NCBI GenBank assembly: GCA_029240815.1
Contig: JARDZO010000017.1
Span: 1-35,580, forward strand
Direction: 5' to 3'
Length of the DNA stretch: 35,580 nucleotides
Origin: Brevibacillus sp.
Lineage (GTDB): Bacteria; Bacillota; Bacilli; Brevibacillales; Brevibacillaceae
The position numbers were made by a program, and so were the translations under genes. Positions 1-35,580 of this stretch are shown here, piece after piece. The notes under the pieces were generated by a model. The model was not told the DNA's origin and did not search any database. It saw only the letters and a list, made by a program, of their open reading frames with translations. The first letter of the stretch is position 1; every line of letters starts with the position of its first letter.

Positions 1-86
1 GACATAGAGGGTTTGGATCTCCTTTCCATCCCACGCGGCATGCGCGGGGAATCCTGCACAATCCCCCTATTTTACCGCATTATTCT

Positions 87-359
87 TCATGTGTTCAAGT
101 GTTCTCGTTTTGATTCATGTACGATACCCACCTCGCCATTGTGTTCCCACTGGTTGATAAACTGTTCCAAACGGTTCATCAGCCTGACGATGCGCTGCTT
201 CTCGCCCATGCATGCAGATATAGCAGAGAGCTGATTGGTGGTGAAAAGCTGCACCACTTCCTGCTCCATTTCTTGAAGCCGAATCCGATAACTCGCGATG
301 ACTTCGCGCAGCAAGGCAAACCTCTGCTCCAACCGGATCGTAGCCTCAAGCTTACTCAT
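87..359 (-). CDS. small helical protein, paralogue of the tail of its upstream neighbour
   Basis: A 90-residue protein of unknown function with no signal peptide or membrane segment. It is predicted to be almost entirely helical (heptad-like Leu/Ile/Met spacing, roughly residues 8-70), followed by a polar tail. Its start codon overlaps the stop of the upstream gene in an ATGA arrangement, so translation is probably coupled. Residues about 16-68 align without gaps to the C-terminal part of that upstream protein, sharing an EM-x-QEVV core, a Phe three residues later and a downstream M-x-EK; I count about 17 identities in 53 positions. This suggests tandem duplication and perhaps hetero-oligomerisation, which is inference. 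I do not recognise a named family. Confidence 0.7.
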   Translation of the reverse strand: MSKLEATIRLEQRFALLREVIASYRIRLQEMEQEVVQLFTTNQLSAISACMGEKQRIVRLMNRLEQFINQWEHNGEVGIVHESKREHLNT

Positions 360-580
360 TGTTGTTCACTGGTAGCCAGCACCTGTTGAATGCCGAGTAC
401 GATCTGCTCATGCTTATGTTTCTCTTTCATCAGCACTTCTATAGCTTGCATATTGCTTTGTTGAAAATGGTTCACTACTTCTTGGGACATTTCATGCTGA
501 CGGGATTCCAGACGCTCGATTGCCTGCTGTAACAGCTCTTGAACCTCTTGTAAAACTTGCTGATCGGTAACAGTATTCAT
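356..580 (-). CDS. possible internally initiated short isoform (74 aa)
   Basis: Within the 331-codon gene, an in-frame ATG at 580 is preceded by TAAGGAGG with 8 nt spacing, a better site than that of the full-length start. Initiation here would give a free 74-residue helical protein similar in size and sequence to the 90-residue neighbour. The site encodes Lys-Glu-Glu at the end of the acidic linker, so it could be a chance effect of Glu-rich codons, but the match and spacing are optimal. An alternative history is that two once-separate genes were fused by loss of a stop codon and the ancestral ribosome binding site was kept. Confidence 0.5.
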   Translation of the reverse strand: MNTVTDQQVLQEVQELLQQAIERLESRQHEMSQEVVNHFQQSNMQAIEVLMKEKHKHEQIVLGIQQVLATSEQQ

Positions 581-1351
581 TGTCTTTTCCTCCTTAGTGT
601 AAGTTGATTCATGATGTTCTTCCAAAAGCTGCACGTTTTGTCCCGATTCGGTCAGGTGTTCTTCTGTTTCTTCCTCGGTATTCGTTATCGTTTCGGAAGC
701 GACGGTGACAGCAATTTCCATAACCGCCGACTCTTCTTCATTTGGCTCTTCGCTGCGAACAATGATGTACAGGCGTTCTCCATCAATCCGGAAACGATCA
801 TCCAGGACTGGTAAGAAAGCCGCATCAGCAGCAATACCTACTTCCTGCTCCAAAAAGTGAACGAGGGAGCGAGAAGTCACCTGTGTGATGCCGTTGTCAC
901 GGCAAAATGCGAATACTTGATCGTTGCCCAACGTCCATTCGGCCAGGAACCAGCGAGGATCGCCTTGATACTGCACAAAGCGAGGATCCTTCTCCAACTG
1001 CAAAAGCCGTTGAATTTGATTCCAGCCAAACTGGGTTTGACGACGAAGCTCCGCCACGATCTGATCCATTTTTTTAGGTGTGAGGGTTTCTCGCAAAAAA
1101 CGGTACGCCAGATCGAACAACTGGTGAGGTTGGTAGGTCAATTCCACAATCGCGTCAGAGCTCCCAACCCGTACGGGCGACTGCTCCAGTACCAGCACTT
1201 TATCAAGAAGTGCTGTACTGTCTAGATTCAAAAAAGCATTCAGCTCGTTCGCTTCCATCCGGGAGCAGACTTCTGTTCGGGGGAGGGAGCGCTCACCGGA
1301 CCGGAATACCTTTTTAACAATACTTGGTAGGGTATAAGTTGGCCGTTTCAT
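356..1351 (-). CDS. hypothetical protein: winged-helix-like N-part, acidic linker, helical C-part
   Basis: A 331-residue protein of unknown function. I placed the start at the ATG preceded by GAAGGAG (8 nt spacing); an upstream in-frame ATG at 1378 lacks such a site. Three parts can be seen. Residues about 1-200 look globular, with a D-x-RF ... D-x-RWFLAEW pattern reminiscent of small winged-helix repeats. Residues about 200-255 are an acidic, Glu/Thr-rich low-complexity linker. The last 74 residues are helical and resemble the next gene product. A strong ribosome binding site and ATG lie in frame at the linker/C-part junction, so a short isoform is likely. The gene is the first of a coupled two-gene unit. 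The DNA-binding idea is weak inference. Confidence 0.75.
   Translation of the reverse strand: MKRPTYTLPSIVKKVFRSGERSLPRTEVCSRMEANELNAFLNLDSTALLDKVLVLEQSPVRVGSSDAIVELTYQPHQLFDLAYRFLRETLTPKKMDQIVAELRRQTQFGWNQIQRLLQLEKDPRFVQYQGDPRWFLAEWTLGNDQVFAFCRDNGITQVTSRSLVHFLEQEVGIAADAAFLPVLDDRFRIDGERLYIIVRSEEPNEEESAVMEIAVTVASETITNTEEETEEHLTESGQNVQLLEEHHESTYTKEEKTMNTVTDQQVLQEVQELLQQAIERLESRQHEMSQEVVNHFQQSNMQAIEVLMKEKHKHEQIVLGIQQVLATSEQQ
589..596 (-). promoter_or_regulatory. internal ribosome binding site
   Basis: TAAGGAGG on the minus strand, 8 nt ahead of the in-frame ATG at 580, inside the coding region of the 331-residue protein. Confidence 0.55.
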
Positions 1352-1523
1352 GAACTTTCTCCTTCTCGTGACCGGCATTGTTTGCCAATCAAATGGGAAT
1401 CAAAGAGTTATTCTACAAAAAGAAAAAAAATCCTACCTCAATCAAAGTGTTTCTCTATTCCGATAATTATTGTGACAAATGTAGCAGCGCGAAATATTTC
1501 GGAGGAGCATGGTTGTCCTGCAC

Positions 1524-1552
1524 AAGAAAAGCCTGGCACTGGTATGCCAGAC
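1524..1552 (-). terminator. intrinsic terminator of the YcdB-domain gene
   Basis: On the minus strand an 8-bp stem (GTCTGGCA paired with TGCCAGGC, one G-T pair, 6-nt loop) is followed by a T-rich run (TTTTCTT). It lies 8 nt after the stop codon at 1561. Confidence 0.8.
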
Positions 1553-1560
1553 TTACACTT

Positions 1561-3111
1561 CTAATTTTCCCATTCCAGCCAATCGTCTTCTGAGGCTCCG
1601 CTTTGCGCATCGATCGCTTGGGAGAGGCTGCTTTCTGTCGCTACATAGACCAACTGTGGGATATCTGCCGTCTGATTGCCAGCTTTAGGGTACCAGTAAT
1701 ACTGACGCAGATTGACTTTTTTCAGGAACGCTTCTTTTGCTTGCTTGTCGTCGATCAGTCCCTGCTTGTTCAGATTGCTTGGCGGACTGACGGTATCTGA
1801 CACGCGCACCAAAACGACTTTGCCTTTCTTGGCGTCGATCTCGATCGTGTAGAGCGGTGTTTTCGTAGGAATTCCATCGGTCTGTGGATAAAAATCATAA
1901 CGATACAAACTCTGGAGTCGTCCTTGCTCCTGATCCACCCACGCAGGCAATTTGTCAGTCAAGCTGGTCGTTTTTAGTTCAAAAGCCTGCTCACTCGATA
2001 GCAAATACTTTTCTATATATTGCATGGCCAAGTTTTTGCCCTCTTTAGCGGTGAGTGGCTTTTCCCGTTCCGCCACAGCTTGCCCATCTAATTCAACCTG
2101 GATCGGTGTACGCGTCTTACGGTCCAGCGTGATTTTTGCACTCTCATAAACAACGGCCTTCCATTGGTACACATCGATGTCGCTCTTTTTGTCCTTTTCC
2201 GTGACGAAATCGTATTTTAGTCGGCTGACCGTCAGATTCAAGCCTTCGCCGAGCATTTTTTCCATGTTCTTTTGATCTTTCCACAAGTCTTTTGCTGCGG
2301 TTCCCTTGATTTCCAGCTCTTCTTTGTCCTCGACGTAGATGTCAGGGACGACTTGACCAGTCAAGCTATCAATCATCGGCTCATTTTCAGGGACGTACAC
2401 GAGCTTCCCTTTTTCCTGATCGTAGACGAGCTTCATCGACAAGGCTTCTTCCCACAACTGTTTGGCCCGATCATTCGCCACAGCTTTCTTCGGATCCGCT
2501 ACTTCTGCGACGAGAGGGAGCTTTTGTTTCTTTTGATAGAACTTCACGATTTGACCGTCAGCGTCTACCATGACCTCCCCCATTTGTTTTTTCACAGGGA
2601 TTTCATTTTGCGTCTGATAGAAAGGAACCACCATCAAATTCTCTGTTCCCGATCCCCTGCGCGTAGACAGGAGTCCCTGCGTGGCCACGACGTGATCGAG
2701 ACCGACTTGCTCCCGAATGAAACCGACTGCCTGTTTGTATTGCACCTCTTTGTCAAAATGTTTGGTCTTGTCTCGATCCGGATCGGACAGTTCGAGGGAC
2801 GTGATGTTTCCATCCTCATCTACAATGAGGTAGAGTGAGATCCCTGCTGTAATCTTGCTCTTCTTATCTGAAAGAGCAATCCGGTATTCAGAGCCTTCTT
2901 TGACAAACGAATCCGTATGCAAGTTTCCCAGTGCAGGCACATAGTCATCCTTTAGATCCTTGAGGACCTGTACCAGGTCTGCTGGCAGCGGTATGACTTC
3001 TGCCTTGCTCTTGTCGATTGCATAGGCAGATGTTGGTCCCGTTAATACAGCCGGTGTAGCGAGCAAACTGGCAGCTACCACTAAAAATGCTGCCTTGTTC
3101 CATTTTTTCAT
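1561..3111 (-). CDS. secreted YcdB/YcdC repeat-domain protein
   Basis: A 516-residue exported protein. Residues 1-32 form a typical Sec signal peptide: a KK-WNK positive end, a hydrophobic stretch, and an Ala-Tyr-Ala cleavage site followed by Ile-Asp. The mature part contains repeated units of the YcdB/YcdC type (beta-rich segments with patterns such as D-x-D-G-x-I and V-D-A-D-G-Q-I-V-K-F), a family common in multiple copies in Brevibacillus and Paenibacillus. The molecular function of the family is not established; some members carry S-layer domains, but none is visible here. The start has GGGAGG 7-8 nt upstream. It appears to be transcribed alone, with a terminator just downstream. Confidence 0.8.
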   Translation of the reverse strand: MKKWNKAAFLVVAASLLATPAVLTGPTSAYAIDKSKAEVIPLPADLVQVLKDLKDDYVPALGNLHTDSFVKEGSEYRIALSDKKSKITAGISLYLIVDEDGNITSLELSDPDRDKTKHFDKEVQYKQAVGFIREQVGLDHVVATQGLLSTRRGSGTENLMVVPFYQTQNEIPVKKQMGEVMVDADGQIVKFYQKKQKLPLVAEVADPKKAVANDRAKQLWEEALSMKLVYDQEKGKLVYVPENEPMIDSLTGQVVPDIYVEDKEELEIKGTAAKDLWKDQKNMEKMLGEGLNLTVSRLKYDFVTEKDKKSDIDVYQWKAVVYESAKITLDRKTRTPIQVELDGQAVAEREKPLTAKEGKNLAMQYIEKYLLSSEQAFELKTTSLTDKLPAWVDQEQGRLQSLYRYDFYPQTDGIPTKTPLYTIEIDAKKGKVVLVRVSDTVSPPSNLNKQGLIDDKQAKEAFLKKVNLRQYYWYPKAGNQTADIPQLVYVATESSLSQAIDAQSGASEDDWLEWEN

Positions 3112-3181
3112 GCGTACTCCTCCCTTTTGATGTAGTTCCTAATAAAGACGGTTACATGTTGGAAAACGTTTCTTTTGTACT

Positions 3182-3212
3182 AAAAAAAGCCGCCTGTACG
3201 ATTACAGGCGAC
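3182..3212 (-). terminator. intrinsic terminator after yhaM
   Basis: On the minus strand, a GTCGCCTGTA / TACAGGCGGC stem with an ATCG loop is followed by seven Ts. It lies just past the yhaM stop and ends the dedA-ykvA-yhaM unit. Confidence 0.9.
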
Positions 3213-3225
3213 TACCCCTTATGCA

Positions 3226-4170
3226 TTAATAACCACGCCACACTTTTCTTCTGAGCACTCCGGCATAGGCCCATTCTTCTTCACCTGCATCAGCTAATGT
3301 CTGGCCCAAGGCGTTCATCTTGCTGTCGATCTGGTCGAGGTAATGGAAAAGGACGGCTGTAGGCGTCTTTCCGGATACCGCACTTCCCCAACCATTTTCC
3401 ACTTCACCATGATGACTGAGGATGCAGTGCTTGAGGTGCAATACTTCTGCATCACCCAGTGGAATGTCGAGCTTGCGGCATATTCCGCTCACGATCTCCA
3501 CCCCCATAACCAGGTGTCCAATCAACTGACCTGGAGTCGTGTAATCCGGTGCGATTGGATCGGAGAGCTCGTACAATTTCCCGATGTCATGCATGATGCA
3601 GGTAGCGTAAAGCACGTCTCTGTCGACCTGCGGATAGAGCGGCAAGAGCCTCTCAGCGGCCGTCAGCAAGGAGACGATATGCTCGAGCAATCCGTGATAG
3701 TAGTTGTGATGCATACGTACGCCTGCCGGATAGTGACGCAGCCGGTCACTGATCTCTTCACTGGACATAGCATCCTTGATGATGGTCTGCAGCGTCTTGC
3801 TCTGCAAACTTTCGACCGTGCTCTCCAGCTTTTCCCACAACTCGTTAACCGGAACGGGAGAAATGGGGATCAACGACTCCATGAGCACCTCATCTGCGGA
3901 AGACGCAGGTCTGATTCGTTGAATGACTAACTGCTTCTTCCCACGATAATTTTGTACCGTGGCATCGATTTTGACTACTGCTTTGACTGCAATTGATTCC
4001 TTCAATTCTGCGTTGACATCCCACAGCTTTGCCATAATCGTCCCAGAACGATCACCCAACTCCAGATTGAGATACTCACTCTGATTGCTAGCCACACCGG
4101 ATTCTTTTGATTTTACCAGGCAAAAAGCGACAACCCGCTCTCCTTCCTGATACTCCGCCAAATATTTCAT
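3226..4170 (-). CDS. yhaM: 3'-5' exoribonuclease YhaM family
   Basis: YhaM-family nucleases degrade RNA from the 3' end in the cytoplasm (established for the family). From the ATG at 4170 the product is 314 residues, the same as B. subtilis YhaM as I recall it; this ATG has GGGAG 5 nt upstream, whereas the ATG at 4182 has no clear site. The N-terminal ~90 residues form an OB-fold with the typical LGDRSGTIMAKLWD pattern. The C-terminal half is an HD domain with H-N-Y-Y-H-G-L-L-E-H, then the His-Asp pair in MHDIGKLYEL (about residues 194-195), then LSHHGE. It is the last gene of a three-gene operon, 18 nt after the ykvA-like stop, followed by a strong terminator. Confidence 0.93.
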   Translation of the reverse strand: MKYLAEYQEGERVVAFCLVKSKESGVASNQSEYLNLELGDRSGTIMAKLWDVNAELKESIAVKAVVKIDATVQNYRGKKQLVIQRIRPASSADEVLMESLIPISPVPVNELWEKLESTVESLQSKTLQTIIKDAMSSEEISDRLRHYPAGVRMHHNYYHGLLEHIVSLLTAAERLLPLYPQVDRDVLYATCIMHDIGKLYELSDPIAPDYTTPGQLIGHLVMGVEIVSGICRKLDIPLGDAEVLHLKHCILSHHGEVENGWGSAVSGKTPTAVLFHYLDQIDSKMNALGQTLADAGEEEWAYAGVLRRKVWRGY

Positions 4171-4188
4171 CTGCTCTCCCATCCCAGC

Positions 4189-4722
4189 CTATTTTTTTCG
4201 AAACAACGTCTCTTCCAGCTTTTTCACGATCTTTTTCCCAACCAGATCATCGGCTGATTTGATGACCTTGGTGATCACCCCGAGCAAATCCTCTTCCCCA
4301 TTCCAGTGCTCGCGAACGATCGTTTCATCCACATCAACAAGAATGCGACGCAGGGCGTACACCGCCAGAATCACGTCATCCAGTAATCCAAACCCGCCGA
4401 CGAGCACTTCCGGAATAAAATCGATAGGCGCTATAAAATACGCGACAGCTACTCCCGCAATCGCTTTGGACGGTACACTCACACGTTTGTCCAGCATCAG
4501 GCGGGCAAGCAGGACGAACAAATCCGGAGCCAATAAGATGTAGCTGGCTATCGTATCATTGACCCCTTTATCCTTGATGAAGCTCTCGATTTTTTCCCGC
4601 AGTTTATCATAAAAGCGCTGATGCTTTTCAGGCAGCACGACGGGAATCAGCTCTTGAGTTTGGCGTAAGGCTGGCAATTTTTCTGGTGTATTTTCTTCGG
4701 GTTTGCGATCTTCTTCGTTCAT
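4189..4722 (-). CDS. YkvA-like DUF1232 membrane-associated protein
   Basis: A 177-residue protein with the DUF1232 core near residues 75-125: a helix with DLFVLLARLMLDKRVS, then the hallmark YFIAPIDFIPE and GGFGLLDDVILAVYALR. The function is unknown. The family is usually small and membrane-associated, and this member has longer charged N- and C-terminal extensions. The start overlaps the upstream dedA stop as ATGA, so the two are probably coupled. It may act at the membrane with the DedA protein, which is inference from the operon only. Confidence 0.85.
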   Translation of the reverse strand: MNEEDRKPEENTPEKLPALRQTQELIPVVLPEKHQRFYDKLREKIESFIKDKGVNDTIASYILLAPDLFVLLARLMLDKRVSVPSKAIAGVAVAYFIAPIDFIPEVLVGGFGLLDDVILAVYALRRILVDVDETIVREHWNGEEDLLGVITKVIKSADDLVGKKIVKKLEETLFRKK

Positions 4723-5339
4723 TGCGATTCCTCCCTTTTTGGTTTTCTCGCCGCGTTTTGTTTATGGCGAATGTACGACCAAATGGCGATAACAGCCAGC
4801 ACAGCCAGGAAAAAGATAGCGAGGTTGCGGGAAATTAGATCAAACACATCATCCCAGCGTTCCCCCAACTGCCAGCCGAGCGTGACAAACAGAAGACTCC
4901 AAAAAAGACCTCCTGCGTACGTGTAAAGCATGAAGGTAGGAAACGGCAATCGCGTAATCCCAGCAAAGTAGGCCGTAAACTGCCGGACTCCCGGAATGAA
5001 GTAGCCCACTGGCAGCGCCCACTTCCCTACCCGATTAAACCAATCCTCTGTTTTTTTGTAGACGGTGTATCCCATCCCCATTCGTTTGCCATAGCGTTCA
5101 AGGAAAGTAAACCCGAGCGTTCGACCGATCCAATAAGCCGCTGTCATTGCGGTTACTGACCCGAGAAAACAAACGAAGAAGGTAGGCCAATACTCCAGTT
5201 TACCCGTGGAGACAAGAAATCCGGAAAATACGAGCAACGTTTCTTCTGGGAGAGGCATTCCCAGAATCCCCAGAAAAAACAAACCAAACAATGCTCCGTA
5301 TCCATAGTGCGTAATATATCCGCCAAAAGTCGTCATCAT
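4719..5339 (-). CDS. DedA family membrane protein
   Basis: DedA/VTT-fold proteins are polytopic membrane proteins; several act as lipid scramblases or flippases for undecaprenyl phosphate or phosphatidylethanolamine (family knowledge). This one shows MPLPEETLL near the N-terminus, then SVTAMTAAYWIGRTLG, then YFIPGVRQFTAYFAGI (re-entrant loop with conserved Arg), and two or three C-terminal hydrophobic helices. I chose the Met-Met start near 5339/5336. The longer GTG start at 5384 would precede the likely transcription start, because a TTGAGA-N17-CATAAT promoter lies at 5387-5415. First gene of the dedA-ykvA-yhaM operon. Confidence 0.88.
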   Translation of the reverse strand: MMTTFGGYITHYGYGALFGLFFLGILGMPLPEETLLVFSGFLVSTGKLEYWPTFFVCFLGSVTAMTAAYWIGRTLGFTFLERYGKRMGMGYTVYKKTEDWFNRVGKWALPVGYFIPGVRQFTAYFAGITRLPFPTFMLYTYAGGLFWSLLFVTLGWQLGERWDDVFDLISRNLAIFFLAVLAVIAIWSYIRHKQNAARKPKREESQ

Positions 5340-5386
5340 TTCTTCCACTTGCTTCACCACTTTTCCGGCTTGTCTGCCATACACTC

Positions 5387-5415
5387 ATTATGCCAAAAGA
5401 TTACACCTTTCTCAA
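5387..5415 (-). promoter_or_regulatory. promoter of the dedA-ykvA-yhaM operon
   Basis: On the minus strand TTGAGA (5415-5410), a 17-nt spacer and CATAAT (5392-5387) fit a SigA promoter. The predicted start near 5380 rules out the most upstream in-frame GTG of dedA. Confidence 0.6.
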
Positions 5416-5631
5416 ATCAGCCCGGTTGACTTTATTTCGTCCTCAGTGTACGTTTACCTAGTTCACTAAATTTGATAGTTGGCGAAGTTTGGCCGCACCT
5501 TTTTCGTTGAGCATGAATAAACTTTTTGTAGAAAAATGACGAAATCGTGGACAAGTGCCGTGGCTTTCCAAAGGCTGATTCGTTATAATTAACTAGATAA
5601 ATAGAAACGGGATAAACGAGGGACAGGCCGG

Positions 5632-6120
5632 ATGTGGAAAAAAATCTACCGCAAATTGAAGTACGAATATTACAAGCTGATTCGAATGAAGGGTGCACCT
5701 TCTTTTGTCGCCCGTGGCTTTTCTGTTGGTATTTTCGTCGAATTCATAACGCTACCTACTTTCGGTCTGGCGTTCCTATTGTTGTTTCCTTTGATTAAAA
5801 TTTTCCGAGCCAGCTTACCGGCCGGATTGATCGCTTTCGTAATCGGCAAGCTCGTGCTGCCAATTTTCATGGTGATCAACTACAAGCTTGGGTACGCGAT
5901 TGTCGGTAAACCATTAAATGAGCATCTCGTCCATGGCCACATGCCGCCGTGGGAAAAATGGCTTCTCTGGATGAAAGACAAGGGGCTTGCCTACTTTACC
6001 GGTAGCGCGGTGATGGGTTTTATTGTCGCAATCTCCAGCTATTTTCTCGTTCACGCTGCCTTGCAATTGTATCGTCGCAGAAAAATGCGCCGCTCAGTAC
6101 AAGGACGATCCACTTCTTAA
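5632..6120 (+). CDS. DUF2062 domain membrane protein
   Basis: A 162-residue protein with the DUF2062 layout: a basic amphipathic N-terminus, then VARGFSVGIFVEFITLPTFG, a hydrophobic segment LAFLLLFPLIKIFR, a second AGLIAFVIGKLVLPIFMVINYKLG, and a C-terminal membrane helix ending in a basic RRRKMRR tail. Function is unknown; some family members are fused to or neighbour glycosyltransferases. The start is preceded by GAGGGA. A TATAAT hexamer lies at 5584-5589 but with a poor -35 region. The reading frame continues in a coding-like way for another 38 codons past the TAA stop. Confidence 0.85.
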   Translation: MWKKIYRKLKYEYYKLIRMKGAPSFVARGFSVGIFVEFITLPTFGLAFLLLFPLIKIFRASLPAGLIAFVIGKLVLPIFMVINYKLGYAIVGKPLNEHLVHGHMPPWEKWLLWMKDKGLAYFTGSAVMGFIVAISSYFLVHAALQLYRRRKMRRSVQGRSTS

Positions 6121-6237
6121 AAAAAGCTTCTATTGAAGCCTATCGAAGAAGCTGGTCCCTCTTTAGCGGAAGCTTTTACCGAAGTAATGCCAGAAGCGGA
6201 CGCTGAGGCACTTCGTTATGCGTTCCAGAAAGTTTAA
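6121..6237 (+). pseudogene. coding-like remnant in frame after the DUF2062 stop
   Basis: Directly after the TAA at 6118-6120 the same frame stays open for 38 codons to a TAA at 6235-6237. It reads like real protein: LKPIEEAGPSLAEAFTEVMP, then EADAEALRYAFQKV. No ribosome binding site precedes the only ATG (6187). It may be the 3' end of a decayed gene or a lost C-terminal extension. I do not recognise the parent. Confidence 0.35.
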
Positions 6238-6300
6238 TTCAGGAAGCTTTCACACGGTGAAAAAGACTTTGGATTGTCCCCGCTTGAATCACGCTCACAA

Positions 6301-6343
6301 AAAAGACCGGTTCTGACTGTGTAATGTGTCAGACCGGTCTTTT
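6301..6343. terminator. bidirectional intrinsic terminator
   Basis: A near-perfect stem AAAAGACCGGT(T)CTGAC / GTCAGACCGGTCTTTT with a short loop, A-run on one side and T-run on the other. It sits between the convergent DUF2062 gene (with its remnant) and the small gene at 6359-6580 and can serve both. Confidence 0.9.
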
Positions 6344-6358
6344 CATTTGTTCATACCA

Positions 6359-6580
6359 TTATGCGAAGTAGCCTTTATCCCGCAGTTGCTCCATGATTTC
6401 GGCAACGGTACAATCTTGCTTCAAGAGCTCCAGGGTTACTTCCACTTGCTCTGGGGACAGGCCGTTCGCTCCCAGGCTTTCACTGATCAACACGTAGTTG
6501 GGGCGACGGAAGTACGTTTGCAACGTACGCTTCACACGTCCTTCCAGACTTGTTCTCAGCATCAATTCAGTCGTCGACAT
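6359..6580 (-). CDS. small conserved-looking hypothetical protein (73 aa)
   Basis: A soluble 73-residue protein of unknown function. I chose the ATG at 6580 because AGAGGTGG lies 5 nt upstream; a GTG at 6589 overlaps that site. The sequence has a basic helix (RVKRTLQTYFRRPNYV), then GANGLSPEQVEVTLELLKQDCTVAEIMEQLRDKGYF, which has the look of a small helical or HTH-like domain. It stands alone between nadE and a bidirectional terminator, in the same orientation as nadE but 93 nt downstream of it, so it could be co-transcribed. Confidence 0.75.
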   Translation of the reverse strand: MSTTELMLRTSLEGRVKRTLQTYFRRPNYVLISESLGANGLSPEQVEVTLELLKQDCTVAEIMEQLRDKGYFA

Positions 6581-6673
6581 CTGTTCCACCTCTTTCTCAG
6601 AAAGATCTGTGCATAACTTCTATTATCGTACAAAACCACCCAGGAATCAACTATTGGCTCTGTAACCCGACGA

Positions 6674-7426
6674 TTAAATTTCCGGCATCAAGTTGCGCTT
6701 ATGCTCGGAAATGCGGTGGAGGTACTCGATGCGTTCTTTTGCCTCTGATCTTGTCTCGCCAGTAATGAGCAGACGATCCAGATCTTCATAGGTAAAGCCC
6801 ATCTCCTGCTCGTCCGTCTGACCTTCCCACAAATCAGCAGATGGTGCCTTCGTAATAATGGTGGTCGGCACGCCCAGCTCTGCTGCCAGAATCCGCACCT
6901 CATGCTTGGTCAGGCTAGCTACGGGATTGATGTCAGCCAATCCATCCCCGCCTTTGGTCATGTATCCTACGTAGACTTCACTACGGTTGCATGTATCTAC
7001 TACCAGGTATCCTTTTTGGTTGGCCACCGCATACAAGGCTGTCATGCGCAGTCGAGCCTTTGTGTTTCCTTTTGTTTTAGCGTCCAGCGGCAGCACACTT
7101 TCAATCGCAGGAACCATCGCATCAAAAGCTGCTCCTACATCTATTGTCACCAGATTCAGACCGATTGCATCAGCCAGACGCTGCGCATCTTCTGCATGAA
7201 CATCTTGGGAATAGGCAGGCAACCAAACCCCGATCACTCGTTCCTTACCCAGTGCTCGTACACAGAGCGCAGCTGTTACGGCACTATCGATCCCACCTGA
7301 AATACCTACGACCGCTCCACCCAACCCTGGTCCGTCAATCTGTTCGCGAATAAAGGCGACGCGTTTTTCTGCGTCTTCTTTTACATGTATCTGGTAGTTC
7401 GCCAGATGTTCCTGAAACTTGTCCAT
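6674..7426 (-). CDS. nadE: NAD synthetase, short ammonia-dependent type
   Basis: It catalyses ATP-dependent amidation of deamido-NAD to NAD in the cytosol. The ATP-pyrophosphatase P-loop SGGIDS is at residues 43-48, followed by GNTKARLRM, D-T-C-N-R-S-E-V-Y-V-G-Y and TKGGDG, and a C-terminal SEHKRN segment. There is no nitrilase (glutaminase) domain, so it uses free ammonia. At 250 residues it is shorter than and quite different from the B. subtilis NadE (about 272 residues), and resembles the short type of clostridia, Thermotoga and archaea. A TTGCCA-N17-TAGGAT promoter lies at 7461-7489, divergent from map. Confidence 0.93.
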   Translation of the reverse strand: MDKFQEHLANYQIHVKEDAEKRVAFIREQIDGPGLGGAVVGISGGIDSAVTAALCVRALGKERVIGVWLPAYSQDVHAEDAQRLADAIGLNLVTIDVGAAFDAMVPAIESVLPLDAKTKGNTKARLRMTALYAVANQKGYLVVDTCNRSEVYVGYMTKGGDGLADINPVASLTKHEVRILAAELGVPTTIITKAPSADLWEGQTDEQEMGFTYEDLDRLLITGETRSEAKERIEYLHRISEHKRNLMPEI

Positions 7427-7460
7427 GCTTCCTACCCCCCGGGTTGATTATTTCTTCCTC

Positions 7461-7489
7461 ATCCTACCACGCAGTTTTCACGGTGGCAA
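7461..7489 (-). promoter_or_regulatory. nadE promoter
   Basis: Minus-strand TTGCCA (7489-7484), 17-nt spacer, TAGGAT (7466-7461), about 35 nt ahead of the nadE start, which has a GGGGGG-type ribosome binding site. Confidence 0.55.
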
Positions 7490-7643
7490 TTAGCCGAAAA
7501 TCGGTCTACACTATATAATGGATAGAGAAGATTAGATAACTTGGCTCCGCTAAGCTTGTTTGGTGGAGTCTTCGAGCACTTGTGCAGATAAGAATTCTTC
7601 TATTCGAATCTGCGAAACAAAAGCGAGGACAAGGAGAGAGTCG

Positions 7644-8390
7644 ATGATTATCCTCAAGACACCCGAAGAAATCGAATTGATGCGCGCAGCAGGACGTATT
7701 TTGGCCGCTTGCCATCGAGAAATTAAGACGATGATTCGTCCCGGCGTAACTACCTGGGACATTGATCAATTTGTTGAAGAATTCTTAGCCAAAAACGGAG
7801 CAACCCCTGAGCAAAAAGGGTATTCTGGTTATCCGTATGCGACCTGCGGCTCCGTAAATGATGTGATTTGCCACGGTTTTCCCAAAAAAGAACCGCTCCG
7901 CGACGGTGATATTGTAACTATCGACATGGTCGTTCGAAAAGACGGCTGGCTCGCCGATTCGGCCTGGTCATACGAGGTAGGCAAGGTTTCTCCTGAAGCC
8001 AAACGTCTTCTGGAAGTAACCGAAAAGTCGTTGTACTTAGGCATCGAGCAGGCTGTGGTCGGCAATCGGATCGGGGACATATCCCACGCCATCCAGACCT
8101 TTGCACAGGCCAATGGATACTCCGTAGTCCGTGACTTTACCGGTCATGGAATCGGAAAAGATATGCACGAAGAGCCCTACGTTCCCCACTTTGGCCCTCC
8201 AGGGCGTGGCCAGCGATTGAAAGAAGGCATGGTCATTACCATCGAGCCTATGCTCAACATCGGTACGTATCACGCGAGAATCGACGAAGATGGTTGGACT
8301 GCACGTACGCGGGATGGCCAGCTCTCTGCACAGTATGAGCACACCATCGCCATTACAGCGGATGGACCTGTCATTTTGACCAAACAATAG
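7644..8390 (+). CDS. map: methionine aminopeptidase, type I
   Basis: It removes the initiator methionine from nascent proteins using a dinuclear metal centre. The 248-residue product shows the full ligand set of the family: Asp in VTIDMVV, Asp in LADSAW, His in FTGHGIG, Glu in ITIEPM and Glu in QYEHTI, plus the substrate His in ICHGFP. The start at 7644 follows AAGGAGAG with 5-6 nt spacing; an earlier in-frame start at 7560 has no such site. It stands alone, not in the ribosomal operon, so it is probably the second (YflG-like) copy often seen in Bacilli. A TATAAT at 7514-7519 suggests a leader of about 120 nt. Confidence 0.95.
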   Translation: MIILKTPEEIELMRAAGRILAACHREIKTMIRPGVTTWDIDQFVEEFLAKNGATPEQKGYSGYPYATCGSVNDVICHGFPKKEPLRDGDIVTIDMVVRKDGWLADSAWSYEVGKVSPEAKRLLEVTEKSLYLGIEQAVVGNRIGDISHAIQTFAQANGYSVVRDFTGHGIGKDMHEEPYVPHFGPPGRGQRLKEGMVITIEPMLNIGTYHARIDEDGWTARTRDGQLSAQYEHTIAITADGPVILTKQ

Positions 8391-8435
8391 AACCACGCGA
8401 AAAAGAAAAAACCATCTCATTCATTAGACAAAATA

Positions 8436-8482
8436 AATAGAGGATATCATGTTCTGAATGAGAGCATATATCCTCTATTTTT
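8436..8482. terminator. bidirectional terminator between map and adaA
   Basis: A 13-bp stem AAATAGAGGATAT / ATATCCTCTATTT with a 19-nt loop, T-run on the plus side and A-run on the other. It serves the convergent map and adaA genes. Confidence 0.9.
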
Positions 8483-8499
8483 GTTGTTGTTAGATGTCT

Positions 8500-9060
8500 T
8501 CACGTTCTCACTCTCTGCTCCACTTCCCGGCGATATTGGGTCGGGGTCAGTCCCGCTTCCTTCAGGAAGACATGGGCAAAGTACGCGCTCGTACGAAAAC
8601 CCACTTGCATCGCGATATCGGTCACACTATGCTTCGTTTCAGACAGCAGCTTTTTGGCCGCTTCTACGCGCCTTCGACTCAGATACTTGCCTGGGGAGCA
8701 ATCCATCTGCCGGGTAAACGAGCGCTGCAGGTGAAATGGACTGACGAACAGGCGCGAAGCCATATCCTGCAGTGTCAAGGGTTCTTGATAGCATTCGTCA
8801 ATTAGTCGTTCCACACGATTGGCCAACTCTTCATCAGCGGGGAGCCAGCTGGCTGCTAGCGGCTGACACCTTTTGCAAGGGCGCAATCCGATCTGTTCAG
8901 CCTCACGTATACTGGTAAAAATGCGAATGTTCTCTTGCTTGGGCACACGAGATTTGCAGGACGGGCGGCAAAAAATTCCCGTGGTCAATACTCCGTACCA
9001 AAACTGTCCGTCATAAACATCATCGCATTCCACGATCGCCCGCCAGCTCTCTTCGTTCAT
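8500..9060 (-). CDS. adaA: methylphosphotriester-DNA alkyltransferase/activator AdaA
   Basis: It takes methyl groups from phosphotriesters in DNA and, once methylated, activates alkylation-response genes. Residues 1-75 are the Ada zinc domain with the four Cys ligands at 31, 35, 62 and 65 (FCRPSCKSR ... PCKRC); Cys31 matches the methyl acceptor. Residues about 85-180 carry two AraC-type HTH motifs ending in GFRTSAYFAHVFLKEAGLTPTQYRR. There is no O6-methylguanine transferase domain, as in B. subtilis AdaA. A TATAAT is present at 9096-9101 without a good -35, as expected for a promoter needing an activator. No adaB or alkA neighbour is seen; the divergent neighbour is an MFS exporter. Confidence 0.93.
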   Translation of the reverse strand: MNEESWRAIVECDDVYDGQFWYGVLTTGIFCRPSCKSRVPKQENIRIFTSIREAEQIGLRPCKRCQPLAASWLPADEELANRVERLIDECYQEPLTLQDMASRLFVSPFHLQRSFTRQMDCSPGKYLSRRRVEAAKKLLSETKHSVTDIAMQVGFRTSAYFAHVFLKEAGLTPTQYRREVEQRVRT

Positions 9061-9215
9061 ACGCCATCCTTCCTTTCTGACTTTCTCATGTTTTTATTAT
9101 ATCGCTGCAACCCCTCATCCGTTAGCACACCGGAATGAAAGAGCAATATTACGTAATCAAAGATTCGATCGCACCATCCAAAAAATAGGAAAGCAAGATC
9201 TGGATAGAAACAAAA

Positions 9216-9245
9216 TTGTCACTTCCCTATCATCAATCGTATACA
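9216..9245 (+). promoter_or_regulatory. MFS gene promoter
   Basis: TTGTCA (9216-9221), an 18-nt spacer and TATACA (9240-9245). The left arm of a long inverted repeat starts right after the -35 hexamer. Confidence 0.55.
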
Positions 9246-9265
9246 TACATGCGGTGATAGGGAGG
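9222..9265 (+). promoter_or_regulatory. inverted repeat framing the MFS promoter and ribosome binding site
   Basis: CTTCCCTATCA (9222-9232) and TGATAGGGAGG (9255-9265) are complementary over 11 positions (one G-T) with 22 nt between. The right arm includes the GGGAGG ribosome binding site of the MFS gene. With the predicted promoter, only the right arm lies in the transcript, so a split operator is more likely than an RNA hairpin. If transcription starts further upstream, the hairpin would hide the ribosome binding site. Confidence 0.55.
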
Positions 9266-9273
9266 AATACAGC

Positions 9274-10530
9274 ATGAACCAGAATCAAGAAAGCATAATG
9301 AGTAACAATGGTTTCCGCACATTTTGGCTAAGTCATACTGCTACTCAATTTGGGAGCCAAGTCGCCCTTCTGGGGCTTCCGCTTGTCGCATCCCTCACGC
9401 TTTCGTCAACACCGCTGGAAATGGGCATACTCGGCGCCCTTGAATTCGCCCCGTTTTTGCTGATCGGTTTGATTGCCGGCGTCTGGGTAGACCGGTTTCG
9501 AAGACGCCCTCTGCTGATCTTTTCCAACATCGGTCGCGCGCTGATATTGGCTCTGATTCCCGTCGCCTCGTTTGCGGGGGTTTTGCGGATCGAGTGGCTG
9601 TACGTAATCGCCTTTTTGACGGGAATCGGCACCGTTTTTTTTGACATTGCCTACCAATCCTATTTGCCTGCATTGGTAAACAGGGAGCAGCTCGTAAAAG
9701 GAAACAGCCTGCTGGAGGGGAGCCGTTCAGCGGCGCAAATGTGCGGCCCCGGACTGGCAGGGGCTATCGTCTTGGTCACAGCGGCACCTTTCGCGATATT
9801 GACCACTTCGTTTTCCTTTCTCCTCTCCGCCCTCGCGCTTTTGTTCATCAAACAAGAGGAGCGGGTATCTTCCGGTCAAGGAGCCACGAGAGGGTTATGG
9901 GATGATATTCGAGAGGGCTTGCGTCTTTCTTTTTCCGAGCCCTTGGTATTCGGCGTGATCCGCTGCGCTGGCATTTTTAATTTCTCCTGGAATGTGATGT
10001 TCAGTGTCTATGTACTCTATGCCATTGAGGAACTCCGATTGTCTTCCGGCTGGCTGGGCTTTGTCTACGGAGGGATGGGGGTCGGTTTTTTCTTGGGGGC
10101 ATCGCTCGTCCACAAAGCGATCCGTCGGTTTGGAATGGGTCCGGTCGTGATCGGCTCTGCTGCAATCGCTGCATGCGGAGGGCCATTCGCGCCGCTGGCA
10201 GTTGGCTCCGATGGTTTGACTGCCTTGACTCTTTCAGCCGGCCAGTTTTTCTTTGGGCTTGGCGTATCCATGTGGAGCATCAGCACACTTAGCCTTCGTC
10301 AGGCAATCGTTCCCGCACACCTCCAAGGACGGGTGAACGCCACTGTCCGCTTCGTCTCTTGGGGCGCGTATCCGCTTGGATCTCTTGCAGGCGGTTATCT
10401 CGGTGACACATTCGGCATGAGGATCGCTTTGATCACAGGTGCGGTTGGTCTTGCCGTTTCTGTCTTGACGCTCTTTTTCACCCCGTTTTTGAAAAGGAAG
10501 GAAAAGTCGATGCAAGAGTTTCGTATATAG
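9274..10530 (+). CDS. MFS transporter (enterobactin/macrolide exporter-like)
   Basis: A 418-residue polytopic membrane protein with about 12 hydrophobic segments. Residues 10-30 show FRTFWLSHTATQFGSQVALLG, typical of the MFS_3/EntS-like exporter group; the loop after helix 2 has the MFS signature AGVWVDRFRRRPLL, with the conserved Asp and Arg. Substrates in this group include siderophores and macrolides; none can be assigned here. The start follows GGGAGG (8 nt). The gene is monocistronic with its own strong terminator and lies divergent from adaA across 213 nt. An inverted repeat around its promoter suggests control by a repressor whose gene is not obvious in the window. Confidence 0.88.
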   Translation: MNQNQESIMSNNGFRTFWLSHTATQFGSQVALLGLPLVASLTLSSTPLEMGILGALEFAPFLLIGLIAGVWVDRFRRRPLLIFSNIGRALILALIPVASFAGVLRIEWLYVIAFLTGIGTVFFDIAYQSYLPALVNREQLVKGNSLLEGSRSAAQMCGPGLAGAIVLVTAAPFAILTTSFSFLLSALALLFIKQEERVSSGQGATRGLWDDIREGLRLSFSEPLVFGVIRCAGIFNFSWNVMFSVYVLYAIEELRLSSGWLGFVYGGMGVGFFLGASLVHKAIRRFGMGPVVIGSAAIAACGGPFAPLAVGSDGLTALTLSAGQFFFGLGVSMWSISTLSLRQAIVPAHLQGRVNATVRFVSWGAYPLGSLAGGYLGDTFGMRIALITGAVGLAVSVLTLFFTPFLKRKEKSMQEFRI

Positions 10531-10587
10531 CCAGAAAATCCATGCGGCAGTCCATTGAGCTGACGAGATTCTATAGTTAAATAACGG

Positions 10588-10634
10588 AGGGTTCCACATA
10601 TTAGTCTTGTACAAGATGTGGAACCCTTTATTTA
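10588..10634 (+). terminator. terminator of the MFS gene
   Basis: A perfect 12-bp stem AGGGTTCCACAT / ATGTGGAACCCT with a 16-nt loop, followed by TTATTTAT. Confidence 0.9.
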
Positions 10635-10705
10635 TGTTGATTGTTTTTTGGATCTTGAAATATTTGGCCAAAAGCCTCCGATGTGCTGAATCGAACATCG
10701 ATACC

Positions 10706-10734
10706 TTGACAGCTGCTTGCCTGGTTCGTATGAT
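10706..10734 (+). promoter_or_regulatory. promoter of the LLM oxidoreductase-tetR operon
   Basis: A perfect -35 TTGACA (10706-10711), a 17-nt spacer and TATGAT (10729-10734). Such a strong promoter usually needs a repressor, and a palindrome follows directly. Confidence 0.8.
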
Positions 10735-10744
10735 GCAAATACAC

Positions 10745-10764
10745 TTGTTACTAACTAGTAACAA
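10745..10764. promoter_or_regulatory. candidate TetR operator
   Basis: TTGTTACTAACTAGTAACAA, a perfect 9-2-9 palindrome starting about 4 nt after the predicted transcription start and ending ahead of the AAAGGAGG ribosome binding site. Its TTACT...AGTAA half-sites are like known TetR-family operators, and the second gene of the operon encodes a TetR-type regulator. Confidence 0.75.
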
Positions 10765-10788
10765 ACCTTCAAAGGAGGTTTCCTATAC

Positions 10789-11826
10789 ATGTCCGAATCA
10801 ACGAATGAACGCCAAGCACCCAAACAGCTACGCGATATCCCCTTGTCTGTTCTGGATCTCGCACCGATTATAGAAGGTAGCAACGCAACCGAATCGTACA
10901 AGAAAAGCCTCGATTTGGCTCAGCATGTGGAAAAGTGGGGCTATCATCGTTACTGGTTGGCCGAGCATCATTCCATGCCCAGCGTAGCCAGCTCTGCTAC
11001 TTCTGTCTTGATCGGACACATCGCTGGCGGAACGACTACGCTGCGTGTCGGCTCCGGCGGAATCATGCTGCCCAATCACGCCCCTTTGGTGATTGCAGAA
11101 CAGTTCGGTACCTTGGAATCGCTATATCCTGGACGCATCGATCTAGGCTTGGGAAGAGCTCCGGGTGCGGACCAACGAACAGCGCGCGCCTTGCGTCGTG
11201 ATCTGAGAATCGGCGGAGAAGATTTCCCTGAGCTGCTGCAAGAGCTGCGTGATTATTTGAGTCCGCACACGAGTGATTCACCTGCGGGTGTTCGCGCCAT
11301 TCCAGGAGAAGGGCTGAATATCCCGATCTGGCTGCTTGGCTCCAGCGATTTCAGTGCCCGTCTCGCTGGATTGCTCGGATTGCCGTTTGCCTTTGCCGGC
11401 CATTTTTCACCGAACTATACTTTGCCTGCCCTGCAGACGTACCGTCACAGCTTCCGCCCGTCCGACGTGCTGGATCAGCCATATGCGATGGTCGGTGTCA
11501 ATGTCATGGCTGCAGATACGGACGAAATAGCCGAGAGACTCGCTACCTCGCATTTTCAAGCATTCCTAAATATCATTCGCGGTGATCTCAAACCGATCCA
11601 ACCGCCGGTCGATGACATGGATGACCTATGGAGCGAGTTTGAAAAACTGTCTGTTCAATCCCAGCTGCGTTCCTCGATTATTGGGAGTCCTGAAACGGTG
11701 AAAAAAGAACTGCAGGAGCTGCTGAACTCCACGCAGGCGGATGAGCTGATGATTACCACACAAATGTTCGAGCACGCAGATCGCCTCCACTCCTACGAAA
11801 TCGTCGCCGATGTCTGGAAAGCGTAA
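10789..11826 (+). CDS. LLM-class flavin-dependent oxidoreductase
   Basis: A bacterial luciferase-like monooxygenase of 345 residues using reduced flavin from a separate reductase. The TIM-barrel signatures of the subfamily are present: [21 protein letters not shown], then [42 protein letters not shown]. It resembles the widely distributed YwcH-type group, whose substrates are mostly unknown. The start follows AAAGGAGG (10 nt). The tetR gene follows at once, and a palindromic operator sits just after the promoter, so the enzyme is probably induced by a small molecule, perhaps a xenobiotic or reactive electrophile (inference). Confidence 0.93.
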
Positions 11827-11830
11827 CAAC

Positions 11831-12427
11831 ATGACTTCCGGTAAGCGAACGCGAATCCCTCGCGCGGAGGCACAGGAAATCATCTTGAACGCCGCCGAAG
11901 AGCTGTTTTATCAGGAGGGCATTCATTCTGTCAGTGTGGACGCAGTGGTCGAACGGGCAGGGATCAATAAGATGAGCGTATACCGCCAATTTTCCTCCAA
12001 GACCGACCTGATCCTAGCTTACATGAGTCGAAAGCAACAGGCATTTTGGACCGACTGGACGACGAGTTTATCCAAGTATCCTGATCAACCTCGAGAGCAG
12101 CTCATTCAGTTCTTTCGTGATTTGGCTGCAAAAGCGTCCTGCACCGATTTTCGGGGCTGCTGCTTTATCAACGTCGCAGTTGAATTTCCCGATACGACAC
12201 ATCCCGTTCGTGAACTCGTCACGGCTCATCAAAAGCGAGTTCACGACACCTTTCTGGAGCTGTCGAAAGCGCTCGGAGCGCCTCATCCCCACGAGCTCGC
12301 CTACACACTCCGCCTATTGATGGAAGGAACGTATGCGGACAGCCAGACCTACGGAACGAACAGTGCTGCCATTCAGATGCTCCCTGTGATCGTTGAGAAA
12401 CTGATTGATGCAGCTGCTGCAACATAA
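11831..12427 (+). CDS. TetR/AcrR family transcriptional regulator
   Basis: A 198-residue dimeric DNA-binding repressor. The N-terminal HTH is clear: ILNAAEELFYQEGIHSVSVDAVVERAGINKMSVYRQFSSKTDLILAYM (about residues 18-65). The C-terminal ligand domain has a CTDFRGCCFINVAVEFPD segment typical of one TetR subgroup. The ATG at 11831 follows GGAAAG 4 nt after the oxidoreductase stop at 11826; an ATG at 11810 would overlap but has no ribosome binding site. It most likely represses its own operon through the palindrome at 10745-10764. Confidence 0.92.
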   Translation: MTSGKRTRIPRAEAQEIILNAAEELFYQEGIHSVSVDAVVERAGINKMSVYRQFSSKTDLILAYMSRKQQAFWTDWTTSLSKYPDQPREQLIQFFRDLAAKASCTDFRGCCFINVAVEFPDTTHPVRELVTAHQKRVHDTFLELSKALGAPHPHELAYTLRLLMEGTYADSQTYGTNSAAIQMLPVIVEKLIDAAAAT

Positions 12428-12443
12428 CCGAAATGTCTAACGT

Positions 12444-12485
12444 AAAAAAGTGGCTTGCCGCATTCTCATGCAGCAGCCACTTTTT
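12444..12485 (+). terminator. terminator of the LLM-tetR operon
   Basis: AAAAAAGTGGCT pairs with AGCCACTTTTT around a 19-nt loop. The flanking A- and T-runs make it usable from both sides. Confidence 0.88.
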
Positions 12486-12528
12486 ACATCAGTTTAGTAG
12501 CAGACCAAGACACATGTCCCGCTCCGCC

Positions 12529-12705
12529 TTACCCTTGAACGATTGTTGCTAATTTCTTATCGCCCGTCATTGCTTCCAGATCTTGAATGTCTTTTTCCAG
12601 ATCTTGAATGTCTTCTTCAATCAGCTTTTTCAGATGCTGTTTTTCTCGCAATACTTTACGAGTCTGCTCCAACCGCTGGTTCAAATCGAACACGCCGAGA
12701 TACAC
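12529..12705 (-). CDS. small coiled-coil hypothetical protein (58 aa)
   Basis: I place the start at the GTG at 12705 because AGGGAGGG lies 7 nt upstream; a longer frame from 12771 has only a poorly spaced site. The 58-residue product is a charged helix or coiled coil (L-x3-L spacing, many E/K). It carries a short internal repeat, DIQDLEK then DIQDLEA, encoded by an almost exact tandem 21-nt duplication at about 12578-12620. The function is unknown. It is isolated, between the LLM-tetR operon terminator and the PspC gene. Confidence 0.6.
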   Translation of the reverse strand: MYLGVFDLNQRLEQTRKVLREKQHLKKLIEEDIQDLEKDIQDLEAMTGDKKLATIVQG

Positions 12706-12856
12706 TGCCTTTCCCTCCCTATGTACATATTCCACCTTACATGTTATGCAGAGGGAACCATTTGTTTCCATTTCTCCATTCGGTAGACGGGCCTTTATTT
12801 TTTCACATAAATGCTTGCGGAAAGGACGAGGAAGTTTTTATCCTTTCTGATCGTAC

Positions 12857-12881
12857 AAAAAAACTCCCTGTCGCAGGAAGT
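12857..12881 (-). terminator. terminator of the PspC-domain gene
   Basis: Minus-strand ACTTCCTG / CAGGGAGT stem with a 3-nt loop followed by seven Ts, 14 nt after the PspC gene stop. Confidence 0.85.
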
Positions 12882-12894
12882 CTCTTTGTCTGTT

Positions 12895-13254
12895 TTATAT
12901 GTTTTTGTACTTGCCCAGCTCTGTGCGCAGACGTTGCACCTCTTGAACCAGCGCCCGTTTTTCCAGACGATCAATCTCGGAATCCAGATCACTCATGCGT
13001 GCTTGAGGTTGACTTTTGTACGGCCGCTCATACAAATCGAATCCATCTTCTGCCGCGTGTGACCAACGTGGTTCTTTGGGCATGATCATCGCCAGCAACA
13101 AGTAAATCAAAATGGGAATCCCGGTGCAAACCGTCAAAATAACGACCCCTACGCGAACCAGCGTCGAATCAATATTGAGAAACTGAGCAATCCCTCCACA
13201 GATCCCAAACAATCGTTTATCTTGCCCGGAACGGTATAAACGTCTTTCCATCAT
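12895..13254 (-). CDS. PspC domain membrane protein
   Basis: A 119-residue protein with the PspC signature at residues 3-60: RRLYRSGQDKRLFGICGGIAQ, then DSTLVRVGVVIL and a membrane helix ending in AMIMPKEP. The C-terminal ~35 residues are a charged coiled coil. PspC proteins act in envelope-stress sensing, and Firmicute versions (YvlC-like) belong to LiaRS- or SigW-type responses; which one applies here is not visible. Start after GGAAGGA with 5 nt spacing to the first of two ATGs. It appears to be monocistronic. Confidence 0.9.
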   Translation of the reverse strand: MMERRLYRSGQDKRLFGICGGIAQFLNIDSTLVRVGVVILTVCTGIPILIYLLLAMIMPKEPRWSHAAEDGFDLYERPYKSQPQARMSDLDSEIDRLEKRALVQEVQRLRTELGKYKNI

Positions 13255-13427
13255 CGCATTCCTTCCTCTCTTCAGGTTCCGCTTGCTTTGTATCTACAGG
13301 ATACCCCACAGCCGCTTTTGGCAAAATGGCCCGTAGAGGGATTTGTCCTCCGACCTCGGACGGATATCGGTCAAGCTCTGCATGAAACGGTCCGATCCCG
13401 CTCACGCTACAGGTGAGGTGATTTGTT

Positions 13428-13673
13428 ATGCCGCTCCTATGGCTGGTGGCTATTTGTATACTAACGGGTTGCTCTACGAACCCGGCAGAAGATCGGAGCT
13501 TTATCCAGAGCGATCGCCATTATTACTATCAACAGAGTGTCGTTCACCCACAAGGGCTGGAGCCGAACGTCACCCCCTATGGCCCGCCCGTAAACGCCAG
13601 CACTTCCGGGGAGTACGATCGCTGGATCAGGCCCGACACAGTGTCCCGATACCCAGGCCTATTCCCAGAGTAG
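13428..13673 (+). CDS. small putative lipoprotein (81 aa)
   Basis: The N-terminus LWLVAICILTGC is a short hydrophobic segment with a lipobox (LTGC, Cys about residue 15), so the product is probably lipid-anchored outside the membrane. The mature part is about 66 residues, rich in Tyr, Pro and Ser, with no recognised domain. The start follows AGGTGAGGTG (8 nt). It is followed by a terminator and has no operon partner. The positive charge before the hydrophobic segment is lacking, which lowers confidence. Confidence 0.6.
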   Translation: MPLLWLVAICILTGCSTNPAEDRSFIQSDRHYYYQQSVVHPQGLEPNVTPYGPPVNASTSGEYDRWIRPDTVSRYPGLFPE

Positions 13674-13695
13674 TCACTCTCTCCCCATTGCAAAG

Positions 13696-13724
13696 ACCGC
13701 CTCGACATACTCGGGCGGCCTTTT
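13696..13724 (+). terminator. terminator after the small lipoprotein gene
   Basis: A CCGCC / GGCGG stem (extendable by one wobble pair) followed by CCTTTT; short but GC-rich. Confidence 0.65.
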
Positions 13725-13732
13725 GCTGTTCG

Positions 13733-14362
13733 CTATGATCTCTTGTTTTCGGATTCCATATAATTTGGTCTCGGACGGTCAAATATTTCACCCAATGTCG
13801 CATAGCTGTGCCCCGCAAGCCTGCTAACCGGAGCAAAAGCCGCAGCATCAATTCGCCCTTGATGATACAAGGCATCCTCTACATGAACGTGAAGGACTTC
13901 CCCGATGATGAGATCTGAGGTGGTCGGATTGCCCAGCTCCACGATCTGATGAAGCTTGCACTCAAAATGGATGCGTGACGCTCCAAGACGAGGCACCTTG
14001 ACAGCAGTGGATGGTTGCAGCTCTATTCCGAGCGCTGTCACCTCGCTCACATCGGGAGGATATTCAGCAGACGTCTGATTCATCACATCGACATTGTGCA
14101 CATCCACCATGTTCACCACAAACTCACCCGTGTCCTGTATGTTGCGAGCTGTATCTTTTCGATTACCTCCTGGCTTGCGCATGACCGCGACCGATATCAT
14201 CATGGGCTCAATGCTTGCGACGTTAAAATAACTGAATGGTGCTGCATTGACGAGTCCCTTTCCATTCATCGAAGTCACCCAAGCGATTGGTCGAGGGATG
14301 ATGCCCCCTATGAGCAGCTTGTATTTTTCTTGTCGTTCCAAATCGGCCATCGTTAATTCCAT
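13733..14362 (-). CDS. flavin reductase family protein
   Basis: A 209-residue FMN-binding split-barrel protein. The N-terminal pattern KYKLLIGGIIPRPIAWVTSMNGKGLVNAAPFSYFNVAS is diagnostic, followed by KDTARNIQDTGEFVVNMV and a conserved H-x-GRIDA near the end. Such enzymes reduce flavin with NAD(P)H or act as FMN oxidoreductases. It is the last gene of the fumarylacetoacetate hydrolase-hmgA operon, 18 nt after hmgA, so it may supply reduced flavin to an aromatic hydroxylase encoded elsewhere (inference). Start after AGGGGA. Confidence 0.9.
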   Translation of the reverse strand: MELTMADLERQEKYKLLIGGIIPRPIAWVTSMNGKGLVNAAPFSYFNVASIEPMMISVAVMRKPGGNRKDTARNIQDTGEFVVNMVDVHNVDVMNQTSAEYPPDVSEVTALGIELQPSTAVKVPRLGASRIHFECKLHQIVELGNPTTSDLIIGEVLHVHVEDALYHQGRIDAAAFAPVSRLAGHSYATLGEIFDRPRPNYMESENKRS

Positions 14363-14380
14363 GCAACGATCCCCTCTTTC

Positions 14381-15541
14381 TTACTCACTTGGCGGCAGCC
14401 AACTCGACATATACGCTCCGTCCTCTACCTCCAGTGCCTGTCGCGTCACCTTTAGCGGATGGAACGTATCGAGCATGACAGCGAGCTCGCTCGTTTCCTT
14501 TTTACCGATACTACCTTCAATTTTGCCCGGATGTGGTCCGTGCGGGATGCCCATCGGGTGCAAGGTAATGGAGCCTTCGTAAATCCCTTTCCTGCTCATG
14601 AAATTGCCTTTTACGTAGTATAGCACTTCATCGCTTTCGACATTGCTGTGGAAATAAGGTGCTGGTATCGATTGGGGATGATAATCGTACAGCCTTGGCA
14701 CAAAGGAGCAGATCACGAAGTTTTGCCCGGCAAACGTCTGATGTACGGGAGGCGGCTGATGGATGCGTCCCGTGATCGGTTCAAAATCGTGGATGCTGAG
14801 AGCGTACGGGTACAAATACCCATCCCAGCCCACCACATCTAGCGGATGGAAGTCAAAAAAGTAGCTGTACACGACCGATTGCCTTTTGACGCGCACCTCA
14901 AAATCTCCGCTCTCGACGTGTGTCTCCAATCGCTCTGGCAGACGGATATCCCTTTCGCAAAAGGGTGAATGCTCCAGCAACTGGCCATGCTCATTGCGGT
15001 ATCGTTTAGGTGGCACGATTTCGTTTTGCGACTCGATCACGAGAAAACGACTCTGCATGGAAGGGACGATTCGGTACGTCGTGCCAATCGGGATCACCAA
15101 GTAATCACCAGGTTGATAAGTCAGTGTGCCAAATATCGTCTGGAGCTCCCCTTCGCCCTCGTGGACAAATACGACTTCATCTCCATCAGCATTGCGATAA
15201 AAATAATCCATTGGCTCTGTAGGTGCACAAACCCCCATGAGCACATCATGGTTTCCCAGCAAGTATCGGCGCCCACCGATCGGGTCTCCTCCTGGTCGAA
15301 CATCGAATGTCTTGAAATGCTGATGCTTCAAATCATCTTGCTCGACAAATTCAGGCGTAACGTCTGCAAACTTGCGTGTAGCGCGCACCTGAGTAGGAGG
15401 ATTGTGATGATACAGGATCGATTGAATGCCTGAAAATCCTTTGGTCCCCATAACTTGCTCGCGGAAAAGCTCTCCGTTCGGCTTGTAAAATGTCGTATGC
15501 CGCTTTTTTGGCACTTCCCCCATGCGATGATAAAAGGACAT
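14381..15541 (-). CDS. hmgA: homogentisate 1,2-dioxygenase
   Basis: This iron enzyme opens the ring of homogentisate to maleylacetoacetate in tyrosine/phenylalanine breakdown. The 386-residue cupin protein shows PYFHSNVESDEVLYYVKGNF and LHPMGIPHGPHPG. Expected Fe ligands are His298 and His334, with an acidic ligand at Asp304 or Glu305; the mammalian enzyme has Glu six residues after the first His, where this protein has Asp followed by Glu. At about 386 residues it is shorter than the ~445-residue human type and fits a distinct bacterial group. It lies between fumarylacetoacetate hydrolase (31 nt) and the flavin reductase. Start after GGGGGAAG. Confidence 0.92.
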   Translation of the reverse strand: MSFYHRMGEVPKKRHTTFYKPNGELFREQVMGTKGFSGIQSILYHHNPPTQVRATRKFADVTPEFVEQDDLKHQHFKTFDVRPGGDPIGGRRYLLGNHDVLMGVCAPTEPMDYFYRNADGDEVVFVHEGEGELQTIFGTLTYQPGDYLVIPIGTTYRIVPSMQSRFLVIESQNEIVPPKRYRNEHGQLLEHSPFCERDIRLPERLETHVESGDFEVRVKRQSVVYSYFFDFHPLDVVGWDGYLYPYALSIHDFEPITGRIHQPPPVHQTFAGQNFVICSFVPRLYDYHPQSIPAPYFHSNVESDEVLYYVKGNFMSRKGIYEGSITLHPMGIPHGPHPGKIEGSIGKKETSELAVMLDTFHPLKVTRQALEVEDGAYMSSWLPPSE

Positions 15542-15572
15542 CGTTCTTCCCCCTTCTTCCTATTTTTCTTGT

Positions 15573-16502
15573 CTATTCGCTGATCCGATTTCGCAAAATG
15601 CCGAGCCGTTCCACTTCCAGTTCAACCACATCCCCGGGAGCTAGCCAGCCATAGCGATCTGCTCCCAGCTCTAAAATGCAACCGGTTCCCACCGTACCGG
15701 AGCCGATGACATCACCAGGGTAAAGCGGGCAATCAGCAGAAGCCCTGGCGATCATTTCAGCGAAAGTAAAGTGAAGGTCTTTCAAGTTGCCGCGCGAATA
15801 CTCTACGCCGTTCACTCTGGCGACCATCCACAGATCGTAGCGATCACCGCGTTCCCCTGTGACCCTGGCATTTTCCAGCTCATCTGGTGTCACCAGCCAA
15901 GGACCCATCGAGGTGGCAAAATCCTTGCCTTTTGCCGGACCTAGCCCTACCTTTACCTCTTCTCTCTGGACGTCGCGCGCGCTCCAGTCGTTGAGGATAC
16001 AATACCCTGCAATATGCTCAGCAGCCTGTTCTACAGAAATATTCACGCCCGCTTTTCCAATGACGCATGCCACTTCCAGTTCATAGTCCAACCACTGGGT
16101 AGCTTTTGGTCTGCGAATGACCGCTTCTGGGCCGGAAAAAGCAGCGGCGTTGGAGAAATAAAAAACAGGGAACTCATACCACTCTGGGACCATTTCTAGT
16201 CCTCTTTGGGCACGAGCTGTTTTTACATGCGCCTCAAATGCATAAAAATCGCGAAAACTGCCTGGACGGGGGAGAGGCGAACCCAGCTGGACTTCCTCCA
16301 TCGTCAATCTCTGACCTTGCCAGTTCTTGCTCGCCACTACGGTTTGAAGCCTTTTCCCCCACACTCCCCATTCCCCCAGCAATTCCGAGATCGTGACAGG
16401 AGCACCTGGGAACACCTGGTTCACTTCCACGACGTGGCCATCTTCATAAAGTCCTGCCCGCCAAGCTTTACCGATGTTCTTTCGATAAGAGACGAGTTTC
16501 AA
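15573..16502 (-). CDS. fumarylacetoacetate hydrolase family protein
   Basis: A 309-residue FAH-fold enzyme, here most likely cleaving fumarylacetoacetate to fumarate and acetoacetate, because it precedes hmgA. The C-terminal catalytic domain is visible: DYELEVACVIGKAG, then AGYCILNDWSARDVQREE, GPAKGKDFATSMGPWLV, and PGDVIGSGTVGTGCILE. Metal ligands would be the Glu of DYELE and the Asp of NDWSARD. Translation starts at a TTG with AAAGGAGTG 7 nt upstream, a weaker start that may tune expression. It is the first gene of the operon, behind a leader of about 240 nt with a cre site and a terminator-like structure. Confidence 0.88.
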   Translation of the reverse strand: MKLVSYRKNIGKAWRAGLYEDGHVVEVNQVFPGAPVTISELLGEWGVWGKRLQTVVASKNWQGQRLTMEEVQLGSPLPRPGSFRDFYAFEAHVKTARAQRGLEMVPEWYEFPVFYFSNAAAFSGPEAVIRRPKATQWLDYELEVACVIGKAGVNISVEQAAEHIAGYCILNDWSARDVQREEVKVGLGPAKGKDFATSMGPWLVTPDELENARVTGERGDRYDLWMVARVNGVEYSRGNLKDLHFTFAEMIARASADCPLYPGDVIGSGTVGTGCILELGADRYGWLAPGDVVELEVERLGILRNRISE

Positions 16503-16553
16503 GCGGAATCACTCCTTTACCACCCAGACCGTTTTCGCCCATCAGAAGACGCT

Positions 16554-16653
16554 AAAAAGCCCAGCTCACCCCCAAGCCGATTCGGTTGCATGACAAAGAT
16601 GGGGTCTCCCCGCTGTCAAACGTTCCGAAACATGCATCAGGCGCAAGCTGGGC
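16554..16653 (-). terminator. leader terminator of the homogentisate operon
   Basis: Minus-strand GCCCAGCTT (16653-16645) pairs with GAGCTGGGC (16567-16559), followed at once by TTTTT (16558-16554). The 77-nt interior folds further: TGACA/TGTCA with GGGG/CCCC inside (16591-16618) and TGCA/TGCA arms. It ends 52 nt before the TTG start of the first gene, leaving no room for a promoter in between, so transcripts must pass it. It might simply be a distal rluA-type gene terminator, but the competing upstream pairing argues for attenuation. Confidence 0.65.
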
Positions 16654-16708
16654 ACTGTCTGCTACATGAGAAAAAATCTTGTGGATTCTTCCCCGCAGAC
16701 AACCAGCT
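16646..16708 (-). promoter_or_regulatory. candidate antiterminator hairpin
   Basis: Minus-strand AGCTGG (16708-16703) and TGTCTGC (16701-16695) can pair with CCAGCT (16651-16646) and GCAGACA (16662-16656), 13 bp around a 32-nt loop. The second half uses the 5' arm of the leader terminator, so the two structures exclude each other. The block CAGACAGTG also occurs earlier, at 16732-16724, in a small hairpin loop, and could compete for TGTCTG. Confidence 0.5.
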
Positions 16709-16751
16709 GTCGTCCAATTGTTCCACTGTCTGGAAATCATTCCATACTTTC

Positions 16752-16780
16752 ATCATAGCGAAAACGCTTTCACTTTTCCA
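16752..16780 (-). promoter_or_regulatory. promoter of the fumarylacetoacetate hydrolase-hmgA operon
   Basis: Minus-strand TGGAAA (16780-16775), a 17-nt spacer and TATGAT (16757-16752). Transcription would start near 16745, giving a leader of about 243 nt. Confidence 0.5.
16759..16772 (-). promoter_or_regulatory. cre site (CcpA operator)
   Basis: TGAAAGCGTTTTCG on the minus strand matches the cre consensus TGWAARCGYTWNCW at 13 of 14 positions. It lies in the spacer between the -35 and -10 boxes, a position expected to give repression by CcpA when preferred sugars are present. Confidence 0.75.
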
Positions 16781-16831
16781 GAGGAAAATGCCAAAATTCA
16801 TCCCTGTGCATTTTCCTTTCTCCTTCAAACA

Positions 16832-17731
16832 CTACTTCGCAAAAAAGGAAGCGGCCAAATGGCTCATATCCGCAGGCAAAGGCTCCGTCCACTCCATGCT
16901 GATACCGCTGCGCGGATGGACGAACGACAGTCGGGATGCGTGCAATGCTTGTCTGCCGATGTACTCTCGGCTCCCCCCGTACAAGTCATCCCCAGCCAAC
17001 GGATGCCCCAGGCTGCTCATATGAACGCGAATCTGATGCGTGCGCCCCGTATCGAGCTTCAATTCGAGATGACTCATGCCATTTCCGCGATCAAGCACAC
17101 GAAAATGGGTGACAGCCGTCTGCCCATCGGGACGTACTTGCCGTGTAATAAACGAGTCTTCCGCTAGTCCGATCGGTGCATCAATCTTTCCTTCATCGGG
17201 CTCAACCGTCCCTTCCGCTATCGCCTGATAAATGCGGTGTAAGGCACGCTCCTGCTGCATCCGGCTGAACTGCTCGTGCGCCCACTGATTTTTAGCGACG
17301 ATCAATAGCCCAGATGTATCTTTATCCAAACGGTTCACCGCCCGAAATCTCCGGTGTTCCCCCCGTTTTTGCCAGTAAGCGATTACGCCATTAGCGAGCG
17401 TTCCCCCTGCGTGGTTTCCAGTTGGGTGTACGACCAAGCCAGATGGTTTAACGATCACCATCAAATCATCATCTTCGTAACGGATCGTCAAAGGCATGTC
17501 TTCAGGAGCTACGGTTTCTTCCGCATCCTCGGTGACCATGACCGCGATCTCGTCTCCTGCCTGCAGCTTTTCGTTGACGAACACCAGTTGTCCGTTGCGG
17601 GTAATCAAACCCTTGAACTTCGCCCGAATGAGCAAGCGGCGGGACACTCCATAGCGCTTTTGCAGCACATCTCGGACCGAGTGCCCTGCATCCGCATCGT
17701 CTGCAGTAAAACGTATCAACTCTTCTAACAT
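16832..17731 (-). CDS. RluA-family pseudouridine synthase
   Basis: It isomerises specific uridines in rRNA or tRNA. The start at 17731 follows AAAGGAG (7 nt); a longer frame to 17812 would overlap the upstream gene. Residues about 15-65 form an S4-like RNA-binding domain (SRRLLIRAKFKGLITRNGQ...GDEI). The catalytic domain carries VVHPTGNHAGGTLANG and the motif RAVNRLDKDTSGLLIVAKN with the catalytic Asp; DTGRTHQIRVHMSSLGHPLAGDDLYGG follows. The usual HRLD is NRLD here, a tolerated change. The target cannot be told: YlyB, YjbO and YhcT-like enzymes all share these motifs. It follows the lipoprotein gene by 77 nt on the same strand. Confidence 0.92.
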   Translation of the reverse strand: MLEELIRFTADDADAGHSVRDVLQKRYGVSRRLLIRAKFKGLITRNGQLVFVNEKLQAGDEIAVMVTEDAEETVAPEDMPLTIRYEDDDLMVIVKPSGLVVHPTGNHAGGTLANGVIAYWQKRGEHRRFRAVNRLDKDTSGLLIVAKNQWAHEQFSRMQQERALHRIYQAIAEGTVEPDEGKIDAPIGLAEDSFITRQVRPDGQTAVTHFRVLDRGNGMSHLELKLDTGRTHQIRVHMSSLGHPLAGDDLYGGSREYIGRQALHASRLSFVHPRSGISMEWTEPLPADMSHLAASFFAK

Positions 17732-17808
17732 GTTGTCTCTCCTTTGGGTCATACCTGATGTCAGTATACCAAAAAGACCAGACAAAAGTCCGCAGAGACT
17801 GAAGCCAG

Positions 17809-18291
17809 TCAAAGCCGCGGTTTTCTCACTTCAATAACAAAAGCATGTCCCGCATCTCCTTGATCCCATTGACCGCGGACATCAAACATGTACCAACCAG
17901 GCTCTTCTGGCGCCTTCCATTGATTTCCGTTTTCCAGCAGCTGCTCGATTTGCTCGATACCGAGCCATTGAGTGACACGAAGCGAACTTTCTATAGGTTG
18001 TTGGGGAAACGTCACAGTGAGGGTGGCTCCTGGTCGAACGGACAGAGGCTTAGGCTTTTTCTCTCCTATGATCTCGGGAGGAGCTGCCGTATCCGTACAT
18101 ACTCCCTGGCCCTCGTATTTCCAGCAAGATGCAGTGGGGATCGTGACAGCTGATTTTCCCTCCCAAGTAATGACCGGCTCAGGTGGATCGGGGAGTTGCT
18201 TGGTAGTGGATTGATTCGTCTGCCAGAACTGACAGCCCGTAAGCAACACAGCGACAGCCAGACAAGTTCGAATGATGCCAACATTTTTCAT
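17809..18291 (-). CDS. putative lipoprotein (160 aa)
   Basis: The N-terminus has a lipobox (CLAVAVLLTGC, Cys at about residue 20) after a Lys/Arg-containing start, so it is probably exported and lipid-anchored. The mature protein begins with a Gln/Thr-rich stretch and then a beta-rich domain; WKAPEEPGWYMFDVRGQWDQGDAGHAFVIEVRKPRL at the end resembles the edge strands of an Ig-like or bacterial-adhesion fold. Three further Cys are present, two of them in SCWKYEGQGVC, a possible disulfide. Function unknown. Start after GAGGTGAT. Confidence 0.75.
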   Translation of the reverse strand: MKNVGIIRTCLAVAVLLTGCQFWQTNQSTTKQLPDPPEPVITWEGKSAVTIPTASCWKYEGQGVCTDTAAPPEIIGEKKPKPLSVRPGATLTVTFPQQPIESSLRVTQWLGIEQIEQLLENGNQWKAPEEPGWYMFDVRGQWDQGDAGHAFVIEVRKPRL

Positions 18292-18315
18292 GCAATCACC
18301 TCAGCAATAAGACGC

Positions 18316-18350
18316 AAAAAAAGCCGGGATGTTACACCCCAACTTGGCTT
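18316..18350 (-). terminator. terminator of the tetR-MBL operon
   Basis: Minus-strand AAGCC...GGGGTGTAACATCCC...GGCTT followed by TTTTTTT, 20 nt after the MBL gene stop. The stem is interrupted by a small bulge. Confidence 0.75.
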
Positions 18351-18369
18351 ATATTGGAAATAATCAACC

Positions 18370-19068
18370 TTACTGCCACACACTTCTAGAAATCGCATGC
18401 GCCGCTGCAGTTGCGTTCAAATACTCTTCCAGATGCTCCGCTGGTTTCTTCACAGGCTTTCCGTGGCATACCTCCAAATGAACTGGCTGCAGTTCCCGTA
18501 AGATCAGGCTGCTTTTCAATGCTTCTGCTATATCGGCAGTAAACATAGGCATCGGCTTGTGAAGCTTCCCTGCCTTCGACGTAAACAAATCACCGGCTAA
18601 CATCACTTGATCGGCTGCATGGTAGTAGACGACGTGTCCAGGGGAATGACCAGGCGTGAGATAAGGCTTCAGTCCTGCTATCGTTTCGAGCCCTCCCTCT
18701 TCCCTTTCCCGAAGCGGCTGCACGATTCCCGGCGTCACAGTCATCTCTGCCTTTTTACGGCGAGGGTACGGAAGCTTTCCTTCCAAATAAGGAATTTCTA
18801 TCTCATGGGCGTAAACAGGGATTTTCCTGCTCTCCACAATGCGCTTCACGGCCCCCACGTGATCAGAGTGTCCATGTGTCAACAAAATTTGCTTCAGCGG
18901 ACCTGCATTCAGCTGATCGATAAACGAAAGAATACTTTTTGTCATGAAAGGCATTCCTGCGTCCACCAACGTTACGCCATCGGGCTCTACCACGACCCAG
19001 ACACGAAGAGGAATGACCAGCCAAGCATGCAGACTCCAAATGTGCTGAGAGATTTGTTCTGCTTTCAT
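18370..19068 (-). CDS. MBL-fold metallo-hydrolase
   Basis: A 232-residue metallo-beta-lactamase-fold hydrolase of unknown substrate. The zinc motif THGHSDH is at residues 64-70, preceded by LVDAGMP, then LTPGHSPGHVVYY, AGDLF and a late CHGKPV, so all expected metal ligands are present. I chose the ATG at 19068, preceded by GGAGAGGG, 2 nt after the tetR stop. It is transcribed with that regulator, which probably controls it through operators upstream of tetR. The fold is also found in lactonases and glyoxalase-II-like thioesterases. Confidence 0.92.
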   Translation of the reverse strand: MKAEQISQHIWSLHAWLVIPLRVWVVVEPDGVTLVDAGMPFMTKSILSFIDQLNAGPLKQILLTHGHSDHVGAVKRIVESRKIPVYAHEIEIPYLEGKLPYPRRKKAEMTVTPGIVQPLREREEGGLETIAGLKPYLTPGHSPGHVVYYHAADQVMLAGDLFTSKAGKLHKPMPMFTADIAEALKSSLILRELQPVHLEVCHGKPVKKPAEHLEEYLNATAAAHAISRSVWQ

Positions 19069-19070
19069 CT

Positions 19071-19709
19071 TTAACCCTCTCCTCTTTCCATCATTTGTAT
19101 ACATCCCGCGAGCACGACCTCAATCGACAACTCAAAAGTCGCCGACAGCCTTTCCTTCAACTGCTCCATCGTCTCCTCAGAATGCGTGTACGTCCCGATG
19201 ATCCCTTGCAAGGTATAAAAGTAGATGCGAGCGAATGCGAGCGCTTGGTTTTCCTTTCCTCCTGCAGGAAGGCATTGTAGCAGCGCCTGTCTCAAGATCT
19301 CAAAAAGCTTCGTCCGCAGTCTTTGCAACTCCGCTGACTGTTCAGCTTCTACATCAATGCGGGAAGCCTTCACCATAAAGAACAGCGTGTACATGGTACG
19401 ATGCAACAAACAAAACTCGATAAACTCCGTACTGACCTTCTTCAATTGGTCTTCGGGAGAAAGCGTGTGATCGGCCAAGACGTTCTCCATCTTCTGCTGC
19501 AGAGCTTGCAGAGGCTCTACGGACAGCTGGTGAAGCAAGGCTTCCTTGTCTTTAAAGTAAATGTACAGCGTCGTGTGCGAACATCCTGCTGCCTTGGCGA
19601 TCTCCCGGATAGAAACCGCATCAAAGCCTTTTACGGAAAACAGCTCAGCAGCAGCTGTCAAAATAGCCTTTTTTGTTTCTTCGGATCGCATTTCCTGTCT
19701 GCTAACCAT
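19071..19709 (-). CDS. TetR/AcrR family transcriptional regulator
   Basis: A 212-residue regulator with a clear N-terminal HTH: ILTAAAELFSVKGFDAVSIREIAKAAGCSHTTLYIYFKDKEALLHQL. The C-terminal half resembles the TetR_C_33-like group with LLHRTMYTLFFMVKASR. Start after AGGAGAG (8 nt). First gene of a two-gene operon with an MBL hydrolase. Two tandem TAACCA-N-TGGTTA-like palindromes overlap its promoter, which fits autorepression. Confidence 0.93.
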   Translation of the reverse strand: MVSRQEMRSEETKKAILTAAAELFSVKGFDAVSIREIAKAAGCSHTTLYIYFKDKEALLHQLSVEPLQALQQKMENVLADHTLSPEDQLKKVSTEFIEFCLLHRTMYTLFFMVKASRIDVEAEQSAELQRLRTKLFEILRQALLQCLPAGGKENQALAFARIYFYTLQGIIGTYTHSEETMEQLKERLSATFELSIEVVLAGCIQMMERGEG

Positions 19710-19762
19710 GTCGTTAACTCTCCTAGTCGATATTGATCAAGCATTTATTAACCACCGAAAAC

Positions 19763-19793
19763 TAACCATTGGTAATAATATAACCACTGGTTA
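19763..19793. promoter_or_regulatory. tandem palindromes, candidate TetR operators
   Basis: TAACCACTGGTTA at 19781-19793 is a perfect 13-bp palindrome; TAACCATTGGTAA at 19763-19775 is a near copy with its centre 18 bp away. A third half-site TAACCAC lies at 19749-19755. The first overlaps the -10 and spacer, the second the expected transcription start. Confidence 0.75.
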
Positions 19794-19805
19794 CAAATTC
19801 GTCAA
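19777..19805 (-). promoter_or_regulatory. promoter of the tetR-MBL operon
   Basis: Minus-strand TTGACG (19805-19800), 17-nt spacer, TATATT (19782-19777), overlapped by the palindromes. Confidence 0.7.
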
Positions 19806-19858
19806 TACACTTTTTTCCAACATGACGAATACGGGCTCCTTCACTGGATAAAACAAAG

Positions 19859-19894
19859 AAAAACGCCCTTCCCCCGAGTGGGTTGGGCGTTTTC
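19859..19894. terminator. hairpin with A- and T-runs
   Basis: AAAACGCCC / GGGCGTTTT stem around a 16-nt loop. It lies between the tetR promoter and the tpx terminator, next to a coding-like remnant on the minus strand. Confidence 0.7.
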
Positions 19895-19899
19895 TCTGA

Positions 19900-19990
19900 T
19901 GTTCTTATTTGTTATCTTGTCGTTGGCGAACATGTCCCCTTGTACAGTCTTGATCTTCTCCGCCAGCTTAGCATCCAACGTCGTGCTTTG
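19900..19990 (-). pseudogene. coding-like remnant
   Basis: On the minus strand, from a TTG at 19978, the frame reads TLDAKLAEKIKTVQGDMFAN then DKITNK, which has natural codon and residue choice, but there is no ribosome binding site, and the frame runs into the hairpin at 19859-19894. It lies downstream of tpx beyond its terminator. It may be the debris of a lost gene. The parent is not recognised. Confidence 0.3.
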
Positions 19991-19999
19991 CCAATACGA

Positions 20000-20033
20000 G
20001 AAAAAACCCTCGTTCGTCCAATAGACGAAGAGG
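20000..20033 (-). terminator. terminator of tpx
   Basis: Minus-strand CCCTCTTCGTC / GACGAACGAGGG stem (one bulge) with a 5-nt loop, then TTTTTT. Confidence 0.88.
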
Positions 20034-20065
20034 GATTGGTCATTTCGTTATTCAGTGATTTGGGC

Positions 20066-20587
20066 TTACTTCGCAGCTTGCGCAGCAGCGATTGCAGCTT
20101 CGTAGTTTGGATGCTCACCAGCAGCCGCAACATACTCAGCGTGTACCACTTTGTCGTTCGCGTCGATTACAAATACAGCGCGGGACAAGAGGCGGAATTC
20201 TTTGATTGCTACGCCATACGCAGTACCAAAGGACAGGTCTTTGTGGTCAGACACCGTTTTCACTTTGTCGATACCAGCAGCACCGCACCAACGGTTTTGC
20301 GCGAAAGGCAGGTCAACGGAAACAGTCAGGATCGTTACCCCATCCAGTTTCGCTGCTTCTTCGTTGAAACGACGAGTTTGCGCATCGCAAACACCTGTGT
20401 CAATAGAAGGGATTACGGAGATGATGCGAACCGTTCCTTTGGAATCAGCCAGGGTTACTGGGCCGAGGTCGCCACCTACTACAGTGAAATCAGGAGCGGT
20501 ATCGCCCACCTTGATTTCTGGACCCAACAAAGTAACTGGGCCACCTTTGAATACAAATGCGCCTTGGCGCTCTACAGCAGTTGTCAT
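20066..20587 (-). CDS. tpx: thiol peroxidase
   Basis: An atypical 2-Cys peroxiredoxin reducing hydroperoxides with thioredoxin. The 173-residue product has the Tpx layout: [12 protein letters not shown], then the peroxidatic Cys67 in [20 protein letters not shown] and the resolving Cys101 in [11 protein letters not shown], plus [12 protein letters not shown]. The ATG at 20587 follows GAGGAGGAAG; an earlier in-frame ATG at 20611 overlaps that site. It is monocistronic with its own terminator. Confidence 0.96.
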
Positions 20588-20673
20588 GATTTCTTCCTCC
20601 TCACCAATCATTCATATGTACTTACTCATCATACCCTATCAATCGCTTTTTTTCACTATGCCAATAGTAGAAA

Positions 20674-21207
20674 TTACAGATTCAATTGCACTTTCTCCGA
20701 CGAATTGGATTCCAGCTTTTCAATCCTCTTTACTTCGTGCTCATACTCCCAATCGGTTTTCTCATTCAGTTCATGGCAACGCATCAAAGCATGATAGAGT
20801 GCGAAAACAAAGTGAACATTTTTCAATTCATACCGACTGGCATGTGCTTTGGGCAGAGCTGTATTAATAATATCGATCTGGTACGTCGCCCTCTTCCCTT
20901 TTTGCCTGACAGGAATGATATAACCCATCCGCTTCAGGACAAAGCCGTAGTCAAATTCCCCCTCGTCGTCAAAATCAACCGTACTATCTGATGTCGCCAG
21001 ATACTCCAGCATTGTGCCCAAATCCAACAGATCGTAGCAAGCGGGTTTTGGCATGGACAGAACTGAGCCGTCATTATTTACAAAGTAAATATCGTCGCGG
21101 TAATGAAAGATCAGTTCGTCTTCCGGCACTTCATCAGGGAACATCCATTGACCGGGTGGAATGAGCAGACGCCATATTTGAGCTGGTTCCGCATGTAACA
21201 GTTCCAT
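20674..21207 (-). CDS. hypothetical protein (177 aa)
   Basis: I do not recognise a family. The protein is soluble, acidic in the middle (DSTVDFDDEGEFD), with a Trp/Pro-rich N-terminal stretch (IWRLLIPPGQWMFPDEVPEDE), a DDIYFVNNDGSVLSMPKP segment suggestive of a small beta domain, and a helical C-terminus ending in a charged coiled coil. Start after GGAGGG with about 9 nt spacing. It lies 49 nt downstream of the gamma-glutamylcyclotransferase-like gene on the same strand, so the two may form an operon. Confidence 0.75.
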   Translation of the reverse strand: MELLHAEPAQIWRLLIPPGQWMFPDEVPEDELIFHYRDDIYFVNNDGSVLSMPKPACYDLLDLGTMLEYLATSDSTVDFDDEGEFDYGFVLKRMGYIIPVRQKGKRATYQIDIINTALPKAHASRYELKNVHFVFALYHALMRCHELNEKTDWEYEHEVKRIEKLESNSSEKVQLNL

Positions 21208-21256
21208 GGCAGGGATCCCTCCTTTTCCCTACCAGTTTTGGCAAAAGCACCTCCTG

Positions 21257-21688
21257 CTATTCAGACTCCCGAGCTAGTATATAGCTGCGCCAATCCCCGT
21301 CCTGCACGCGGAATCCCTGACTCCTGACATACTCCTCGTCCAGATAGCGATAGACGTAAGCAGTCATCTCTTCCTTTGTATTCAACAGGACCGCGGTCAC
21401 CTCGATACGATCGTATTCGTTTCGTGGATCATTCGGCCCGAAATAGGTTTCCAGCTCGTCTAACCCTGCCAAAGCAGTTTCATACACCTCTGGTGAAAAG
21501 AAGAGAATAGCTCCAATGACATCATCTTTCCCCTCCAGCAAACCCGGATAGCCTTGGGGCAAATGATAGATTTCGCCTTTCATTTTGGCGGGAAAAGCTT
21601 GATGCTGATAAGGTTTTACATATAAAGCGTGGTTGTGAAATCCCTCTAAAAGAGTTCCATACACAAATACAGGCATCATTTGCTTCAC
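21257..21688 (-). CDS. gamma-glutamylcyclotransferase-like (AIG2/YtfP fold) protein
   Basis: A 143-residue protein of the GGCT-like fold. The N-terminal VFVYGTLLEGFHNH is the substrate-binding loop of the family; GYPGLLEGKDDVIGAILFF follows, then the catalytic-type Glu in LDELETYF with the Y-D-R-I-E-V strand. Firmicute members act on gamma-glutamyl-amines or peptides or on unknown substrates. I chose the GTG at 21688, with GGAG 9 nt upstream; the TTG at 21703 overlaps that site. Divergent from pyc, 138 nt apart. Confidence 0.85.
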   Translation of the reverse strand: MKQMMPVFVYGTLLEGFHNHALYVKPYQHQAFPAKMKGEIYHLPQGYPGLLEGKDDVIGAILFFSPEVYETALAGLDELETYFGPNDPRNEYDRIEVTAVLLNTKEEMTAYVYRYLDEEYVRSQGFRVQDGDWRSYILARESE

Positions 21689-21741
21689 AAATAACCACTC
21701 CAACTTTCTATCAGATTCAGATACTGGGAAAAAAGGCTGTT

Positions 21742-21771
21742 TTGCTTAGTGAATATTTTGTATATTGTAAT
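21742..21771 (+). promoter_or_regulatory. pyc promoter with adjacent dyad
   Basis: TTGCTT (21742-21747), 18-nt spacer, TGTAAT (21766-21771). A small dyad GTATAT / ATATAC (21760-21765 and 21775-21780) brackets the -10 box. The T-rich leader runs about 50 nt to the start codon. Confidence 0.45.
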
Positions 21772-21826
21772 TATATATACTTTTTTCAATTGTTTCTTAC
21801 AAGCGACAAAAGGGGAGAGAGAAACC

Positions 21827-24800
21827 ATGCAAAAGAGAAAAATCAATCGATTACTGGTTGCCAACCGAGGCGAGATCGCAATCCGAATCTTCCGTGCCGC
21901 AACCGAGCTTGGAATCCGCACTGTAGCAGTTTACTCCGAGCAGGATAACGTCTCTATTCATCGTTTCAAAGCGGACGAGTCCTATTTGGTAGGTGCCGGA
22001 AAAGGACCCATCGAAGCCTATTTGGACATCGAGAGCATCATCGAAATTGCCAAGCGCAACGACATTGATGCGATTCATCCTGGTTATGGCTTCCTCGCAG
22101 AAAATGCGGAATTTGCCCAACGCTGCCAAGATGAAGGGATCATCTTCATCGGTCCATCGCCAGAGCTGATTGAAAAGTTCGGTGATAAGGTCGAAGCGAG
22201 ACGACTCGCAATCGAAGCGAACATACCGGTCATTCCCGGAACACCTGAGCCTATCGAAACGCTGCAGGAAGCCCTCCTCTTTGCCAAGGAGTATGGCTAT
22301 CCGATTATTATTAAAGGGGTTTCCGGCGGTGGCGGTCGCGGCATGCGCATTGTCCGCAGTCAAGACGAGCTGCAGGATTCCCTCGATCGTGCCCGCTCTG
22401 AAGCGCGCTCGTCGTTTGGCAATGCAAAAGTATACCTGGAGCGTTACCTCGAACAACCGAAACACATCGAAGTTCAAATCCTGGGTGACAACCACGGCAA
22501 CATCGTTCACCTCTACGAACGCGATTGCTCCGTGCAACGCCGCCATCAAAAAGTGGTCGAGGTCGCACCTAGCTTGTCTCTAGACGATACTCTACGCAAT
22601 GAAATATGCCAATCTGCCCTGACCTTGATGCAAAAGGCCGGCTACTCCAATGCAGGTACTGTCGAATTCTTGCTGACACCTGACAAACGTTTTTATTTTA
22701 TTGAAGTAAACCCTCGTATTCAGGTTGAACATACCATTACCGAGCTGATCACAGGGATCGATATCGTACAGGCACAGATCCGTGTTGCCGAAGGCCATAT
22801 TCTCTCCGATGAGGAAATCGGCATTGCCTCACAGAATGCGATCTCGATGAACGGGTTTGCTATCCAGTGCCGTGTGACAACGGAAGATGCGGAAAACAAC
22901 TTCCTGCCCGATGCAGGGCGACTCCTGGCGTGGCGTTCCGGTGGTGGCTTTGGTGTACGTCTTGACGGCGGAAACGGCTATCCTGGCGCGATTATTACCC
23001 CGTTCTACGATTCGTTGCTGGTCAAAATCTCGACCTATGGCACTAGCTTTGATCAAGCAGCTCGCAAAATGCTGCGGACATTGCGCGAATTCCGGATTCG
23101 TGGCGTGAAGACCAACCTGCCTTTCCTGGAAAATGTCGTGACTCATCCCGATTTCTTGAGTGGCAGCTACGACACTTCCTTTATCGATACAAAACCGGAG
23201 CTATTTATTTTTCCTGGTCGCCAAGACAGGGGGACGAAATTACTTTCCTACATCGGGAATACGATTGTCAATGGGTACCCGGGTCTCGGCAAGCCTGAGA
23301 AAAAACCGCATTTCGATTCACCGCGCATCCCGCGTACGCCATTTAGTCAGCCTTATCCGGATGGCACCAAACAAATCCTGGATCGCGATGGTGCAGACGG
23401 GCTCGTACGATGGATTCAGGAACAGAATCAGGTGCTCATTACAGATACGACGTTCCGTGACGCTCACCAATCGTTGTTTGCGACGCGTGTACGCACGTAC
23501 GACCTTGCCTCCGTGGCTGAAGCGACAGGCAAGCTGGGAGCCGGACTCTTCTCCCTGGAAATGTGGGGCGGCGCTACCTTTGATACTTCCATGCGCTTTT
23601 TGCAGGAATCTCCGTGGGAACGATTGCAAATCTTGCGTCAGCGTATCCCGAACGTGCTGTTCCAAATGCTCTTGCGCGGAGCAAACGCAGTCGGTTATAC
23701 GAACTACCCGGATAATGTCATCCACTCCTTCGTCAAGGCATCTGCCGAAAATGGCATTGATGTATTCCGCATCTTTGACAGCTTGAACTGGCTGCCAGGC
23801 ATGCAAACAGCGATCGAAGCTGTCCGTGATACCGGTAAAATTGCTGAGGCATCTATCTGCTATACAGGTGACATTCTCGATCCCTCGAAAACCAAATACA
23901 CGCTGGCTTACTACGTCGATCTGGCGAAGCAATTGGAAAAAGCCGGTGCTCATATTCTCGCGATCAAAGACATGGCAGGCTTGTTGAAGCCTTACGCAGC
24001 CTATGAGCTGGTACGTGCCCTAAAACAAGAGATCGGAATCCCAATCCACCTGCACACGCACGACACTTCCGGAAATGGCGCAGCCATGCTCCTCAAAGCA
24101 ATCGAAGCAGGTGTAGATATCGTAGACGCGTGCGTCAGCTCGATGTCCGGTCTGACTTCCCAGCCTAGCCTAAACGGTCTGATCGCCAGCCTTGCACACA
24201 CCGAGCGAGACAGTCAGCTCTCCCTCGAATCCTTTAATAAACTCTCGGATTACTGGGAAGATGTCCGCCCGTACTACCAAGGTTTTGAAAGTGGCATGAA
24301 AGCGAGCAACACAGAGGTATATGTGCACGAGATGCCAGGCGGTCAGTACACCAATCTGGAGCAGCAAGCCAAAGCAGTCGGATTGGAAGGACGCTGGGAA
24401 GAAGTCAAGCACATGTATGCCGTCGTCAACCAAATGTGCGGGGATATCGTGAAGGTGACCCCTTCTTCCAAGGTAGTGGGAGATCTGGCGTTGTTTATGG
24501 TACAGAACAATCTCACTGAGGAAAACATTTGGGAGAAAGGCGCACGACTCGACTTCCCTGATTCTGTCATTCAGTTCTTCCAAGGATATCTGGGTCAACC
24601 GCCAGGCGGGTTCCCAAAACCACTGCAAGAGCTCGTCTTGAAAGGCCGCGACGCCTTCACTGCACGACCTGGTGAACTGCTCGCTCCGATCAACTTTACG
24701 CAAGTGGCGAAAGAGCTGGAAGAAAAAACAGATCGCGAACCGAATGAGCTCGATGTCCTCTCCTACATCATGTATCCGCAGGTTTACCTGCAGTATGATC

Positions 24801-25273
24801 AGCGCATGAAGGAGTACGGCGACCTCTCTGTTCTGAACACCTCCACCTTCTTCTACGGACTTCGCCCAGGGGAAGAGACAGCGATAACGATCGAGCGAGG
24901 CAAAACACTCGTCATCAAGCTCGTTGCGGTCGGCGAGCTGCATCCGGATGGTCGACGCATCATTTACTTTGAACTGAACGGACAGCCTCGCGAAATCTTC
25001 GTCCGCGATCATTCTGCCGTCGTAAGTGAATTAGTACGTCGCAAGGCTGATGCCCAGAACCAGGCTCATTTGGGGGCTTCCATGCCGGGGAAAGTGCTGA
25101 AGGTACTCGTCTCTGAGGGTGACAAGGTACGTAAAGGGGAACATCTCCTGGTCAGTGAAGCGATGAAGATGGAAACGACCATTCAAGCCCCAATGGACGG
25201 AAAAATCAAGTCCGTTTATGTAAAAGCAGGCGAAGCCATTGAGACCGGAGATCTCCTCATTGAAATGGAATAA
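21827..25273 (+). CDS. pyc: pyruvate carboxylase
   Basis: It carboxylates pyruvate to oxaloacetate with ATP and biotin (anaplerosis). The 1148-residue length is typical. Domains in order: biotin carboxylase (about 1-455; LVANRGEIAIRIFRAATELG, the Gly-rich ATP loop KGVSGGGGRGMRIV, EVNPRIQVEHTITE), carboxyltransferase (about 530-850; ITDTTFRDAHQSLFATRVRT, IKDMAGLLKPYAAYELV, HLHTHDTSGNG with metal-binding His), the tetramerisation/allosteric segment, and a C-terminal biotin carrier with the biotinylated Lys1114 in SEAMKMETT. Start after GGGGAGAG. It is transcribed alone or with the following FliD-like gene, which also has its own promoter. Confidence 0.98.
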   Translation: MQKRKINRLLVANRGEIAIRIFRAATELGIRTVAVYSEQDNVSIHRFKADESYLVGAGKGPIEAYLDIESIIEIAKRNDIDAIHPGYGFLAENAEFAQRCQDEGIIFIGPSPELIEKFGDKVEARRLAIEANIPVIPGTPEPIETLQEALLFAKEYGYPIIIKGVSGGGGRGMRIVRSQDELQDSLDRARSEARSSFGNAKVYLERYLEQPKHIEVQILGDNHGNIVHLYERDCSVQRRHQKVVEVAPSLSLDDTLRNEICQSALTLMQKAGYSNAGTVEFLLTPDKRFYFIEVNPRIQVEHTITELITGIDIVQAQIRVAEGHILSDEEIGIASQNAISMNGFAIQCRVTTEDAENNFLPDAGRLLAWRSGGGFGVRLDGGNGYPGAIITPFYDSLLVKISTYGTSFDQAARKMLRTLREFRIRGVKTNLPFLENVVTHPDFLSGSYDTSFIDTKPELFIFPGRQDRGTKLLSYIGNTIVNGYPGLGKPEKKPHFDSPRIPRTPFSQPYPDGTKQILDRDGADGLVRWIQEQNQVLITDTTFRDAHQSLFATRVRTYDLASVAEATGKLGAGLFSLEMWGGATFDTSMRFLQESPWERLQILRQRIPNVLFQMLLRGANAVGYTNYPDNVIHSFVKASAENGIDVFRIFDSLNWLPGMQTAIEAVRDTGKIAEASICYTGDILDPSKTKYTLAYYVDLAKQLEKAGAHILAIKDMAGLLKPYAAYELVRALKQEIGIPIHLHTHDTSGNGAAMLLKAIEAGVDIVDACVSSMSGLTSQPSLNGLIASLAHTERDSQLSLESFNKLSDYWEDVRPYYQGFESGMKASNTEVYVHEMPGGQYTNLEQQAKAVGLEGRWEEVKHMYAVVNQMCGDIVKVTPSSKVVGDLALFMVQNNLTEENIWEKGARLDFPDSVIQFFQGYLGQPPGGFPKPLQELVLKGRDAFTARPGELLAPINFTQVAKELEEKTDREPNELDVLSYIMYPQVYLQYDQRMKEYGDLSVLNTSTFFYGLRPGEETAITIERGKTLVIKLVAVGELHPDGRRIIYFELNGQPREIFVRDHSAVVSELVRRKADAQNQAHLGASMPGKVLKVLVSEGDKVRKGEHLLVSEAMKMETTIQAPMDGKIKSVYVKAGEAIETGDLLIEME

Positions 25274-25287
25274 ATATCCACTATAAT
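25260..25287 (+). promoter_or_regulatory. promoter overlapping the pyc 3' end
   Basis: TTGAAA (25260-25265), 16-nt spacer, TATAAT (25282-25287). The -35 lies in the last codons of pyc and the -10 just after its stop, giving the downstream gene an independent SigA-type promoter. Confidence 0.65.
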
Positions 25288-25321
25288 GGGTGTAGAACGA
25301 AAGTGAACGGAGGTGACCGGC

Positions 25322-26575
25322 ATGAAAGTGAACCGGATCAGCCATATCCCATTCAGTCAGCGGGTCGGGGGCTATCATTTTCAGATGGTTCAAGCGAAAC
25401 TGCATGCTCCTGTCGATCCGATCATCAGCTACAGCCTTCAACCGTTCTACACCCGAGAGCAACAATGGATGACAGAGCTGGCTGACTCCTTGTCACGTCT
25501 TTATCGCTACTACTCTGATTTGGATAAAGCGGCTCGCGAGTTCGATCCCGAGCGAACAGACAGTGCGATCAATGAACGGTTGGCAATTTGCTCGGATCCC
25601 GAGGCTGCGTCGGCAGAGGCCCATGCACGTGCAAAATCACAAACGTACCGACTCGACATCATCCGCTTGGCAAATACCCAGACAAACAAAGGAAAAATGA
25701 AGGAAAGTGCTTCCCCTACTTCTGTGTCGGAAGGCCAACAGCAGTTTTCTGTTGTAACAGGAGAGCAGGAAGAATTGTTCGCTTTTTATTCCCATGCTTC
25801 TGATTCTCACGCGCAGAGTATTCAGCGGATGGAGCACGCTTTACTCACCCAAGGCCATTCCGCTGTATCCCCACGAGTAGACGCTGTCGGGACTATGCAG
25901 GCTCTCGTCATTGAGAGCGGAAGGACAGGAACAGATCACTCTTTTTCCTTCCACGATCAGAAAGGAAACAGCGTTCGTGCACTAGGTGTCCAGCATGTAG
26001 AGACACCAGCTCGCGATGCCGAGTTTCTTCTCGACGGGTCACTGCACTACTCTTCCGATAACCGGATCACCATCGGAAACGGAGAGGTCCGCGTGTCGAT
26101 GCTACAGACTGGAAGAGATACGGTATCGATCACTGTCACGCCTGCGACGGAACGTTTGCTTCAACAAACGCGGAGATTAGTAGGTTCCTTTAACCGCTTG
26201 CAGCACTTTCTGCAACAGCATAAGGATACTTTGGCTACACAAAAGCTCGAGACGTTCGAACGAGTCGCTCAGGCTGCAAACGGTGTTCTGAACCAATACG
26301 GCATCAGGCTGTTGCCAGACGGTCAATTGGAGTTAGATGACCAAACGTGGTTGGATGCTGTACAAGTCCGCTATGACGATTTTGCTGAGGCCATGAAAGG
26401 AATGTCGAAGCAGTTTCGGGAGGAAACCTTGCGTGTCCAAACCATGCCGCTAGGTGCGTTTTCCCGATCCTTTGACGATGCTGGCAGCCGATTACCGTAC
26501 GCATCGCTATCCCCATCCAGCCTGCGTTACCTTCACGTAGCCAGTACCGGATTATTTATCAACCTCTTGTTCTAA
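25322..26575 (+). CDS. orphan protein with FliD-like (flagellar cap) C-terminal domain
   Basis: A 417-residue protein. The C-terminal half follows the FliD_C plan: a DAEFLLDGSLHYSSDNRIT segment (compare the usual A-x-DA-x-F-x-V-G ... SSN), GEVRVSMLQTGRDTVSITVTP, a long helix with LVGSFNRLQHFLQQH, and YGIRLLPDGQLELDDQTWLDAV, typical of the family's GI-x(4)-DG-x-L-x-LD. The N-terminal part has no classical FliD/HAP2 coiled-coil signature; it begins with a helical region of about 100 residues. No flagellar genes lie nearby. It has no signal peptide, as expected for a type III-exported or cytosolic protein. Start after GGAGGTGA. The role is unknown; the family match is by eye. Confidence 0.6.
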   Translation: MKVNRISHIPFSQRVGGYHFQMVQAKLHAPVDPIISYSLQPFYTREQQWMTELADSLSRLYRYYSDLDKAAREFDPERTDSAINERLAICSDPEAASAEAHARAKSQTYRLDIIRLANTQTNKGKMKESASPTSVSEGQQQFSVVTGEQEELFAFYSHASDSHAQSIQRMEHALLTQGHSAVSPRVDAVGTMQALVIESGRTGTDHSFSFHDQKGNSVRALGVQHVETPARDAEFLLDGSLHYSSDNRITIGNGEVRVSMLQTGRDTVSITVTPATERLLQQTRRLVGSFNRLQHFLQQHKDTLATQKLETFERVAQAANGVLNQYGIRLLPDGQLELDDQTWLDAVQVRYDDFAEAMKGMSKQFREETLRVQTMPLGAFSRSFDDAGSRLPYASLSPSSLRYLHVASTGLFINLLF

Positions 26576-26584
26576 TGCAAGAAT

Positions 26585-26619
26585 AAACAGGTGCGCCAGC
26601 TATCCGGTGCACCTGTTTT
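26585..26619 (+). terminator. terminator of the FliD-like gene
   Basis: AACAGGTGCGCC pairs with GGTGCACCTGTT (one bulge) around a short loop and is followed by TTTTG; A-run on the left makes it usable for gerW on the other strand too. Confidence 0.85.
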
Positions 26620-26635
26620 TGTTTTGCTACTCTCG

Positions 26636-27094
26636 TCAGCTCCGCTCCATCAAATCTTCCAGGTCATTCTCCTCGACCTTTGTCACCACCGTAGTGGAAT
26701 GAAGCGTCGTCTCATCTTTTTTGGTGAACATCGCTTGCATCTTGTCAACAAACTGTGGAACGGAGTCCAGAATTCGATCGTACAGATGCGTCGAGTTTTC
26801 CAGCGGGATAGAGCGAATGCCTTGCTTTCCTACCACTAGAAATGCTACGGGAGTAATGGAAACGCCGCCGCCACTCCCCCCACCAAATGGATAACCTATC
26901 GCACCAGGGTGATCACGATCATACTGAAATTCACTTCCCCCTGCCGCAAAGCCAAATCCTACCTTGGAGATCGGCAAGATGACGCTGCCGTCCGGCGTCT
27001 CAACCGGATCACCGATAATCGTATTCACATCGACCATTTGCTTGATATTTTCCATCGCCGTTCGCATTAAACCTTGAATGGGGTGGTCTGCCAA
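26636..27094 (-). CDS. gerW: spore germination/sporulation protein GerW (YtfJ)
   Basis: GerW is a forespore protein needed for germination in B. subtilis. The 152-residue product shows the YtfJ family plan: MENIKQMVDVNTIIGDPVETPDGSVILPISKVGFGFAAGG, then a Gly-rich stretch (GYPFGGGSGGGVSITPVAFLV). I placed the start at the TTG at 27094 with AAAGGAGG 6 nt upstream; no ATG in the longer frame has such a site. It follows the DUF2953 (ytfI) gene, the same order as in B. subtilis. Confidence 0.93.
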   Translation of the reverse strand: MADHPIQGLMRTAMENIKQMVDVNTIIGDPVETPDGSVILPISKVGFGFAAGGSEFQYDRDHPGAIGYPFGGGSGGGVSITPVAFLVVGKQGIRSIPLENSTHLYDRILDSVPQFVDKMQAMFTKKDETTLHSTTVVTKVEENDLEDLMERS

Positions 27095-27197
27095 GTTGCT
27101 TCCTCCTTTCGATCTTTCCGCATTAGTTAACATTCCCTAAAAAATTCGAAGCATGTACAGCCGACCTTTTGTATCCCAGCATTTCCGCTTCAAGTCG

Positions 27198-27860
27198 TTA
27201 CGCCTCTGAAGGAGCTGTTCGCCACTTGCGCTCTCGACCTTTTCTCAAGCGGAAATACATTTTGACTGCAACGACAATGATATATCCCAAAGTTACATGG
27301 AGAACGCAGTGAAATTGGGTACGAATCATGACTTGGTTCCATGTTGGCTGTACACTCATACGGGGGATGACACGCAAGGAAATGGAATGGGAAATCATAC
27401 CGATGAGCATGCTTTTGACTCCCCAAATGATTCCGGTCAGTGCTCCTGTCTCGGATGCTTGTCCTGTTCCCATTACCGTGTGCCAATCCAGCTTGGTGCA
27501 ACGGATTCGTTTTAATAACTGACTGAACATCGGTTTTAAATCATGGACCTTCTCTAATACATCACGATAATTGTGATACCACTTGTTCATCTCATTACGT
27601 GTAAAATCATGGATCTTCTCCTTTGTCTTGTTTTTTTGCTGAACCGTCTCCACCTTTGCTACCACTTCAGGGCCAGCCTCTGACTTTTTCAAAAAAACCA
27701 TGGGGATTTCGTATTTCCTGCGAATCAAGCGAAACCATGCGGACAATTCAACGACGACATGATCGTTTTCTCCGACCCTTCCGTAGAAGAGCATGATTTG
27801 TACGGGAGTAATGAATACCAAGATGACCAAAACGATTACTGTCACAATCAACCAGCTCAC
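27198..27860 (-). CDS. ytfI: DUF2953 membrane protein (YtfI-like)
   Basis: A 220-residue protein with an N-terminal membrane helix (LIVTVIVLVILVFITPVQI), a DUF2953 core containing LKRIRCTKLDWHTVMGTGQASETGALTGIIWGVKSML, and a C-terminal hydrophobic segment GYIIVVAVKMYF followed by a basic tail. Function unknown; it pairs with gerW across spore formers. I prefer the GTG at 27860 over the TTG at 27863 on ribosome-binding-site spacing (GGGTGGG). A SigG-like promoter lies within the terminator of the upstream gene, only about 25-30 nt ahead. Confidence 0.85.
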   Translation of the reverse strand: MSWLIVTVIVLVILVFITPVQIMLFYGRVGENDHVVVELSAWFRLIRRKYEIPMVFLKKSEAGPEVVAKVETVQQKNKTKEKIHDFTRNEMNKWYHNYRDVLEKVHDLKPMFSQLLKRIRCTKLDWHTVMGTGQASETGALTGIIWGVKSMLIGMISHSISLRVIPRMSVQPTWNQVMIRTQFHCVLHVTLGYIIVVAVKMYFRLRKGRERKWRTAPSEA

Positions 27861-27864
27861 CAAA

Positions 27865-27910
27865 AAATCCCACCCTTTCCCTCATAGTATGAGAGGAATG
27901 GATGGGATTT
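27865..27910 (-). terminator. terminator of the SLH-3D gene
   Basis: Minus-strand AAATCCCATCC (27910-27900) pairs over 11 bp (one G-T) with GGGTGGGATTT (27875-27865), with an inner CTCAT/ATGAG stem, followed by a T-run. It ends 4 nt before the ytfI start codon and contains the ytfI promoter. Confidence 0.8.
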
Positions 27911-27914
27911 ATGT
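27885..27914 (-). promoter_or_regulatory. SigG-type promoter of ytfI-gerW
   Basis: Minus-strand ACATA (27914-27910), 18-nt spacer, CATACTA (27891-27885). The -10 matches the SigG consensus CATNMTA exactly and the -35 matches GMATR in 4 of 5. It sits in the hairpin that terminates the upstream gene. Confidence 0.6.
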
Positions 27915-27927
27915 CCATCGATCGCGA

Positions 27928-28905
27928 TCAGTCTAGAATGTATACGTTCACACCTTGCTTCATCCCATATCCCTGTGCCTCAGTAAGGGTAGGAAGATAC
28001 AGGTCTACATGGCGCTGTTTAACAGCCCCGCCGATGTCAGCTGCTACCGCGTAGCCATATCCGTCTATGTACAAGTGGGTGCCGAGTGGAATCACGTTCG
28101 GGTCGACCGCTACTACCCCCTTACGTAGAGGGTATTCGAGATACGACAGCACTGACGAATTACTCGGATAATTGTAAGCCGTAGTCTGTACAGTCAGCTT
28201 CTCACGATAGGCTGTCCCGTTTGCAAGTGCCTGTTGCTCAGTTGCCTTAGACGCCAGCAGATGCAATGCTGCATAGGTAGCCGCTTCTGCCCGTGTGATC
28301 GTCGTTTGCGGTTTAAGGGTACCATCTGTGTAAGGACTGACCAAGCGATTCTTCAACGCGTATACGAGTGGACGCTGATAATCCTCTTCCACACTATTTC
28401 CGTCCTGAAACTTGGCCAAGGACTGAACAGTGGTTGACCATTTCATCTGATTGACAGCTCCGCTCTCCCCCATAGAACGGGTGAGAATGGAGACCATCTC
28501 TTCTCTTTGCACTGGCTGATTCGGATTCAGGTAGACTTGATTACCTTGTTTTTGACCATGAATCATTCCCAATCGATACGCTGTCTCCGCGTAAGGTGTC
28601 AACCAGCTGCCAACAGGAATGTCAGAGAAAGAAGATTGCGTCGATTTGACAGGTTCAATCCCCTTTGCCTTGACGAACATGGTAATCAATTCTCCGCGCG
28701 TTACAAGGTCATCCGGGCGAAATGCTTCCATTTGACCAACTGCTCCCGCTATGTATAATTGTTCAATCTCTTTTTTTGCCCAGTGACCTGCAACGTCTGT
28801 GTACGGGATGGTAGAAGTCTCGGTTTCGTTCGTCTTTGCCTCTACGACTGGCGTTCCCATGATCATCATGGCAGCCAGTGAGGCCAGGATCAGTGTTTTC
28901 CTCAT
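27928..28905 (-). CDS. secreted SLH-domain protein with C-terminal 3D (Asp-Asp-Asp) domain
   Basis: A 325-residue exported protein. Signal peptide residues 1-23 or so (LILASLAAMMIMGTPVVEA). Three S-layer homology units follow (YTDVAGHWAKKEIEQLYIAG..F-R-P-D; FSDIPVGSWLTPYAETAYRLGMI; a weaker third with YTDGTLKPQTTITRAEAATY). The C-terminal ~80 residues are a 3D domain (VDPNVIPLGTHLYIDGYGYAVAADIGGAVKQRHVDLYLPT), with the catalytic-type Asp residues of the MltA/Rpf-like double-psi barrel. It probably binds secondary cell-wall polymer and cuts peptidoglycan (inference from domains). The second of two adjacent ATGs fits the GGAGGT site best. Confidence 0.9.
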   Translation of the reverse strand: MRKTLILASLAAMMIMGTPVVEAKTNETETSTIPYTDVAGHWAKKEIEQLYIAGAVGQMEAFRPDDLVTRGELITMFVKAKGIEPVKSTQSSFSDIPVGSWLTPYAETAYRLGMIHGQKQGNQVYLNPNQPVQREEMVSILTRSMGESGAVNQMKWSTTVQSLAKFQDGNSVEEDYQRPLVYALKNRLVSPYTDGTLKPQTTITRAEAATYAALHLLASKATEQQALANGTAYREKLTVQTTAYNYPSNSSVLSYLEYPLRKGVVAVDPNVIPLGTHLYIDGYGYAVAADIGGAVKQRHVDLYLPTLTEAQGYGMKQGVNVYILD

Positions 28906-28945
28906 CATCAACCTCCGATATAGCGATATGCACATCTTTCATATC

Positions 28946-28973
28946 ATTTTATCGGACCACAGATGAAAAACAA
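28946..28973 (-). promoter_or_regulatory. promoter of the SLH-3D gene
   Basis: Minus-strand TTGTTT (28973-28968), 16-nt spacer, TAAAAT (28951-28946); a SigA-type promoter about 40 nt ahead of the start. Confidence 0.5.
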
Positions 28974-29064
28974 TGCACAATTGTTCCCAATTACTTGGAA
29001 AAAGCATTAGAAAAGCCCTCGAACCAGGCTCTCTTTCACCTGATTCAGGGGCATCCGGGCGTTG

Positions 29065-29712
29065 CTAACGGGCGAAAATATGCTTGCCGATTTTTTTAAT
29101 CTGCGGGCGTGTCCAGATCCAGTTGGATGTAGCTGTGACTGGATTGAAATAGTAGAGAGCACCTTTGGAAGGGTCCCACCCTCTGACGGCATCCCATGCA
29201 GCCTGATAAGCCGTTACATTCGGGGTCATCCAAAACTGTCCATCATCTACTGCTGTAAATGCGTACGGCTCAAAAATAACACCTTTGATCGTGCCAGGAA
29301 AATCAACCGCTTGCAGGCGATTCATGGCAACGGCAGCTACTGCTACTTGACCTTCGTACTTCTCACCGCGCGCTTCCGAGTAGACTAATTGAGCGAGCAG
29401 CTGCATCTCCTTCTTATTGACGGACACTTTTTTCAATACTTTCCACGTCTTGTTCCCTACAACACCATCTGCCGGAAGTCCGTAATTTTTCTGAAACTGT
29501 TTGACAGCATTGGCCGTATGGCTACCATATGCGCCATCCAGATTATCTTTGTAGTAACCGAGCATTTGCAATCGATATTGCAAATCCCACACATCACCGC
29601 TTACGCTCCCTCGTTGCAGCTGCGTAGCGGCAAACGACTCCGTAGGCATGACAATTGCTACGGCTAGGATTGCCAGCAGCAGGGTAGTCAGCGTCTTTTT
29701 GTTCAACCACAT
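29065..29712 (-). CDS. sleB: spore cortex-lytic enzyme SleB-like (PG-binding + Hydrolase_2)
   Basis: A lytic transglycosylase acting on spore cortex during germination. The ATG at 29712 follows AAGGAGGGG. Residues 1-29 are a signal peptide (cleavage near ESFAA-T). Residues about 33-95 form a peptidoglycan-binding domain (GDVWDLQYRLQMLGYYKDNLDGAYG...AVKQFQKNYGLPADGVVGNKTW). The catalytic domain starts at about 100 with the essential Glu113 in LVYSEARGEKYEGQVAVAAVAMNR, and ends with GALYYFNPVTATSNWIWTR. Its usual partner gene ypeB is not adjacent; the upstream neighbour is a YetF-like gene. It might be a SleB paralogue such as CwlJ-like proteins, but the PG-binding domain argues for SleB. Confidence 0.88.
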   Translation of the reverse strand: MWLNKKTLTTLLLAILAVAIVMPTESFAATQLQRGSVSGDVWDLQYRLQMLGYYKDNLDGAYGSHTANAVKQFQKNYGLPADGVVGNKTWKVLKKVSVNKKEMQLLAQLVYSEARGEKYEGQVAVAAVAMNRLQAVDFPGTIKGVIFEPYAFTAVDDGQFWMTPNVTAYQAAWDAVRGWDPSKGALYYFNPVTATSNWIWTRPQIKKIGKHIFAR

Positions 29713-29825
29713 GAAACGTCCCCTCCTTACGCACACATTCTACAAGCTGGCGAAAGAAGGTTCAATTCAAGTATTTTACCAGATCCGCCAATCGATTCCT
29801 CTAGAGAAATTCGACTGTTGATCGT

Positions 29826-30689
29826 TTAGTGCTTGTATTGAGGCTGAATCTGTTTCAAAATTTCCTCAAGCTTGGTGGCATTGTCCTTGTATTTTTGCTG
29901 CAACTTCGAGTTTTGTTCCGCATTCGCTTGCTGCTCCAGATCCTGAAGACATTGCTTCAAGGTTTCGTACGTTTCCTGAATTTGCGGCTTCTTCTTGTTG
30001 CTGCCTGCATCACTAACAAAGTCAAGGTAAAGATTGCCGGTTTCGTCTACTTGCCCGAGAAACACATCTTCTACTGTCTTATTTCTCTTCTTGAGTTGCG
30101 TTTCCAACCATACCTGATTTTTTCCAATCGCCGCCAATGGAATCGGCATGATTTTTCCATCCATGATAATGGTTTGCGGCGCTTTCGCTGGAGCCACATT
30201 CAGTCCGAGCTGTCCTGGCGTCACAGGCTGCTGCTCGGATTTAAGCATGACTGTTAATGCGCCGCTCGTTTCCATCAAGGCAAATTCTACATCAGCTACG
30301 CGAAACACGTTTTTGATACGCAGTTGTTCCAACAAGTCTTCGGAGGTCAGCTTCTCTTTGGCGAGATTGTTCTCCAAAATCTTGCCATCCTGAATGACGA
30401 TGGTCGATCTCCCTTCCATCAGATCACGGTACCATTTGCTTTTCAGAGAAAGCCACTCACTAAGGGCTGGGAAAGCAGCAAAAATCGTTAGGGAAATAAG
30501 GCTGTGATAAATAGGTCCGTCCATCTCTGTGGCCATAAATGCGGCGATGGAACCAATCGTAATTCCTACTATGTACTCAATGTAGGTAAGTTGGCGAATT
30601 TGCCTTTTACCGATTAATTTGGTGAGGAGAAACAAATAGATCAGGGCACCAATCGACCGAAGTGCTATATTAAGCCAGTCTGGCATCAT
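29826..30689 (-). CDS. YetF-like DUF421 membrane protein
   Basis: A 287-residue protein with about three N-terminal membrane helices (SIGALIYLFLLTKLIGKRQIRQLTYIEYIVGITIGSIAAF is the family hallmark), followed by the DUF421 soluble domain (GRSTIVIQDGKILENNL, then SEDLLEQLRIKNVFRVADVEFALMETSGALTVMLKSE). A C-terminal extension of about 60 residues is a predicted coiled coil rich in Gln and Lys, longer than in YetF itself. In spore formers the group includes germination-related SpoVAE-like helpers and YetF/YdfR; the precise role is unknown. Two ATGs follow AAAGGAGG; the second (30686) has the better spacing. Confidence 0.88.
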   Translation of the reverse strand: MMPDWLNIALRSIGALIYLFLLTKLIGKRQIRQLTYIEYIVGITIGSIAAFMATEMDGPIYHSLISLTIFAAFPALSEWLSLKSKWYRDLMEGRSTIVIQDGKILENNLAKEKLTSEDLLEQLRIKNVFRVADVEFALMETSGALTVMLKSEQQPVTPGQLGLNVAPAKAPQTIIMDGKIMPIPLAAIGKNQVWLETQLKKRNKTVEDVFLGQVDETGNLYLDFVSDAGSNKKKPQIQETYETLKQCLQDLEQQANAEQNSKLQQKYKDNATKLEEILKQIQPQYKH

Positions 30690-30743
30690 TTTTCCTCCTT
30701 TTCAGCCAAGGTGCGAATGATTTCTTACATATTCAAAAAGGAA

Positions 30744-30761
30744 AGACACCCGCAGGTGCCT
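30744..30761 (-). terminator. terminator of the SASP gene
   Basis: Minus-strand AGGCACC / GGGTGTCT stem with a 3-nt loop, followed by TTCCTTTTTG; weak but in the right place. Confidence 0.55.
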
Positions 30762-30782
30762 TTCCCCATCCAGCTTATTCAA

Positions 30783-30989
30783 TTAGCCACGCCCAGCCAA
30801 TTGCTGTTCAGCGAAGGAGACAAGACGTTTTGTAATCTCTCCACCAACCGAACCGTTTTGACGGGAAGTAGTGTCAGGTCCAAGCTGAACGCCGAATTCG
30901 GAAGCGATTTCGTATTTCAGTTGGTCCAGAGCTTGATTCGCTTGTGGTACGAGCAGATTGTTACTTGAACCATTGTTGTTGTTAGCCAT
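30783..30989 (-). CDS. alpha/beta-type small acid-soluble spore protein
   Basis: A 68-residue DNA-binding protein of the forespore that protects spore DNA. The conserved blocks are present: the GPR protease site region [17 protein letters not shown], and the DNA-binding [16 protein letters not shown]. The N-terminus is Asn-rich. Start after GAGGAGGTGAT. A SigG promoter (GAATG-N18-CATATTA) lies at 31020-31049. The protein is monocistronic, with a short terminator. Confidence 0.97.
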
Positions 30990-31019
30990 CTTAAATCACC
31001 TCCTCGTCGTTGGTAGCTT

Positions 31020-31049
31020 TAATATGTGTGAAGTGTTGAACGTTCATTC
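31020..31049 (-). promoter_or_regulatory. SigG-type promoter of the SASP gene
   Basis: Minus-strand GAATG (31049-31045), 18-nt spacer, CATATTA (31026-31020), close to the SigG consensus GMATR-N18-CATNMTA. Confidence 0.7.
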
Positions 31050-31086
31050 GTGTCAAAAGAATTTTTTTCACTTCCAATTTATAGCT

Positions 31087-32214
31087 TTACAATCCCAGCA
31101 GATATTCGGCGGTTCTTTGAGCTGCCTCTGGTCGACTCAAAGACTCCATTTTCCCAATCGCGTCCTCCCACTGCTCTCTAATTCTCCAGCGGTTTATGAC
31201 CTCATGAATATCCTCAGGACGCTCTACAATGACTGCTGCTTCATTCTGCATGAAAAAAGCACTGTTTCGTCTCTCCTGCCCTGGTAGCGGCTGATATAAG
31301 ATGAGCGGAGTCTTCAATGCCAGTGCCTCGGCGCAGCTTATACCTCCTGGCTTCGAGATATACGCATCTGCTGCCCCTATCCATTGCCACATTTGCGCTT
31401 CGTAACCTTTGATGAAAACGACATGGTGAATGCTTGTTTCAAGTCGTAGCCATGCTTCGAGCTGCATTTGCAGTTTGGTATTTTTGCCTGTGATGACGAT
31501 GATCTGCAGCGGATCCCGCATCTTCATCAACTCTTGCAGCACCTCCTGGATTCCACCGTGCCCCCCTTCTCCTCCACTCACCAGCACCGTAAAACGCTCG
31601 AGAGACAAACCGAGTTCGGCTCTCCAGCCAGGCTTGTCCCTTTTTCCTGCTTCACGAAACGCAGGGCGCACCGGAATTCCGTAAACATGAACTTTGTCAG
31701 CACTCACCTGATGATCACTGGTCAGAACGGCTGCCAACTGCTCATGGGCAACGATGTACGAATCGATCTGGGGATGTACCCAAAAGTGATTGATGTTGTA
31801 ATCCGTCGGTACGCTAACCAGATGAAAGGGCTTGTCCATTTTTTGCTTGGCATGTGCCAACGCGGACAAGCAATACGCGTGAGTCGCAATTACTACATCA
31901 GGCTGTTCTTCCACTAGCAGCTCTTGGGTCAATTTCAATGAAAGCCACCAACCCAGCGGTTTTCGAAATGTCGTGCTCCAGATTTTCTCCTGTTCATAGA
32001 GGCGCTGCCAGAGGGGCGGCGCATAACGTAGCATCCCCAGATAAAAAAAACGGGACAGCTCCCGTAAAGCGGGACTGGCCGTCTCTAATCCTCCCACGAT
32101 TCGTGTTGACTCAGCGCCTGATCGTGTTTGCAATTCCTCTGCAAGAGCCTGTGCAGCCATCCGGTGGCCGCTGCCAGCCCATTCTTCCGTCACTAACAGA
32201 AATCGTTTCCCCAT
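31087..32214 (-). CDS. MGDG synthase-type glycosyltransferase (UgtP/YkoN-like)
   Basis: A 375-residue GT-B glycosyltransferase. The N-terminal domain carries TEEWAGSGHRMAAQALAEEL, typical of the MGDG_synth acceptor-binding domain; DVVIATHAYCLSALA and VSVPTDYNINHFWVHPQIDSYIVAHE follow. The C-terminal nucleotide-sugar domain shows VLVSGGEGGHGGIQEVL and YISKPGGISCAEALALKTPLILYQPLPGQE. Likely substrate: a lipid or diacylglycerol acceptor with UDP-sugar (family inference). I took the ATG at 32214, which overlaps the upstream stop as TAATG, with AGGAGA 9-10 nt upstream. The gene order TerC - YkoP-like - glycosyltransferase suggests one operon. Confidence 0.9.
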   Translation of the reverse strand: MGKRFLLVTEEWAGSGHRMAAQALAEELQTRSGAESTRIVGGLETASPALRELSRFFYLGMLRYAPPLWQRLYEQEKIWSTTFRKPLGWWLSLKLTQELLVEEQPDVVIATHAYCLSALAHAKQKMDKPFHLVSVPTDYNINHFWVHPQIDSYIVAHEQLAAVLTSDHQVSADKVHVYGIPVRPAFREAGKRDKPGWRAELGLSLERFTVLVSGGEGGHGGIQEVLQELMKMRDPLQIIVITGKNTKLQMQLEAWLRLETSIHHVVFIKGYEAQMWQWIGAADAYISKPGGISCAEALALKTPLILYQPLPGQERRNSAFFMQNEAAVIVERPEDIHEVINRWRIREQWEDAIGKMESLSRPEAAQRTAEYLLGL

Positions 32215-32804
32215 TAGAGTAATTCTCCTGTAGGTGACGGGTTTGTGCCATATCGCTCCAACAATGCTTCCTTGGACATATACACCCGTTTTAGGGGCAT
32301 TTCGTGATCCCATGTTTGTACTCGCCGCTTGCCATCGGGGTGTACGAATCGCAGTAGCAGCCGCAAATACCAGCGCTTGTATCGGAAAAACCAGTTCATG
32401 GGTACATCCGAGATCGAGAAGCCCAAAGGCTGGACACCTTTGTGCAGCATTGTCGTACCGACGATCCCTTTGATTTTTTCCCTTTCCTCCATCGTTTCCA
32501 GGTAGGTTGCCAATTTGGGCAATGAGAGCATGATGTGTCGACGTAACAGCAAGACGAGCCGCAGTTCATCCTTTACTCCTTTGCATAGCGTCGCAAAGTA
32601 ATAGTTATGGATATGTATCTTTACAATGAGATCACCGTTGCAAATCTTTTGATTATCGGATGTGACCAGTGTCTCACCTCGATAACGTAGTAGAACTACT
32701 CGGAAGATGTTTGCTCCTTTTTCAATGTACCTAAGCCGCGTGCAGCGCTGATAAACGTCGTCCCACAACCCCCAGAGCATCAAGAGGCTCGAATTCATCT
32801 GCAT
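32214..32804 (-). CDS. YkoP-like protein
   Basis: A 196-residue soluble protein. The segment RLRYIEKGANIFRVVLLRYRGETLVTSDNQKICNGDLIVKIHIHNYYFATLC resembles the YkoP domain that in B. subtilis is encoded near the glycosyltransferase YkoN and in other Bacilli is fused to a polysaccharide deacetylase. Its function is unknown; in context it may serve a glycolipid or wall-polymer pathway with the overlapping glycosyltransferase. I chose the ATG at 32804, with AAAGGA 5-6 nt upstream, over the ATG at 32861, which has poor spacing. The family call rests on pattern recall, not on a search. Confidence 0.6.
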   Translation of the reverse strand: MQMNSSLLMLWGLWDDVYQRCTRLRYIEKGANIFRVVLLRYRGETLVTSDNQKICNGDLIVKIHIHNYYFATLCKGVKDELRLVLLLRRHIMLSLPKLATYLETMEEREKIKGIVGTTMLHKGVQPLGFSISDVPMNWFFRYKRWYLRLLLRFVHPDGKRRVQTWDHEMPLKRVYMSKEALLERYGTNPSPTGELL

Positions 32805-32868
32805 CCGGATCCTTTCTGGACATATTTTCTTGTAGTATGCCCCAGAATACGGTTCCCTCATTACCTTC

Positions 32869-33519
32869 TTACGCCCTTTTTATTCGGCCCCACAGCATGA
32901 CGAGAGCAGCAACGATGACCGGCAGCCACATATGATTGAGCATGAAAGGATTGATCCATTTCCATATATAAGGATCTTCCAGACACATTTCAACGGCAGT
33001 AAATGCGAGAATACCTCCTCCAACGATTACGAGCCAGCTGAAGCGGTTCATGAGCCGCGCTACCCAAGCGCTCCCCCACATCAGCAGTGGTATACTCATC
33101 AAGAGCCCGAGCATGACTAGCCACAAATCGCCATGAGCTGCACCTCCAACGGCCAACACGTTGTCCAGACTCATTACAAAATCTGCCAAAATGATAGTGC
33201 GAACCGCCTGACTGACTGTCTGATTGCGTGAAACTTCTGCCAAATCTTCGTTTTCTCCTAGCATCAGCTTGCACGCAATCCACAGCAACAAAAACCCGCC
33301 TATCGCTTTGACCAGCGGGATATCAAGCATCCAGGTTGTCAAGCTTGTCAGTATAATGCGCAATAAAATAGCTCCCAATGTCCCATACATGACAGCTCGT
33401 GTTCTTTCCTTACGAGGCAATCCCCTGCAGGCCATCCCGATCACAACCGCATTGTCGCTGCTCAAGACGAGGTCAATCATAAAGATATGCACCAGTCCCA
33501 GCCAAAAATGCTCTTCCAT
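32869..33519 (-). CDS. TerC/YjbE family membrane protein
   Basis: A 216-residue protein with about seven membrane helices and the two family motifs LVLSSDNAVVIGMA and LADFVMSLDNVLAVGG, each with the Asp-Asn pair thought to bind metal. Bacilli TerC proteins (YceF, YkoY, YjbE) export Mn2+, partly to metalate secreted enzymes (family knowledge). No yybP-ykoY Mn2+ riboswitch is visible upstream. Start after GGGGAGG. First gene of a probable three-gene unit with the YkoP-like and glycosyltransferase genes. Confidence 0.92.
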   Translation of the reverse strand: MEEHFWLGLVHIFMIDLVLSSDNAVVIGMACRGLPRKERTRAVMYGTLGAILLRIILTSLTTWMLDIPLVKAIGGFLLLWIACKLMLGENEDLAEVSRNQTVSQAVRTIILADFVMSLDNVLAVGGAAHGDLWLVMLGLLMSIPLLMWGSAWVARLMNRFSWLVIVGGGILAFTAVEMCLEDPYIWKWINPFMLNHMWLPVIVAALVMLWGRIKRA

Positions 33520-33732
33520 CTCTGCCTCCCCTGGTCCACCAAAGTCTGTCCATTCTACTTTATGCGACTAGAATCGGACTCATGATTAAATATTTTTCCG
33601 AAAAAAGGAACTTTTTAGCGGATTTTGTAGATAAAAACTTCCATAAAAAAACATTTTATTGCGAAATTAGGAGAATTATACCTTGTCTTCACATACCCTT
33701 ATCCTTTACGATTTTATTGGGGTGGATAAGAG

Positions 33733-34893
33733 ATGGTGGAGACCGTGACGCTTAATCTTTTTAATGTTTCTAGGAAAATTTTAGATATGGCACCAAGTAT
33801 TACCACGTTGTGGATACAAGAAATTGTTCGCAGCATGGAAATCCCTGTAACAATCCCCCGCGACTTTGCGGAAAAGCGTACGGTGCTCTTAGCTCGTTAT
33901 CTAGTGGAAAATGTGGATCAAGACATGCAGACTTGGTCACTGGATATGGGAGAGTGGCTGCGCTCGCAGGAATTCCCCTTCTCCTCCATTTTGCGTACGT
34001 ATCAACTGTATCGAAATGTATTTTGGCGGGTTCTTCAACCTGAACTGCATAAATGGTCTTTATCCGCTGCAGATATGCTTTATCTGGAGACACAGCTCGG
34101 GAAAGCGATGGACGAGAGTGTCTTTTGGGCGGTCTATCATTTTGAGCAGATGATGAATGAAGAGCTGGTTCAAAAAGAAGAAACCATATCGTACTTACAC
34201 AACGACAAATTGACGATGCTCGGTAAAATAGCAGCAAACATGGCCCATGAGCTCCGCAATCCGCTATGTGCGATCGAAGGATTCCTAAAATTGATTGGGG
34301 AGTCCACTAAGGAACAGGCCAAATTACAGTCGTACATTCAGGTTGTCATGCATGAATTCGAGAACTTGCATCGACAGCTTACCGGTTTCTTGAGTTTTTC
34401 GAAAAAACCGATCTTGGATGAAATTTTCAAGACCGTTCAGGTAGAAAGCTTGTTTGAAGAAGTGGAATTGCTCATCACCCCCCGTTTACTGGGAGAAAAC
34501 ATTCGCTTTGAAAAACTAATCCACCCCTGCTCACTAGCATGTTATGAAGAAGGTCTAAAGCAAGTCATCGTCAACTTACTGAACAATGCCATTGACGCAG
34601 TACAGCATCGGCCAGACAAATATGTCAACGTGATCGCTACATCCTCCGACGGCTGGCTGTATTTGAGTGTGGAGAACAACGGAGAAATGATTCCGCCTGA
34701 GATTGTTGAGAGTCTGTTTCAACCGTTTTTTACGACCAAGCAAAACGGGACAGGTATCGGATTGTCCATTTGTAAAAATATCATTGAAAAGCATCATGGC
34801 ACCATTCATTGTGATTCCAATGAGAAGCGTACTCGTTTTATCGTCTCACTGCCCATTGAATCTGTAGAAGATCAACCTCTCCCCACAATCTGA
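33733..34893 (+). CDS. orphan sensor histidine kinase, sporulation-kinase type
   Basis: A 386-residue cytoplasmic kinase with no membrane segment. Residues 1-150 form a helical domain resembling the RsbR/RsbRD N-terminal (non-haem globin-like) fold. The HisKA box is at residues 165-190 with the phospho-accepting His172 in MAHELRNPLCAIEGFLKLI, close to the HE-x-RNPLTA-x-KGFLQL of KinA-like kinases. The ATPase domain shows the N box (VIVNLLNNAIDAVQH), D-x-G-like VENNGEMIP, F box and GTGIGLSICKNIIEKHHG. No response regulator gene is adjacent, fitting a phosphorelay kinase feeding Spo0F (inference). It has a weak ribosome binding site (GGGGTGG). Confidence 0.9.
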   Translation: MVETVTLNLFNVSRKILDMAPSITTLWIQEIVRSMEIPVTIPRDFAEKRTVLLARYLVENVDQDMQTWSLDMGEWLRSQEFPFSSILRTYQLYRNVFWRVLQPELHKWSLSAADMLYLETQLGKAMDESVFWAVYHFEQMMNEELVQKEETISYLHNDKLTMLGKIAANMAHELRNPLCAIEGFLKLIGESTKEQAKLQSYIQVVMHEFENLHRQLTGFLSFSKKPILDEIFKTVQVESLFEEVELLITPRLLGENIRFEKLIHPCSLACYEEGLKQVIVNLLNNAIDAVQHRPDKYVNVIATSSDGWLYLSVENNGEMIPPEIVESLFQPFFTTKQNGTGIGLSICKNIIEKHHGTIHCDSNEKRTRFIVSLPIESVEDQPLPTI

Positions 34894-34900
34894 TCGACGC

Positions 34901-34929
34901 AAAAAAAGCCCCCTGAAGATCAGGAGGCG
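34901..34929 (-). terminator. minus-strand terminator downstream of the tRNA operon
   Basis: Minus-strand GCCTCCTGA / TCAGGGGGC stem (one mismatch, 3-nt loop) followed by TTTTTTT. It protects the 3' end of the kinase gene from read-through of the leftward tRNA operon. Confidence 0.8.
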
Positions 34930-34936
34930 AGGCAAG

Positions 34937-34966
34937 AGATCCGTTACCGATTGCGTTGGTAAGCGA
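34937..34966 (+). other. hairpin of unknown role
   Basis: GATCCGTTACC pairs imperfectly with GGTAAGCGATC around a 9-nt loop. It lies in the 3' region of the kinase transcript between two terminators, without a T-run of its own. Confidence 0.3.
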
Positions 34967-35037
34967 TCTAAGGCTAACTCTACACGAAAACATATGTTTC
35001 TACCACTTAAAAAATTAGACAGACTTCGACACACGCC

Positions 35038-35085
35038 AAGGATCTGAGCAGACCGTATAGTAACGGGTGCGTGGGTCCTTTTTGT
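35038..35085 (+). terminator. likely plus-strand terminator of the histidine kinase gene
   Basis: AGGATCTGAGC pairs with GCGTGGGTCCT (G-T pairs, one mismatch) around an inner ACCGT/ACGGGT hairpin and is followed by TTTTTG, 145 nt after the kinase stop. Confidence 0.6.
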
Positions 35086-35115
35086 GTTGGAAAGAAAGAA
35101 AACTTTGATGCGCAA

Positions 35116-35147
35116 CAAAAAACAGGGAGCCATTGCGGCACCCTGTT
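35116..35147 (-). terminator. terminator of the tRNA operon
   Basis: Minus-strand AACAGGG-GCC / GGC-CCCTGTT stem followed by TTTTTTG, 10 nt after the tRNA-Gly end. Confidence 0.9.
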
Positions 35148-35156
35148 CTATACTTA

Positions 35157-35230
35157 TGGAGCGGGTGATGGGAATCGAACCCACGCGACCAGCTTGGAAG
35201 GCTGGGGTTCTACCATTGAACTACACCCGC
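35157..35230 (-). tRNA. tRNA-Gly (UCC)
   Basis: A 74-nt cloverleaf on the minus strand: acceptor GCGGGTG / CACCCGC, discriminator U, encoded CCA, T-loop GGTTCGATTCC, anticodon stem CCAGC/GCTGG with loop CTTCCAA (anticodon TCC). Confidence 0.96.
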
Positions 35231-35242
35231 ATGTAATTGTGA

Positions 35243-35330
35243 TGGTGCCGAGGACCGGACTTGAACCGGTACGGGAGAAACTCCCGACAGATTTTAAGTC
35301 TGTTGCGTCTGCCCATTCCGCCACCCCGGC
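35243..35330 (-). tRNA. tRNA-Leu (UAA)
   Basis: An 88-nt class II tRNA with a long variable arm (CGGGAG/CTCCCG), acceptor GCCGGGG / CCTCGGC, encoded CCA, T-loop GGTTCAAGTCC and anticodon loop CTTAAAA (anticodon TAA). Confidence 0.96.
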
Positions 35331-35356
35331 AAAGCAAGAAAATGATGGGCAAATCA

Positions 35357-35433
35357 TGGTCGGGAAGACAGGATTCGAACCTGCGACCCCTTGGTCCCAA
35401 GCCAAGTACTCTACCAAGCTGAGCTACTTCCCG
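35357..35433 (-). tRNA. tRNA-Pro (UGG)
   Basis: A 77-nt cloverleaf: acceptor CGGGAAG / CTTCCCG, discriminator A, encoded CCA, T-loop GGTTCGAATCC, anticodon stem CTTGG/CCAAG with loop CTTGGGA (anticodon TGG). Confidence 0.96.
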
Positions 35434-35485
35434 ACTATTCAATACATTACAATCTTACCATATCATTTCAAAAATGGAAAGAAAG

Positions 35486-35562
35486 TGGCGTGCCCTGAGA
35501 GATTCGAACTCCCGACCTTTTGATTCGTAGTCAAACGCTCTATCCAGCTGAGCTAAGGGCAC
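35486..35562 (-). tRNA. tRNA-Arg (ACG)
   Basis: A 77-nt cloverleaf: acceptor GTGCCCT / AGGGCAC, discriminator G, encoded CCA, T-loop AGTTCGAATCT, anticodon loop CTACGAA (anticodon ACG, expected to be edited to ICG by TadA). Confidence 0.96.
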
Positions 35563-35565
35563 ATA

Positions 35566-35580
35566 TGGAGCGGACGAAGG
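35566..35580 (-). tRNA. partial tRNA 3' end, probably tRNA-Gly
   Basis: The last 15 bases read CCTTCGTCCGCTCCA on the minus strand: the 3' acceptor strand, discriminator U and CCA of another tRNA cut by the window edge. A U discriminator points to Gly (or Cys); the anticodon is outside the window. Confidence 0.7.

Follow-up and report, generated by a model that had tools for sequence, protein, structure and literature searches.

What decides between two mutually exclusive structures in the leader RNA of a putative aromatic-degradation operon of Brevibacillus sp.? The window analysed, i.e., the whole stretch of 35,580 nucleotides in contig JARDZO010000017.1, carries this operon on its minus strand, as it does all of the window features given below. 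The promoter (16752..16780) is composed of a -35 element TGGAAA (16780-16775) and a -10 element TATGAT (16757-16752), and between them lies a cre-like 14-mer (16772-16759), 13 of whose 14 letters agree with the cre consensus. The leader RNA of about 243 nt (16503..16745) extends from the start site deduced from the promoter to a TTG start codon at 16502; an earlier note on this sequence had described the same arrangement, which was confirmed. By eye, most of the Brevibacillus relatives have comparable promoter/cre-like sites 5' of the leader, and the cre-like site points to the promoter being subject to carbon catabolite control. The TTG is the first codon of a gene for an FAA-hydrolase family enzyme (PF01557 by Pfam; 15573..16502), which is followed by the genes for a divergent homogentisate 1,2-dioxygenase-like (HmgA-like) enzyme (TIGR01015; 14381..15541) and a flavin-reductase-like protein (PF01613 by Pfam; 13733..14362). 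The former designation as a homogentisate operon conveys too much certainty. The first enzyme scored 98.5 bits against the NCBIfam fumarylacetoacetase with the cut-off of 375.3, all seven of its NCBIfam matches were far under the cut-off, and the HmgA-like enzyme scored 71.6 bits against TIGR01015 with the cut-off of 510.75. The substrate of the operon is therefore a homogentisate-type aromatic at best, with homogentisate itself unproven. Elsewhere in the window, four tRNA genes are clustered on the minus strand (35160-35562).

The leader can form either a terminator or an antiterminator. The antiterminator hairpin (16646..16710), a conserved core of 65 nt supported by covariation and described by our model R1, has three stems: P1 (AGCTGG at 16708-16703 with CCAGCT at 16651-16646), P2 (GTCTGC at 16700-16695 with GCAGAC at 16662-16657), and P3 (16694-16684 with 16678-16668). 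Its arms (16708-16695 and 16662-16646) enclose an inner loop of 32 nt. The switching strand GCCCAGCTT (16645..16653) contains the 3' strand of P1 and doubles as the 5' arm of the terminator, the 3' arm of which, GAGCTGGGC (16567-16559), is followed by a T-run (16558-16554); the terminator arms (16653-16645 and 16567-16559) are thus separated by a loop of 77 nt. These arms, loops, and the common strand are as first described. The leader as a whole folds with -97.9 kcal/mol (z -4.0), and one of 200 shuffled sequences folded equally well.

Both pairings are conserved and covary. In an alignment of 15 leaders (A2; the window and 14 loci), 97.8% of the antiterminator cells were paired and 6 of its 18 pairs had changed on both sides, the corresponding figures for the terminator being 93.3% and 8 of 13; none of these four values was matched by any of 500 shuffles, and structures slid along the same alignment were 27-58% paired. 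No variation is seen at four of the six pairs in P1 or at five of the 13 in the terminator; this is evidence neither for nor against the structure because a strand serving both helices is expected to be constrained. When the core was aligned over 46 matches (40 distinct), two-sided changes were found at 14 of 21 pairs, although this alignment was fitted to the model and is biased towards the structure. The leader hence has two exclusive helices with one strand in common, both of them conserved, as is characteristic of an intrinsic-terminator attenuator. Loss of these pairings in relatives had been named as what would speak against a two-state attenuator; in the 15 leaders, the pairings are kept, and the proposal stands. 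A repeated 9-mer, CAGACAGTG, fared differently: it does occur twice in the window (16732-16724 and 16661-16653) but is absent from the 450-base upstream stretches of 15 leader-bearing relatives and is therefore not conserved.

In a scan of the window, no Rfam family exceeded the gathering threshold at the leader, in line with the earlier statement that no known riboswitch or T-box core is visible; a permissive scan of the leader gave four matches, all sub-threshold, with the best E of 0.1. The terminator state is more stable than the P1 state in all 15 leaders, by 13 kcal/mol on average, and P1 would therefore need help to form. The core also contains an invariant GGGG plus further invariant letters in the 15 rows.

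The distribution of the core was examined with R1, a model of 67 positions built from the 15 Brevibacillus-type leader rows. The window, being one of these training rows, scored 77.2 bits. A search with the FAH protein left 80 loci, of which 17 were of the Brevibacillus type (L001-L016 and L020, including L008 filed as Anoxybacillus); 15 of the 17 had the leader and two (L010 and L013) did not, while none of the remaining 63 loci had an R1 match at E<=1. L010 and L013 retain a promoter-like plus cre-like stretch without the leader. In L004 (B. formosus), about 110 extra nt directly 3' of the terminator (~2860-2975) are flanked by two copies of GGTTTTCTTAT and resemble a small insertion. Among the Brevibacillales genomes, R1 gave 41 matches in 36 of 39 (E<=0.1) and none in G008, G036, and G039 at this threshold. 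Weaker matches in G008 (E 0.6 and 2) were discarded as lying inside long ORFs; weak matches were also seen in G003 and G009 (E 10 and 2). Across 398 sampled Bacillota genomes, R1 matched in G001 alone, a scan which is little informative given its stricter filters and the 13 candidates scored per genome.

According to tblastn at 31 core loci (L081-L090 and L098-L118), FAH and HmgA are both encoded downstream in 27 and HmgA alone in four; in G019, the core is immediately 5' of hmgA. Five Brevibacillales genomes have a second R1 match, and each of two regions has one extra weak core. Gene neighbourhoods were read at 15 further core loci: the second core precedes an operon of LLM flavin monooxygenase, FMN reductase, fumarylacetoacetase, and hmgA-like genes in L119, an LLM gene is likewise found in L120 and L131, and the second core in L121 and L126 lies 5' of a gene for a LIV-type ABC transporter substrate-binding protein. 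The hmgA/fumarylacetoacetase operon 3' of the switch in L119 also encodes (9249-10229) a protein that is about 325 residues long and contains the motif DYAGLFPPA, and similar genes in the same operon setting were noticed by eye in L308, L313, L315, and L317. Neither Pfam nor NCBIfam gave a match for the L119 protein, which is possibly an unrecognised pathway enzyme.

A candidate for the partner of the RNA is found next to the core itself. Thirteen cores begin 3-83 nt after the stop codon of a gene of about 105-125 codons for a DUF3870 protein (PF12986), as assigned by a Pfam scan for two of the proteins and by the family profile for the others. DUF3870 proteins scoring above the curated cut-off are present in all 39 Brevibacillales genomes (88 matches) and fall into several clades; in a tree of 66 rows, which omits the partial L163, 45 belong to a clade (type B) with the support of 96/95, while many other forks are unresolved with such short proteins. 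Type-B DUF3870 is encoded in 36 of the 36 core-bearing Brevibacillales genomes and in none of the three coreless ones (G008, G036, and G039), whose seven DUF3870 proteins are all non-type-B. Placing the three coreless genomes on a tree of pyruvate carboxylase requires two changes, so that they may represent only one or two losses. The window has no DUF3870 gene in its 35,580 nt; its sequence groups with G018, G019, and G020, each carrying a type-B gene, and the genome of the window would be expected from these nearest relatives to carry one as well. In the main Brevibacillus group, the type-B gene is located away from the leader. In L134, it is situated between PAS histidine kinase and GAF-GGDEF genes (Pfam), apart from its presumed target leader, and the same setting was seen by eye in L136, L137, L153, and L156. 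The earlier note had guessed at tyrosine, homogentisate, or a protein as the ligand; the linkage with DUF3870 favours a protein, and direct sensing by the RNA of a small molecule such as tyrosine or homogentisate is unsupported as the first choice.

In the two type-B proteins scanned with Pfam (E<=1e-3), PF12986 was the sole match, with neither a recognised RNA-binding domain nor HutP (PF09021) detected. The predicted fold of DUF3870 appears similar to that of IscU. HutP is absent among the fold matches listed, which does not exclude a HutP fold. IscU and NifU bind their cluster through Cys/His ligands; no such residue occurs in the invariant or near-invariant columns of 120 DUF3870 sequences. 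Our protein alignment A7 leaves out P0034 and P0041. A Bacteroides domain with the entry 3kog is labelled DUF3870/PF12986 in PMC4387736. Because this chain is not among the PDB matches (E<=10) of a profile built from 120 DUF3870 proteins, the entry was set aside.

The association extends beyond Brevibacillales. From a draw of 398 genomes of the class, we took the ten best-scoring ones outside the order, in which DUF3870 is 35-50% identical to a type-B protein and is hence called type-B-like by identity, not by tree placement. Searching these ten whole genomes with R1 (E<=1) gave six matches in three of them (five with E<=6e-5 and one with 0.003) and nothing in the other seven; G580, G540, and G469 each have one match that begins 11, 117, and 4 nt, respectively, past the stop codon of the DUF3870 gene. 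A terminator starts 55-176 nt past the stop codon behind all ten type-B-like genes, and ahead of each of these terminators, a hairpin similar in plan can be seen by eye. HmgA-like, LLM, fumarylacetoacetase, or LIV-permease genes follow in eight of the ten loci (Pfam for L308, L309, L311-L313, L315, and L317; by eye for L310); L316, which has an R1 match, is followed by a zinc-dehydrogenase gene outside the aromatic pathway, and L314 shows nothing telling before the contig end. With cores directly behind type-B-like genes even outside the order and no T-box detected by Rfam, it is very improbable that the attenuator is controlled by another protein, a tRNA, or a leader peptide with DUF3870 as a coincidental passenger, a reading to which the distance between the type-B gene and the leader in the main Brevibacillus group would otherwise lend itself.

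DUF3870 genes of other clades are followed by unlike sequences of the same plan, namely a hairpin whose outer 3' strand forms the 5' arm of a terminator. The family (PF12986) is present in 55 of the 398 sampled Bacillota genomes, and we assembled 119 of its genes (54 of the 88 Brevibacillales matches and 65 from the Bacillota sample), or 111 after dropping eight near copies. A terminator (score >=22, within ~310 nt) follows 70 of the 111 DUF3870 genes compared with 205 of 871 control ORFs (Fisher p 2e-16), the latter being called mechanically from the study loci with spurious ones included. The terminator starts within 25 nt of the stop codon behind two of the 70 DUF3870 genes, versus 113 of the 205 controls. 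Of 57 DUF3870 genes whose next ORF runs in the same direction, 35 were followed by a terminator of score 25, compared with 92 of 554 control ORFs. A test of contiguous complementarity is weak for a single gene, and folding against shuffles was used instead. Leaving out the 41 DUF3870 genes with no terminator and two whose terminator is too near the stop codon (n=68), the 5' arm pairs upstream in 82% versus 44% of the shuffled sequences with a mean fold z of -1.84; for the controls, from which the 113 close terminators and the stretches with the leader motif were removed (n=92), the values were 45% versus 45% and -0.31. Among the 41 genes with no downstream terminator of score 22, 11 are type-B genes away from the leader, a few others are operon-final or have a weaker terminator, and a part is left unexplained. 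A clade of DUF3870 beside genes judged by eye to be acyl-CoA dehydrogenase-like has no such element. L208 and L183 have tandem pairs of DUF3870 genes, and in L208, a terminator with a preceding hairpin is found behind each gene.

The genes after these other switches encode an oligopeptide-type permease, a CoA transferase (scoAB type), an M24 peptidase, and an acetyl-CoA hydrolase/transferase. Covariation supports the antiterminator in two of these RNA types. In the permease type (16 rows), 97.6% of the antiterminator was paired and 9 of its 17 pairs had changed on both sides (matched by 2 of 500 shuffles), as had 7 of 13 pairs in the terminator (matched by 22 of 500). In the acetyl-CoA hydrolase/transferase type (10 rows), the antiterminator was 94.7% paired with two-sided changes at 10 of 15 pairs (1 of 500 shuffles). 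Alignment A9 leaves out L189 and L200, and its P1 was not counted because the columns are shifted between the rows. The recurrence of one switch plan right behind DUF3870 genes in many bacteria suggests that these proteins are a so far undescribed family of gene regulators that bind RNA.

These data bear on whether the RNA might instead be a true riboswitch that itself binds a pathway metabolite, with DUF3870 as a merely co-regulated enzyme or transport-related protein. A conserved core with its invariant letters and catabolic genes downstream would be expected of a riboswitch as well. Nonetheless, the RNAs behind the other clades share the two-state layout with no common core visible by eye, the DUF3870 gene 5' of the switch has a placement typical of a regulator, the Brevibacillales genomes have either both the core and the type-B gene or neither, and none of 20 DUF3870 loci matched Rfam over the gathering threshold; we thus regard a riboswitch as unlikely. 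DUF3870 could also bind the RNA yet promote termination, as TRAP and PyrR do, with the operon being on by default and repressed by the protein. The sign of control is not fixed by the linkage data, and the antiterminator is transcribed first and could form unaided. The terminator state is, however, the more stable one in the 15 leaders and also in 15 of the 16 permease-type RNAs, and the conserved, covarying hairpin that is presumably the binding site is the antiterminator, so that control in this direction appears quite improbable.

We instead consider it likely that DUF3870 proteins bind and stabilise a cognate antiterminator hairpin and thereby turn catabolic operons on, the leader in the window being a target of type B; protein binding, the direction of control, and a metabolite as the inducer are all inferred from sequence comparison. 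When the active protein is absent, the long terminator would form, and transcription would halt before the FAH/hmgA-like/flavin-reductase operon. Type-B DUF3870, probably upon sensing a metabolite of the aromatic pathway, would bind the P1-P2-P3 hairpin and keep P1 closed; the polymerase would then read on because P1 occupies the terminator's 5' arm. Other lineages have the DUF3870 gene immediately 5' of its own switch, while in the main Brevibacillus group, type-B DUF3870 encoded elsewhere would act in trans. With somewhat less confidence, we favour the broader view that DUF3870 is a widespread, hitherto undescribed family of RNA-binding antitermination proteins that respond to metabolites and have an IscU-like fold and clade-matched hairpins in many catabolic operons of Bacillota, and it seems similarly plausible that those operons would include ones for aromatic degradation, CoA transferases, peptide-type transport, and M24 peptidases.

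The proposed control has parallels among known systems. In the hut operon of Bacillus, the regulator gene hutP comes first with the attenuator behind it. HutP is described in PMC7430163 as a small protein that binds NAG repeats and, when holding the substrate histidine, keeps the terminator of a catabolic operon from acting. By analogy, a small protein would here antiterminate a catabolic operon with the regulator gene ahead of the attenuator; unlike HutP, type-B DUF3870 matches PF12986 alone, its predicted fold appears IscU-like, and a structured hairpin covaries. BglG, LicT, and SacY act on a structured RNA element (RAT) to keep a terminator from forming, as stated in PMC8934654 and PMC7430163. 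A structured RNA as the putative protein target that blocks a terminator would be common to both, but the two DUF3870 proteins scanned have no such Pfam domains and consist of a single domain of about 100 residues, and the RNA has three stems. PyrR favours termination of biosynthetic operons. The operons here are catabolic, in contrast to the termination of biosynthetic operons by TRAP/PyrR, and the control would probably be antitermination. TRAP and PyrR are given in PMC7430163 as proteins deciding between two leader folds. Riboswitches and T-box leaders share the two-state transcription attenuation, whereas the present RNAs have no Rfam match and differ in type between the clades of the adjacent DUF3870. 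Protein-controlled attenuation (HutP, LicT, and TRAP) is itself an established kind of regulation (PMC7430163 and PMC8934654).

In a search of the main texts of journal articles, few of them from subscription sources, the name DUF3870 was met in PMC4387736 alone and nowhere in a switch role. The known antitermination proteins belong, to our knowledge, to few families. If the proposal is true, a function would be given to an uncharacterised family found in more than one-eighth of the sampled Bacillota genomes, and several RNA elements would be added beyond the present content of Rfam. The evolving, matched protein-RNA pairs would then be directly testable and might find use as orthogonal genetic switches.
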